Assembly: GCA_903860745.1 (NCBI GenBank)
Contig: CAIORQ010000053.1
Coordinates: forward strand, 1 to 46,313
Length of the DNA stretch: 46,313 nucleotides
From: an uncultured Actinomycetes bacterium
Lineage (GTDB): Bacteria; Actinomycetota; Acidimicrobiia; Acidimicrobiales; RAAP-2
Direction: 5' to 3'
The notes below the pieces were generated by a model. The model saw only the letters and a program-made list of their open reading frames with translations, did no database searches and was not told where the DNA came from. The translations under genes were made by a program, and so were the position numbers. Below, piece by piece: positions 1 to 46,313 of this stretch. Numbering within the stretch: the first letter of the stretch is position 1; each line of letters opens with the position of its first letter.

Positions 1-122
1 GAAAATCGCGTTTGCAAACCAGGAAGGCCGTGACATCAACCCAATCAGTCCAGAGACACCTTTGGCGACGTGAAAAACCGAATTGACACCGATTTCAGAT
101 CACTCGTGAACGATTGGGGGTA
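1..122. other. Foreign segment abutting the broken permease gene
   Basis: These bases are about 50% G+C by direct count, clearly below the neighbouring genes. They begin exactly where the permease reading frame stops resembling its family, near position 120-122. No gene is recognisable in them. An abrupt junction with a composition change is what an insertion-sequence end or a rearrangement breakpoint leaves. I cannot name an element from so short a piece. Confidence 0.4.
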
Positions 123-401
123 GCTGACCGGCTGGCGATAGGTGAGCGAGACACCGAGGTTGCCGCTGAGGACGGCGTGGAGCCACGAGAAGTACTGCTG
201 GAGGGCGGGCTGGCCGACGCCGTAGTACTGGTTCAACGCCGCGATCTGGGCCTTGGTGAGCAGACCCTCGTTGGTGCCCAACGACGCCGAGACGGCGTTA
301 CCGGGGAGCACCCGCAGAATGATGAAGACGATGACCGACGCACCGAAGAGCGTGATGAAAATGCTGAGGACCCGCCGCGCAATGTTCTGAACAAGGTTCA
401 T
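45..401 (-). pseudogene. Truncated DppB/OppB-type ABC transporter permease
   Basis: The first about 93 residues are a normal start of a dipeptide/oligopeptide-type ABC permease: an N-terminal arginine pair, one membrane helix (about residues 11-31), the family motif RVLPGN (30-35), and a GNLGVS stretch (80-85) that leads into the second helix in intact proteins. After the residues RQPVS the frame continues for 25 unrelated residues and stops. Intact members are over 300 residues with about six helices, so the core of the transporter is missing and the product cannot form a pore. It lies 34 bp downstream of the solute-binding protein gene on the same strand, the usual order for this transporter class. 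The rest of the permease, the second permease and the ATPases are not visible here. Confidence 0.75.
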
Positions 402-435
402 TGCGTGGCGGGCCCTCAGTTGACTGCTACAGCAA

Positions 436-1995
436 CTACTTGAGCGTCGTGTTCGCGAGGCTCGACAACTGCGTGGTGTTGACCGGCGACAGGGTGAAGC
501 CGTGCACGTTCGGCGACATCACCGCGAAGTCGTAGGAGTCGAACAGCCACACCCACACGGCGTTGCCGGTGAGGTCGTTGTTCAGCTTCTGCCAGTCGGC
601 CTTCTGACCAGCCAGGGTCGAGTTCTCGTCACCCGCCAGCAGTTCGGACTGGAGCGACTTGGAGCTGTAACCCGCCGGGATCGCCAGGCCGGCACCCTTG
701 CCGAAGTAGCGCCCGTACATGATGTAGGGGTCCGGGTCGGCACCGTTCTCGGCGAAGGCCGCCTGGAAGTCACCCTTCAGCCAGTCCTGGATGTAGGCGT
801 TGGCCGCCAGGTTCTGGATGTTCATCGTGATGCCGACGCGAGCGAGCTCGGACTGCATGGCGATGGCCTGAGCGGCCGAGGTCGAGTCGAGGTCGGTCGA
901 GGTGATCGCGGTGAAGGAGAAGCCCTTCGACAGACCCGCGGCCTTGAGGTACTTGCGCGCCTGGGCCAGGTTCTGGGTCGGGCAGATGGCCGACACCGGG
1001 TTGGTCGCGTACGGCCCGAGCGGGACCGGACCAACGACCTTGCCGTCACCGAAGACCGAGTCCTGGAGGATCTGGTTGCGGTTGGTGGCGCAGGCGATGG
1101 CGCGGCGCGCGTTCACGTTGGCCAGGACGCCCTTCTTGTCCTGCAGTTGCAGCACGCGGTAGGACAGGTCCATCACGTGCTGGAAGGTGTAGGACTGGGG
1201 GATCGTGCTGACCACCGTCGGCTGGCTGAGCAGGGCCATCTGAATGGTCCCGGCCTGCAGGGCCGCCGAGATGGACTGCTCGGTCGGGATGGTCTTGAGC
1301 TCGACAGAGCTCAACGCCACCTTGCCGCCCCAGAAGTTCGGGTTGGCCTTCAAGGTGAAGGAGGTCGACGGGACCCAGCTGACGTACTCGAAGGGACCGG
1401 TGCCGTCAGGCTTCTTGGCGATGGTGCCCGAGTTGATGGCGGCCGCCGGCATGATGGCCATGTTGACCGTCGCGAGGCCCTCCAGGACCGACACGTCGGG
1501 GTGGCTCATCGTGAGCACCACGGTGTTGGGGCCCGAGGCGGTGATCTTGTTCACCGATCCGATGAAGGAGGCCGACGGGTCGGCCGTCTTGGCCGCCTGG
1601 GCGCGCTGCAACGACGCCACGACGTCCGCGGAGGTCATCGTGGAGCCGTCGTCGAACTTCACGCCCGTGCGCAGGTTCAAGGTCAGCTCCTTGTTGCCGT
1701 TGGAGAAGGCCCAGCTCGTCGCGAGGTCCGGCACGATCTGCAGGTTCGCGTTCTCCTGGACCAGGGTGTTGTAGATCAACCCGAGGGCCTCGAAGTCGAG
1801 GAAGTTGGTCACGACGTCCGGGTCGGTCTTTTGGACGCTGTTGACGGTGCCGATGACGAGTGACGAGCTCGCGGTGCGTGCGCCCACCGACGCCGACGCG
1901 CTCCCCGAGTCCAGCACGCTGCTCGAGAACACCCCGATCGTGCTGACCATGAGGGCCGCCGAGGCGAGCCCCCGCACTCCAATAGTTCGTTTCAT
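436..1995 (-). CDS. ABC transporter solute-binding protein, peptide/nickel type (SBP family 5)
   Basis: 519 residues. A basic start (MKRTIGVRG), a hydrophobic stretch and an Ala/Ser-rich region to about residue 40 form a signal peptide. I see no lipobox cysteine, so it may be released or held by other means. The mature part has the DppA/OppA-family layout: an early VIGTV strand, the LATSW motif and the FDDGSTMTSADV motif typical of family 5 binding proteins. A strong purine-rich ribosome site (AGAGGGGG) precedes the ATG. It is the first gene of a leftward transporter operon whose permease is broken. Divergence from the GntR/UTRA gene, with shared operator motifs, suggests an amino-sugar or muropeptide ligand, but family 5 proteins also bind peptides and nickel. 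Confidence 0.88.
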   Translation of the reverse strand: MKRTIGVRGLASAALMVSTIGVFSSSVLDSGSASASVGARTASSSLVIGTVNSVQKTDPDVVTNFLDFEALGLIYNTLVQENANLQIVPDLATSWAFSNGNKELTLNLRTGVKFDDGSTMTSADVVASLQRAQAAKTADPSASFIGSVNKITASGPNTVVLTMSHPDVSVLEGLATVNMAIMPAAAINSGTIAKKPDGTGPFEYVSWVPSTSFTLKANPNFWGGKVALSSVELKTIPTEQSISAALQAGTIQMALLSQPTVVSTIPQSYTFQHVMDLSYRVLQLQDKKGVLANVNARRAIACATNRNQILQDSVFGDGKVVGPVPLGPYATNPVSAICPTQNLAQARKYLKAAGLSKGFSFTAITSTDLDSTSAAQAIAMQSELARVGITMNIQNLAANAYIQDWLKGDFQAAFAENGADPDPYIMYGRYFGKGAGLAIPAGYSSKSLQSELLAGDENSTLAGQKADWQKLNNDLTGNAVWVWLFDSYDFAVMSPNVHGFTLSPVNTTQLSSLANTTLK

Positions 1996-2036
1996 GAATC
2001 CCCCTCTGAGGTAGTGGAAGTAACCGCCATTGGCTG

Positions 2037-2065
2037 AGACTAGTGGGGTACTTTGGTCCAGTCAA
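2037..2065 (-). promoter_or_regulatory. Promoter of the solute-binding protein gene
   Basis: On the minus strand, TTGACT (2065-2060) and TAGTCT (2042-2037) are separated by exactly 17 bp. The -35 box is good and the -10 box is weak (3 of 6). The -35 box is contained in the dre-like motif TTGACTGGACCA. Confidence 0.5.
2054..2065 (-). promoter_or_regulatory. dre-like operator 1 (GntR/UTRA regulator)
   Basis: The minus strand reads TTGACTGGACCA. It matches the site over the divergent promoter at 10 of 12 positions and resembles the DasR/NagR operator family, whose consensus centres on TGGTCTAGACCA. It covers the -35 box of the solute-binding protein promoter, so a bound regulator would block RNA polymerase. 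Confidence 0.5.
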
Positions 2066-2148
2066 GTCAAACGTTGTTCTAGGATGTCAATTGCGTTACA
2101 TTCTAGAAATCAAGAATTAAAAGGCTTTTGGGAAACCAATTTTTTACA

Positions 2149-2160
2149 TTGACCAGACCA
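2149..2160 (+). promoter_or_regulatory. dre-like operator 2 (GntR/UTRA regulator)
   Basis: The plus strand reads TTGACCAGACCA, 9 of 12 matches to the DasR-type core TGGTCTAGACCA and 10 of 12 to operator 1. It overlaps the -35 box of the regulator's own promoter, which implies autoregulation. Confidence 0.5.
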
Positions 2161-2177
2161 ATTGGCCTTGGTAGAGT
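2149..2177 (+). promoter_or_regulatory. Promoter of the regulator / amino-sugar operon
   Basis: TTGACC (2149-2154), a 17-bp spacer and TAGAGT (2172-2177) give a plausible sigma-A type promoter with transcription starting near 2184. This start excludes translation beginning at the upstream TTG at 2162 and supports the GTG at 2222. Confidence 0.55.
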
Positions 2178-2221
2178 GCAACCACTCCACCGAATTCGGT
2201 GACCACCGCTTTGGAGGACCA

Positions 2222-3529
2222 GTGCTCGATGAACCAACAGCGGTATCGGCCGACGCGGTCACCGCGCCGAAGTATCAGAGCATCCACGATGCCCTCCTGA
2301 TCATCATCGAAGGCCTCCCCGCCGGGTCGGCAATGCCCACGGAGCGCGAACTCTGCCAGACCTACGGCGTCTCACGGGCCACCGTGCGCCAGGCGCTGGC
2401 CCAACTCGAGATCGAACAGCGCATCTACCGACGCCAGGGAAAGGGCACCTTCGTCGCCAACGCCAAGATCGAACAGCGCCTCGAACTGATGAGCCACACC
2501 GAGGGCATGCGCGCGCGCGGCATCTCGCCGGGCTCGAAACTCATCGACGTTCGCCGCATCCCCGCGGGCGCCGACATCGGCGCGCGACTCGACCTGGTGC
2601 CCACCGCCGAGGTGCTGCGCATCGAGAGGTTGCGTCTCGCCGACGGCGAACCAATCGCCATCGAGGTGGTCTACTTGAGCGCCGAGCGCTTCGACGGCAT
2701 CACGGCCGCCCTGTCGGACTCCTCCTCCCTCTACCAGCTACTCTCGTCGAACTACGGCGTCGAGCTCGCCTCGGCGGAGGAGACCATCGAGGCCGTGGTG
2801 GCCGAGGGCCGTGAGATGGGCCTGCTGCGCTGCGCCGCCGGCATGCCCCTGTTGATGCTCTCGCGCCGGACGCTGGACACGACGGGCCAGCCCATCGAGT
2901 TCGTCCGTTCGCTCTACCGCGGCGACCGCTACCGCTTTCAGACGGGACTGCGCCGTCCCACCCCGGCGACCCCGGACCTGACCACCCCAGAGAACCCCGT
3001 GCGGGTGAGGCTCGCCGTCGCCAAGGACGCCCCGGGCCTGGCCTCGGTCTTCATCGAGGCCTGGCGCGGCGGTTACCGCGGCATCGTGGCCGACGAGGTC
3101 ATCGACCGCTGGGAGCTCGGCGAGACCACCGCGTGGCTCGCCAGGCTCATCGCCGACAAGTCTGCCCAGACACTGGTGGCCGAGACCGGTCCCGGTCACG
3201 TGGTCGGATTCGTCCGCTTCGGCACCGACCCCGAGGATCCCGCGAACGGACACGTCTTCGCCCTGTACGTGGCGCCCTCGGCGGGCGGACGGGGCGTCGG
3301 TCGACTCCTGCTCGAGAAGGCCCTGACCGTTCTCGACCCCTTGTCCAACCGTCCGGTCACCCTGTGGGTCTTCGAGGCCAACGAGCGAGCGCGCAAGGTC
3401 TACGCCGCCGCGGGCTTCTCCCCCGACGGGGGGCGCCGGGTCGAGGAGGAGTTCGGCGCCCAGGAGATCCGCCTGCGGCGTCCACCCGCGACCACGCCGG
3501 CGGCGCGTCCGGTCGAAGCGCACTCATGA
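2222..3529 (+). CDS. GntR-UTRA transcriptional regulator fused to a GNAT acetyltransferase domain
   Basis: 435 residues from GTG 2222. I chose this start because GGAGGA (2213-2218) precedes it and the likely promoter lies downstream of the earlier TTG. Three domains are visible: a winged helix of GntR type (about residues 20-79, with PTERELCQTYGVSRATVRQA), a UTRA ligand-binding domain (about 95-238), and after a Pro/Thr-rich linker a GNAT domain (about 260-418). The GNAT part has the acetyl-CoA loop GGRGVGRLL (355-363) and the C-terminal NERARKVYAAAGF signature. GntR/UTRA proteins of the DasR/NagR group sense amino-sugar phosphates, which fits the genes that follow. The GNAT extension is unusual. 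It may be a separate enzyme on one chain or an acetyl-CoA-linked sensor. The stop overlaps the next ATG by 4 bp (ATGA). Confidence 0.85.
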   Translation: MLDEPTAVSADAVTAPKYQSIHDALLIIIEGLPAGSAMPTERELCQTYGVSRATVRQALAQLEIEQRIYRRQGKGTFVANAKIEQRLELMSHTEGMRARGISPGSKLIDVRRIPAGADIGARLDLVPTAEVLRIERLRLADGEPIAIEVVYLSAERFDGITAALSDSSSLYQLLSSNYGVELASAEETIEAVVAEGREMGLLRCAAGMPLLMLSRRTLDTTGQPIEFVRSLYRGDRYRFQTGLRRPTPATPDLTTPENPVRVRLAVAKDAPGLASVFIEAWRGGYRGIVADEVIDRWELGETTAWLARLIADKSAQTLVAETGPGHVVGFVRFGTDPEDPANGHVFALYVAPSAGGRGVGRLLLEKALTVLDPLSNRPVTLWVFEANERARKVYAAAGFSPDGGRRVEEEFGAQEIRLRRPPATTPAARPVEAHS

Positions 3530-4629
3530 GCGGACCCGCCGCCGGGCGGCTCAGCCTCGACTTCCCCACGACCAGTTCGCGGCTCTCGTCCGCTCGCCGA
3601 CGCGAGATCGCCCGGGTCCTCGTGGATTCGCTCAGCGAGGGCTTCCCGGCGGGGGCGAGCCTGTCGGTGGTCGACCGTTCCGGCGTTCTCCTGCGCGCCT
3701 GGGGTGGTCTGGCCACGAGGGTCCCCCACGACGAAGCGATCGAGGCCGATACCCTCTACGACCTCGCGTCCCTGACCAAGGTCGTCGTGACCACGACCCT
3801 GGCCCTCTGGCTCGAGCAGGAGGGTCGGTGGCGTCTGTCGGACCGCGTCTCGCGTTGGCTCGAGGACTTCGAACCGGTCGAGCTCACCCTGCGCCAACTC
3901 CTCACCCACACCTCGGGCATCATCGCGCATCGTCCCTTCTTCGAACTGGGACGGCGCCCGGCGGCGATCCGTCGGGCCGTCTTCACCGAAGCGAGGAAGG
4001 CCCGTCCCGACGGCACCGTCCTCTACAGCGACCTCAACTTCATGCTCGCGGGTTGGGCGCTCGAGACCTGCGCCGGTGAGCCCCTCGACCAGCTCTTCGC
4101 GCGCGTGGTGAGCGAGCCCCTGGGGATGAAGGACACGCGCTTTCGTCCCGGCACGCGGCTGCGGCCACGTTGCGCGGCCACGGAACTCGACGGAGACCAG
4201 CGACTGGTCCCCGGCCTGGTGCGCGGCGAGGTCCACGACGGCAACGCCTGGGCCCTCGGAGGAGTCGCCGGTCACGCCGGACTCTTCTCGACCGCCGACG
4301 ACCTCTCACTCTTCGTGGGAGAGCTGCTGGACCCGCGTCGACACCACGTCCTGACACCCACCACCCTGCGGCGGATGACGCGCCCGCAGGCGGGAGCCCA
4401 GCCCGACCTGCGCGCCACCGCCTGGCGACTCGAACCCCAGGGATGGGGGCCCTGGCCCGCGGGAACGATCTGGCACACGGGCTTCACCGGCACCTCGCTC
4501 CTGGTCTCCCCCGGCGCGGACCTCGCGGTGGTCCTGTTGGCCAACGCCATCCACCCGACGCGCGAACTCGACCGCCAGGCGCACTACCGTGCGAGGGTGC
4601 ATCGAGTCCTGTCGAAGGTGATCTCGTGA
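3526..4629 (+). CDS. Serine hydrolase, class C beta-lactamase / PBP4B (YfeW, YbbE) type
   Basis: 367 residues. The penicillin-recognising fold is supported by the active-site motif SLTK (S82, K85), the YSD motif at 167-169 in place of YxN, and HTG at 317-319 in place of KTG. The stretch around GEVHDGNAWALGGVAGHAG (about 234-252) resembles the PBP4B-like enzymes that sit next to murQ in other bacteria, such as E. coli YfeW and B. subtilis YbbE. No signal peptide is apparent, so the protein is probably cytoplasmic. That makes a role on imported muropeptides or peptides more likely than wall synthesis. It is translationally coupled on both sides: ATGA with the regulator and GTGA with the MurQ-NagA gene. 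Substrate unknown; the esterase/peptidase family call is firm, the muropeptide role is inference. Confidence 0.83.
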   Translation: MSGPAAGRLSLDFPTTSSRLSSARRREIARVLVDSLSEGFPAGASLSVVDRSGVLLRAWGGLATRVPHDEAIEADTLYDLASLTKVVVTTTLALWLEQEGRWRLSDRVSRWLEDFEPVELTLRQLLTHTSGIIAHRPFFELGRRPAAIRRAVFTEARKARPDGTVLYSDLNFMLAGWALETCAGEPLDQLFARVVSEPLGMKDTRFRPGTRLRPRCAATELDGDQRLVPGLVRGEVHDGNAWALGGVAGHAGLFSTADDLSLFVGELLDPRRHHVLTPTTLRRMTRPQAGAQPDLRATAWRLEPQGWGPWPAGTIWHTGFTGTSLLVSPGADLAVVLLANAIHPTRELDRQAHYRARVHRVLSKVIS

Positions 4630-6680
4630 GCCGGCCCCACGACGCGGACATCCTCCACCGACTCGGGACCGAGCAAGTGCGCCCGGAGCTCGAGACGCTC
4701 GACCAGTTGTCGGTCGACGACCTGGTCGAGTTGATGTGCCACGACGTGCGACAGGTCCCCGACGCCCTGGCCGGTGCACGCGCCGCGATCACGGCGGCGG
4801 TGTACGGCGCCGTCGCCCAACTCGAGCGCGGCGGTCGGCTGATCTACGTGGGCGCCGGCACCGCCGGACGTCTGGGGATGCTGGACGCGGCCGAAGCGGG
4901 ACCCACCTTCAACGTGGAACCCGGTCAAGTCGTGGGCGTCCTGGCGGGCGGCCTCAACGCCTTCGGCGTTCCCGTGGAGAACGCCGAGGACGACGTCGAG
5001 GGCGGCGCGCGCGCGATCCATGAACTCGGGGTCGACGAGCGCGACTGCGTCATCGGGATCTCGGCCAGTGGTCGAACCCCCTTCGTCCTGGGTGCGTTGG
5101 GCGCGGCCCACGAGGCGGGCGCCGTCACCGTCGGCCTGTCGTGCAACGTCGACACCCCGCTCAGTCGAGCGAGCGACCTCCCCATCGAGGTCGTGGTCGG
5201 TCCCGAGATCATCGCCGGTTCCACCCGGATGAACTCCGGCACCGCCCAGAAGTTGGTGCTCAACATCATCTCCACCGCGGCGATGGTGCGCCTGGGCAAG
5301 ACCTACGGCAACCTGATGGTCGACCTGCGCCCCACCAACGAGAAGCTACGAGATCGCTCACGGCGCATCGTGGCGCGGATCACCGGCGCCGACGACGAAC
5401 GCGTCACCGCGGCCCTCGACGCCTGCCAGTGGCGACCCAAGACGGCCGCCGCCATGATCGTCGGCGACCTCGACGCCGAGACGGCCACGGCGCTCGTCGC
5501 CCGATACGGGGGTCGTCTGCGTCCCGCGCTCGACTCGCTTCGTCAGCCCGGTGCCCCGACCCACCGCGATCCGACCTGGCGACGCCTCGGCGTGGCAGCG
5601 GCCCTGGTCGACGGACAGTTCGTCAGCGGCGACGTGGCGGTCGCCGAGGGGGTGATCGTGGCGGTGGGACTCCCCGGTCCCGGCGAGGGTGTGGCGGTCC
5701 GGGGATTGGTGGACATCCAGGTCAACGGCTACGCGGGCGTGGACCTGCTGAACGCCGAGGTCGACGACGTCCTCGCCATGGGCGAGGCCCTGTGGCGCGA
5801 CGGGGTCGTGGCCTACCAACCCACCTTGATCACCTGCGACCTCGAACGTCTGCGCCACAGTGCCGAGGTGATCTCCGCGGCGCGCCAGCGCACCACCAGC
5901 GGCGCGCGCATCCTCGGCATCCATCTCGAGGGACCCTTCCTCTCACCGCGCCGGGCCGGCACTCACCCCGCGCGACACCTTCGAGGTCCCGACCTCGAAC
6001 TCCTCACGACCCTCCTCGCCACGGGAGAGGTGACGATGATGACGCTGGCCCCCGAACTGCCCGGCGCCCTGGAGCTCATCGATCACTGCGTGGCCCAGGG
6101 CGTGGCCGTGTCCCTGGGTCACAGCGCGACCGACGCGCCGGGCGCGCAGCGGGGCTTCGACCACGGCGCCAGCGCGGTGACCCACCTCTACAACGCCATG
6201 GAGCCGATGAGTGCGCGTTCGCCGGGACTCGCCGGCGTCGCCCTCACCCGACCAGGCGTCACCGTGCAGCTGATCGTCGACGGCGTACACGTCTCGGACG
6301 AGATGGTGCGTCTGGCCTTCGCCGCGGCGCCGTCGCGATGCGTCGTGGTCACCGACGCCATCGCCGCCGCGGGAGTGGACAGCGACGTCGTGCGCCTCGG
6401 CGACGTCACCGTGCACGTCGCCGACGGACAGGCCCGACGCGACGACGGCACCCTCGCGGGTTCGATCGGCCTCCTGCGCGACTCCCTGGTGCGGGTGCGA
6501 GCCTTGGGGGTGGACGCCGTGGACGCCCTGCGCGCGGTGACCCTGCGCCCGACGGCACTGCTCGCCAGTGAGGACGCGGCGTCGCTGCGCGTGGGCGAAG
6601 CGGCGGACGCGCTCATCCTGGACGACGACCTCGTGATCCGCCGTCGCGTGGTGGGCGGCGACGTTCGCCCTTACGACTGA
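4626..6680 (+). CDS. murQ-nagA: Bifunctional MurNAc-6-P etherase / GlcNAc-6-P deacetylase fusion (MurQ-NagA)
   Basis: 684 residues in one uninterrupted frame from GTG 4626, which overlaps the previous stop (GTGA). Residues 1 to about 305 are a complete MurQ: the SIS-domain loop YVGAGTAGRLGMLDAAE, with likely catalytic E90, the second acid E121, and the GISASGRTPF motif (144-153). MurQ splits MurNAc-6-P into GlcNAc-6-P and D-lactate. After a short linker (about 306-320), residues to 684 are a NagA: VDIQVNG (362-368), HLEGPF with metal ligand E435, H499 in LGHS, H520 in THLYNAM, H555 in DGVHVS and catalytic D577 in VTDA. NagA gives GlcN-6-P and acetate. The two halves catalyse consecutive steps, so the fusion would pass GlcNAc-6-P on directly. 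The N-terminal strands of the NagA half look shortened. NagB and a sugar kinase are not in this window. Confidence 0.92.
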   Translation: MSRPHDADILHRLGTEQVRPELETLDQLSVDDLVELMCHDVRQVPDALAGARAAITAAVYGAVAQLERGGRLIYVGAGTAGRLGMLDAAEAGPTFNVEPGQVVGVLAGGLNAFGVPVENAEDDVEGGARAIHELGVDERDCVIGISASGRTPFVLGALGAAHEAGAVTVGLSCNVDTPLSRASDLPIEVVVGPEIIAGSTRMNSGTAQKLVLNIISTAAMVRLGKTYGNLMVDLRPTNEKLRDRSRRIVARITGADDERVTAALDACQWRPKTAAAMIVGDLDAETATALVARYGGRLRPALDSLRQPGAPTHRDPTWRRLGVAAALVDGQFVSGDVAVAEGVIVAVGLPGPGEGVAVRGLVDIQVNGYAGVDLLNAEVDDVLAMGEALWRDGVVAYQPTLITCDLERLRHSAEVISAARQRTTSGARILGIHLEGPFLSPRRAGTHPARHLRGPDLELLTTLLATGEVTMMTLAPELPGALELIDHCVAQGVAVSLGHSATDAPGAQRGFDHGASAVTHLYNAMEPMSARSPGLAGVALTRPGVTVQLIVDGVHVSDEMVRLAFAAAPSRCVVVTDAIAAAGVDSDVVRLGDVTVHVADGQARRDDGTLAGSIGLLRDSLVRVRALGVDAVDALRAVTLRPTALLASEDAASLRVGEAADALILDDDLVIRRRVVGGDVRPYD

Positions 6681-6699
6681 GTCGTAGCGTAGGGACTCG

Positions 6700-9636
6700 A
6701 TGAGCATCCTGCCCGGCGACGACGTCGACCGCTCCTGCGTCGACGAGAGGACGCGCCAGACCCTCGCCCGCGAGTTGCGCGACGCGCTGCGCGGCGAGGT
6801 GCACTTCGAGGGCGCGACGCGAGCCGTCTACGCCACCGACTCCTCAAACTACCGCCAGATCCCCCTGGGCGTGGTGTACCCGCGCGACGAGGCCGACGTC
6901 CTCGCCGCCGTGAGGGTCTGTGCGCGCCACCACGCCCCGATCCTGGGACGCGGCGCCGGGACCAGCCTGGCCGGTCAGGCCTGCAACGTGGCGGTGGTGC
7001 TCGACATGAGCCGTCACATGAACCAGATCCTGGAGATCGACGCCGAGCGCCGTATCGCCAGGGTCCAACCCGGCGTCGTGCTCGACGACCTCAACGCCGC
7101 GGCGCGGGCGATCGACCTGACCTTCGGCCCCGACCCGGCCACGCACGCCTGGTGCACCATCGGCGGGATGGTGGGCAACAACTCCTGCGGCACCCACGCC
7201 CTGCACTACGGCAAGACCGTCGACAACGTCGAGGAGCTCGTCGCGGTGACCTACCAGGGCGAGCGACTCGTGCTGGGCCAGATCAGCGAGGAGGAGTTCA
7301 TCCGGCGCGGCGACGGCGACGGCGACGCCGCGCGCATCCATCGCGAACTGCGCAGCCTGCGACAGGAGTTCGACACCGACATCGCCACGGGATACCCGAG
7401 CATCGACCGGCGGGTGTCGGGTTTCAACCTGGACCAGCTGCGCCTCGAGGGCGGACCGCACCTGGCTCGCGCGCTGGTGGGATCGGAGTCGACCTGCGCC
7501 CTGGTGACCGAGGTCACCGTCGCGTTGTCGCCCTGGCCGCGCCACCGGGTCCTGGTGGTCCTGGGCTACGAGGACATCTACGTGGCCGCCGACGACGTCG
7601 CTCGCCTGCTCGGCTACGAGCTCATCGGGCTGGAGGGCTTCGACGCGCGCCTCGTCGAACAGATGCGCCGCGCGAACCTCAACGTGGCGAATCTCGCGCT
7701 GCTCCCCGAGGGCCAGGGCTGGCTGCTCTGCGAGATCGGTCACGACGAGCTCGACGTGGCACTGGCGCAGACCGCGCGCCTGGTGGACGAACTACCTGAT
7801 TCGGTGCGCGGGGTCGTCTTGAGCGATCCGCAGGACCAGCTGAGGGTCTGGCAGGTCCGCGAGTCGGGCCTGGGCGCCACCGCCCATCCCGAGGGCGAGC
7901 CCGTGAACTACGAGGGCTGGGAGGACGCCGCCGTCGTGCCCGAGAGGCTCGGCGAGTACCTGCGCGGCATCCGAGACCTCTGGCGCGAGTTCTCCTACGA
8001 GGGCGCCTGGTACGGGCACTTCGGCCAGGGCTGCGTGCACACCCGCAACAACTTCGACCTCGCGAGCGTGGAGGGGCTGGCCGCCTACCGGGCCTTCGTG
8101 GAACGGGCCGCGGACCTGTGCGTGTCGCTGGGCGGATCGATCTCGGGAGAGCACGGTGACGGACAGTCGCGCGGCGAACTCCTCGCGCGGATGTACAGCC
8201 CGAGGCTCCTCGAGGCCTTCCGGCGCTTCAAGTCGGCCTGGGACCCGACGGGGCGGATGAACCCCGGCAAGCTCATCGACGCGTACCCGCTCGACACGAA
8301 CATCCGCTACGGACCCAAGTACCGGTCCTCGAACCTCCTGGCCAGCGGCTTCGCCTTCCCCAAGGACGCCGGTTCGATGCAAAGGGCCGTCGAGCGCTGC
8401 GTCGGCGTGGGCAAGTGCCGCAGCGACGCCGCGGGCGTCATGTGCCCGTCGTTTCGAGCGACCCGCGATGAGCAGCACTCCACGCGCGGGCGCGCCAAGC
8501 TGCTGAGCGAGATGTTCCGCGGTTCGACGATCCCCGAGACCTGGCGCAACGAACAGGTGCGTGAGGCCCTCGACCTGTGCCTGTCGTGCAAGGGTTGCGT
8601 CAGCGACTGCCCCACCCACGTGGACATGGCGACCTACAAGTCGGAGTTCCTCTCGCACTACTACCGCGGACGGCTGCGGCCGCGCTCCGCCTACGCGCTG
8701 AGCCTCCTGCCCTGGAGCGGGCGCCTCGGCGCACACCTGCCGCGACTGGCCAACGCCGTGTTGCAGGGCGAGTTCAGCGCGCCCTGGGCGATGCGGGTCG
8801 CCGGTCTCAGCCCCCGGCGACGAGCCCCGCTCTTCGCGAAGCGCTCCTTTCGGCGTGACGCGACGGCCCGAGGACTGCGGCGAGAGAGCGCACCCACCGT
8901 CGTGCTCTGGCCCGACACCTTCAGCGACCTCTTCTCCCCCCAGCGACTCGACGCCACCACTCGGGTCCTGTCGCTGGCGGGTGAGCGCGTCGCCATACCA
9001 CCCCAGTGGGCGTGTTGCGGACGCACGCTCTACGACTCGGGGATGTTGGACAAGGCCAAGGCCAGCGCCCGCCAGGTGCTCGACGTGCTCGCCCCCTTCC
9101 TCGAGCGAGGGCTCCCCGTCGTCGTGGCCGAGCCCAGTTGTCTGGCGACCTTCCGCGACGAGTACCCCCAACTCCTCGCCACCGACCCGCGCGCGGCACG
9201 ACTCGCCGCCGCGAGTCGCAGTGTCGCCGAGCACCTCGAAGCCATCCACTGGACACCCGACCAGCCCGTCACCGGGGTGGCCGTGAGCGTGCACCCGCAC
9301 TGCCACGAGCGCGCCATCGGCGCGTCGAGTGCGACCATCGCCGTGCTGCGTCGGGCGGGCTTCGACACGCAACAGCTCGACCTGGGCTGCTGCGGGCTGG
9401 CGGGCTCCTTCGGCTACGAGGCCGGTCACGACGAACTCTCGCGGCGCATCGCCGCCGACCGTTTCCTGCCCGGCCTCGCCGCCGCGGCGGCGACCCGGGG
9501 CATCGTGATCGACGGCTTCAGCTGCGACCTGCAGGCTTCGCAGCTCAGCGCCGTTGCCCACCAGACCCTCTCCCAACTGCTCGTGAGCCACTTCGGTGCG
9601 GGGACGGATGGGTCGAATCGTCGTCACACTCGGTAA
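6700..9636 (+). CDS. FAD- and Fe-S-binding D-2-hydroxyacid dehydrogenase (GlcD-GlpC type fusion; candidate D-lactate dehydrogenase)
   Basis: 978 residues. The N-terminal half is an FAD-linked oxidase of the PCMH/GlcD class: the GRGAGTSLAGQ loop (about 93-103), GGMVGNNSCGTH, and the C-terminal oxidase motif SGEHGDGQSRGE (about 485-496). The second half has two ferredoxin-type cysteine clusters, the second reading CLSCKGCVSDCP (about residue 626). Two GlpC-like CCG repeats follow (WACCGRTLYDSG and LGCCGLAGSFGYE). Such fusions oxidise D-lactate or D-2-hydroxyglutarate and pass electrons to the quinone pool or another carrier. The gene starts 19 bp after the MurQ-NagA gene. Because MurQ releases D-lactate, D-lactate is the most economical substrate here, but this is inference from position. 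A TAGCGT box 9 bp before the ATG may give an extra internal promoter. Confidence 0.85.
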   Translation: MSILPGDDVDRSCVDERTRQTLARELRDALRGEVHFEGATRAVYATDSSNYRQIPLGVVYPRDEADVLAAVRVCARHHAPILGRGAGTSLAGQACNVAVVLDMSRHMNQILEIDAERRIARVQPGVVLDDLNAAARAIDLTFGPDPATHAWCTIGGMVGNNSCGTHALHYGKTVDNVEELVAVTYQGERLVLGQISEEEFIRRGDGDGDAARIHRELRSLRQEFDTDIATGYPSIDRRVSGFNLDQLRLEGGPHLARALVGSESTCALVTEVTVALSPWPRHRVLVVLGYEDIYVAADDVARLLGYELIGLEGFDARLVEQMRRANLNVANLALLPEGQGWLLCEIGHDELDVALAQTARLVDELPDSVRGVVLSDPQDQLRVWQVRESGLGATAHPEGEPVNYEGWEDAAVVPERLGEYLRGIRDLWREFSYEGAWYGHFGQGCVHTRNNFDLASVEGLAAYRAFVERAADLCVSLGGSISGEHGDGQSRGELLARMYSPRLLEAFRRFKSAWDPTGRMNPGKLIDAYPLDTNIRYGPKYRSSNLLASGFAFPKDAGSMQRAVERCVGVGKCRSDAAGVMCPSFRATRDEQHSTRGRAKLLSEMFRGSTIPETWRNEQVREALDLCLSCKGCVSDCPTHVDMATYKSEFLSHYYRGRLRPRSAYALSLLPWSGRLGAHLPRLANAVLQGEFSAPWAMRVAGLSPRRRAPLFAKRSFRRDATARGLRRESAPTVVLWPDTFSDLFSPQRLDATTRVLSLAGERVAIPPQWACCGRTLYDSGMLDKAKASARQVLDVLAPFLERGLPVVVAEPSCLATFRDEYPQLLATDPRAARLAAASRSVAEHLEAIHWTPDQPVTGVAVSVHPHCHERAIGASSATIAVLRRAGFDTQQLDLGCCGLAGSFGYEAGHDELSRRIAADRFLPGLAAAAATRGIVIDGFSCDLQASQLSAVAHQTLSQLLVSHFGAGTDGSNRRHTR

Positions 9637-9639
9637 TCT
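9634..9639 (+). promoter_or_regulatory. Leaderless-type -10 box (TAATCT)
   Basis: TAATCT ends 7 bp before GTG 9647, the spacing expected when transcription begins at the start codon. It overlaps the stop codon of the preceding gene. Confidence 0.45.
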
Positions 9640-9646
9640 GAGCGAC

Positions 9647-10480
9647 GTGAGTGGCCTGGCGGTCGTGCTGTGGGTGGCGGGAGCGGCGTGCGCCGTCGCC
9701 TGGGTCGCCTCCCTGGTCAGCGGTGACACCTCGTGGGTGGACCGGATGTGGTCGCTGCTGCCCGAGGTCTACGTCACCATCTTCGCCGGCGAGGACCACT
9801 GGCGCGACACGCGACTCGACGTGATGGCCGTGCTGACCATCCTCTGGGGGGCGCGGCTCACCTTCAACTTCGCCCGCAAGGGCGGGTACCGCGGCGTCGA
9901 GGACTATCGCTGGGGGGTACTGCGCGCCTCCATGTCCCGGCTGCGCTTCCAGCTCTTCAACCTCTTCTTCATCGTCCTGTACCAGAACGCCCTGCTCGTC
10001 CTCATCACCCTGCCCGCGTGGAGCGTCGCGCGACACCACGACCGCGGCTGGGGGCCGGCCGACGTGGCGACGACCCTCGTCTTCGTGGTCCTGCTGGGCG
10101 GTGAGACCGTGGCCGACCAGCAACAGTGGGACTTCCACCGCGACAAGGCGCGGCGACTCGTCCGGGGCGAGGAGGTGAGTCCGGGCTTCTTGCGCGAGGG
10201 ACTCTTTCGCTACTCGCGCCATCCCAACTACTTCTTCGAGATCGCCCAGTGGTGGGTGATCTACGTCTTCGCGGTACTGGCCTCGGGGGCCCTCCTCGCG
10301 TGGACCATCGCGGGGCCGGTCCTCCTGACGCTCCTCTTCGTGGGCTCCACGCGCTTCACCGAACGGATCTCCTCGTCGAAGTACCCCGAGTACGTCGACT
10401 ACCAGCGAGAGGTGTCCGCGGTCGTCCCGTGGCGCCCGCGGGTCGAAGGAGCGGCTTCGCCGATCACCGAGAACGGCTGA
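9647..10480 (+). CDS. DUF1295 / steroid 5-alpha-reductase-like membrane protein
   Basis: 277 residues from GTG 9647, preferred because of the leaderless -10 box; an ATG at 9608 would add 13 residues and overlap the previous gene. About six hydrophobic segments are visible. The C-terminal part has the family signature: DKARRLVRGEE, then GLFRYSRHPNYFFEIAQWW (about residues 181-199), and SSKYPEYVDYQREV. These motifs mark the DUF1295 group of membrane proteins related to steroid 5-alpha reductases and isoprenylcysteine methyltransferases. The reaction is unknown for most bacterial members. It has its own likely promoter, so a link to the amino-sugar operon is not implied. Confidence 0.8.
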   Translation: MSGLAVVLWVAGAACAVAWVASLVSGDTSWVDRMWSLLPEVYVTIFAGEDHWRDTRLDVMAVLTILWGARLTFNFARKGGYRGVEDYRWGVLRASMSRLRFQLFNLFFIVLYQNALLVLITLPAWSVARHHDRGWGPADVATTLVFVVLLGGETVADQQQWDFHRDKARRLVRGEEVSPGFLREGLFRYSRHPNYFFEIAQWWVIYVFAVLASGALLAWTIAGPVLLTLLFVGSTRFTERISSSKYPEYVDYQREVSAVVPWRPRVEGAASPITENG

Positions 10481-10739
10481 GGGCACTCCCGGCGCCCGGA
10501 CCGCGGGGGCCGAGGTCACAGGGACGCGGCACGCGCCCAAGATCGACGTGTCCGTCTGGACCTCACTCGTTCACCTCGTCGTCAAGGAGATTTCATCTCA
10601 TCTCCGCGTCCGGGGGCCCGACGGGGCCTATGGTGAATCGGTGGTCCACGGCCACGCAGTATCGGCTATAGTCGTACCCCCTGTCCATCCGAGCGAACCG
10701 ACTCACTACCGACGCTCCCTCCACGAGAGGATGCCGACC
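10481..10739. other. Intergenic region before the diaminobutyrate pair
   Basis: No gene seen. A TATAGT hexamer (10667-10672) is a fair -10 box for the next gene, but no clear -35 box lies 16-18 bp upstream. A 6-bp inverted repeat (GGAGAT / ATCTCC, 10587-10606) is present without a T-tract. Confidence 0.4.
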
Positions 10740-11984
10740 ATGAACGCCTTCGAGGAACTCGAATCGAACGTACGGTATTACTGTCGCCGTTGGCCCGCGG
10801 TCTTCGCCACCGCGTCGGGCAGCACCATCACCGACGAGGACGGTGTCGAGTACCTCGACTTCTTCGCCGGCGCCGGAGCCCTCTCCTACGGCCACAACAA
10901 CCCGCTGTTCGTGGACCTGGCGATCGAGCACCTGCGCTCGGGTCGTCTCCTGCACTCCCTGGACACCTTCACCGCGGAGAAGCGTGACTTCCTCGAGACG
11001 ATCGAACGCAACATCCTCGCCCCTCGTCAGCTCGACATGGTGGTCCAGACGGTGGGTCCGACCGGGGCCACCGCCGTCGAGGCCGCCCTGCAACTGGCCC
11101 AGCGCCTCACCGGTCACCGCGCCGTCGTGGGCTTCGAGGGTGGCTACCACGGCATGAGCTACCGCGCCGCCTCGATCTCGGCCTCGATGGCCGGTCGCGA
11201 GACCAGCGCGCACCTCAAGGACTTCGTGGCCCTGCCCTACGTCAAGCACGTCACCGACGCCGACGTCGCCCTGCTCGAGCAGACCCTGCGCACCCCGGTC
11301 AACGGCCAGGCCATCGGTGTCGTGATCATCGAGCCCACCCAGGGCGAAGGTGGTGCGCGGGCCTTCGACCCGGCCTACCTCAGCGCCGTGCGCCGGATCA
11401 CCCGGGAGCTGGGGATCCTGGTCATCGCCGACGAGATCCAGGCCGGCGTGGGCCGCACCGGTCCCTTCTTCTCCTTCGAGGGCTCCCAGCTCGACCCCGA
11501 CATCATCTGCGTGTCGAAGTCGATCAGTGGCCTGGGCCTGCCCATGGCCATCAACCTCGTGCGTCGCGACCTCGACACCTGGAACCCCGGTGAGTTCACC
11601 GGCACCTTCCGCGGCAACAACCTGGCCTTCGCGACCTCCGCGGCGATGATGAACGCCTACTGGAGCGACTCGACCCTGGAGAAGGACACCGAGCAGCACG
11701 GTCTCACGGTGCGCGCGGCACTCGAGGCCATGGCCGACGCCTTCGGCGCCGGTCGCTTCGACGTGCGCGGCAACGGCCTGCTCTGCGGACTCGACGTGCG
11801 CGACACCGAACTGGCCGCGGCCATCTCGCGCCACGCCTTCGAACGCCGGCTCATCGTCGAGACCTGCGGCGCCGGCGACACCATCGTGAAGATCCTCGCA
11901 CCACTCGTGATCGAGCCCGGGCAGCTCGACGACGGTCTGAACCGACTGGCCTCGTCGGTCGAACAGGCCACCGCCGCACGTTGA
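10740..11984 (+). CDS. dat: Diaminobutyrate--2-oxoglutarate aminotransferase (EctB/Dat type)
   Basis: 414 residues from ATG 10740, with GAGAGG 9 bp upstream. A class III PLP aminotransferase: the phosphate-binding GPTGATAVE stretch (106-114), GGYHGMSYRA (134-143), DEIQAGVGRTG with D231, and the Schiff-base lysine K260 in CVSKSISG. The overall sequence, including the opening FEELESNVRYYCRRWP and the FFAGAGALSYGHN motif, is of the EctB/Dat kind that makes L-2,4-diaminobutyrate from aspartate semialdehyde and glutamate. No ectA or ectC follows, so this is not an ectoine cluster. Instead the next gene, overlapping by 4 bp, is a diaminobutyrate decarboxylase-type protein. The pair therefore most likely makes 1,3-diaminopropane. 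Confidence 0.85.
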   Translation: MNAFEELESNVRYYCRRWPAVFATASGSTITDEDGVEYLDFFAGAGALSYGHNNPLFVDLAIEHLRSGRLLHSLDTFTAEKRDFLETIERNILAPRQLDMVVQTVGPTGATAVEAALQLAQRLTGHRAVVGFEGGYHGMSYRAASISASMAGRETSAHLKDFVALPYVKHVTDADVALLEQTLRTPVNGQAIGVVIIEPTQGEGGARAFDPAYLSAVRRITRELGILVIADEIQAGVGRTGPFFSFEGSQLDPDIICVSKSISGLGLPMAINLVRRDLDTWNPGEFTGTFRGNNLAFATSAAMMNAYWSDSTLEKDTEQHGLTVRAALEAMADAFGAGRFDVRGNGLLCGLDVRDTELAAAISRHAFERRLIVETCGAGDTIVKILAPLVIEPGQLDDGLNRLASSVEQATAAR

Positions 11985-13426
11985 GCGGTCCCGGCGACTG
12001 GCGCGACCTCTTCGTCGCCACCGACGAACGAGGACTACGCACCCTCTCGGAGGCGGCGGCGAAGGCCGTCGACTCCCTGGACCACGCGTCGAGCGGTCCG
12101 CGATCGAGCGACACGCCGTCTCAGTTGCGCGAACGCGTCCGCGCCCTCGAGGTCTGTCCCGTCGAGGGGGTGGCCCTGGACCGGGTACTCGACGAGTTCG
12201 GCCGGGTGCTCTGGGCCCACGCGGTGCGACCCTCGCACGTCGCCAGCGTCGCGCACCTGCACCCGCCGAGCGTGGTGCCGGCGGTGGTCACCGAGCTCGC
12301 CATCTCCGCGTCGAACCAGTCGATGGACTCCTGGGACCAGTCGCCCGCCGCCACCGAGATGGAACTGCATCTCATGGACTTCCTGGCCCGGCGCCTCGGT
12401 CTGGCGGAGGTCGCGTCGGGAGTGATGACCTCGGGCGGCACCGCCTCCAACGTGCTCGGGCTCACCTTGTCGCGCTCGTGGGCGGCGGCCAAGCTCGGCG
12501 TCGACGTCTTGAAGGCCGGGTTGCCCCCCGAGGCCCGCCGGTGGCGCCTGGTCACGTCGGACCAGGCCCACTTCTCCGTCCAACGAGCCGCCGCGCAGCT
12601 CGGGCTGGGGCGTGACGCCGTGGTGAACGTGGCGACCGACCGGACCGGGGCCATGGACGTCGACGCCCTCGACGCGACGCTGTCCCAACTCGACGAGGCG
12701 GGCCTGGTCCCCATCGCGATCTCGGCCACCGCCGGCACCACCGACCTCGGCGCCATCGACCCCCTGGCCCAGATCGCCGAGCGAGCCCGACGTCGGGGCG
12801 CCTGGTTCCACGTCGACGCCGCCGTGGCCGGGGCCTTCGTGATGTCCGAGGCCCTGCGCCCCCGCCTGGCGGGGATCGAGGCGGCGGACTCGGTCACCAT
12901 CGACTTCCACAAGTTGTGGTGGCAGCCCTTCAACGCCTCGGCTCTGGTCGTTCGCGACGTCGAGCGCTTCGACCTCCTGCGGGTCCGCTCGGACTACCTG
13001 GACCGCGGCGACGAGCTCGACGGCATGGTCAACCTGGTGGGTCGGTCCCTGGACACGTCGAGGCGATTCGACGCCGCCAAGGTCGTGGCCGCCCTTCGCA
13101 CCATCGGAACCTCCACCTTCGCCGAGATGATCGAGAGCCTGGTCGAACTGACCGTCTACGCGGCCCGGAGGATCGAGGCCAGCGAGGTCCTCGCCCTGGT
13201 GGCTCCGGTCTCGGCGGTGAGCGTCGTCTTCGACGCACCGGGCCATGACGCGGACGAGTTGCGTCGGGTCCAGCAGGGGCTATTGGCGCGTGGGGAGATG
13301 ATCCTCGGGCGCACGGTGATCAAGGGACGCGCCGCCCTCAAGTTCACCTTCATGAACCCGCTGGCCACTCGCGCCGACGTCGACGAGTTGATCGCCGTCG
13401 TCACCCGGGGCTTCGTCCCCGGCTGA
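11981..13426 (+). CDS. ddc: L-2,4-diaminobutyrate decarboxylase-type PLP enzyme
   Basis: 481 residues from TTG 11981, which overlaps the previous stop (TTGA). No alternative start fits the coupling better. Group II PLP decarboxylase features are clear: SGGTASN (151-157), HVDAAVAGA with H277 and D279, and the PLP lysine K311 in IDFHKLWWQP. The aromatic DFHKLWWQP motif is like that of diaminobutyrate decarboxylases rather than glutamate decarboxylases. Together with the upstream aminotransferase it would convert diaminobutyrate to 1,3-diaminopropane, a polyamine and siderophore precursor. Tyrosine or aspartate decarboxylase activity cannot be excluded from sequence alone. The N-terminus up to about residue 50 is variable and may be disordered. 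Confidence 0.82.
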   Translation: MSGPGDWRDLFVATDERGLRTLSEAAAKAVDSLDHASSGPRSSDTPSQLRERVRALEVCPVEGVALDRVLDEFGRVLWAHAVRPSHVASVAHLHPPSVVPAVVTELAISASNQSMDSWDQSPAATEMELHLMDFLARRLGLAEVASGVMTSGGTASNVLGLTLSRSWAAAKLGVDVLKAGLPPEARRWRLVTSDQAHFSVQRAAAQLGLGRDAVVNVATDRTGAMDVDALDATLSQLDEAGLVPIAISATAGTTDLGAIDPLAQIAERARRRGAWFHVDAAVAGAFVMSEALRPRLAGIEAADSVTIDFHKLWWQPFNASALVVRDVERFDLLRVRSDYLDRGDELDGMVNLVGRSLDTSRRFDAAKVVAALRTIGTSTFAEMIESLVELTVYAARRIEASEVLALVAPVSAVSVVFDAPGHDADELRRVQQGLLARGEMILGRTVIKGRAALKFTFMNPLATRADVDELIAVVTRGFVPG

Positions 13427-13453
13427 GCCGCCGGGGCTACCATCGAGAGTGCG

Positions 13454-14170
13454 ATGACCTACGAACACGCCCTCGAGGTCTCACAGTTGCGCGTCGTTCG
13501 CCAACACAACGAGATACTCAAGTCGATCAACTTCACCATCGGCCCGGGCGAGCTGGTCGGACTCCTCGGACCCAGCGGCAGCGGCAAGAGCACCCTCATG
13601 CGCGCGCTGCTGGGCGTGCAGGCCATCGCCAGCGGCTCGGCCACGGTCCTGGGCGAGCGCGTCGGCGCCCCGGCGCTGCGGCGCCAGGTCGGCTACATGG
13701 CCCAGAGCTCGGCGATCTACCTCGACCTGACGGTGCGCGAGAACCTGGGCTACTTCGCCGGGGTGCTCGGGGTGGCCCCCTCTCGCGTGGACGACTGCCT
13801 CGAAGTGGTCAACCTGCACCCCCTGTCCTCACGTCTGGTCGCCTCGCTCTCGGGAGGCGAGCGCTCGCGGGTGTCCCTGGCGGTCGCGCTCCTGGGCGAG
13901 CCGCCCCTGCTGATCCTCGACGAGCCCACGGTGGGACTGGACCCGGTGCTGCGTCGCGACCTCTGGGGGACCTTCGCGGACCTCGTGGCGGCGGGCAGCA
14001 CGGTCGTGGTGTCCAGCCACGTGATGGACGAGGCCGCTCGCTGCGCACGCCTGCTCTTGTTGCGCGAGGGCCGCCTGCTCTTCGACGACACGCCCGCCGC
14101 CCTGCTCACGCGCACGGCCGCGCCAGCCTACGACGAGGCCTTCGTACGACTCATCGAGGAGGCACCGTGA
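13454..14170 (+). CDS. ABC transporter ATP-binding protein (exporter type)
   Basis: 238 residues. Walker A GPSGSGKS (39-46), Q-loop GYMAQSS, signature LSGGERSR (about 134-141), Walker B LLILDEPT and the switch histidine in SSHVMDE are all present, so the ATPase should be active. The short size and partner point to a DrrA/NodI-like exporter rather than an importer. A TACCAT box 10 bp before the ATG is a possible promoter. The next gene begins inside its stop codon (GTGA), so the two are translated together. The exported substrate is unknown; the upstream polyamine genes have no demonstrated link to it. Confidence 0.88.
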   Translation: MTYEHALEVSQLRVVRQHNEILKSINFTIGPGELVGLLGPSGSGKSTLMRALLGVQAIASGSATVLGERVGAPALRRQVGYMAQSSAIYLDLTVRENLGYFAGVLGVAPSRVDDCLEVVNLHPLSSRLVASLSGGERSRVSLAVALLGEPPLLILDEPTVGLDPVLRRDLWGTFADLVAAGSTVVVSSHVMDEAARCARLLLLREGRLLFDDTPAALLTRTAAPAYDEAFVRLIEEAP

Positions 14171-14892
14171 GCCTGCGGCGCACCTGGCTGACCGCGGCGC
14201 GCATCATGCGCCAGCTGCGTCACGACCCGCGCACCGTGGGCCTGCTGCTCGTCGTTCCCTCCGCGCTCGTCGGACTGCTCGCCTGGAGCCTGGTGAACCG
14301 TCCCGGCTCCTTCGACGTCATCGGGCCCCGGCTGCTGGGCGTCTTCCCCCTGACCGTCATGTTCCTCGTGACCTCGGTGACCACGCTGCGCGAGCGCACC
14401 AACGGGACCCTCGAGCGACTACTGACGATGCCCCTGGGCAAGGCCGAGTTGATCCTGGGCTACGCCGGGGCCTTCGGCGTCATCGCCCTCGTGCAGAGCG
14501 CCCTGGTCTCGTCGCTCTCCTACACCTGGTACGGGCTCGCGCACCAGGGGATCCCCTGGCGCACCAGCGCGGTGGCGCTGTGCGCGGGTCTGCTGGGCAC
14601 CGCCTTCGGCCTGGCCCTGAGCGCCCTCGCCAAGTCGGAGTTCCAGGCCGTGCAGTTCATGCCCGCCTTCATCTTGCCCCAGCTCCTCCTGTGCGGGCTG
14701 CTGGTCCCCCTCGCCCAGCTGCCCACCGCGCTGCGCTCGGTCGCCGACGTACTGCCCATGACCGCGGCGGTCCACGCGATCACGCCGATGCAACCCGGCT
14801 CGTACTACCTCGAACAGTTCGCCATCATGGTCGCCTACATCCTCGGCGCGCTGGTGGTGGGTTCGACCACGCTGCGCCGACGCACGAAGTAG
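14167..14892 (+). CDS. ABC-2 type transporter permease
   Basis: 241 residues with about six hydrophobic segments. The RERTNGTLERLLTMPLG segment (about residues 76-92) is the family's cytoplasmic coupling motif (TxLRERTxGTxERL). GAGGAGG lies just upstream of the GTG start. It forms an exporter with the preceding ATPase. Substrate not predictable; antibiotic, lipid or polysaccharide precursors are typical for the family. Confidence 0.87.
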   Translation: MSLRRTWLTAARIMRQLRHDPRTVGLLLVVPSALVGLLAWSLVNRPGSFDVIGPRLLGVFPLTVMFLVTSVTTLRERTNGTLERLLTMPLGKAELILGYAGAFGVIALVQSALVSSLSYTWYGLAHQGIPWRTSAVALCAGLLGTAFGLALSALAKSEFQAVQFMPAFILPQLLLCGLLVPLAQLPTALRSVADVLPMTAAVHAITPMQPGSYYLEQFAIMVAYILGALVVGSTTLRRRTK

Positions 14893-15008
14893 CGCCGCGC
14901 CGCGGCGCGCCGCCGCTCGACGCCCGACACCGCGAGCGCGGCGCCGTCCCACGAGGAAGTTCGCCAAGTCGTCACGTCACGATCAGACGCCTGTGGTACT
15001 ACTGGGAC

Positions 15009-15428
15009 ATGACGGCACCGATTCGCAGCTCAGTCCTCGCTCTCGTGGGGGCGTCCCTGCTCACCCTCGCCACCCCCCTCGCGGCGGGCGCCCATTCGGC
15101 CAAGGGACCGACCTACCTCTACGACTGCTCGACGGTGGTCCAAAGGCCCAGCCAGATCACCATCTCCTGCGCCGACGCCGACCGCCTGGTGAAGGCCATC
15201 ACCTGGTCCTCGTGGTCGGGCCGCAGCGCCCACGCCAGGGGCACCCTGGAGTGGAACACCTGCACGCCGACCTGCGCCGCGGGGGCGACCAAGACCAAGG
15301 TGATCACCTTCACCGCCACCGACCGCAAGGAGGTGAAGGGCCGATGGCTCTACACCGAGCTCAAAGGCCCCCGGGGCGCCTGGGGCGCCAAATCGAAGGT
15401 CTTCCACCTGCCGACCGCGCCGCTGTAA
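15009..15428 (+). CDS. Small secreted protein of unknown function
   Basis: 139 residues with a clear signal peptide, likely cleaved after LAAGAHS (about residue 30). Four cysteines are spaced as two pairs (YDCSTVV ... ISCADAD, and NTCTPTCAAG), which suggests two disulfides. The layout (C...ISCADAD...W.W....A.G....N.C.P.C..G) resembles a family of small secreted actinobacterial proteins known only as hypothetical. The C-terminal half is rich in Lys and Thr. It stands alone between the ABC pair and the MscS gene, tail to tail with the latter (3 bp apart). No catalytic motif is seen. Confidence 0.7.
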   Translation: MTAPIRSSVLALVGASLLTLATPLAAGAHSAKGPTYLYDCSTVVQRPSQITISCADADRLVKAITWSSWSGRSAHARGTLEWNTCTPTCAAGATKTKVITFTATDRKEVKGRWLYTELKGPRGAWGAKSKVFHLPTAPL

Positions 15429-15431
15429 CCC

Positions 15432-16073
15432 CTAGGTCTCGTCGCTGGGCTCGGGCGGCGGCGTCCGACGTCCGATGCCCGAGGCCAGCATCACCGAGTT
15501 CGGGATGCGCAGGACCCCGTCACCGGTGCGCACCGTCACGTAGGTGAGACCGATGCCGCGCACCTGGCCCTCGACCACGCCCAGCGCGCCCGAGCGGATG
15601 ACGATGTCCTCGCCGACGCGAAAGGGCCGGGCGAAGAGGAGGACCAGCGACGCGAAGATGTTGGCCAGACTCTGTTGAGCGGCGATCCCCAGGATGATGC
15701 CGGCCAGTCCGGCGCCGATGAGGAGGCGCTGCACCGAGAGACCGAACACCGCGAAGACGCCGACGAGGAGGATCACGTAGCCCAGACCCGTCGACACCAG
15801 GCGGACGATGGCGCCCGCGGCGATGCCCGACTGCGAGGTCACCACCTTGCCCAGGCCCAGCGCCACCCACCGGATCGCCAACGAGCCCGCCACGACCAGG
15901 GCCACCACCATCACCCAGACGACCAGCGTGACGAAGACCTTCTCCTCGGCCGAGCGCACGTGAAGATGCCGCGCCTCCGAGGCGATGGCCACCGCGACGG
16001 CCAGGGCGACGGCGGCTCGCAGCCAGTCACGGAAGTGGGCCGGATGCATCAGATCGGGGGCACGCCGCGGCAC
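15432..16073 (-). CDS. MscS-family mechanosensitive channel, short form
   Basis: 213 residues from GTG 16073. I chose this start because TACAGT sits 6 bp before it. Three hydrophobic segments (about residues 12-32, 40-65 and 75-105) lead into the pore-lining helix with the Gly/Ala pattern LLIGAGLAGIILGIAAQQSL. The MscS beta-domain motif LFARPFRVGEDIVI follows. It ends shortly after the beta domain, without a large C-terminal cage. Such channels open under membrane tension and protect against osmotic downshock; a solute-specific role cannot be read from sequence. It is divergent from the gene at 16171. Confidence 0.83.
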   Translation of the reverse strand: MPRRAPDLMHPAHFRDWLRAAVALAVAVAIASEARHLHVRSAEEKVFVTLVVWVMVVALVVAGSLAIRWVALGLGKVVTSQSGIAAGAIVRLVSTGLGYVILLVGVFAVFGLSVQRLLIGAGLAGIILGIAAQQSLANIFASLVLLFARPFRVGEDIVIRSGALGVVEGQVRGIGLTYVTVRTGDGVLRIPNSVMLASGIGRRTPPPEPSDET

Positions 16074-16079
16074 GACCCC

Positions 16080-16085
16080 ACTGTA
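16080..16085 (-). promoter_or_regulatory. Leaderless-type -10 box of the MscS gene (TACAGT)
   Basis: The minus strand reads TACAGT, 6 bp, then the GTG at 16073. Confidence 0.45.
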
Positions 16086-16170
16086 GTGCAAGTCCCCGGC
16101 GGCCCCCGGGGCTCGACACCACCGTCCATTAGTCTGAGGGCAACACCACGACACCCGTGAAGGCGAATCC

Positions 16171-16683
16171 GTGAGCGACGAGAACCTCCCACCCGACGAA
16201 TCAGCCGACGACCTCGAGCAGTACGCCATCGTCGCGAACCGGCGCCAGCAGTGGGACACCCTGCTGTGGCAGATGCCGACCATGGTGCTCACCGGCGAGG
16301 CCTTCCTCTTCACCATCTCCCTGGGCGCCGCCACCGCCCCCACCGGACGACGCATCGCCGCCGCGCTGGCCCTGCTCGTGGCCATGGCGAGCCTGCACTC
16401 CCTCGCGTCGCACCGCCTGAGCGAACTCACCGACTCGGCGTGGTTGCACGAGTACGAGAGGTCGCACCGCGCCCCCGCCCTGCACGGGCTCTCCTGGCGC
16501 GAACGTCGCTCGACCATCGTGAGGGCGCAGCGCAAGTCCTCGAGCGTCACCGACCGCCTCGTCACCCAGGTCGGACGGACCAGGTCCATCGTCGTCTGGT
16601 TCTGGACGATGGCGGCGATCACCCTGGCGGCGGCGGGCACGCTGGTCCTGGCCATCGGCTGGCCCCAACTGCTCACGCACTAG
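16171..16683 (+). CDS. Membrane protein of unknown function
   Basis: 170 residues from GTG 16171. An acidic N-terminus (about 1-20) precedes two closely spaced hydrophobic segments (about 36-58 and 60-78). A charged central domain with WRERRSTIVRAQRKSS follows, then a last hydrophobic segment (about 140-165). I do not recognise the family. A TAGTCT hexamer (16131-16136) about 35 bp upstream could be its -10 box. It is divergent from the MscS-like channel gene, which may hint at a shared envelope role but proves nothing. Confidence 0.65.
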   Translation: MSDENLPPDESADDLEQYAIVANRRQQWDTLLWQMPTMVLTGEAFLFTISLGAATAPTGRRIAAALALLVAMASLHSLASHRLSELTDSAWLHEYERSHRAPALHGLSWRERRSTIVRAQRKSSSVTDRLVTQVGRTRSIVVWFWTMAAITLAAAGTLVLAIGWPQLLTH

Positions 16684-16723
16684 ACGGCGCGCCGCGACCC
16701 TGGCGGCCACGGGCACCCGCGGT

Positions 16724-16729
16724 TATCGT
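16724..16729 (+). promoter_or_regulatory. Leaderless-type -10 box of the VOC gene (TATCGT)
   Basis: TATCGT, 6 bp, then ATG 16736. Confidence 0.5.
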
Positions 16730-16735
16730 GAGTCC

Positions 16736-17149
16736 ATGAACGCGCTACCGCTCTTGCAGCTCTTCGCCCTCGACTGTCCCGACCCCCTCGCGCTCGCGGA
16801 CTTCTACGCCCGGGTGACCGGGCTCGAGGTCGAAGCGCTCGGCGACTTCCCTCCCGAGGAGGTCACCTGGATCGAGTTGTTGAACGGCGACCACCCCACC
16901 CTGGCCTTCCAGAAGGTGGACCACTACGTGGCGCCCACCTGGCCCGAGGGGCCCCTGCCCCAGCAGGCCCATCTCGACTTCTGGGTCGACGACCTCGACC
17001 AGGGCGAGGTCCACGTCCTGGGGGTCGGCGCCACCAAGACCGACTTCCAGCCCGGCGACACCTTCCGCGTCTTCCTGGACCCGGTGGGCCACCCCTTTTG
17101 TCTGGTGCTGCACGCCGCCGCCCCCGAGGGGGGTCTCGCCAGCGGATAG
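16736..17149 (+). CDS. Glyoxalase-like VOC-fold protein
   Basis: 137 residues. The VOC fold shows as two beta-alpha-beta halves: LFALDCPDPLALADFYARVTG (about 9-29) opens the first, and LDFWVDDLDQGEVHVLGVGA the second. The closing FRVFLDPVGHPFCLV is the usual end of this fold. Members bind a metal and act as glyoxalases, dioxygenases or resistance proteins; here the ligands are only partly conserved (H98 in AHLDF, a late E is not obvious), so the activity is unknown. It is a monocistronic, probably leaderless gene placed just before two tRNA genes. Confidence 0.75.
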   Translation: MNALPLLQLFALDCPDPLALADFYARVTGLEVEALGDFPPEEVTWIELLNGDHPTLAFQKVDHYVAPTWPEGPLPQQAHLDFWVDDLDQGEVHVLGVGATKTDFQPGDTFRVFLDPVGHPFCLVLHAAAPEGGLASG

Positions 17150-17192
17150 ACTATTCCCTCGCGCCTCAAAGTCCCGACTTTGGGGACACCGA

Positions 17193-17267
17193 GGACCTGT
17201 GGTGCAGCTCGGAGTGCACGCCGCCCTGTCAAGGCGGAGGTCGCGGGTTCAAATCCCGTCAGGTCCG
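17193..17267 (+). tRNA. tRNA-Asp (anticodon GTC)
   Basis: Complete cloverleaf. Acceptor GGACCTG (17193-17199) pairs with CAGGTCC (17260-17266); D-stem GTGC/GCAC; anticodon stem CCGCC/GGCGG around the loop CTGTCAA with anticodon GTC at 17228-17230; T-arm GCGGG-TTCAAAT-CCCGT. CCA is not encoded. Confidence 0.96.
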
Positions 17268-17293
17268 CTCGGAACCCGCAAGGGTGACGAGGA

Positions 17294-17366
17294 GGTCGAG
17301 TAGCTCAGTTGGTAGAGCGCACGCCTGAAAAGCGTGAGGTCACCGGATCGACGCCGGTCTCGACCA
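17294..17366 (+). tRNA. tRNA-Phe (anticodon GAA)
   Basis: Acceptor GGTCGAG (17294-17300) pairs with CTCGACC (17359-17365). The anticodon stem CACGC/GCGTG encloses CTGAAAA, giving GAA. The T-loop reads ATCGACG, with A in place of the near-universal T54. CCA is not encoded. It lies 26 bp after tRNA-Asp, so the two are probably co-transcribed. Confidence 0.94.
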
Positions 17367-17374
17367 CTCCGGGC

Positions 17375-17404
17375 GGCCCCGGTCCACGTCTGTGTGCCGG
17401 GGTC
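17375..17404. terminator. Possible stem-loop terminator between tRNA-Phe and pyrE
   Basis: GGCCCCGG (17375-17382) can pair with CCGGGGTC (17397-17404, one G-T pair) across a 14-base loop. There is no T-tract, so intrinsic termination is uncertain. It lies where the rightward tRNA pair and the leftward purine operon meet. Confidence 0.35.
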
Positions 17405-17418
17405 GTCTCGTTCGCGTC

Positions 17419-17973
17419 CTAGGCACCCTCGAAGTCGAAGCCGAGGTCCGGCGCTGCGAACAGCGCGTCGAAGGCCCAGCCCTCCTCGGCCGCCATCGCG
17501 GCGGCGGTGCCGCCCCGGTCGACCACCGCGAGCAGCAGCACCGGCGTCGCGCCGAACTCCCGCACCACGCGAGCGGCCTCGATGAGGCTCGTGCCGCGCG
17601 TGACCGTGTCCTCGGTGATGACCACCCGGTCGCCCGCCAGCAAACGGCCGGCGATACGACCTCCGGCGCCGTGGTCCTTGGCCTCCTTGCGCACGCTGAA
17701 GGCCCGCAGCAACCGCCCCCGCGACGCGGCCACCCCGGCGGTGATGAACGAGACGCCGTCGGCGCCCATGGTCAAGCCACCGATGGCGTCGGCCCCGTCG
17801 GGGATGCGCTCGAGGAGCAGTTCGGCCAGGTCGACCATCACCTCGGGTGAGCAGATGGTCTGCTTGGAGTCGATGAACCAGCTCGAACGGCGTCCCGACT
17901 TGAGCGTGAAGTCGCCGCGCTTGACCGAGTGGGCCAGGAGGTGCTCACGCACGCGGTCGCGCGCCTCGCTCAC
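17419..17973 (-). CDS. pyrE: Orotate phosphoribosyltransferase
   Basis: 184 residues. Type I phosphoribosyltransferase with the PRPP loop RVVITEDTVTRGTS (116-129), the catalytic-loop basic residues in VRKEAKDHG (94-102) and the N-terminal FTLKSGRRSSWF segment (22-33). It makes OMP from orotate and PRPP in pyrimidine synthesis. Its start overlaps the purM stop by 4 bp (ends at 17973, purM ends at 17970), so this pyrimidine gene is translated from the purF-purM transcript. That joins two PRPP-consuming pathways. Length is slightly short for PyrE but all core elements are present. Confidence 0.93.
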   Translation of the reverse strand: MSEARDRVREHLLAHSVKRGDFTLKSGRRSSWFIDSKQTICSPEVMVDLAELLLERIPDGADAIGGLTMGADGVSFITAGVAASRGRLLRAFSVRKEAKDHGAGGRIAGRLLAGDRVVITEDTVTRGTSLIEAARVVREFGATPVLLLAVVDRGGTAAAMAAEEGWAFDALFAAPDLGFDFEGA

Positions 17974-19031
17974 GTCAGGGTGACCCGTCCGGTGCCGGGA
18001 CGCGCGTGGCCCACCACCGTCGCCACGACGCCGCCGCGCGCGGCGATCTCGATGACCTCGTCGACCTCGTCGGCGTCGACGCAGACCACCATGCCCAGCC
18101 CGCAGTTGAAGACCCGCACCATCTCCTCGGCGCCGACCTGGCCGCGGCGCTGGATCTCGTAGAAGATCTCGGGCGTCTCGAAGGCGTCCATGTGGATCAG
18201 CGCGTCACAGCTCGGTGGCAGGATGCGCGCCACGTTGCCGACGATGCCGCCACCGGTGATGTGGGCGACCGCGTGCAGACCCGTGCCGATGCGCGCGGCG
18301 ACGGCCGTGACCACCGGCGCGTAGATGACCGAGGGGACGAGCAACTCCTCGCCGAGGCTGCGCGTCGCGCCCTCGAAGGCGGGGCGTGCGAGGTCCTCGG
18401 GCGAGTCGCCCAACACCCGACGCGCCAGCGAGTAGCCGTTGGAGCGCAGTCCCGGCGAGTGCAGGCCGACCAGGGCGTCGCCCTTCTTCACGCGGTGCGC
18501 GCCGAGCTCGCGTCCGCGCTCGACCACACCGATGGCGAAGCCGGCCACGTCCAGGTCGTCGGGGCGCATGACGCCACCGTGTTCGGCGGTCTCGCCACCC
18601 AGCAGGGCCGTGGAGCACTGGCGACAGCCCTCGGCGATGCCCGCGACGAGCACGCTCAGGCGTTCGGGGTCGAGCCGGCCCACCGCGACGTAGTCGAGCA
18701 GAAAGAGCGGCTCGGCGCCGACGCAGACCAGGTCGTCGACGAGCATCGCCACCAGGTCGATCCCCACCGTCTCGTAGCGCCCGAGCCGTCGGGCGATCTC
18801 GAGCTTGGTCCCGACGCCGTCGGCGGAGGACACGATCACCGGGTCGCGGTAGCGACCGGCCCTCAGGTGGAAGAGCCCGCCGAAGCCGCCGATCCCTCCC
18901 AGCACCTCGGGGCGCGAGGTCGAGGCGACGACGTCCTTGATGCGCGAGACGAACTCGTCGCCGGCCTCGATGGAGACCCCCGCCTGGGCGTAGGTGGCCC
19001 CGCCCGCGGGCTGGTCGAGAAGTCGGCTCAC
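17970..19031 (-). CDS. purM: Phosphoribosylformylglycinamidine cyclo-ligase (AIR synthetase)
   Basis: 353 residues from GTG 19031, whose bases overlap the purF stop (GTGA). PurM features: TYAQAGVSIEAGDEFV at the start, SADGVGTK (about 68-75), DLVAMLVDDLVCVGAEPLF, and LLGGETAEHGG (about 142-152). The late HITGGGIVGNVARILP is typical. It closes the imidazole ring to give AIR in the fifth step of purine synthesis. Longer in-frame readings upstream run antisense through purF and are not real. Confidence 0.95.
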   Translation of the reverse strand: MSRLLDQPAGGATYAQAGVSIEAGDEFVSRIKDVVASTSRPEVLGGIGGFGGLFHLRAGRYRDPVIVSSADGVGTKLEIARRLGRYETVGIDLVAMLVDDLVCVGAEPLFLLDYVAVGRLDPERLSVLVAGIAEGCRQCSTALLGGETAEHGGVMRPDDLDVAGFAIGVVERGRELGAHRVKKGDALVGLHSPGLRSNGYSLARRVLGDSPEDLARPAFEGATRSLGEELLVPSVIYAPVVTAVAARIGTGLHAVAHITGGGIVGNVARILPPSCDALIHMDAFETPEIFYEIQRRGQVGAEEMVRVFNCGLGMVVCVDADEVDEVIEIAARGGVVATVVGHARPGTGRVTLT

Positions 19032-20464
19032 CAGCGCCCGCCCGCCGCGATGGCCACGGGCACCGGCGCCGGGTAGTTGCCGGTCAGGCAGGCGTCGCAG
19101 CACTCGCCCGACAGGCCGATGGCGGCGCGCAGGTTCTCCAGGGTGATGAACTCCAGAGTGTCGGATCCGATGTAGTCGTTCATCTCCTGGACGGTGTGGT
19201 TGGCCGCCAGCAGCTCCGAGCGCGTGGGGGTGTCGATGCCGAAGTAGCAGGGCCACATGAAGGGGGGCGAGGAGATCCGCAGGTGCACCTGCGCGGCGCC
19301 CGCGTCGCGCAGCATGCGCACCAGGGCCTGGGTGGTGGTCCCGCGCACGATGGAGTCGTCCACCACGACCAGCCGCTGCCCCTCGATGTTCTCGCGCAGG
19401 GGGTTGAGCTTGCGGCGCACGCTCTGGGCGCGCTTGGCCTGGTCGGGCGAGATGAAGGTGCGTCCGATGTAGCGGTTCTTCACGAGCCCGTAGCCGAAGG
19501 GGATGCCCGAGGCCTTGGCGAAGCCCTCGGCCGCGGGGACGCCGGAGTCGGGCACGCCCATCACGAGGTCGGCGTCCACGAGCGACTGTCCGGCCAGCAG
19601 TTCGCCCATGCGCCGCCGCGAGGTGTGCACCTGATGTCCCATGAGGTACGAGTCGGGCCGGGCGAAGTAGACGAACTCGAAGATGCACAGGTCCTGCTTG
19701 TCGCTGGCCGGTTCGAGCAGCTGCGTCGACGTGACGCCGATGTCGGTCAGGGTCACCATCTCGCCGGGGAGGATCTCGCGCAAGAAGGTGGCGCCGATCA
19801 CGTCGAGGGCGGGGGTCTCCGAGGCCACGACCCAGCCCTCGGGCTCCTCGGCGCTGCCGAGTTGGCCGAGGCAGAGCGGACGGAAACCGTGGGGGTCGCG
19901 CACCGCGTGGATCCGTCCCGTCGACTCCAGGATCACCATGGAGAAGGCGCCCTCGGCGCGCGCCAGCACCTCCTGAAGGGCCTCGGCGACACTCGCGCCG
20001 CGGTCGACGGCTCGCGCCAGCAGCTCGGCGACCAGGTCGGAGTCCGAGAGCATCGAGGTGACCGCGATACCGGCCTCGTCGGCCAGCGCCACGGTGTTGG
20101 TCAGGTTCCCGTTGTGCGCGATGGCGAAGACCGCTCCCTCGGCCGAGCGGAAGACCGGCTGCGCCGCGGTCCAGTTGGCCGAACCCGAGGTCGAGTAGCG
20201 GGTGTGTCCGATGACGAAGGCGCCGGGCAGCGCCCGCAAGGTCGAGTCCGTGAAGACGTGACTGACCAGACCATTGTCCTTGACGACGGTGATCTGCTGG
20301 TCGTTGAAGGCCGCCATGCCCGCGGACTCCTGGCCGCGGTGCTGCAGGGCGTAGAGAGCGTCGTAGCAGGGATAGACCGCGTTGGTGCCGGGGGCCACGA
20401 TGCCCACGACGCCGCAGGCCTCCTTCAGGCGTTCTCCGTCGAAGGGGTCGGGATCGATCGGCAC
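19028..20464 (-). CDS. purF: Amidophosphoribosyltransferase
   Basis: 478 residues. A 16-residue propeptide ends at KEA and exposes the catalytic Cys17 (CGVVGIV) of the glutaminase domain; HTRYST (87-92) and HNGNL (117-121) also belong there. The PRPP site is VVVDDSIVRGTT (366-377). Four cysteines, C260, C406, C456 and C459, match the 4Fe-4S ligands of the Bacillus-type enzyme, so this is an iron-sulfur, propeptide-processed PurF. It carries out the committed step, PRPP to phosphoribosylamine. It heads a purF-purM-pyrE operon and is divergent from the PHP gene, with only 58 bp between starts. Confidence 0.96.
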   Translation of the reverse strand: MPIDPDPFDGERLKEACGVVGIVAPGTNAVYPCYDALYALQHRGQESAGMAAFNDQQITVVKDNGLVSHVFTDSTLRALPGAFVIGHTRYSTSGSANWTAAQPVFRSAEGAVFAIAHNGNLTNTVALADEAGIAVTSMLSDSDLVAELLARAVDRGASVAEALQEVLARAEGAFSMVILESTGRIHAVRDPHGFRPLCLGQLGSAEEPEGWVVASETPALDVIGATFLREILPGEMVTLTDIGVTSTQLLEPASDKQDLCIFEFVYFARPDSYLMGHQVHTSRRRMGELLAGQSLVDADLVMGVPDSGVPAAEGFAKASGIPFGYGLVKNRYIGRTFISPDQAKRAQSVRRKLNPLRENIEGQRLVVVDDSIVRGTTTQALVRMLRDAGAAQVHLRISSPPFMWPCYFGIDTPTRSELLAANHTVQEMNDYIGSDTLEFITLENLRAAIGLSGECCDACLTGNYPAPVPVAIAAGGRW

Positions 20465-20510
20465 TACGACATTCTTCCACAGGGGGACTGGGGCTGCGAC
20501 ACGCCCTCAC

Positions 20511-20516
20511 TACGCT
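20511..20516 (+). promoter_or_regulatory. Leaderless-type -10 box of the PHP gene (TACGCT)
   Basis: TACGCT, 6 bp, then GTG 20523. Confidence 0.5.
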
Positions 20517-20522
20517 GGCGGG

Positions 20523-21446
20523 GTGATCGACCTGCACACCCACTCGAGCTTCTCCGATGGCTCGGACCCGCCCGCCCAGCTCGCCCTCAAGGCCCGCGAA
20601 CTCGGCCTGCGCGCCCTCTCGCTCACCGACCACGACACCACGGCCAGCCACGAGGAGATGGCCGAGGCCTGCGCGCGCCTCGACCTCGAGCTGGTCCCGG
20701 GCGTCGAGATCTCCTTGCTCGACCCCGCCTTCCCCCGTCGCGGCCCCGACGGTGACGAGACGCCGCGCGCGATCCACGTCCTGGCCTACTACCTACCCCT
20801 GGAGCCCGCCCACCCCGTCCAGCAACTCCTGGCGCGCCTGCGCGACGACCGCGCCCAGCGCAACACCCGCCTCGCCGCGCGCCTGCGCGAACTCGGTTTC
20901 GAGCGCCTCACCCTCGACGACGTGGCCGGCCGGGCGGACAACCCCGCGGGCGTGGGTCGGCCGCACTTCGCCGCGGCCATGTTCGACCTGCACCCCGAGA
21001 TCGTCGGCCCGAGGAGTCCCGAGAACTGGTCGCGGCTCTTCACCGACTGGCTGGGCACGGGCGGACGCGCCTACGTACCCAAGACCACGCTGACCCTCGC
21101 CGACGCCCTCACGGCCGCCGAGGGTTCACGCACCGTCTTGTCGGTCGCCCACCCGCTGCTCAACTACCTGCCCGATCACACGCCCGCCCTCGTCGAACGC
21201 GAGATGCCCCCGATCCTCGCCTCGCTTCGCGCGCGAGGGGTGCGGGGCGTCGAGGCCTACTACGGCGGTACCAGTGCGGCGACCCGCTCGTTGATGGTGA
21301 AGCTCGCGCGCGACGCGGGCATGATCCCGACGGGTGGCTCGGACTACCACGGCCTCTTCAAGTCCGACGTGTCCCTCGGCCTGGGCCACAGCGGCGACCT
21401 GAGGGTCCCCGACGAGGTCCTCGACGAGATCAAGGCCGCGCGCTAG
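20523..21446 (+). CDS. PHP-domain phosphoesterase (TrpH/YciV, RNase AM type)
   Basis: 307 residues from GTG 20523. Metal-binding PHP motifs are in order: DLHTHSSFSDG (3-13), LTDHDTTAS (about 37-45), PGVEIS, and late GGSDYHG (about 278-284). The HVLAYY insert is typical of the TrpH/YciV branch, which cleaves nucleotide 3'-phosphates or trims RNA ends. It reads against the purine genes: head to head with purF and overlapping the purL tail by 4 bp. Substrate within the family is not certain. Confidence 0.85.
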   Translation: MIDLHTHSSFSDGSDPPAQLALKARELGLRALSLTDHDTTASHEEMAEACARLDLELVPGVEISLLDPAFPRRGPDGDETPRAIHVLAYYLPLEPAHPVQQLLARLRDDRAQRNTRLAARLRELGFERLTLDDVAGRADNPAGVGRPHFAAAMFDLHPEIVGPRSPENWSRLFTDWLGTGGRAYVPKTTLTLADALTAAEGSRTVLSVAHPLLNYLPDHTPALVEREMPPILASLRARGVRGVEAYYGGTSAATRSLMVKLARDAGMIPTGGSDYHGLFKSDVSLGLGHSGDLRVPDEVLDEIKAAR

Positions 21447-23716
21447 AGGAGTTCGAGCGCCTCTTCGAGGGATCGCGCGCGCTGGCGCGAGATGTCGGCG
21501 ATCGCCACGCTCACGAGTCCGCCCAGGTGCAGACTGTCTCCCCCGACGGCGCCCAGCATCGTCACCGGCACGCCAGCGTTGACCGCGCGGCCCATGAAGG
21601 CCTCGGCGTCGCTGGTGGCCAGCACGAAGCGTCCGGGGAACTCCGCGAAGAGCTCACCGAGTCCGGCGAGGCGCGCGACGGTGACGCCCAGCCCGCTGAC
21701 CGCGGCCATCTCGGCCAGCGCCACGGCCAGACCGCCCCCGCTCACGTCGTGCACGGCGGTGACGTCACGGGGTTCACCCGCGCAGACGGCGGCGATCTCC
21801 CCGGTGACGAAGTCGAAGGTGGACACGAGGCGCGAGGCGTCGAAGCCGGCCAGACGTCCGCCGCGACGTCCGCGCCGCGTCGCCCAACGCGAACCGGCGA
21901 GGGGGAAGGGGGTCTCGCCGGCGGCCTCGCGGTGCCCCACCAACACCACGGTGTCGCCCTCGCGCCAGTCCCAACCCGGTGGCGGCGCCACGAGCGACTC
22001 GACGACGCCGAGCAGTCCCACCACCGGAGTGGGGTCGATGTCGCGTCCGCCGCTCTCGTTGTAGAGCGAGACGTTCCCGCCGATCACCGGGAGGGACAGA
22101 CCATCGCAGGCCTCCGCCATGCCGTCCACGGACTCCGAGAGTTGCCACATCACCTCGGGGTGCTCGGGGTTGCCGAAGTTGAGGCAGTTCACGACCGCCT
22201 TGGCGCTGGCGCCCACGCAGGCCAGGTTGGCCACGCCCTCGGCCACGGTGAGCGCCGTGCCCACGCGCGGATCGAGCGCGCACCAGCGCGGATTGGAGTC
22301 CGTCGAGACGGCGAATCCGCGCTGCGAGGCCGGCAGGCCCGGACCGGCCAGGCGCAGCAGGGCCGCGTCGCGCCCCGGACCGACCACCGTGTTGAGGAAG
22401 AGCTGCGAGTCGTACTGGCGATACACCCACGCCGGGTCCACCACCAGGCCCAGCAGATCGGCCGCGGGGTCGCCCGCCGGCTCGTCGAAGGTCGGGTCGT
22501 CGGCCCACACCGCGTCGAGGTCGGCCGGCCGCGAACGGGGGCGGTCGTAGAGGGGAGCGTCGTCGGCCAGCGAGGAGGCGGGAACCTCGGCCAGGACCTC
22601 CCCGTCGAAGCCGTGGCGAACGCGCAACATGCCCACGGTCGACCCGTCGGGCATCGTCGTGGGTTCGACGACGTGTCCCACCACGTTGGCGCGAATCTCC
22701 CACTTGTCGCACACGGCCTTGACCGCGTCGAAGTTCTCGGGCGTGACGATGGCGAGCATCCGCTCCTGGCTCTCGGAGGTCATGACCTCGAAGGGCGCCA
22801 TGCCGACCTCGCGCTGGGGCACCGCCGTGACGTCGACGTCCATGCCGACGCCGCCCTTGGCGGCGGTCTCGCAGGTCGCGCAGATCAGTCCCGCCCCACC
22901 GAGGTCCTGGATGCCCACCACGAGCTCGAGGTCGAGCAGTTCGAGGCAGGCCTCGATGAGACGCTTCTCCTCGTAGGGGTCGCCCACCTGGACGCTGGGG
23001 CGCTTGGCGTCGTCGAGCGACGCGGCGCCGTCGTCACCGGCGAAACCCGCCGAGGCCAGCACCGACACGCCGCCGATGCCGTCGCGCCCGGTGGAGGATC
23101 CCAGCAGCACCGCGAAGTTGCCGACCCCCGACGCCACGGCCAGCGCGAGGCGGTTGGTGGGCAACGCGCCCACCGCCAGCACGTTCACCAGCGGGTTGGC
23201 GCTGTAGCACTGGTCGAAGGTGAGTTCGCCGCCGATGGTCGGCACGCCCACGGAGTTGCCGTAGCCCGAGATCCCCGAGACCACGCCCTCGACGAGCCAG
23301 CGGTTGCGCGCGTCGTCGAGCTCACCGAAGAACAGCGGGTCCATCACCGCCAGGGGGCGCGCGCCCATCGAGAAGACGTCGCGCAAGATGCCCCCCACCC
23401 CGGTGGCCGCGCCCTGGTAGGGCTCGATGGCCGAGGGGTGGTTGTGGCTCTCGATGCGGATCGCCACGCCGATCCCGTCGCCGGCGTCGATGACCCCCGC
23501 CCCCTCGCCCGGACCCACGAGGACGTGGGGGGCCTTTGAGGGCAGGCGTCGCAGGTGCAGACGCGAGGACTTGTAGGAGCAGTGCTCGCTCCACATCACG
23601 CCGTAGAGCGCCAGCTCCAGGGGGTTGGGCTCTCGAGACAGCACCTGACGAATGTCGCCAAGTTCCGAATCGGTCAGTCCAAGGGCACGGTGCAGGGGCT
23701 CGGGGGCGCTAGTCAC
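21443..23716 (-). CDS. purL: Phosphoribosylformylglycinamidine synthase, catalytic subunit
   Basis: 757 residues from GTG 23716, chosen because TAGTTT lies 7 bp before it; a TTG 9 bp further up overlaps that box. This is the small, PurSQL-type PurL: WSEHCSYKSS, VLVGPGEGAGV, RIESHNHPSAIEPYQGA and GGNVSLYNES. It amidates FGAR to FGAM using ammonia from PurQ. It follows purQ with a 43-bp gap holding its own likely leaderless promoter, so its dosage can differ from purSQ. Its end overlaps the end of the convergent PHP gene by 4 bp. Confidence 0.95.
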   Translation of the reverse strand: MTSAPEPLHRALGLTDSELGDIRQVLSREPNPLELALYGVMWSEHCSYKSSRLHLRRLPSKAPHVLVGPGEGAGVIDAGDGIGVAIRIESHNHPSAIEPYQGAATGVGGILRDVFSMGARPLAVMDPLFFGELDDARNRWLVEGVVSGISGYGNSVGVPTIGGELTFDQCYSANPLVNVLAVGALPTNRLALAVASGVGNFAVLLGSSTGRDGIGGVSVLASAGFAGDDGAASLDDAKRPSVQVGDPYEEKRLIEACLELLDLELVVGIQDLGGAGLICATCETAAKGGVGMDVDVTAVPQREVGMAPFEVMTSESQERMLAIVTPENFDAVKAVCDKWEIRANVVGHVVEPTTMPDGSTVGMLRVRHGFDGEVLAEVPASSLADDAPLYDRPRSRPADLDAVWADDPTFDEPAGDPAADLLGLVVDPAWVYRQYDSQLFLNTVVGPGRDAALLRLAGPGLPASQRGFAVSTDSNPRWCALDPRVGTALTVAEGVANLACVGASAKAVVNCLNFGNPEHPEVMWQLSESVDGMAEACDGLSLPVIGGNVSLYNESGGRDIDPTPVVGLLGVVESLVAPPPGWDWREGDTVVLVGHREAAGETPFPLAGSRWATRRGRRGGRLAGFDASRLVSTFDFVTGEIAAVCAGEPRDVTAVHDVSGGGLAVALAEMAAVSGLGVTVARLAGLGELFAEFPGRFVLATSDAEAFMGRAVNAGVPVTMLGAVGGDSLHLGGLVSVAIADISRQRARSLEEALELL

Positions 23717-23723
23717 CCCCCCC

Positions 23724-23729
23724 AAACTA
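23724..23729 (-). promoter_or_regulatory. Leaderless-type -10 box of purL (TAGTTT)
   Basis: The minus strand reads TAGTTT, seven G, then GTG at 23716. Confidence 0.45.
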
Positions 23730-23759
23730 GTTGGCCCGCCGAAGCCCCCTCGTCACGAC

Positions 23760-24431
23760 TCAGCGGGCCGCGACGCCCAGACCGACGAAGCTCTCCAACA
23801 GGACGCGACCGTCGGCGCTGCCCAGCAGCGTCGACATGGCCCGCTCCGGGTGGGGCATGAGACCCACCACGTTGCCCGCGACGTTGCTCACGCCCGCGAT
23901 GTCGTCGCGCGAACCGTTGGGGTTGTCGCGGTAGCGCAGCACGATCTGGTCGTGGGCGACCAGGGAGTCGTAGGTCGCGTCGTCGCAGGTGTAGGCGCCC
24001 GAGAAGTGGTTGATGGGCACGACCAGTTCCGCGCCGACGCTCGCCGCGCGCGTCAACACCGACCTCGTCGAGACCACCACCAGGGTGGTGGGCTGGCACA
24101 AGAAGGTGAGGCCGCGGTTCTTCTGGAGCGCCCCGGGCAGCAGGCCCGCCTCGGTGAGGACCTGGAAGCCGTTGCAGATCCCCAACACCGCTCCGCCCCG
24201 GGCCGCGAAGTCCGTGACGGCGGCCATGACCGGCGAGAAGCGCGCCAACGCCCCGGGACGCAGGTAGTCGCCGTGGGCGAAGCCGCCGGGCAGGATCACG
24301 CCATCAACGTCGCCCAGCGAGGTCGCGGAATGAAAGACCAGTTCCGCACTCGCCCCGAGCTGCTCCACCGCGGCGGCGGCGTCGTACTCGCAGTTCGAAC
24401 CAGGGAAGACGACGACCGCGATGCGCGTCAC
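23760..24431 (-). CDS. purQ: Phosphoribosylformylglycinamidine synthase, glutaminase subunit
   Basis: 223 residues. Class I glutamine amidotransferase: VVFPGSNCEYD near the start, GGFAHGDYLRPGA, nucleophile Cys in GICNGFQVL, and the His-Glu pair in LMPHPER. It supplies ammonia to PurL. The ATG overlaps the purS stop by 4 bp. Length is normal for the family. Confidence 0.95.
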   Translation of the reverse strand: MTRIAVVVFPGSNCEYDAAAAVEQLGASAELVFHSATSLGDVDGVILPGGFAHGDYLRPGALARFSPVMAAVTDFAARGGAVLGICNGFQVLTEAGLLPGALQKNRGLTFLCQPTTLVVVSTRSVLTRAASVGAELVVPINHFSGAYTCDDATYDSLVAHDQIVLRYRDNPNGSRDDIAGVSNVAGNVVGLMPHPERAMSTLLGSADGRVLLESFVGLGVAAR

Positions 24432-24685
24432 TGCACCTCCCCCTCGAGGCGCGCCGTGGCGTCCTCGATCACCGGGTTGGACAACAGGCGCTCGGCCAGG
24501 GCCTGGGCGTTCGCGAGGGCCTCGTCGCTAGAGGCGGCCTCGACGTCGAAGCGGAACAACTTGCCCGCGCGCACCGCGCGCACCCCGGTGAAACCCAGGG
24601 CTGGCAGGGCTCGCTCGATGGTGGCTCCCTCGGGATCGGCGATGCCGGGACGCAGGGTGACTTCGACGATGACGGAGTAGTTCAC
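24428..24685 (-). CDS. purS: Phosphoribosylformylglycinamidine synthase, PurS subunit
   Basis: 85 residues from GTG 24685, two bases after the purC stop. Small PurS fold: VEVTLRPGIADPEGATIERAL, then GVRAVRAGKLFRFDV, and NPVIEDATARLE near the end. PurS bridges PurQ and PurL in the three-subunit enzyme. An in-frame reading continues upstream only as antisense to purC. Confidence 0.93.
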   Translation of the reverse strand: MNYSVIVEVTLRPGIADPEGATIERALPALGFTGVRAVRAGKLFRFDVEAASSDEALANAQALAERLLSNPVIEDATARLEGEVQ

Positions 24686-24687
24686 GA

Positions 24688-25578
24688 CTACGCACCGTAC
24701 CAGTCGGATAAGGGGCGTCCGGTCACCTTGTGGTACGCCGACTCGTAGCGCAGCGACGTCACCGCCACGACCTCGACGGGTACCGCGGGCGGCGGCGGGG
24801 TGTGGTCCCAGTTGATCGAATTGAGCCAGTCGCGGAAGGGTTGCTTGTCGTACGACGGCGGCACCTCGCCGCGCACCACCTTGTCCGCCGGCCAGATCCG
24901 CGAGGAGTCGGGGGTGATCACCTCGTCGCACAGCACGAGTCGGCCGTCGACGAAACCCAGTTCGAACTTGGTGTCGGCCAGGATCAGCCCGCGCCCGGCC
25001 AGACGCTGCGCCGCTCTCGTGAAGAGGTCGACGCAGAGTTCGCTGGCGCGCTCGACCATCTCGGCGCCCACCAGGTCGGCCGCCTCGTCGAGGTCGATGT
25101 TGATGTCGTGACCCGCCTCGGCCTTGGTCGAGGGCGTGAACATCGGCGTCTCGAAGGGATCGGTGAGCTCGAGTCCCGTGGGCACCGCCATGTGGTGCAC
25201 CGTCCCGGTGGCGCGATACTCGTCGTAGGCCTGACCGGCGAGGCGCCCACGCACGATGCACTCGAGACTGAGCATCTCGGCGCGGCGCATCAGCATGGCC
25301 CGTCCGTGCCAGGCGGTGGCCGCGGCGAAACCCGGCACGTAGTCCTCGATGCGCGCCGGGTCGCAGCTCACCAGGGCCGAGGAGACGTCGGGGAACTCGT
25401 GCACCCAGAAGTCGGTCAGCCCCGTCAGGACGCGTCCCTTGTGCGGGATCGGCTCGTGCATCACGACGTCGAAGGCGCTCAGCCGGTCCGAGGCCACCAT
25501 CAAGAGGTGGTCGTCGCCGACCGCGTAGAGGTCGCGAACCTTGCCCGAGTAGAGGTGGTGGAGCCCGAGCTCGTTCAT
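24688..25578 (-). CDS. purC: SAICAR synthase
   Basis: 296 residues from ATG 25578, overlapping the purB stop (ATGA). Motifs: HHLYSGKVRDLY at the start, SDRLSAFDVV (about 30-39), ECIVRGRLAGQAYDEY, and LILADTKFELGF with DEVITPDSSRIWP. It couples aspartate to CAIR. The length matches the longer, roughly 295-residue form found in actinobacteria rather than the 240-residue form. Confidence 0.95.
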   Translation of the reverse strand: MNELGLHHLYSGKVRDLYAVGDDHLLMVASDRLSAFDVVMHEPIPHKGRVLTGLTDFWVHEFPDVSSALVSCDPARIEDYVPGFAAATAWHGRAMLMRRAEMLSLECIVRGRLAGQAYDEYRATGTVHHMAVPTGLELTDPFETPMFTPSTKAEAGHDINIDLDEAADLVGAEMVERASELCVDLFTRAAQRLAGRGLILADTKFELGFVDGRLVLCDEVITPDSSRIWPADKVVRGEVPPSYDKQPFRDWLNSINWDHTPPPPAVPVEVVAVTSLRYESAYHKVTGRPLSDWYGA

Positions 25579-26882
25579 GGTGCCCACGTCAAGGCGTCGA
25601 GGAAGCGGTAGCGGTGCGCGAGCATGCGCTCGGTGTCGAAGGCGCGCGACAGGCTGGCCTCGTCGAGACCGACCGCCTCGTCGGCCTCGAGGACCTCGCG
25701 GAAGTTGCGACGCTCCTCGACCGCCCGACGGGCGGCGGCTTGGACGATGCGGTAGGCGTCGTCGCGCGAGAGGCCCGACTCGACCAGGGCGAGCAGCACC
25801 GACTGGGAGAACACCAGGCCCAGCGAGCCCTGGGTCAGGTTCTCCAGGGCGCGCTCGGGAAACAGGACGAGGCCCTCGGCCAGGCCCGCCGCCTTGCGCA
25901 GCATGTAGACCGTGAGCTGCAGCGCGTCGGGCATCACGACGCGCTCGACGCTGGAGTGGCTGATGTCGCGCTCGTGCCACAGGGCCACGTCCTCCAGGCC
26001 GGTGACCAGGTAACCGCGCAACACGCGCGCGAGACCGCACAGGCGCTCCGAGAGGATCGGGTTGCGCTTGTGGGGCATCGCCGAGGAGCCCTTCTGTCCC
26101 GGCGCGAAGGGCTCTTGGGCCTCGCCCACCTCGGAGCGCGCCAGGTGTCGCACCTCGAGGGCGAACTGCTCCATGGTGGTGCCCAGGGCGGCGCAGGCGT
26201 AGAGGACCTCGGCGTGGCGGTCGCGCGCGATCACCTGGGTGGCCGGCACCGGAGCGAGGCCCAGGGCCTCGCAGACGAAGGTCTCGACCGCGGGGTCGAT
26301 GTTGGAGTAGGTCCCCACCGCTCCCGAGAGCTTGCCCACCGCGATGGCCGCACGGGCGTGACGCGCTCGCTCGAGGTCGCGCTGCACCTGCAAGGCGAAG
26401 AGGGCGAACTTGGCCCCGTAGGTCGTGGGCTCGGCGTGCATGCCGTGGGTCCGACCGGTGATCGGCCAGTCGATGGACTCCACCGCACGGCGCGTCAGGG
26501 CGTCGCGCAGGGCGGTGGCCTCCACGATCACGATGTCCATCGCCTGGGCCAGGTTCGCGCACAGGGCCGTGTCCACCACGTCCGAGGAGGTCAGCCCGTA
26601 ATGGATCCACGCCCCTTCGGGCATCCCGATGCGCGACTGCACCAGGTCGACGAAGGCCGCGGTGTCGTGGTTGGTGACGCGCTCTCGCTCCTCCACCTCG
26701 GCCACGAAGGCCGCGTCCACCACCGGGCGGCGGGCGCGCAGGGCGGCGGCGTCGGCCGCGGGGATCACGCCGAGCTGGGCCAGGCCCTCGGCGGCCAGGA
26801 GCTCGACCTCGAGCATGGTGTCGAAACGGTGCGCGTCACTGAAGAGCTCCGCGACGTCGGCGGGTGAGTAGCGCGGGATCAT
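25575..26882 (-). CDS. purB: Adenylosuccinate lyase
   Basis: 435 residues. Fumarase-superfamily signature GSSAMPHKRNP (about residues 263-273), TSSDVVDTA, and GRTHGMHAEPTT with the catalytic His. It acts twice in purine synthesis, on SAICAR and on adenylosuccinate, and here it lies directly before purC and one gene after purA in the transcript. Its ATG overlaps the purD stop by 4 bp. Confidence 0.95.
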   Translation of the reverse strand: MIPRYSPADVAELFSDAHRFDTMLEVELLAAEGLAQLGVIPAADAAALRARRPVVDAAFVAEVEERERVTNHDTAAFVDLVQSRIGMPEGAWIHYGLTSSDVVDTALCANLAQAMDIVIVEATALRDALTRRAVESIDWPITGRTHGMHAEPTTYGAKFALFALQVQRDLERARHARAAIAVGKLSGAVGTYSNIDPAVETFVCEALGLAPVPATQVIARDRHAEVLYACAALGTTMEQFALEVRHLARSEVGEAQEPFAPGQKGSSAMPHKRNPILSERLCGLARVLRGYLVTGLEDVALWHERDISHSSVERVVMPDALQLTVYMLRKAAGLAEGLVLFPERALENLTQGSLGLVFSQSVLLALVESGLSRDDAYRIVQAAARRAVEERRNFREVLEADEAVGLDEASLSRAFDTERMLAHRYRFLDALTWAP

Positions 26883-28132
26883 GGGGCTCCTTCTTGCGCG
26901 GCGAGGGCGATGTCGCGACGCATCACCCGTCCGTCGAAGCTGATCTGTTCGCTGGCCGCGTAGGCGCGGGCGCGGGCCACGGCGAGCGAGGGGCCCACGG
27001 CGGTGACGGCGAGGACTCGGCCGCCATGGGTCAAGAAGCGACCCTGGTCGTCACGGATCGTCCCCGCGTGAAAGACCGTCACTCCCTCCAGGGGGGACGC
27101 GAGTTGGCCGTCGTCGCCGAGTCCCGTGATCACGTCGCCCCGGCGCGGCGACTCGGGATATCCCGCGGCGGAGAGGACCACGGTCACCGCGCTCTCGCCC
27201 GTGGTGGGCGGCACGGCGCCGAGACGGCCGTGGGCCACCGAGGCCAGGAGTGGCGCGAGCGCGTCCGCGTAGAGGGGGACGAGGACCTCGGTCTCGGGGT
27301 CCCCGAAGCGCACGTTGTACTCGAGCAGTAGGGGCCCGCGCGACGTCATCATCACCCCGGCGTAGAGCACGCCGCGAAAGTCGATGTCGCGACGACGCAA
27401 CTCAGCCAGCGTCGGATCGACGATGCTCGACATGACCCGGTCCACGTCGCTCGCGGTCATCGTGGCCATCGGTGCGTAGGCTCCCATGCCGCCGGTATTG
27501 GCGCCGGTGTCACCGTCGCCCACGCGCTTGAAGTCCTGGGCCGGGACCAGGGGCACGGCCCGCGTGCCGTCGCAGAGCACCAGCAGCGAGCACTCCTCAC
27601 CGTCGAGCCCCTCTTCGATGACGATCGTCGTGCCGGCGTCGCCGAAGGCGTTGCCGCTCAGCTTGTCGAGCACGTCGGCGCAGGCCTCGTCGAAGTCCGT
27701 CGTGACGAGCACACCCTTGCCGGCGGCGAGCCCGTCGGTCTTGATGACGTAGGGCGGCGACATGGTCACCAGGAAGTCCAGGGCCGCCTCGGACTCCGAG
27801 AAGACGCCGAAGTGCGCGGTCGGCACGCCGGCGTCGGCCAGGAACTCCTTCATGAAGGCCTTGGAGGCCTCGAGCTGGGCCCCGTCACGTCCCGGACCCA
27901 GCACCTGTTTTCCCTGGGCCCGGAGTTCGTCCGCCAGTCCCTGGGTCAGGGGCAGTTCGGGTCCGATGACGAAGAGGTCGGCGTCGAGCTGCGTGGCGGG
28001 CGTATCGACGCAGGTCACACCGTGCGCGGCGATGCCGGCGTTGCCCGGTGTGACGACGACCTCGGCGCTGCGGGCCAGACCCCAGGCGAGGGCGTGTTCA
28101 CGAGCGCCCGAGCCGACGACCACGCAGCGCAT
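26879..28132 (-). CDS. purD: Phosphoribosylamine--glycine ligase (GAR synthetase)
   Basis: 417 residues from ATG 28132, sharing one base with the purA stop (TGATG). Opens with VVVGSGAREHALAW; ATP-grasp elements include KTDGLAAGKGV, IEEGLDGEE and LEYNVRFGDPETE. It makes GAR from phosphoribosylamine, glycine and ATP. The second gene of the purA transcript. Confidence 0.95.
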   Translation of the reverse strand: MRCVVVGSGAREHALAWGLARSAEVVVTPGNAGIAAHGVTCVDTPATQLDADLFVIGPELPLTQGLADELRAQGKQVLGPGRDGAQLEASKAFMKEFLADAGVPTAHFGVFSESEAALDFLVTMSPPYVIKTDGLAAGKGVLVTTDFDEACADVLDKLSGNAFGDAGTTIVIEEGLDGEECSLLVLCDGTRAVPLVPAQDFKRVGDGDTGANTGGMGAYAPMATMTASDVDRVMSSIVDPTLAELRRRDIDFRGVLYAGVMMTSRGPLLLEYNVRFGDPETEVLVPLYADALAPLLASVAHGRLGAVPPTTGESAVTVVLSAAGYPESPRRGDVITGLGDDGQLASPLEGVTVFHAGTIRDDQGRFLTHGGRVLAVTAVGPSLAVARARAYAASEQISFDGRVMRRDIALAAQEGAP

Positions 28133-29409
28133 CACGAAGGCCGGACGAACTGCTCTCGGCCCGGTCCGACGCCCACGACCGAGATGCGCACACCGATCGC
28201 CTCCTGGAGGAAGGCGACGTAGTCCTTGGCGGCAGCCGGCAATTGCTCGTAGCTGGTGAACTCGGTCAGGTCGCTGCACCAGCCGGGCAGGGTCTCGTAG
28301 ACCGGCACGACCTCGTGGAGCACGGACTGGTGGTAGGGCGGGAAGTTGTAGCGCTGTGCGCCGGCCTCATAGGCCACGCAGACCTTGATCTCCTCGAGGC
28401 TGTCGAGCACGTCGAGCTTGGTGAGGGCGACCTCGCTCAGGGAGTTGAGCCGCGCCGCCTGACGCGCCATGACCGCGTCGAACCAGCCCACGCGACGACG
28501 TCGTCCGGTGTTGGTCCCGAACTCGTGCCCGCGCGAGACCAGCAGCTCGGCCATGTCCCCGTCGAGTTCGGTCGGGAAGGGCCCGGCCCCGACGCGCGTG
28601 ACGTAGGCCTTGGCGATGCCGACGATGTCGGTGAGGTCGCGCGGACCCAGTCCCGAGCCCGTGCAGGCTCCGCCGGCCACGGGGTTCGACGAGGTGACGA
28701 AGGGGTAGGTGCCGTGGTCGAGGTCGAGGAAGGTCGCCTGGGCGCCCTCGAGCAGGATGCGCCGGCCCTCGGCGAGGGCGCCGTGGACGACGCCCACCGT
28801 GTCGGCGATCATCGGCGCGACCCGCGGAGCGATCTCGTCGAGGTACTTCTCGCAGATCGCGTCGGCCGAGATCGAGGGACGGTTGTAGATCTTGTTGAGC
28901 ACGAGGTTCTTCTCGTGCAGGACCACGTCGAGCTTCTGGCGGAAGATCTTGGCGTCGAGCAGGTCCTGGACGCGCAAGCCCACCCGAGAGGACTTGTCGG
29001 CGTAGGCCGGGCCGATACCGCGCTTGGTGGTGCCCAGGGCGTTCTTGCCCAAGAAGCGTTCGGTCAGGCGGTCGAGCTCCTGGTGGTAGGGCATGATCAG
29101 GTGGGCGTTGCCCGAGACCACGACGCGCGACACGTCGACCCCCTTGGCGCTGAGCGCGTCGAGTTCGGCGAGCAGCACCGCGGGGTCCACCACCACGCCG
29201 TTGCCGATCACCGGCGTGATGTGGGGATAGAGCACGCCCGAGGGGACCAGTTGCAGGGCGAAGGCCTCGCCGTTGACGACGATCCGGTGTCCGGCGTTGT
29301 GTCCGCCCTGGTAGCGCACGACCATGTCCATCTCACGGGCCAGGAGGTCGGTGAGCTTGCCTTTGCCTTCGTCACCCCACTGGGTTCCAACTACCACTGT
29401 TGCGGGCAC
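28132..29409 (-). CDS. purA: Adenylosuccinate synthetase
   Basis: 425 residues from GTG 29409, with GAGGGAG a few bases upstream. GTP-binding loop [11 protein letters not shown] (8-18), GGHNAGH with catalytic His (about 35-41), [13 protein letters not shown], and [10 protein letters not shown]. It starts AMP formation from IMP and leads the operon purA-purD-purB-purC-purS-purQ. Having purA first in a de novo operon is less usual than purF or purE leading. Confidence 0.96.
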
Positions 29410-29442
29410 GGGGCTCCCTCGGAACTGTTGGTTTGCCCCCAG

Positions 29443-29448
29443 AGTCTA
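29443..29448 (-). promoter_or_regulatory. Candidate -10 box of the purA operon (TAGACT)
   Basis: The minus strand reads TAGACT about 33 bp before the purA GTG, leaving a short leader with a ribosome site. No strong -35 box is seen. Confidence 0.35.
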
Positions 29449-29485
29449 CTTGACCCGTCGCGAGCGCCCCGGGGGGCGCATCGGC

Positions 29486-29491
29486 GATACT
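29486..29491 (+). promoter_or_regulatory. Leaderless-type -10 box (GATACT)
   Basis: GATACT, 6 bp, then GTG 29498. The first base departs from TANNNT but the spacing is exact. Confidence 0.35.
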
Positions 29492-29497
29492 GGCGCA

Positions 29498-29809
29498 GTG
29501 CACGAACTCACCCTCGCCGCCGCCCACGGAGCCGGCCACGACGCCACCGCGCTGATCCTGGCCATCCTCGGCGTCTTCGCCCTGTTCATGTCCTTCGCCG
29601 TGACGGCGCGGACCTCGGGCGTCGTCGACCCCGACGAACCCGTCGTCGTCGACCCCCACGCCGAACCCGGCGAGCTGGCCGAGCAGGAGTGGCTGGCCGC
29701 CGAGCGGCGCCGGGCCCGCATGGCCCGTCGACTGCGACCGGCACTGCTGGTCCTCAGCGCGCTCCTGTTGCTCGCGGCCATCGTCACCGCCTTGCTCAGC
29801 GGCCGCTAG
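29498..29809 (+). CDS. Small membrane protein of unknown function
   Basis: 103 residues from GTG 29498. Two hydrophobic segments (about 17-36 and 80-100) flank a charged cytoplasmic or periplasmic region rich in Pro, Asp and Glu ([18 protein letters not shown]) and then Arg. Divergent from purA; its last 4 bp overlap the end of clpB on the other strand. I do not recognise the family. Confidence 0.65.
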
Positions 29810-32295
29810 CGGAAGCTCAACACGCCGTCGTGGGAGTCGACGGTGATGGTGTCGCCGTCGCGGTAGACGCCCTCGAGCACCGCCAGGGCCACCGGGTCCT
29901 CGATACGCCGCTGGATCACCCGCTTGAGCGGACGCGCGCCGAAGGCCGGGTCGAAGCCCTCGCGGGCCAGGGTCGCGGCGGCCTCGGCGGTGACGTCCAG
30001 GGCCAGGTGCCGCTCGGCCAGACGCGCGCGCAGGCGCTGGAGCTGGATGCCCACGATCACCGCCAGGTCGTCCTCGTCGAGGGGACGGAAGCGGATGATG
30101 TCGTCGATGCGGTTCACGAACTCGGGGCGGAAGTACTCCAGGGGCTCACCGGCGATATTGCTCGTCATGATGAGCACCACGTTGGTGAAGTCCACGGTGC
30201 GCCCCTGACCGTCGGTCAGGCGTCCGTCGTCGAGCACCTGCAGGAGGATGTTGAAGACGTCGGGGTGGGCCTTCTCGATCTCGTCGAGCAAGATGACGGC
30301 GTAGGGGCGACGGCGCACCGCCTCGGTCAGTTGACCCCCCTCCTCGTAACCCACGTAGCCCGGAGGGGCGCCGATGAGCCGCGAGACCGCGAACTTCTCC
30401 ATGTACTCGCTCATGTCCAGTCGGACCATGGCGCGTTCGTCGTCGAAGAGGAACTCGGCGAGGGCGCGCGCCAACTCGGTCTTGCCCACGCCCGTGGGGC
30501 CCATGAACAAGAAGGAGCCGATCGGCCGGTGGGGGTCCGAGAGGCCGGCGCGGGAGCGCCGGATCGCGTTGGCCACGGCCACGACGGCCTCGTCCTGGCC
30601 CACCACGCGGCTGTGCAGGAGCTGCTCCATGCGCACGAGCTTGTCCACCTCGCCCTCGAGGAGCTTGGAGACCGGCACGCCGGTCCAGCGGCTGATCACC
30701 TCGGCGATGTCCTCGGCGTCGACCTCCTCCTTCAAGAAGGCGCCGTTGGCCTGCAGGGCCCCCAGCTCCTCGGTGGCCACCTCGATGGTCTTCTCGAGCT
30801 CGGGCAGGGTGCCGTAACGCAGGGCCGCCGCGCCGTTGAGGTCGCCCTGGCGCTCGAGTCGCTCCGCCTCGGCGCGCTTGTCCTCGAACTCCTGCTTGGC
30901 CCCCTGGATCCGCTGGATCGCCGCCTTCTCCGCCTGCCAGCCGGCCGCGAGCGCGTCGAAGTGCTCCTTGAGGTCCGCGAGCTCCTCGTCGAGCTTGGCC
31001 AGGCGCTCCTTGGAGGCCGCGTCGGTCTCGGGCGCGAGCGCCACCTTCTCGATCTCGAGTTGGCGGATGCGCCGGATGACCACGTCGAGCTCGGTGGGCA
31101 TCGAGTCGATCTCGATGCGTAGCTTCGACGCCGCCTCGTCCATCAGGTCGATGGCCTTGTCGGGCAGGAAACGGTTGGGGATGTAGCGCGCCGACAGCGT
31201 GGCGGCGGCCACGAGGGCGGCGTCTTGGATGCGTACTCCGTGGTGCACCTCGTAGCGCTCCTTGAGCCCGCGCAGGATGGCCACGGTGTCCTCCAGGGAG
31301 GGCTCACCGACGAAGACCTGCTGGAAGCGCCGCTCCAGCGCGGCGTCCTTCTCGATGTACGTGCGGTACTCGTCGAGGGTCGTGGCCCCGATCAGGCGCA
31401 GCTCCCCGCGCGCGAGCAGGGGCTTGATCATGTTGCCCGCGTCCATCGCGCCCTCGCTGGCGCCCGCGCCCACGATGGTGTGCAACTCGTCGATGAAGGT
31501 CACCACGTCGCCCTGGGCGTCCTCGATCTCCTTCAAGACCGCCTTCAGGCGCTCCTCGAACTCACCGCGGTACTTGGCGCCCGCCACCATGGAGGCGAGG
31601 TCCAGGGCCACGATGCGCCGGTCGCGCAGGGACTCGGGCACGTCGCCCTCGACGATGCGCAGGGCCAGGCCCTCGACGATGGCGGTCTTGCCGACGCCGG
31701 GCTCGCCGATCAGCACCGGGTTGTTCTTGGTGCGCCGCGACAGGACCTGGATGACGCGACGGATCTCGTCGTCGCGTCCGATCACCGGGTCGAGCTTGCC
31801 CGCGCGCGCCAGCGCCGTCAGGTCGCGGCCGTACTTCTCGAGCGACGCGAAGGTCTCCTCGGGGTTCTCCGAGGTGATGCGCGCCGAGCCGCGGATGGAG
31901 CGAAGAGCCCCGAGCAGCGCCTCGCGGTCGGCCCCGAGCAGCGGGGCCCAGGCCACCATGATGTGGTCCACCGAGAGGTACTCGTCGCCCAGCTCCGCGC
32001 GCAGCCGGTCCGCCTCCTCGAGGCCGTTGCGCGCCTCCATCGACAGACCCGGCTGCGATCCGCCCACGGTGCGCGGCTCGCGCGCCACCTTCTCGTTCAG
32101 TGCCGTGGTCACCGCGATGGGGTCGAGCGAGGCGGCGACCAGCAGCGGGCGGGCGATGCCCGCGGCGTCGTTGAGCAGGGCCAGCAGCAGGTGCGCCGGC
32201 GTGACGTAGGGGTTGCCCGCGGCGCCGGCCTGGGTCGTGGCGCTCTGGAAGGCCTCGCGGGTCTTGACGGTCCATCGTTGCGGGTCCAGGGTCAT
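29806..32295 (-). CDS. clpB: ClpB disaggregase, with a shortened D2 module
   Basis: 829 residues. N-terminal Clp repeats, D1 Walker A GEPGVGKT (197-204) and Walker B FIDELH, the coiled-coil middle domain, then D2 Walker A GPTGVGKT and Walker [13 protein letters not shown] are all intact. In D2 the segment between the sensor-1 stretch IMTSNI and the arginine-finger stretch [10 protein letters not shown] is only 7 residues (AGEPLEY). In E. coli ClpB it is about 28. No frameshift is needed to explain it. ClpB resolves aggregates with DnaK-DnaJ-GrpE. It is the last gene of the heat-shock operon; its ATG overlaps the hspR stop by 4 bp. Confidence 0.94.
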
Positions 32296-32693
32296 CGCGC
32301 ACCTCCTGCACGGTTGCGGCGCTGGGAGTCGAGGAAGATGGCGATCGTGTTGGACACCGGCACCAGGTCGCGCCGGTACTGACGGTGGGTCTCGGCGATC
32401 GACGTCCGTGCCTCGCTCTCGCGCCGGGCGAGCTCGTCACGCAGCGCGGCGACCTCGGCCTCGAGCTTCATGATGCGCTTGACCCCCTCGAGGTTGACGC
32501 CCTCGTTGGTCAGGTCCTGGATGCGCCGCAGCGCGGCGAGGTCCGCTTCGGAGAAGCGCCGCGATCCGCCACTGGTGCGCTGGGGGCGCAGCAGGCCGCT
32601 TCGCTCGTAGTTGCGCAGGGTCTGGGGATGGACGCCGGCGATCTCGGCGAAGACCGAGATGACGTAGACGGCGTTGTTGTGACGGTCGTTCAC
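32292..32693 (-). CDS. hspR: HspR, MerR-type heat-shock repressor
   Basis: 133 residues. A MerR-type winged helix (about residues 9-75) has the HspR-typical line [20 protein letters not shown] followed by [21 protein letters not shown] coiled-coil (about 80-110) and a short basic tail follow. HspR binds HAIR operators with DnaK as co-repressor. It is encoded inside the dnaK operon, between dnaJ and clpB, with 4-bp overlaps on both sides, so it represses its own synthesis through the operator at 36161-36181. Confidence 0.95.
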
Positions 32694-33766
32694 GAGACCT
32701 CCTCGTGCAGCGCCTGGGCGAGCTTCTCGACCAGCGTGCGCTGTTCCTTGTTGAGCTTCTTGGGTATCTCCACGTTGACGCTGACCAGCAGGTCACCGTG
32801 GGCGTGCTTGCCGGCGGCGGGCACGCCGCGTCCGCGCACGCGCATCGTCGTGCCGGGCTGGGTGCCCGCGGGTATCTTCAAGGTGACGGGCTCGTCCAGG
32901 GTGGGGACCTCGACGGTCGTGCCGAGTATCGCCGCGGTCAACGGCACCTTCACCGTGGTGGTGACGTGACGTCCCTTGCGCTCGAAGTGCGCGTCGCTCG
33001 CGACGTGCACGTCGACGAAGAGGTCGCCGGGGTGGCCACCCTGACTGCCGGGAGAGCCCTTGCCCTTGAGACGGATGCGCTGACCGTCGACCACGCCCGC
33101 GGGCACGCGCACGTTGACCCGACGCGAGGACGGCTCGCGGCCCGAGCCGTGGCAGTTCGCGCAAGGCGTGGTGATGCGTCCGCCCCGACCACCGCAGTGA
33201 GTGCAGACGCTCGACATCGCGAAGGGGCCCTGGTCGTCGTTGGTGACACCGCGACCCTGGCAGGACTCGCAGGTCACGTAGCCGCCGGGGGCGGCGCCGC
33301 GACCGCGACAGCTCGAGCAGGCCTCGTTGCTCGGGACGCTCACCGTCGTGGTGACCCCCATGACCGAGTCGCGGAAGCTCAGGTGCAGGGCCGTCTCCAG
33401 GTCCGCGCCGCGCTGGGCGCGCGGGCGGCGATTGCCGAAGAGTCCACCGAAGAGGTCGCCGAAGTCGTGCAGGTCGCCGGTCTGGAAGTTGAAGCCACCG
33501 GGACCCGCACCGCCGGGACCGCCGAAGCCCGCCGCGGCGGGACCGAGACGACGGACCTCGTCGTACTCCTTGCGCTTGGCGGCGTCACCGAGGACGTCGT
33601 AGGCGACGGAGATCTCCTTGAAGCGCTCCTCCGAACCGGGATTGGTGTCGGGGTGGTGCTCCTTGGCCAGTTTGCGATAGGCGCGGGTGATCTCCTTGTC
33701 CGTCGCGCTCGACGTCAGTCCCAAGACCTTGTAGTAGTCCGTATCGAACCACTCGCGTTCGACCAT
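32690..33766 (-). CDS. dnaJ: DnaJ co-chaperone (type I)
   Basis: 358 residues. J domain with HPD in EHHPDTNPG (about 36-44), a Gly/Phe-rich linker, then four zinc-binding repeats CSSCRGRG, CESCQGRG, CTHCGGRG and CANCHGSG, and the C-terminal substrate domain. It stimulates DnaK ATPase. The gene starts directly after the grpE stop and overlaps hspR by 4 bp. Confidence 0.96.
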   Translation of the reverse strand: MVEREWFDTDYYKVLGLTSSATDKEITRAYRKLAKEHHPDTNPGSEERFKEISVAYDVLGDAAKRKEYDEVRRLGPAAAGFGGPGGAGPGGFNFQTGDLHDFGDLFGGLFGNRRPRAQRGADLETALHLSFRDSVMGVTTTVSVPSNEACSSCRGRGAAPGGYVTCESCQGRGVTNDDQGPFAMSSVCTHCGGRGGRITTPCANCHGSGREPSSRRVNVRVPAGVVDGQRIRLKGKGSPGSQGGHPGDLFVDVHVASDAHFERKGRHVTTTVKVPLTAAILGTTVEVPTLDEPVTLKIPAGTQPGTTMRVRGRGVPAAGKHAHGDLLVSVNVEIPKKLNKEQRTLVEKLAQALHEEVS

Positions 33767-34270
33767 TTAGCCCTTCACTCTCACCATGGCCGGGCGCAGC
33801 ACGCTGCCCTTCCATCGGTACCCGGCCCTCATCACGTCGTCCACCAACTGACCCGCGTCACCGTCACCCTCGACGTGCGCGACGGCGTCGTGCACCTGGG
33901 GATCGAAGTCGACGCCGACCTCGGCGATGCGCTCGAGGCCCTGCTTCTCCAAGGTGTCGAGCAGGAGGGCGCGCGACTGGTTCAGTGCGGTGGCCTCCTC
34001 CGACGGCGTGGTCGCGAAGTGGGCCGCGGCCAGGTCGAAGGCGTCGAGCACCGGCAACAGCGAGGTCACCAACGCCCCCGCGGCGCGCACCGCCGCGTCC
34101 TCGGAAGTTCGCGCCACGCGCTTGCGGTAGTTCTCGAAGTCGGCCTGCAGGCGCTGGAGCGCGTCGAGGTACTCGTCGCGCTGCAACTCGGCTTCGGACA
34201 GTTCGGAGATGTCCTGGGTGACGGCGTCCTCCGACGCCGTCACCTCATCGGACTCGAAGACGTCGCTCAC
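33767..34270 (-). CDS. grpE: GrpE nucleotide-exchange factor
   Basis: 167 residues from GTG 34270. An acidic start, a long helix (RDEYLDALQRLQADFENYRKR, given here as the region about 32-52), and the C-terminal beta domain ending GYRWKGSVLRPAMVRV. It releases ADP from DnaK. Two bases separate it from the dnaK stop. Confidence 0.95.
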   Translation of the reverse strand: MSDVFESDEVTASEDAVTQDISELSEAELQRDEYLDALQRLQADFENYRKRVARTSEDAAVRAAGALVTSLLPVLDAFDLAAAHFATTPSEEATALNQSRALLLDTLEKQGLERIAEVGVDFDPQVHDAVAHVEGDGDAGQLVDDVMRAGYRWKGSVLRPAMVRVKG

Positions 34271-34272
34271 GG

Positions 34273-36147
<1,875 letters not shown>

Positions 36148-36150
36148 TCA

Positions 36151-36180
36151 AGTGTACAGACTTGAGCCTCTTCTTGTCAA
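36151..36180 (-). promoter_or_regulatory. dnaK operon promoter
   Basis: The minus strand reads TTGACA (36180-36175), an 18-bp spacer and TACACT (36156-36151). The -35 box is perfect. The leader to the dnaK ATG is about 55-60 bases. Confidence 0.65.
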
Positions 36181-36181
36181 G
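36161..36181. promoter_or_regulatory. HAIR operator (HspR-binding inverted repeat)
   Basis: CTTGAGC-N7-TGTCAAG matches the HAIR consensus CTTGAGT-N7-ACTCAAG at 11 of 14 positions with the exact 7-bp gap. It overlaps the -35 box and spacer of the dnaK promoter. A further half-site, ACTCAAG (36146-36152), reaches into the -10 box. Confidence 0.75.
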
Positions 36182-36199
36182 AAAACGTACAAGTGGAGT

Positions 36200-36205
36200 T
36201 ATAAT
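36200..36205 (+). promoter_or_regulatory. Perfect -10 hexamer TATAAT between dnaK and gpmA
   Basis: TATAAT reads rightward and would start RNA near 36212. No good -35 box is found 16-18 bp upstream; TTGTCA (36174-36179) is 20 bp away. It faces the terminator at 36238-36267. Confidence 0.4.
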
Positions 36206-36211
36206 TCCAAT

Positions 36212-36267
36212 TCAGAAGGGCGAGGATGGTCGGGTGGGTCCCAATTCCCTTCGAATTGGGACTTTTT
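36212..36267 (+). ncRNA. Possible short RNA or gpmA leader attenuator
   Basis: This is the interval from the expected start site of the TATAAT promoter to the end of an intrinsic terminator, about 56 bases. It contains no start codon followed by a useful frame. It could be an orphan small RNA, or a leader whose terminator is sometimes passed to reach gpmA. Confidence 0.3.
36238..36267 (+). terminator. Intrinsic terminator upstream of gpmA
   Basis: GTCCCAATTC (36238-36247) pairs perfectly with GAATTGGGAC (36253-36262) around a 5-base loop, followed by TTTTT. The T-tract is on the rightward side only. No rightward gene ends before it, since dnaK reads leftward. Confidence 0.75.
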
Positions 36268-36279
36268 CCCCCACGTCAC

Positions 36280-36285
36280 TACGAT
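36280..36285 (+). promoter_or_regulatory. Leaderless-type -10 box of gpmA (TACGAT)
   Basis: TACGAT, 7 bp, then GTG 36293. It lies downstream of the terminator, so gpmA can be expressed independently of it. Confidence 0.5.
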
Positions 36286-36292
36286 GAGGTGC

Positions 36293-37045
36293 GTGCCAGA
36301 TCTCATACTCCTCCGCCACGGCCGCTCCGAATGGAACGAGCTGAACCTCTTCACCGGTTGGCACGACGTCGACCTCAACGCCCAGGGCGAGGCCGAGGCC
36401 CGTGCCGCCGGCCAACTCCTCGCGGAGTCCTCCCTGGACCTGCGCATCCTGCACACCTCGCTGCTCACGCGCGCCATCCGGACCGCCGAACTGGCGCTCT
36501 ACAGCGCCGGGCGCTCCTGGTTGCCCGTGCGTCGCTCCTGGCGCCTCAACGAGCGCCACTACGGTGACCTGACCGGCAAGGACAAGAAGCAGACCGCCGA
36601 GGAGTTCGGCATGGACCAGGTCAAGCTCTGGCGCCGCTCCTACGACGTGCCGCCGCCGCCCATGGCGACCAACGACCCGCGTTCGAGCAGGCTCGACCCT
36701 CGCTACCGCGACGTCGCGCCCGAGAAGATCCCCAACACCGAGTGCCTCAAGGACGTCGTGGCCCGGGTCACGCCCTACTTCGCCGACGTGATCGCCGAGG
36801 ACCTCCGCAGCGAGGGAGTGCGCGGCGGGGCCGTCCTCGTCGTCGCCCACGGCAACTCGCTGCGCGCCCTACGCAAGGTGCTCCAGAACATCGACGACGA
36901 CGAGATCGCCGAGTTGGAGATCCCCACGGGCATCCCCTACGTCATGAAGCTCGATGCGTCTCTCGAGGTCCTCGAGGCCGACTACCTCGGCGACCCGGCC
37001 GCCGCCGCGGCCGCCGCCGAAGCGGTGGCGCGACAGGCCGGTTAG
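36293..37045 (+). CDS. gpmA: 2,3-bisphosphoglycerate-dependent phosphoglycerate mutase
   Basis: 250 residues from GTG 36293. [21 protein letters not shown] (about 8-28, shown as a region) opens with the phosphohistidine motif [19 protein letters not shown] and [15 protein letters not shown] carry the other active-site residues. It interconverts 3- and 2-phosphoglycerate in glycolysis. A Glu normally follows RHG in many enzymes; here it is Arg-Ser. The C-terminus ends in an Ala-rich stretch. Confidence 0.94.
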
Positions 37046-37069
37046 TCCCGACGTCCGCGACGCGGATGT

Positions 37070-37969
37070 CTAGTAGTGACGGGCCCGCAGGAACTTCTCG
37101 AGTTGCGCCACGAAGGCTCGCCCGCTCATCGAGGGCGTCAGCAGACTCCTCAGGTGGCCCAGGTCGGCCTGTTGGTCGAGGTAGGCGTCCGCATAAGTCG
37201 CCCGACCCAGGAGGTACTCGTCGGCCGCCCAGGCCGCAATGAGCCCGACCGAGTCGTCGTAGTGCTGGCCGGCCATGGAGTGGAAGGCCGCCAGCCAGCG
37301 GCTCGCGTCGCGCGAGACCAGCCCCGGGTACTGGCGGGTCACGTCGACGAAGCCCGCGCCGCGCAGTCGCAGGATCTTCAGAGGTAGGCCCGACGCGGCG
37401 AAGTCGGTGAAGGCGTAGGCGAAGGTGTCGTCCGCGGTCACCACCGCCGCGTCAGGGTTCCCGGCCAGCACCTCCAGGCGCGCTCCCGGATCGCCCAGCT
37501 CGAGTTCGACCGGAACGAAGTGCGTGGGCGAGGTCGGACGCAGCACCAAGTCGACGTAGCAGCAGTGCGCCCCGCCGCTGTAGAGGCTCAGCACCACGTC
37601 GGGCGTACCGGGGGCGAGACGGACCACCCGCACCGGGTTGCCGCCGCCCGATCCGTAGCTGGGCTCGGGCCAGCACAGGCGTCCGCAGAACTTCGTGGTG
37701 ACCGCCGACGCGTACACGACACGTCCGCCCTCGCTCACCCTCAAGGTGGTGCCGTGAGGGTCGGTGGACGTGCCCCCGTAGGTCAAGGTCGCCGAGACGC
37801 CGTCGAGCGACGCGTGATACGTGGCGGCCGACGCGGGGACCGACCCCGCCAGGGTGACCACGGCGGTGGCGAGGAGCGTCGCCGCCAGGGGGCGTCGCGC
37901 CCGTCGCCCCCTGGCGCGAGGGCCGGCGGTCCGAAGGCGGTGTCTGAAGGGAGTTCGTTGAATGGTCAC
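37070..37969 (-). CDS. Secreted protein of unknown function with paired cysteines
   Basis: 299 residues from GTG 37969. A very basic N-terminus (about 1-28) and a hydrophobic stretch ending ASAATYHA (about 50) form a long signal peptide. Features in the mature part are FCGRLCWPEPSYGSGGGNP, a YSGGAHCCYVD motif, and a C-terminal helical region. YSGGAHCC-type motifs recur in hypothetical secreted proteins, but I know no function. The gene is convergent with gpmA (25 bp apart). Confidence 0.68.
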   Translation of the reverse strand: MTIQRTPFRHRLRTAGPRARGRRARRPLAATLLATAVVTLAGSVPASAATYHASLDGVSATLTYGGTSTDPHGTTLRVSEGGRVVYASAVTTKFCGRLCWPEPSYGSGGGNPVRVVRLAPGTPDVVLSLYSGGAHCCYVDLVLRPTSPTHFVPVELELGDPGARLEVLAGNPDAAVVTADDTFAYAFTDFAASGLPLKILRLRGAGFVDVTRQYPGLVSRDASRWLAAFHSMAGQHYDDSVGLIAAWAADEYLLGRATYADAYLDQQADLGHLRSLLTPSMSGRAFVAQLEKFLRARHY

Positions 37970-38028
37970 GACACATCATGGCCCCGACTCACGCGGAATT
38001 ACAGGAAAGTTCGGGACGCTCACGCAAA

Positions 38029-38064
38029 CAAGTAGCCCCGCGACGTGCGCCGCGGGGCTACTTG
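38029..38064. terminator. Strong stem-loop downstream of glnB
   Basis: A perfect 14-bp stem, CAAGTAGCCCCGCG (38029-38042) with CGCGGGGCTACTTG (38051-38064), and an 8-base loop. Leftward it is followed by TTTGCGT, so it probably ends the amt-glnB transcript. Confidence 0.7.
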
Positions 38065-38087
38065 TTCTGTTTGGGGGGAAGCAGAAT

Positions 38088-38426
38088 CTAGACGGCGGAG
38101 GGACCGCGCTCACCGGTGCGGATGCGCACCACGTGCTCGATGTCGGTGACCCAGACCATGCCGTCGCCCACGGTGTCGGTGCGCGCGGCGCTGGCCACGG
38201 CATCGACGACCCGGTCGACGAGCTCGTCGGTGACCACGATCTCCACCTGGAGCTTGTCGACGAAGTCGAACTCGTACTCCTTGCCGCGGTAGATCTCGAT
38301 GTGACCCCCGGTGCGGCCGAAGCCGCGTACCTGGCTGACGGTCATTCCCGTGACACCAACTTCACGGACCGCCACCTTGATCTCGTCCAACTTGAACGGT
38401 TTGATGACTGCGCTGATTAACTTCAT
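38088..38426 (-). CDS. glnB: Nitrogen regulatory protein PII
   Basis: 112 residues. Starts MKLISAVIKPFKLDEIKVAV; the T-loop has RGKEYEFDF with Tyr51, the residue modified by adenylylation or uridylylation in PII proteins. The C-terminus has TDTVGDGMVWVTDIE. PII binds ATP, ADP and 2-oxoglutarate and blocks Amt at high nitrogen. It follows amt by 8 bp with its own AAGGAG ribosome site, so it is a GlnK-type partner. Confidence 0.95.
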   Translation of the reverse strand: MKLISAVIKPFKLDEIKVAVREVGVTGMTVSQVRGFGRTGGHIEIYRGKEYEFDFVDKLQVEIVVTDELVDRVVDAVASAARTDTVGDGMVWVTDIEHVVRIRTGERGPSAV

Positions 38427-38434
38427 GTCGCTCC

Positions 38435-39847
38435 TTAGTTGTTGTCCGAGTGGGTGTGGCTGGGGGTGAGGACGGGCTCACCGAAGGTCGGCTCCGGGAA
38501 GGCCTCTTCCTCGTGGATCGCGACGTCACCGATGGCGAGGTCCGCGTCGGATTCGCGCAGTCCCACGGTCACCTTCACAAAGTAGAAGATAAGCGCGGTG
38601 ATGGCCGACGTCCAGCAGATGATCCAGGCCGCCGCGAGGAACTGCTCCCACAGCTGGTGGAAGGAGTGGCTGTAGAACCAGCCCGAGACCGAGAAGCTCC
38701 CGGCCGCGTCGTAGACCTTGCCGGGGACGCCGTACTCGATCATCCCCGGGTCGGCCAGGAAGCCGACCAGCAGACCACCGATGAGACCGGCGCAACCGTG
38801 GGTGTAGACCACGCCCAGGGCGTCGTCGACCTTGGAGAAGGGGCGGATCTTGGAGAGGTAGTTCCACGCGACCCAGACCAGCACCGTGGCGATGAGGCCG
38901 ACGAGGATGGCCCCGGTGCCGTCAACCCAACCAGCGGAGGGAGTGATGGCGACCAGTCCACAGAGCATGCCGTTCAGCGCGCCCAGGAAGGTGGCCTTCT
39001 TCTGCTTGGTGAAGAGCATGTCCATGAACATCCAGGTGAGGAGGCCCACCGCGGTGGCCACGTTGGTGTTGAGCACGGCCGCCGCGGCGTCGGAGCCGGC
39101 GTAGAAGGGGTCACCTCCGTTGAAGCCGTTCCAGCCGAGCCAGATGATGCCGATGCCGACCGCCACCATCATCAGGTTGCTCGGGAAGGCGTTCTCCCGG
39201 TCCTGCCAACGACGCGGACCGACGATGGCCGCACCCACGAAGGCCGCACAACCGGCGCTCAAGTGGATGACGTAGCCACCCGAGAAGTCGACCGCACCCT
39301 TCTGGGCGAAGAAGCCACCACCCCACAGCAACGCGGCGTCCACGCAATAGACCATGGTGATCCACAGCGGAACGATCAGCAGCCAGGCCTTGAACTTGAG
39401 GCGACCGACGAGACCACCCAGGAAGAGCAGCGGCGTGATCGCGGCGAAGACGAACTGGAAGTAGGCCAGGGTCGCGGTCGGGAAGTGGAACGGGATCAGG
39501 GTATTAGCGCCCGAGACCGCCTGTCCCTGCTCCGCGAAGGCCGAGGCGAGGGGCTTGAAGTGGCCGATGAACCCCGCGAAGAACGAGCCGGTGGGACCGA
39601 AGTGCGAGAAGGTTCCAAAGGCCATGTTGTAGCCCCAGAGCATCCAGACGACCAAAGTGAGGGCGAAGCCGGCGAAACACATCAACATCGTGTTGACGAT
39701 GAACTTCTTTCGCACCAGACCGCCGTAGAGCACGGCGAGGCCGGGGAGGCTCATCAGCCCCACCAACGTCGCCGCGACCAGCTGCCACGTATTGTCGCCG
39801 GGATTGAGCCAGCCCGGATAGGGAATGTTGGTGGCCGCAAATAGCAC
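38435..39847 (-). CDS. amt: Ammonium transporter
   Basis: 470 residues from GTG 39847, with AAGGAG 5 bp upstream. About eleven membrane segments. Family motifs are FAGFALTLVVWMLWGYNMAFG (about 38-58), the ADVSGGYVIHLSAG-like DFSGGYVIHLSAG with the first pore His, and YTHGCAGLIGGLLVG with the second. It conducts ammonium under nitrogen limitation. The cytoplasmic tail of about 50 acidic residues faces PII. First gene of amt-glnB, preceded by a GlnR-type box. Confidence 0.95.
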   Translation of the reverse strand: MLFAATNIPYPGWLNPGDNTWQLVAATLVGLMSLPGLAVLYGGLVRKKFIVNTMLMCFAGFALTLVVWMLWGYNMAFGTFSHFGPTGSFFAGFIGHFKPLASAFAEQGQAVSGANTLIPFHFPTATLAYFQFVFAAITPLLFLGGLVGRLKFKAWLLIVPLWITMVYCVDAALLWGGGFFAQKGAVDFSGGYVIHLSAGCAAFVGAAIVGPRRWQDRENAFPSNLMMVAVGIGIIWLGWNGFNGGDPFYAGSDAAAAVLNTNVATAVGLLTWMFMDMLFTKQKKATFLGALNGMLCGLVAITPSAGWVDGTGAILVGLIATVLVWVAWNYLSKIRPFSKVDDALGVVYTHGCAGLIGGLLVGFLADPGMIEYGVPGKVYDAAGSFSVSGWFYSHSFHQLWEQFLAAAWIICWTSAITALIFYFVKVTVGLRESDADLAIGDVAIHEEEAFPEPTFGEPVLTPSHTHSDNN

Positions 39848-39916
39848 ATCAACTCCTTCATGATCGGAGAGGGCGCCGTTGACCTCAGGTTGTCCCTCTC
39901 AGTGTGACCAATGAGG

Positions 39917-39954
39917 ATTTCAGTTGCGTTAGCGCCGTGTTTCGTACGTGTGAA
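39917..39954 (-). promoter_or_regulatory. GlnR-type operator upstream of amt
   Basis: The minus strand reads TTCAC-N6-GAAAC-N6-CTAAC-N6-GAAAT. This matches the actinobacterial GlnR box, GTNAC-N6-GAAAC repeated with N6, with all three 6-bp gaps exact and one mismatch in three of the four blocks. It lies about 70 bp before the amt start, the position of an activator site. Confidence 0.65.
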
Positions 39955-40045
39955 CTAGGGACGCGAGACCGCGGGCCCGCTGACGTCGCGAAGGACCGGA
40001 CTTCGCCGGTGGGTGCGGATCTCCACCAGGGGCGACTCTGGGAGG

Positions 40046-42130
40046 TTAGAGAAGAGACCGTTCGATGAGTTGGGAGATGTCGAGCACGCTCACGTCGTCG
40101 CCGCGTCCCTCACCCTTGACGGCGTCGTCGAGCATGATCATGCAGAAGGGGCAGGCGGTGCCCACCACGTCGGCGCCCGTCGCCAGGGCCTCCTGGGCGC
40201 GCTCGGCGTTGACCCGCTTGCCGATGTTCTCCTCCATCCACATGCGCGCGCCCCCCGCCCCGCAGCAGAAGCCCGTCTCGCGGTTGCGGCCCATCTCGAC
40301 CGTGACGGCCTCGGGCATGGCGTTCAGCACGTCGCGCGGGGCGTCGAAGACCCGGTTGTGGCGTCCCAGGTAGCACGAGTCGTGGAAGGTGACCGTGCCC
40401 GAATACGAGTTGCCGGGCACCAGGCGGCCCGTGGCGACCAGGTGGCTCAGGAGTTCCGAGTGGTGGATCACCTCGTAGTTCCCGCCGAGTTCGGGGTACT
40501 CGTTCTTGATGGTGTTGAAGCAGTGCGGGCAACTCGCCACGACCTTCTTGGCGCCCACCTCGTCCAGGGTGGCGATGTTGGCCTTGGCCATCTCCTGGAA
40601 CAGGTACTCGTTGCCCAGACGGCGTGCGGGGTCGCCGCTGCAACTCTCGCGCGGACCCAGCACCGCGAAGGCGACGCCGGCGCGCTCGAGCATGCGCGCC
40701 GTCGACTGGACGGTCTTGCGGGCGCGCTCGTCGAGCGCCCCGGTGCAGCCGATCCAGTAGAGGTACTCGACGTCCGGGGGAATCGTCCCCTCGACGACCC
40801 TCACCTCGAAACCGAGGTCCTTGGTCCACTCCAGGCGCTTGGACGATCCCAGGCCCCAGGGGTCCCCCTGGTTCTCCAGGTTGCGCAGGAGGAGTGCCGC
40901 CTCGCTGGGGAAGCGGCTCTCCATCAGCACCTCGTAGCGGCGCATGTCGATGATGGCGTCGACGTGCTCGATGTCGACGGGGCACTGCTCGACGCAGGAC
41001 CCACAGGTCGTGCAGCTCCAGAGCACGTCGGGGTCGATCACCGTGGGCACCAGGGTGGCCACGTCCCCGTCGCGGCTGCCAGAGAGCAGACGGTCGGCCG
41101 AGGCGAACATGTTGTCGCGCAGCCCCATGACGAGGAGCTTGGGGCTCAAGGGTTTGCCCGTGTTCCAGGCCGGGCACACCGACTGGCACCTCCCGCACTC
41201 GGTGCAGGTCGCGAAGTCCAGCATCTGCTTCCAGGTGAAGTCCTCGACGTGGCCGACGCCGAAGACGGTGTCCTCGGTGACCTTCTCCATGTCCATGTCG
41301 GGGGTCTTGTCGAGGGCCCCCAGGGCCCGGGGACGCCGAGACACCCCGATGTTGATGGGCGCGAGGAAGATGTGCAGGTGCTTCGAATACGCGACGAAGA
41401 CCAAGAAGCCGGTGATGACGGCGATGTTGGCGAGCAGGAAGACCGCCTCCAGGACCGAGTTGACGCCGAAGCCTAAGGGCCCGAGGAGCCGGGCGACGAG
41501 CTGGGAGGCGAAGGCCCAGTGCGAGGAGGTGACCTGGAGGTAACCCTCGCGCGAGTAGGACACCTGGTCGTAGACGCCGTGCTGGGGGAAGGGGAAGTGC
41601 CCGGTGTCGATCTGCGCGCCGCGATAGAGGAGCAGCGTGACGATGACCGCCGCGATCATGCCCAGCACCGCCCACGCCGCCCGGGTGTGCGAGCCGTAGA
41701 AGCGCGACTGGCGCTCGCGCCGTGAGGGGGCCTGCACCAGGCGGATCACCGAGAAGACCACCAGGGAGGCCAGCACGGCGGTGGCGAAGAAGTCCTCGAC
41801 GAAGGCCAGCCAGTTGCTCTGGCCGATGACGGGGATGTGAAAGGAGCGGCTGAAGAGGGCGCCGTAGGCCTCGACGATGGTGGTCATGAGGACCGTGAAG
41901 CCCCACATGGTGAAGAAGTGCGCGAGGCCCGGCACCGTCCAGGCCAGGATCTTCCTCTGGCCGGCGACTTCGATCAGTTCGGCCCCACCGGCCTTGCGCA
42001 GACCCTGCCAGCGCCGTGGCGCGTCCTGCCCGCTACGAATCAGACGAGAGAGCCACCAGAACCGGCGACCAGCGACGGCGAAACAGACGACGGTGATGAC
42101 GAGTCCGGCGATGACGCGGAACAGCATCAT
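40046..42130 (-). CDS. etfD: EtfD-like membrane (Fe-S) oxidoreductase
   Basis: 694 residues with AAGGAGGAA before the ATG. Residues 1 to about 260 form a NarI-like membrane domain with several helices and conserved His ([15 protein letters not shown], about 64-78). Two ferredoxin clusters follow: C309, C312, C315, C319 and C373, C376, C379, C383. Then two CCG domains carry [10 protein letters not shown] and [12 protein letters not shown], as in HdrD/GlpC proteins. The architecture matches mycobacterial Rv0338c (EtfD), which moves electrons from acyl-CoA dehydrogenases via ETF to menaquinone. No etfAB is in the window, so the electron donor is inferred from the family. Confidence 0.87.
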
Positions 42131-42162
42131 TTCCTCCTTCGGGGCACAACGGCACCCCTCAA

Positions 42163-42729
42163 CTACTTCTTGAAGTTCTCGTAGTACCGACTCGGCGTCG
42201 GCCCACGCTGGCCTCGGTATTTCGAACCCAGTCCACTCGCCCCGTAGGGACGGTCGGCGGGCGTCGTCATCTCGAAGAAGCTGATCTGTCCGATCTTCAT
42301 CCCCGGGTACAAGGTGATGGGCAAGTTCGCCAAATTGGCCAATTCGAGGGTGATGTGCCCATCCCAGCCCGCGTCGATGAAACCAGCGGTCGAGTGGATC
42401 ACCAGCCCGAGCCGACCCAGGGAGCTCTTCCCCTCCAACCGCGCCACCAGGTCGTCAGGGATCGCCACACGCTCCAACGTGGACCCCAGCATGAACTCAC
42501 CCGGGTGCAGAATCATCGGGGTGTCGGGACCGGTGTCGATGAGTTCGGTCAAGTCTTCTTGGGCCAACTTCACGTCGATGACCCGCTGGGAATGGTTGCG
42601 GAAGACTCGGAAGAGCTGGTCGATGTGAAGATCCACTGATGAGGGCTGGATGCACTCGTCCCCGAGAGGGTCGATAATGATGCGCCCCGAATCGATCGCC
42701 TCTTTGATGGACCGGTCCGAAAGCACCAT
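42163..42729 (-). CDS. dcd: dCTP deaminase, probably dUMP-forming
   Basis: 188 residues. [19 protein letters not shown] (about 27-45), [20 protein letters not shown] (about 98-117) with the catalytic region after it, and the C-terminal [19 protein letters not shown] lid. The sequence is close in layout to the bifunctional mycobacterial enzyme that deaminates and dephosphorylates dCTP to dUMP. A TAACCT box lies 9 bp before the ATG. It is 32 bp upstream of the EtfD-like gene on the same strand and could be co-transcribed with it. Confidence 0.92.
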
Positions 42730-42880
42730 AGTGAGTAGAGGTTACCCCTTGACAATGTGCACCGCCGACAGCAGGGGCGGGCACCAGTCCGTGTCCCCGT
42801 CGCGACGGGAGGGCGCCAACGTCTGGAGCACATCGACAAGACGGAATGGTTGCGACCGCGTCGCCGGCGTGCGATGCGCC

Positions 42881-44104
42881 TTACGCTGCGTCGACCAGTG
42901 CGAAACGCGAAATATGGCCCGCGTAGCTCGACACCCAGACGTCATCGGTCGTCGCGTCGAAGGAGACACCGACGGAATCCGGAGGTACGGGCACGCTTGC
43001 TTCGATGGCTAGGTCCGAAGCGCGCAACATCGTCATCGTGTCGGAGCCCGAGTTGATGACGAAGATGGCGGTGCCGTCCCTCGAGATGGCCACGTCGCGG
43101 CATCCCACGCCGGTGTGCTTCACCGCGACCACTCGGTTCGTCTTGAGATCGACCTTCACCACGTCGCCCGGCTGATCCAGGGTGACGAAGGCGTAGCGAC
43201 CCGATGGGCTCAGCACCACGGTGCTGGGATTGCGCCCGACGAAGATGTAACCCACGACCTTGGCGGTGAGGATGTCGACCTTCACGAGGTCCTCCTTCCC
43301 CGCCAGCGCCACGTAGGCGTAGCGCGAATGGGGCCCTATCGCGATGCCGAGCGGTAGCGCCTCCAGGGGGAGGGTCGCCGCCACCCGATTCTCACTCACC
43401 TTGATGATGTTCAAGGTCCAAGAGCACCAGTTGGTCACCAACAGCCACTTGCCGTTCGGGGAGATGACGTCGTACTTGGGCACCAAACCCACTTGGATCG
43501 CTCGGTCGATCGACAGTGTCCCCAGGTTCAGGCGTTCGACGTACTCCGGGGTGTCTCCGGACGCGATGGCACTGCGGGGAGTGCAGGTATCCACGCCTGC
43601 TGGTCCCATGTGGGGTCCAAACATCGAATAGTTCGTGAACCAGTAGTACTGGCCATCGGGCGTCACCGCCCCCTGGACCGGGGCGCCCTCAACCACACCG
43701 GTGGGTTTGGAAAAGCCGAGATCGGTGAACCTGAGGGCCGTGGTCACCGTGCGCCTCAGCGCACCCGTGCGCGAGTCGAAGATTGACAGGGTGTGGTGAA
43801 CGATCGAATTGTCCGCCACCACCAGGCCGTCACCGAGGGCGAGCACCGACTCTGGAGAGATCGTGTCGGAACTGTAGGGACTCAACTCTTGGAGACGGCG
43901 AGTGTCAATCGGGGTGCCGTGAAGCACTTTCTCCAGGGGCGGTGCCCCGTCATTCACGCTCCCCGTGGACGGCTCGAAGTGGCTCACTACGGATGAAACA
44001 GCCGCCAGCACCAGAAGGACCACCAGGGCGAGCGCGCCGTAGACGTCTAGGAGTCGACCCCAATCCCCACTTCGACGATGACGTCCACGACGCAACAATG
44101 CCAC
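42881..44104 (-). CDS. Membrane-anchored beta-propeller protein (YncE/YVTN type)
   Basis: 407 residues from GTG 44104. A basic N-terminus, one hydrophobic segment (about 24-42), then repeats of the YVTN beta-propeller type, seen as GKWLLVTNWCSWTLNIIKV, SRYAYVALAGKEDLVKVD, GRYAFVTLDQPGDVVKVD and GTAIFVINSGSDTMTMLR at roughly 40-residue steps. The propeller faces outside. Such domains bind ligands or metals, or act in secretion and sensing; no function can be given here. It is preceded by a leaderless-type promoter and lies beside the tRNA-Gly gene. Confidence 0.8.
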   Translation of the reverse strand: MALLRRGRHRRSGDWGRLLDVYGALALVVLLVLAAVSSVVSHFEPSTGSVNDGAPPLEKVLHGTPIDTRRLQELSPYSSDTISPESVLALGDGLVVADNSIVHHTLSIFDSRTGALRRTVTTALRFTDLGFSKPTGVVEGAPVQGAVTPDGQYYWFTNYSMFGPHMGPAGVDTCTPRSAIASGDTPEYVERLNLGTLSIDRAIQVGLVPKYDVISPNGKWLLVTNWCSWTLNIIKVSENRVAATLPLEALPLGIAIGPHSRYAYVALAGKEDLVKVDILTAKVVGYIFVGRNPSTVVLSPSGRYAFVTLDQPGDVVKVDLKTNRVVAVKHTGVGCRDVAISRDGTAIFVINSGSDTMTMLRASDLAIEASVPVPPDSVGVSFDATTDDVWVSSYAGHISRFALVDAA

Positions 44105-44110
44105 CTGGCC

Positions 44111-44116
44111 ACGGTA
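44111..44116 (-). promoter_or_regulatory. Leaderless-type -10 box of the propeller gene (TACCGT)
   Basis: The minus strand reads TACCGT, 6 bp, then GTG 44104. Confidence 0.5.
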
Positions 44117-44175
44117 TCCGCCGGACCAAGCCGCCCGGAGGGCCTCAACGGCAATCTTGATAACCTGTTCGTCAT

Positions 44176-44249
44176 GCGGGCGTAGTTCAGCGGCAGAACA
44201 TCAGCTTCCCAAGCTGAGAACGCGGGTTCGATTCCCGTCGCCCGCTCCA
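44176..44249 (+). tRNA. tRNA-Gly (anticodon CCC), CCA encoded
   Basis: Acceptor GCGGGCG (44176-44182) pairs with CGCCCGC (44239-44245), discriminator T44246, then CCA 44247-44249. The anticodon stem TCAGC/GCTGA encloses TTCCCAA, with CCC at 44208-44210. T-arm GCGGG-TTCGATT-CCCGT. Unlike the other two tRNA genes here it carries CCA. Everything beyond it looks foreign. Confidence 0.95.
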
Positions 44250-44556
44250 AGGATTTTGGTGCAGAACCCAATGATTACAAGGGCTTTCGATTGACCAGTA
44301 GAGTCCACCGCGTACCGACAATGTCCCGTGTTACGCGCCCGTTAGCGCCCACGAAGCGCCCACGAAGCGCCCGAAATATTTGCAGACCGGGTGCCGACAT
44401 TGAGCGCTCGTGGACAATCAATCGGCTTAGCAAAATCGATCAATTATTCGGATAGTTTGAAGCATTCAGCGTCGAATGGCTGACGTAGTTCTCTTTCGGA
44501 CGATGATTACTATTTTAAGCCGCCGTCACTGCCCGACGACAGACCCGGAGCGGCTC
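44250..44556. other. Gene-free low-GC stretch after tRNA-Gly
   Basis: No gene is seen in these 307 bases. G+C is visibly lower than in the core genes. There is an 11-bp tandem repeat, AGCGCCCACGA, twice complete and once partial (44344-44373). The position after a tRNA 3' end fits the attachment side of an integrated element. No integrase remains here. Confidence 0.5.
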
Positions 44557-46026
44557 TTACGCGAGTAGCAGGGCGACCAGGGGCGCTGGAACAGCCCACA
44601 CCTCATGGTCAAGATTGAAGATACTTTTGGTCGCCAGAACACCGACACCGTACTTGTTTGTCAACACCTTCGCTTCTGCTCGCCAGCCGTGATCTACCCA
44701 TTTGCCCTCAATAGGTGTTGACCTTCGAGGTCCACCGGGCGATTGCACATCGACTGGGCATAAATCGATCTCGTTTCCAGAATCTGTTTTGACATATCCG
44801 ATGGTGTCGGCCGCGACCCACCTTCCTTCGTCAAGAGAATCAATGGCTCTCGCGAGCGAGACTCCCAACATTGCCTCAGTGAGACGAGTCACGTCGGGCG
44901 GTGGCAGTCCCGCTCGAAGTCGGCTAGGCAACAAGGATAAAACGGGGTCTACAAGATACAGTTTCGATTGCGATCCCTGGACGATTTGTCCTGAGTCGCC
45001 GTGTTGCCGACACCAAATGGCACCAAAACTTGAAACTAGACGATTAAGTCGCCCGTCCGTCGTGGCCCTCGTCCAGGAGAGTGACAACGCCAAGTTCGCG
45101 ATGTTGAGAGGACTTGACGATCGAGTTTCAAGTTGACCCAACATAAGAGGCAGGGATTGTGGTGCGCCATCCAGCTGAATGTCCCCACGCAGCGAAGCAG
45201 CGATGTCACGAAGAAAGTCATCTGATACCGCGCCATCCCTGCGGTGCTCGGCCACTGCTCGGGGAAAACCCCCGCAAGTGAGGAAGTCCTGCCACGCAAG
45301 GTCGTAGTCGTCGACTTGGAACTGAATGCCCTCAAGGGCAGCTCTGGCATGGACAGACTGAAGATCGCTAGGGTGCACTGACTCTGGCAGTGCAAGAGAA
45401 GATCGTGTGGCGACAAGGAAGTCTCGAAAGGTCATCGGGAGCAAGTGCCGATTTCTTCGAACTCCAGTGGAACCAGCCCGGCCAGCCATCAGGTTGCCCT
45501 CGACGTCTTCTCCATCTCGCCACCGACTCCCAGTCACAATGACTGTGTCATCACCGAGGTCGGTTCCATCGCGGGCAACCTTGATGATTGAAGTCCACCC
45601 GGATACATTGCTCACTTCGTCCAGTAGCCAGACTCGGGGACGTGAGGACACAAAATCTGCAGGACGGGTCAACTCGCGTGCCAGCGTGAGTGATCGGCGT
45701 AAATCTCGGCCCTGCATGCCATCGCATGGCACGTAAATCACTTGGAACGGGCTCACATCCTCGCGCTCACACAGTGCACTTGCCAGATCGAGGAGAGCCA
45801 CGCTCTTGCCGACGCGCCTGGGGCCAGTAAGCAAGACAAGAGATCCACCGACGGGTAGGCGAGCAATGTCGGCAAGGATCGGTGAGCGGTAGCCAAGGTC
45901 GTATTGTGCCCGGTCGCGCAGTAGACGCCGGTCCTGTATCGCGGCTGCAGGATCTTTGTGAGTTGCGGCGGCTCCCCACCAAGGATTTGCTGTCGTGAGA
46001 TTGCGACGAAGCTCATCATCTCTCAT
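44557..46026 (-). CDS. AAA ATPase of the AAA_14 / DUF4143 type
   Basis: 489 residues from ATG 46026, chosen because TAAAGT lies 7 bp before it. Walker A GPRRVGKS (about 68-75), Walker B VWLLDEVSNVSGW, sensor VIVTGSRW, then MTFRDFLVA and DFLTCGGFPRAV, the order seen in AAA_14 ATPases with a C-terminal DUF4143 nuclease-like domain. The late GNEIDLCPVD ... PIEGKW stretch resembles the (D)...ExK core of that restriction-fold domain. Such proteins are widespread, often on islands, and their role is poorly known. Base composition and codon use differ from the rest of the window, with more A/T at third positions. Confidence 0.8.
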   Translation of the reverse strand: MRDDELRRNLTTANPWWGAAATHKDPAAAIQDRRLLRDRAQYDLGYRSPILADIARLPVGGSLVLLTGPRRVGKSVALLDLASALCEREDVSPFQVIYVPCDGMQGRDLRRSLTLARELTRPADFVSSRPRVWLLDEVSNVSGWTSIIKVARDGTDLGDDTVIVTGSRWRDGEDVEGNLMAGRAGSTGVRRNRHLLPMTFRDFLVATRSSLALPESVHPSDLQSVHARAALEGIQFQVDDYDLAWQDFLTCGGFPRAVAEHRRDGAVSDDFLRDIAASLRGDIQLDGAPQSLPLMLGQLETRSSSPLNIANLALSLSWTRATTDGRLNRLVSSFGAIWCRQHGDSGQIVQGSQSKLYLVDPVLSLLPSRLRAGLPPPDVTRLTEAMLGVSLARAIDSLDEGRWVAADTIGYVKTDSGNEIDLCPVDVQSPGGPRRSTPIEGKWVDHGWRAEAKVLTNKYGVGVLATKSIFNLDHEVWAVPAPLVALLLA

Positions 46027-46033
46027 GCCATCT

Positions 46034-46039
46034 ACTTTA
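46034..46039 (-). promoter_or_regulatory. Leaderless-type -10 box of the ATPase gene (TAAAGT)
   Basis: The minus strand reads TAAAGT, 7 bp, then ATG 46026. Confidence 0.45.
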
Positions 46040-46051
46040 CTCGCATATATA

Positions 46052-46130
46052 ACAAAAGGGAGGGGGTAATGGCATATTAGACATGACAAAAGGGAGGGGG
46101 TAGTGGCACATTAGACATGACAAAAAGGGG
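46052..46130. repeat. 34-bp tandem direct repeats upstream of the ATPase gene
   Basis: Two full 34-bp units (46052-46085 and 46086-46119) differ at only two positions; a third starts at 46120 and degenerates. Each contains an A-rich start, a G-run (GGGAGGGGG) and TTAGACATG. They lie just upstream of the ATPase promoter region and could be iterated protein-binding sites. Confidence 0.8.
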
Positions 46131-46246
46131 GGTCAGTGCGAGGGGAGAAAAGCACCGGAACCTTGAGGGTGTGGTTAAGTCCCAACGAGTGGTGTAAGAG
46201 TTCGTGGGCGTCGACGTTCGCCGTGCCAACCTCTTCGTGGTGAACT

Positions 46247-46313
46247 CTATGCCGCGGTGAGATCGATGGCAACCTCCTTAACGAGTGTGGCGTTGATCGC
46301 TGGTCTCGGATCC
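46247..46313 (-). CDS. Possible C-terminal end of an unidentified protein
   Basis: A leftward open frame enters from the window edge and stops with TAG after about 21 residues (ending DLTAA). Too short to identify. The window itself ends in GGATCC. The bases 46131-46246 hold no gene that I can support. Confidence 0.2.
   Translation of the reverse strand, partial: DPRPAINATLVKEVAIDLTAA

Follow-up and report, generated by a model that had tools for sequence, protein, structure and literature searches.

The window, by which we mean the whole 46,313-nucleotide stretch of DNA that was analysed, contains a gene in which a MurQ and a NagA domain are joined in one frame, within a putative muropeptide-salvage cluster. 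The following features were identified.

1..401, minus strand: permease 1 of the peptide-type ABC importer, truncated where the contig ends (72% identical to the L053 permease across its first 94 amino acids)
436..1995, minus strand: substrate-binding protein of a peptide-type ABC importer (SBP_bac_5; PF00496, 244.2 bits)
2053..2065, minus strand: second TTGACYRGACCAA site, at the left-hand (divergent) promoter
2149..2161, plus strand: TTGACYRGACCAA site overlapping the -35 region of the right-hand promoter
2157..2172, plus strand: palindrome ACCAA-N6-TTGGT at the right-hand promoter, exact in six of the eight loci compared
2222..3529, plus strand: GntR-UTRA regulator fused to a GNAT acetyltransferase domain (PF00392, PF07702, PF00583); a neighbour in all seven fused loci
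3526..4629, plus strand: serine hydrolase of the beta-lactamase/PBP4B-like fold (PF00144, 189.3 bits); a neighbour in all seven fused loci
4626..6680, plus strand: murQ-nagA fusion gene, 684 amino acids, stop-free in seven species-level genomes
4626..5540, plus strand: MurQ domain (MurNAc-6-P etherase), residues 1-305, placed by TIGR00274 and PRK05441 over cut-off and by superposition on 4s12
5541..5576, plus strand: linker, residues 306-317, of which 309-316 are predicted to be disordered; length and sequence vary among the seven
5577..6677, plus strand: NagA domain (N-acetylglucosamine-6-phosphate deacetylase), residues 318-684, placed by TIGR00221 over cut-off, superposition on 2vhl and comparison of junctions
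6700..9636, plus strand: FAD/4Fe-4S 2-hydroxyacid dehydrogenase (D-lactate dehydrogenase/YdiJ/GlcD-GlcF type), separated from the fusion gene by 19 nt

Two enzyme domains in one reading frame

Translation of the window gives a single open frame from the GTG at 4626 to the TGA at 6680 with no internal stop, and the start overlaps the stop of the preceding gene (GTGA). An earlier note on this DNA had proposed that both domains are complete within this frame, and curated models bear this out. The MurQ half passed the cut-offs of NCBIfam TIGR00274 (313.2 bits against 302, residues 15-303), PRK05441 (368.9 against 168) and PRK12570 (324.3 against 255). The NagA half passed that of TIGR00221 (238.6 bits against 225.65, residues 358-678) but fell below that of the narrower E. 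coli-type PRK11170 (195.7 against 483), and Pfam gave no amidohydrolase family for it at E 0.001. The catalytic residues named in the note are invariant in all seven fused proteins. E90 and E121 of the MurQ half align with glutamates in the three solved MurQ sequences compared and presumably correspond to the catalytic E83 and E114 of the E. coli enzyme. In the NagA half, E435, H499, H520, H555 and D577 are identical in all five solved NagAs compared; we take them to be E. coli E131, H195, H216, H251 and D273, the metal ligands and catalytic aspartate.

The structure of the fused protein was predicted from an alignment of 52 rows (7 fused proteins, 17 of 21 separate MurQs and 28 of 56 separate NagAs). 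The model (pLDDT 94.6, pTM 0.65) contains two confident domains, with pLDDT below 50 at residues 309-316. Its MurQ half superposes on 4s12 (Z 40.6, 0.9 A, 295 residues) and its NagA half on 2vhl (Z 50.4, 2.5 A, 368 residues). Because the TIGR00221 match starts only at profile position 55, a truncated NagA was considered; this was rejected, since the structural alignment with solved NagAs already begins at their N-termini (for example, model residue 317 against residue 3 of 2vhl, 318 against residue 1 of 2p53, 319 against residue 1 of 1o12), and free-standing relatives have their starts close by. The NagA half opens with RRLGV, and several of these relatives open with M-R-L-G-V.

The available text of PMC12680351 describes NagS, a Streptomyces GlcNAc-6-P dehydratase with kinship to MurQ that acts together with NagA. 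By that kinship and partnership, the first half might be NagS-like, giving a NagS-NagA shunt in place of a MurNAc-6-P etherase. We consider this highly improbable: three MurQ models were passed over cut-off, the closest solved relatives of the first half are MurQs, AnmK is encoded in the same cluster, and NagS is described in that text as confined to Streptomycetaceae, in a clade apart from MurQ (PMC12680351). Matches of the MurQ half at E 1e-5 in the PDB, in a copy that may hold no NagS entry, included MurQs to 7.5e-70 and no NagS chain. The NagS identity is unsupported.

The fusion in related genomes

Seven species-level genomes contain the fusion (G000, G009, G030, G048, G058, G457 and G558), six belonging to one genus and one being an Acidimicrobiaceae MAG. 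The earlier note had suggested a search for the same domain order in related genomes; six further species-level genomes carry it uninterrupted, so that relatives do not all have separate genes with a stop at the junction. The window's genome is fragmented (110 contigs), which speaks for an assembly or frameshift artefact joining two genes. That explanation has practically no likelihood left, since the six other assemblies carry stop-free fusions of 54-72% identity with differing linker lengths, which rules out assembly error. The MurQ–NagA join is confirmed as genuine and as common to a small group of uncultured actinobacteria. Values of dN/dS, which are rough where dS exceeds 1, were 0.08-0.41 for the MurQ half and 0.08-0.46 for the NagA half (13 of 21 pairs of fused genes for each half); judged by these ratios, both halves are under purifying selection.

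The fusion is rare, occurring in 6 of 172 family genomes and, with about two candidates scored per genome, in 2 of 395 genomes of a class sample. Among the matches listed for a phylum sample of 396 genomes, the MurQ-NagA order was present only in G000 and the reverse order only in G622. Beyond the fused group murQ and nagA are separate genes among the matches listed, with the exception of the reverse fusion in that one genome. Plasmid records with a match numbered 281, of which three had one place covering 80% of the query, with both genes annotated separately there. In two genomes, G012 and G056, the contigs with the importer-AnmK arm end before the fusion's place, and the fusion was not found elsewhere in these genomes; they are countable neither way.

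No second MurQ or NagA was seen in the seven fused genomes. All candidates were scored in G000, G009, G030, G558, G058 (E 0.001) and G457 (E 1e-20), and 11 of 17 in G048; the extra weak matches were SIS stretches of 21-26 bits. As these genomes are MAG-like, and 84-97% complete where stated, this lack is no proof.

Phylogenetic trees were constructed for each half, leaving out duplicate loci and segments below set lengths. In each tree a single branch sets the fused clade apart from the rest (MurQ 99/93, NagA 100/99), in agreement with what appears to be a single origin of the MurQ-NagA fusion in its group. The separate MurQs of the same family (g210) were rejected as the source of the fused one, as they sit in another supported group (97/97 and 100/100 in two trees). 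The nearest separate NagAs in the NagA tree are those of G415 and G664 and a G935 copy, none of them from the overlapping pairs that we found in family f116 (e.g., G853, G924 and G938). In nine inspected pairs of that family, the murQ stop and nagA start overlap by 4 nt (ATGA in seven, GTGA in two), and an SIS/NagB-II-like gene comes next in eight of the nine loci, the contig of the ninth ending there. Descent from such pairs is not claimed, since the NagA tree puts other NagAs nearest and the MurQ tree leaves the sister of the fused clade without resolution. The reverse fusion of G622, one frame of 815 codons with nagB just upstream, occurs in 1 of 39 genomes of family f90 and is apparently independent of the MurQ-NagA fusion.

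Junction, internal starts and the benefit of fusion

The earlier note had also claimed that there is no internal start signal at the junction (about 5540-5590). This largely holds: no ATG precedes RRLGV in any of the seven genes, and in-frame start candidates at residues 297-343 of the window show weak ribosome pairing (best -6.0 kcal/mol). Two relatives qualify it in having a GTG near RRLGV, immediately before it in G457 (pairing -5.8) and one codon further upstream in G048 (+0.7). An internal start could in principle give free NagA beside the fused form, as suggested by the G457 GTG and by two window GTGs at residues 345/347 with strong Shine-Dalgarno-like pairing (-13.9/-15.0). A start at 345/347, however, would yield a product without the first NagA strands, the other six genes have no comparably strong pairing (best -7.1), and the G457 junction GTG is absent from the other six. 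The pairing measure is itself weak, giving -6.9 for the window's own start and -1.2 for that of G009 against a background 10th percentile of -7.0. With the strong candidate limited to the window and too far in, and that of G457 moderate, we rejected an internal start, and consider additional free NagA very unlikely.

Consecutive reactions in one chain raise the possibility of true channelling, suggested in the earlier note, in which GlcNAc-6-P would be handed from the MurQ site to that of NagA before it could mix with the cytoplasm. The reverse fusion and the nine overlapping pairs suggest repeated selection for co-production or closeness. Nevertheless, the linker is predicted to be disordered and is variable, with 15-32 residues between the matched motifs; the model, at pTM 0.65, does not fix the relative domain orientation; and the occurrence of either order argues against one specific docking geometry. 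Because the model places a disordered linker between two confident domains, it predicts neither a tunnel nor a fixed orientation, and such a floppy linker would favour closeness and fixed stoichiometry over a tunnel. Channelling in the strict sense is therefore doubtful.

The fusion might instead be mainly an expression device, ensuring a 1:1 ratio and saving one translation start with no kinetic effect. Consistent with this, the linker is unconserved, and the same genes have an ATGA/GTGA overlap, a usual sign of coupled translation, in the nine inspected pairs. Coupled translation, however, already gives near-equal expression, to which a fusion would add little; this explanation is plausible, if somewhat less than evenly likely. 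MurQ and NagA each form homo-oligomers. Speculatively, and with rather low probability, the fusion, its halves tethered by a short linker, could form closed or extended assemblies with several MurQ and NagA sites around a shared space, where GlcNAc-6-P, and perhaps the reactive unsaturated MurQ intermediate, would be consumed before escape; in that case selection would have favoured closeness repeatedly, leading to both orders.

Salvage cluster, proposed role and known systems

The strongest functional evidence comes from the gene context, in which the fusion lies in a peptidoglycan-salvage cluster alongside AnmK and an importer; the earlier note made no use of it. As far as the contigs and fetched stretches extend, the order of importer genes, AnmK, GntR-GNAT gene, serine hydrolase and fusion matches in all seven loci. 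In relatives, permease 1 is followed by permease 2, AnmK, ATPase 1 and ATPase 2. In the window's genome this arm is divided over contigs C53 and C19, the far part beginning at the start of C19, and AnmK is seen solely as a contig-edge fragment. Among the 172 family genomes, 11 have AnmK, and all six with the fusion and the three with separate MurQ belong to these. The frame of the GntR-GNAT gene is open from 2162, its likely start being the GTG at 2222 behind GGAGG. The serine hydrolase gene overlaps the gene on either side by 4 nt, and reading of its sequence revealed no obvious signal peptide. The dehydrogenase gene is at the same place in four of the seven fused loci; it does not adjoin the fusion in G048 or G558, and the G457 contig ends there. 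In NCBIfam it matches YdiJ best, but the 453.9 bits fall well short of the cut-off of 1350, and the case for a role in D-lactate oxidation is weak.

Together, these observations make it very probable that the fused protein is one bifunctional enzyme converting MurNAc-6-P to GlcN-6-P, the central step of a peptidoglycan-salvage regulon, with a single origin and a benefit from closeness and equal supply. The earlier statement that MurQ and NagA catalyse consecutive reactions applies here to a genuine fusion of two complete enzymes, whose activities we infer. Anhydromuropeptides or muropeptides would be taken up by the peptide-type ABC importer, and MurNAc-6-P would be made by AnmK. The MurQ half would convert it to GlcNAc-6-P and D-lactate, and the NagA half would convert GlcNAc-6-P to GlcN-6-P and acetate. 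GlcN-6-P could be used by NagB-II-like SIS enzymes or in cell-wall synthesis, and the adjoining dehydrogenase may oxidise the D-lactate set free by MurQ. The fusion would have arisen once in the group, by joining of a murQ gene to nagA at the start of nagA, and its likely benefit is that both activities are close and in equal supply, with GlcNAc-6-P kept low. GlcNAc-6-P is a branch-point metabolite, and the available text of PMC12680351 connects it with toxicity in Streptomyces.

Two textbook steps of cell-wall recycling are physically linked, and the 4-nt overlapping pairs illustrate an arrangement that could give rise to a fusion of this kind. Together with the apparently independent reverse fusion, they offer a natural experiment on what favours fusion at GlcNAc-6-P, and a compact muropeptide-salvage cluster is brought to light in an uncultured actinobacterial group. 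No description of a MurQ-NagA fusion was found among the titles and abstracts listed in the literature searches (subscription papers and sequence-database annotations being outside this scope), nor any paper in a search on this actinobacterial class and peptidoglycan sugars.

Compared with known systems, the MurQ half has the same whole domain and catalytic glutamates as solved MurQs (4s12, 4lzj, 4m0d, 1nri; TIGR00274), with a fold within 0.9-1.2 A, but these are separate proteins of about 300 amino acids, whereas here MurQ forms the N-terminal half of a larger polypeptide. Solved NagAs (2vhl, 1o12, 6fv3, 2p50; TIGR00221) share the metal and catalytic residues, barrel and side sheet of the NagA half (rmsd 2.3-3.1 A), which differs in having no ATG of its own and in lying behind MurQ on a linker of about 12 residues. 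The f116 pairs have the same murQ-nagA order, and their nagA starts with M-R/K-L-G/D-V/I where the fusion has RRLGV; they encode two proteins, however, the overlap falling where the fusion joins. The G622 fusion combines the same two enzymes in the opposite order, with a NagA from another clade. MurNAc recycling of the E. coli type, through AnmK, MurQ and NagA, shares its chemistry and enzymes with the window's cluster, but there MurQ and NagA are treated as separate proteins in the available text of PMC13041923 and PMC13046382; unlike that system, the window's cluster probably imports its substrates through a peptide-type ABC system.

The fused reading frame and its occurrence

The earlier note had read, from sequence, a fusion of MurQ (MurNAc-6-P etherase) and NagA (GlcNAc-6-P deacetylase) in one polypeptide, and the gene concerned is as follows.

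4626-6680, + strand: murQ-nagA fusion, one open frame of 684 codons

Its GTG start lies within the GTGA that it shares with the gene before it, and its stop is a TGA. In the protein, curated models match a full MurQ over residues 11-305 and NagA over residues 358-678. A Pfam search detected the SIS parts of MurQ and, at E 0.001, no amidohydrolase family in the NagA half; the assignment of that half draws on an NCBIfam model, the fold and solved NagAs related to it (best E 4.5e-50). The catalytic residues named in the earlier note proved correct and do not vary among the seven fused proteins described below; E435, H499, H520, H555 and D577 are also identical in the five solved NagA sequences compared.

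An AlphaFold2 model was built on a 52-row alignment (mean pLDDT 94.6, pTM 0.65; sole run below 50 at residues 309-316). Using VIA-align, residues 6-302 of the model superpose on Yersinia MurQ 4s12 (Z 40.6, 0.9 A, 295 residues) and residues 317-684 on Bacillus NagA 2vhl (Z 50.4, 2.5 A, 368 residues). As modelled, both halves are complete, with a flexible tether between them, and their mutual orientation is left unfixed.

We searched 100 relatives, the window's own genome (G000) included, and obtained four further full-length matches in its genus (G009, G058, G030 and G048), which places the fusion in 5 of 61 rows of that genus. A family search added G457 (6 of 172 genomes fused), and a scan of public contigs returned the stretches L031 and L032, taken as G030 and G009, together with L033, an Acidimicrobiaceae MAG lying in G558. 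The fusion is carried by seven species-level genomes, the six others being 54-72% identical to the window protein. The search for the same domain order that had been proposed as a check found the fusion uninterrupted in six further species-level genomes, and the frame is stop-free from start to end in all seven. An assembly error is ruled out, since the same error in seven assemblies is not credible. The linker varies in sequence and in length (matched motifs stand 15 to 32 residues apart), while each half shows conservation and purifying selection.

Origin of the fusion

A single branch separates the fused proteins from all others in both the MurQ tree (35 rows, support 99/93) and the NagA tree (42 rows, 100/99); earlier trees of 28 and 63 rows, respectively, gave the same split (100/98 and 100/99). 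One fusion event for the seven genomes is the simplest account. The 35-row MurQ tree contains no resolved sister of the fused clade. The separate NagAs nearest to it come from G415, G664 and one of two copies in G935; the nearest G935 copy, identified by score order, ends an operon of the form SBP5-permease-permease-MurQ-AnmK-ATPase-ATPase-NagA.

The junction was compared with the N-termini of nine separate NagAs. Four of these start M-R-L-G-V or M-R-R-L-G-V (L062, L064, L066, L072), one has V-R-L-G-V (L061), two have RRL(S/G)V lacking a preceding Met, their starts not being fixed (L006, L007), and two are unlike (L015, L098). In all seven fused proteins, a W, S, V or T stands ahead of (R/Q)-R-L-G-V. 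An ATG before this motif occurs in none of the seven genes; a GTG lies directly before it in G457 and one codon earlier in G048.

In family f116, from another part of the phylum, a murQ match lies immediately upstream of a nagA match in 18 of 103 genomes (counted from the listing). At the DNA level, all nine pairs inspected (L149, L194, L196-L202) have a 4-nt overlap, in different frames, between the TGA of murQ and the start of nagA (ATGA in seven, GTGA in two). Eight of them are followed by a gene for an SIS protein akin to NagB-II/GlmS; in the ninth, L196, the contig ends inside nagA. Such overlapping pairs are obvious raw material for a fusion; in the sequence trees, the f116 pairs do not come out as its direct ancestors. 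Separately, murQ adjoins anmK in several actinobacterial lineages (L134, L136, L137, L151-L153, L193, L195), and murQ, anmK and nagA are consecutive in L151-L153.

The reverse order was found in one genome, G622 of family f90.

G622:C2:226434-228557 (L148:6453-8558): NagA-MurQ reverse fusion, one 815-codon frame

Here NagA (226434-227609) precedes MurQ (227688-228554), and the gene directly upstream is nagB-like, as identified by sequence reading. Because the G622 NagA falls in a different clade from the fused MurQ-NagA group (98/96), this reverse fusion looks like an independent case. The apparent reverse fusion was found in 1 of 39 f90 genomes, in a single assembly.

Gene neighbourhood and candidate regulatory sites

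Beside the fusion gene lie genes for a serine hydrolase of the beta-lactamase fold and for a regulator that joins GntR-UTRA to a GNAT domain, and a peptide-type ABC importer runs divergently from these three. The GntR-UTRA and GNAT acetyltransferase chain (2162-3529), a second fusion in the cluster, recurs in each of the six other fused loci as well as in G510. AnmK, the kinase yielding MurNAc-6-P, sits between permease 2 and ATPase 1 of the importer arm in G009, G058, G030 and G457; the G030 protein exceeds the NCBIfam PRK09585.2-6 cut-off (516.4 vs 440 bits). Over the extent covered by contigs and retrieved stretches, the importer genes, AnmK, regulator, hydrolase and fusion keep a matching order in all seven genomes. 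The window contig starts inside permease 1 (1-401), and contig C19 of G000 starts inside AnmK, followed by two ATPases (C19:1-2017). The piece between these two starts was not found, and the contigs, which were compared and not joined, are probably the two ends of one broken cluster. AnmK occurs in 11 of the 172 family genomes, namely all six that carry the fusion, the three that have a separate MurQ (G510, G512, G513) and a further two, G012 and G056, in which the contig stops short of the place of the fusion.

A GH3 enzyme, possibly NagZ, is present in all seven fused genomes. SIS enzymes related to NagB-II, of which three were tested and fell below cut-off (163.5, 178.0 and 175.0 vs 430), are also encoded: in G048 the gene comes straight after the fusion, in G009, G030 and G058 it comes after the dehydrogenase gene and on the opposite strand, and in G000 it lies elsewhere. 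An MR_MLE enzyme is closest to L-Ala-D/L-Glu epimerase models, also below cut-off (155.7 and 154.4 vs 500); its gene follows the fusion gene in G558 and stands on the far side of the importer arm in G457. The large FAD/FeS (4Fe-4S) dehydrogenase gene (6700-9636 in the window) lies directly behind the fusion in four of seven genomes (G000, G009, G058, G030) and not in G048 or G558, the G457 contig ending there; D-lactate is a candidate substrate. At 10548-13426, a diaminobutyrate aminotransferase-like gene (over the PRK09264 cut-off) lies beside an L-2,4-diaminobutyrate decarboxylase-like gene (below cut-off), perhaps a 1,3-diaminopropane route.

Eight divergent promoter loci were compared (window, G009, G058, G030, G056, G558, G048, G457). 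In the first five, both promoters carry an exact copy of the 13-mer TTGACYRGACCAA; G558 carries two minus-strand sites with one mismatch each, G048 a single site with two mismatches, and G457 none at up to two mismatches. At the right-hand promoter, the palindrome ACCAA-N6-TTGGT stands in exact form in six loci (the same five plus G048) and with one mismatch in G457, while G558 lacks it. The sites overlap a TTGAC -35 element, and a TAG-type -10 follows after about 17 bp (read by eye). Mononucleotide shuffling puts the expected share of such regions with one exact 13-mer at 0.0002, a statistic that is only indicative because both motifs were picked after viewing the regions and five loci are close relatives. 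The paired sites and palindrome in 1996-2172 are a possible operator of the GntR protein.

Proposed function and relation to known systems

The fusion of these two known enzymes is real, conserved and rare, and its setting is a coherent salvage cluster. Judging from gene content, (anhydro)muropeptides would be imported, AnmK would yield MurNAc-6-P, the MurQ half would convert this to GlcNAc-6-P and D-lactate (products as stated in PMC6262408), and the NagA half would produce GlcN-6-P. This path corresponds to the E. coli-type recycling route, as summarised in PMC13041923 and PMC13046382. The seven genomes showed no further MurQ or NagA, with all candidates scored in six and 11 of 17 in G048, and the fusion may therefore be the only route for GlcNAc-6-P of other origin too.

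Pressure to keep GlcNAc-6-P low may have driven the fusion. In Streptomyces, GlcNAc-6-P is described as feeding a toxicity pathway (PMC12680351); in Caulobacter, a strain without both NagAs was not obtainable and kinase loss was tolerated, according to PMC13046382; and in mycobacteria, PMC12617635 presents NagA as a recycling checkpoint. As far as the literature searched and the sampled genomes show, the MurQ-NagA fusion architecture is new.
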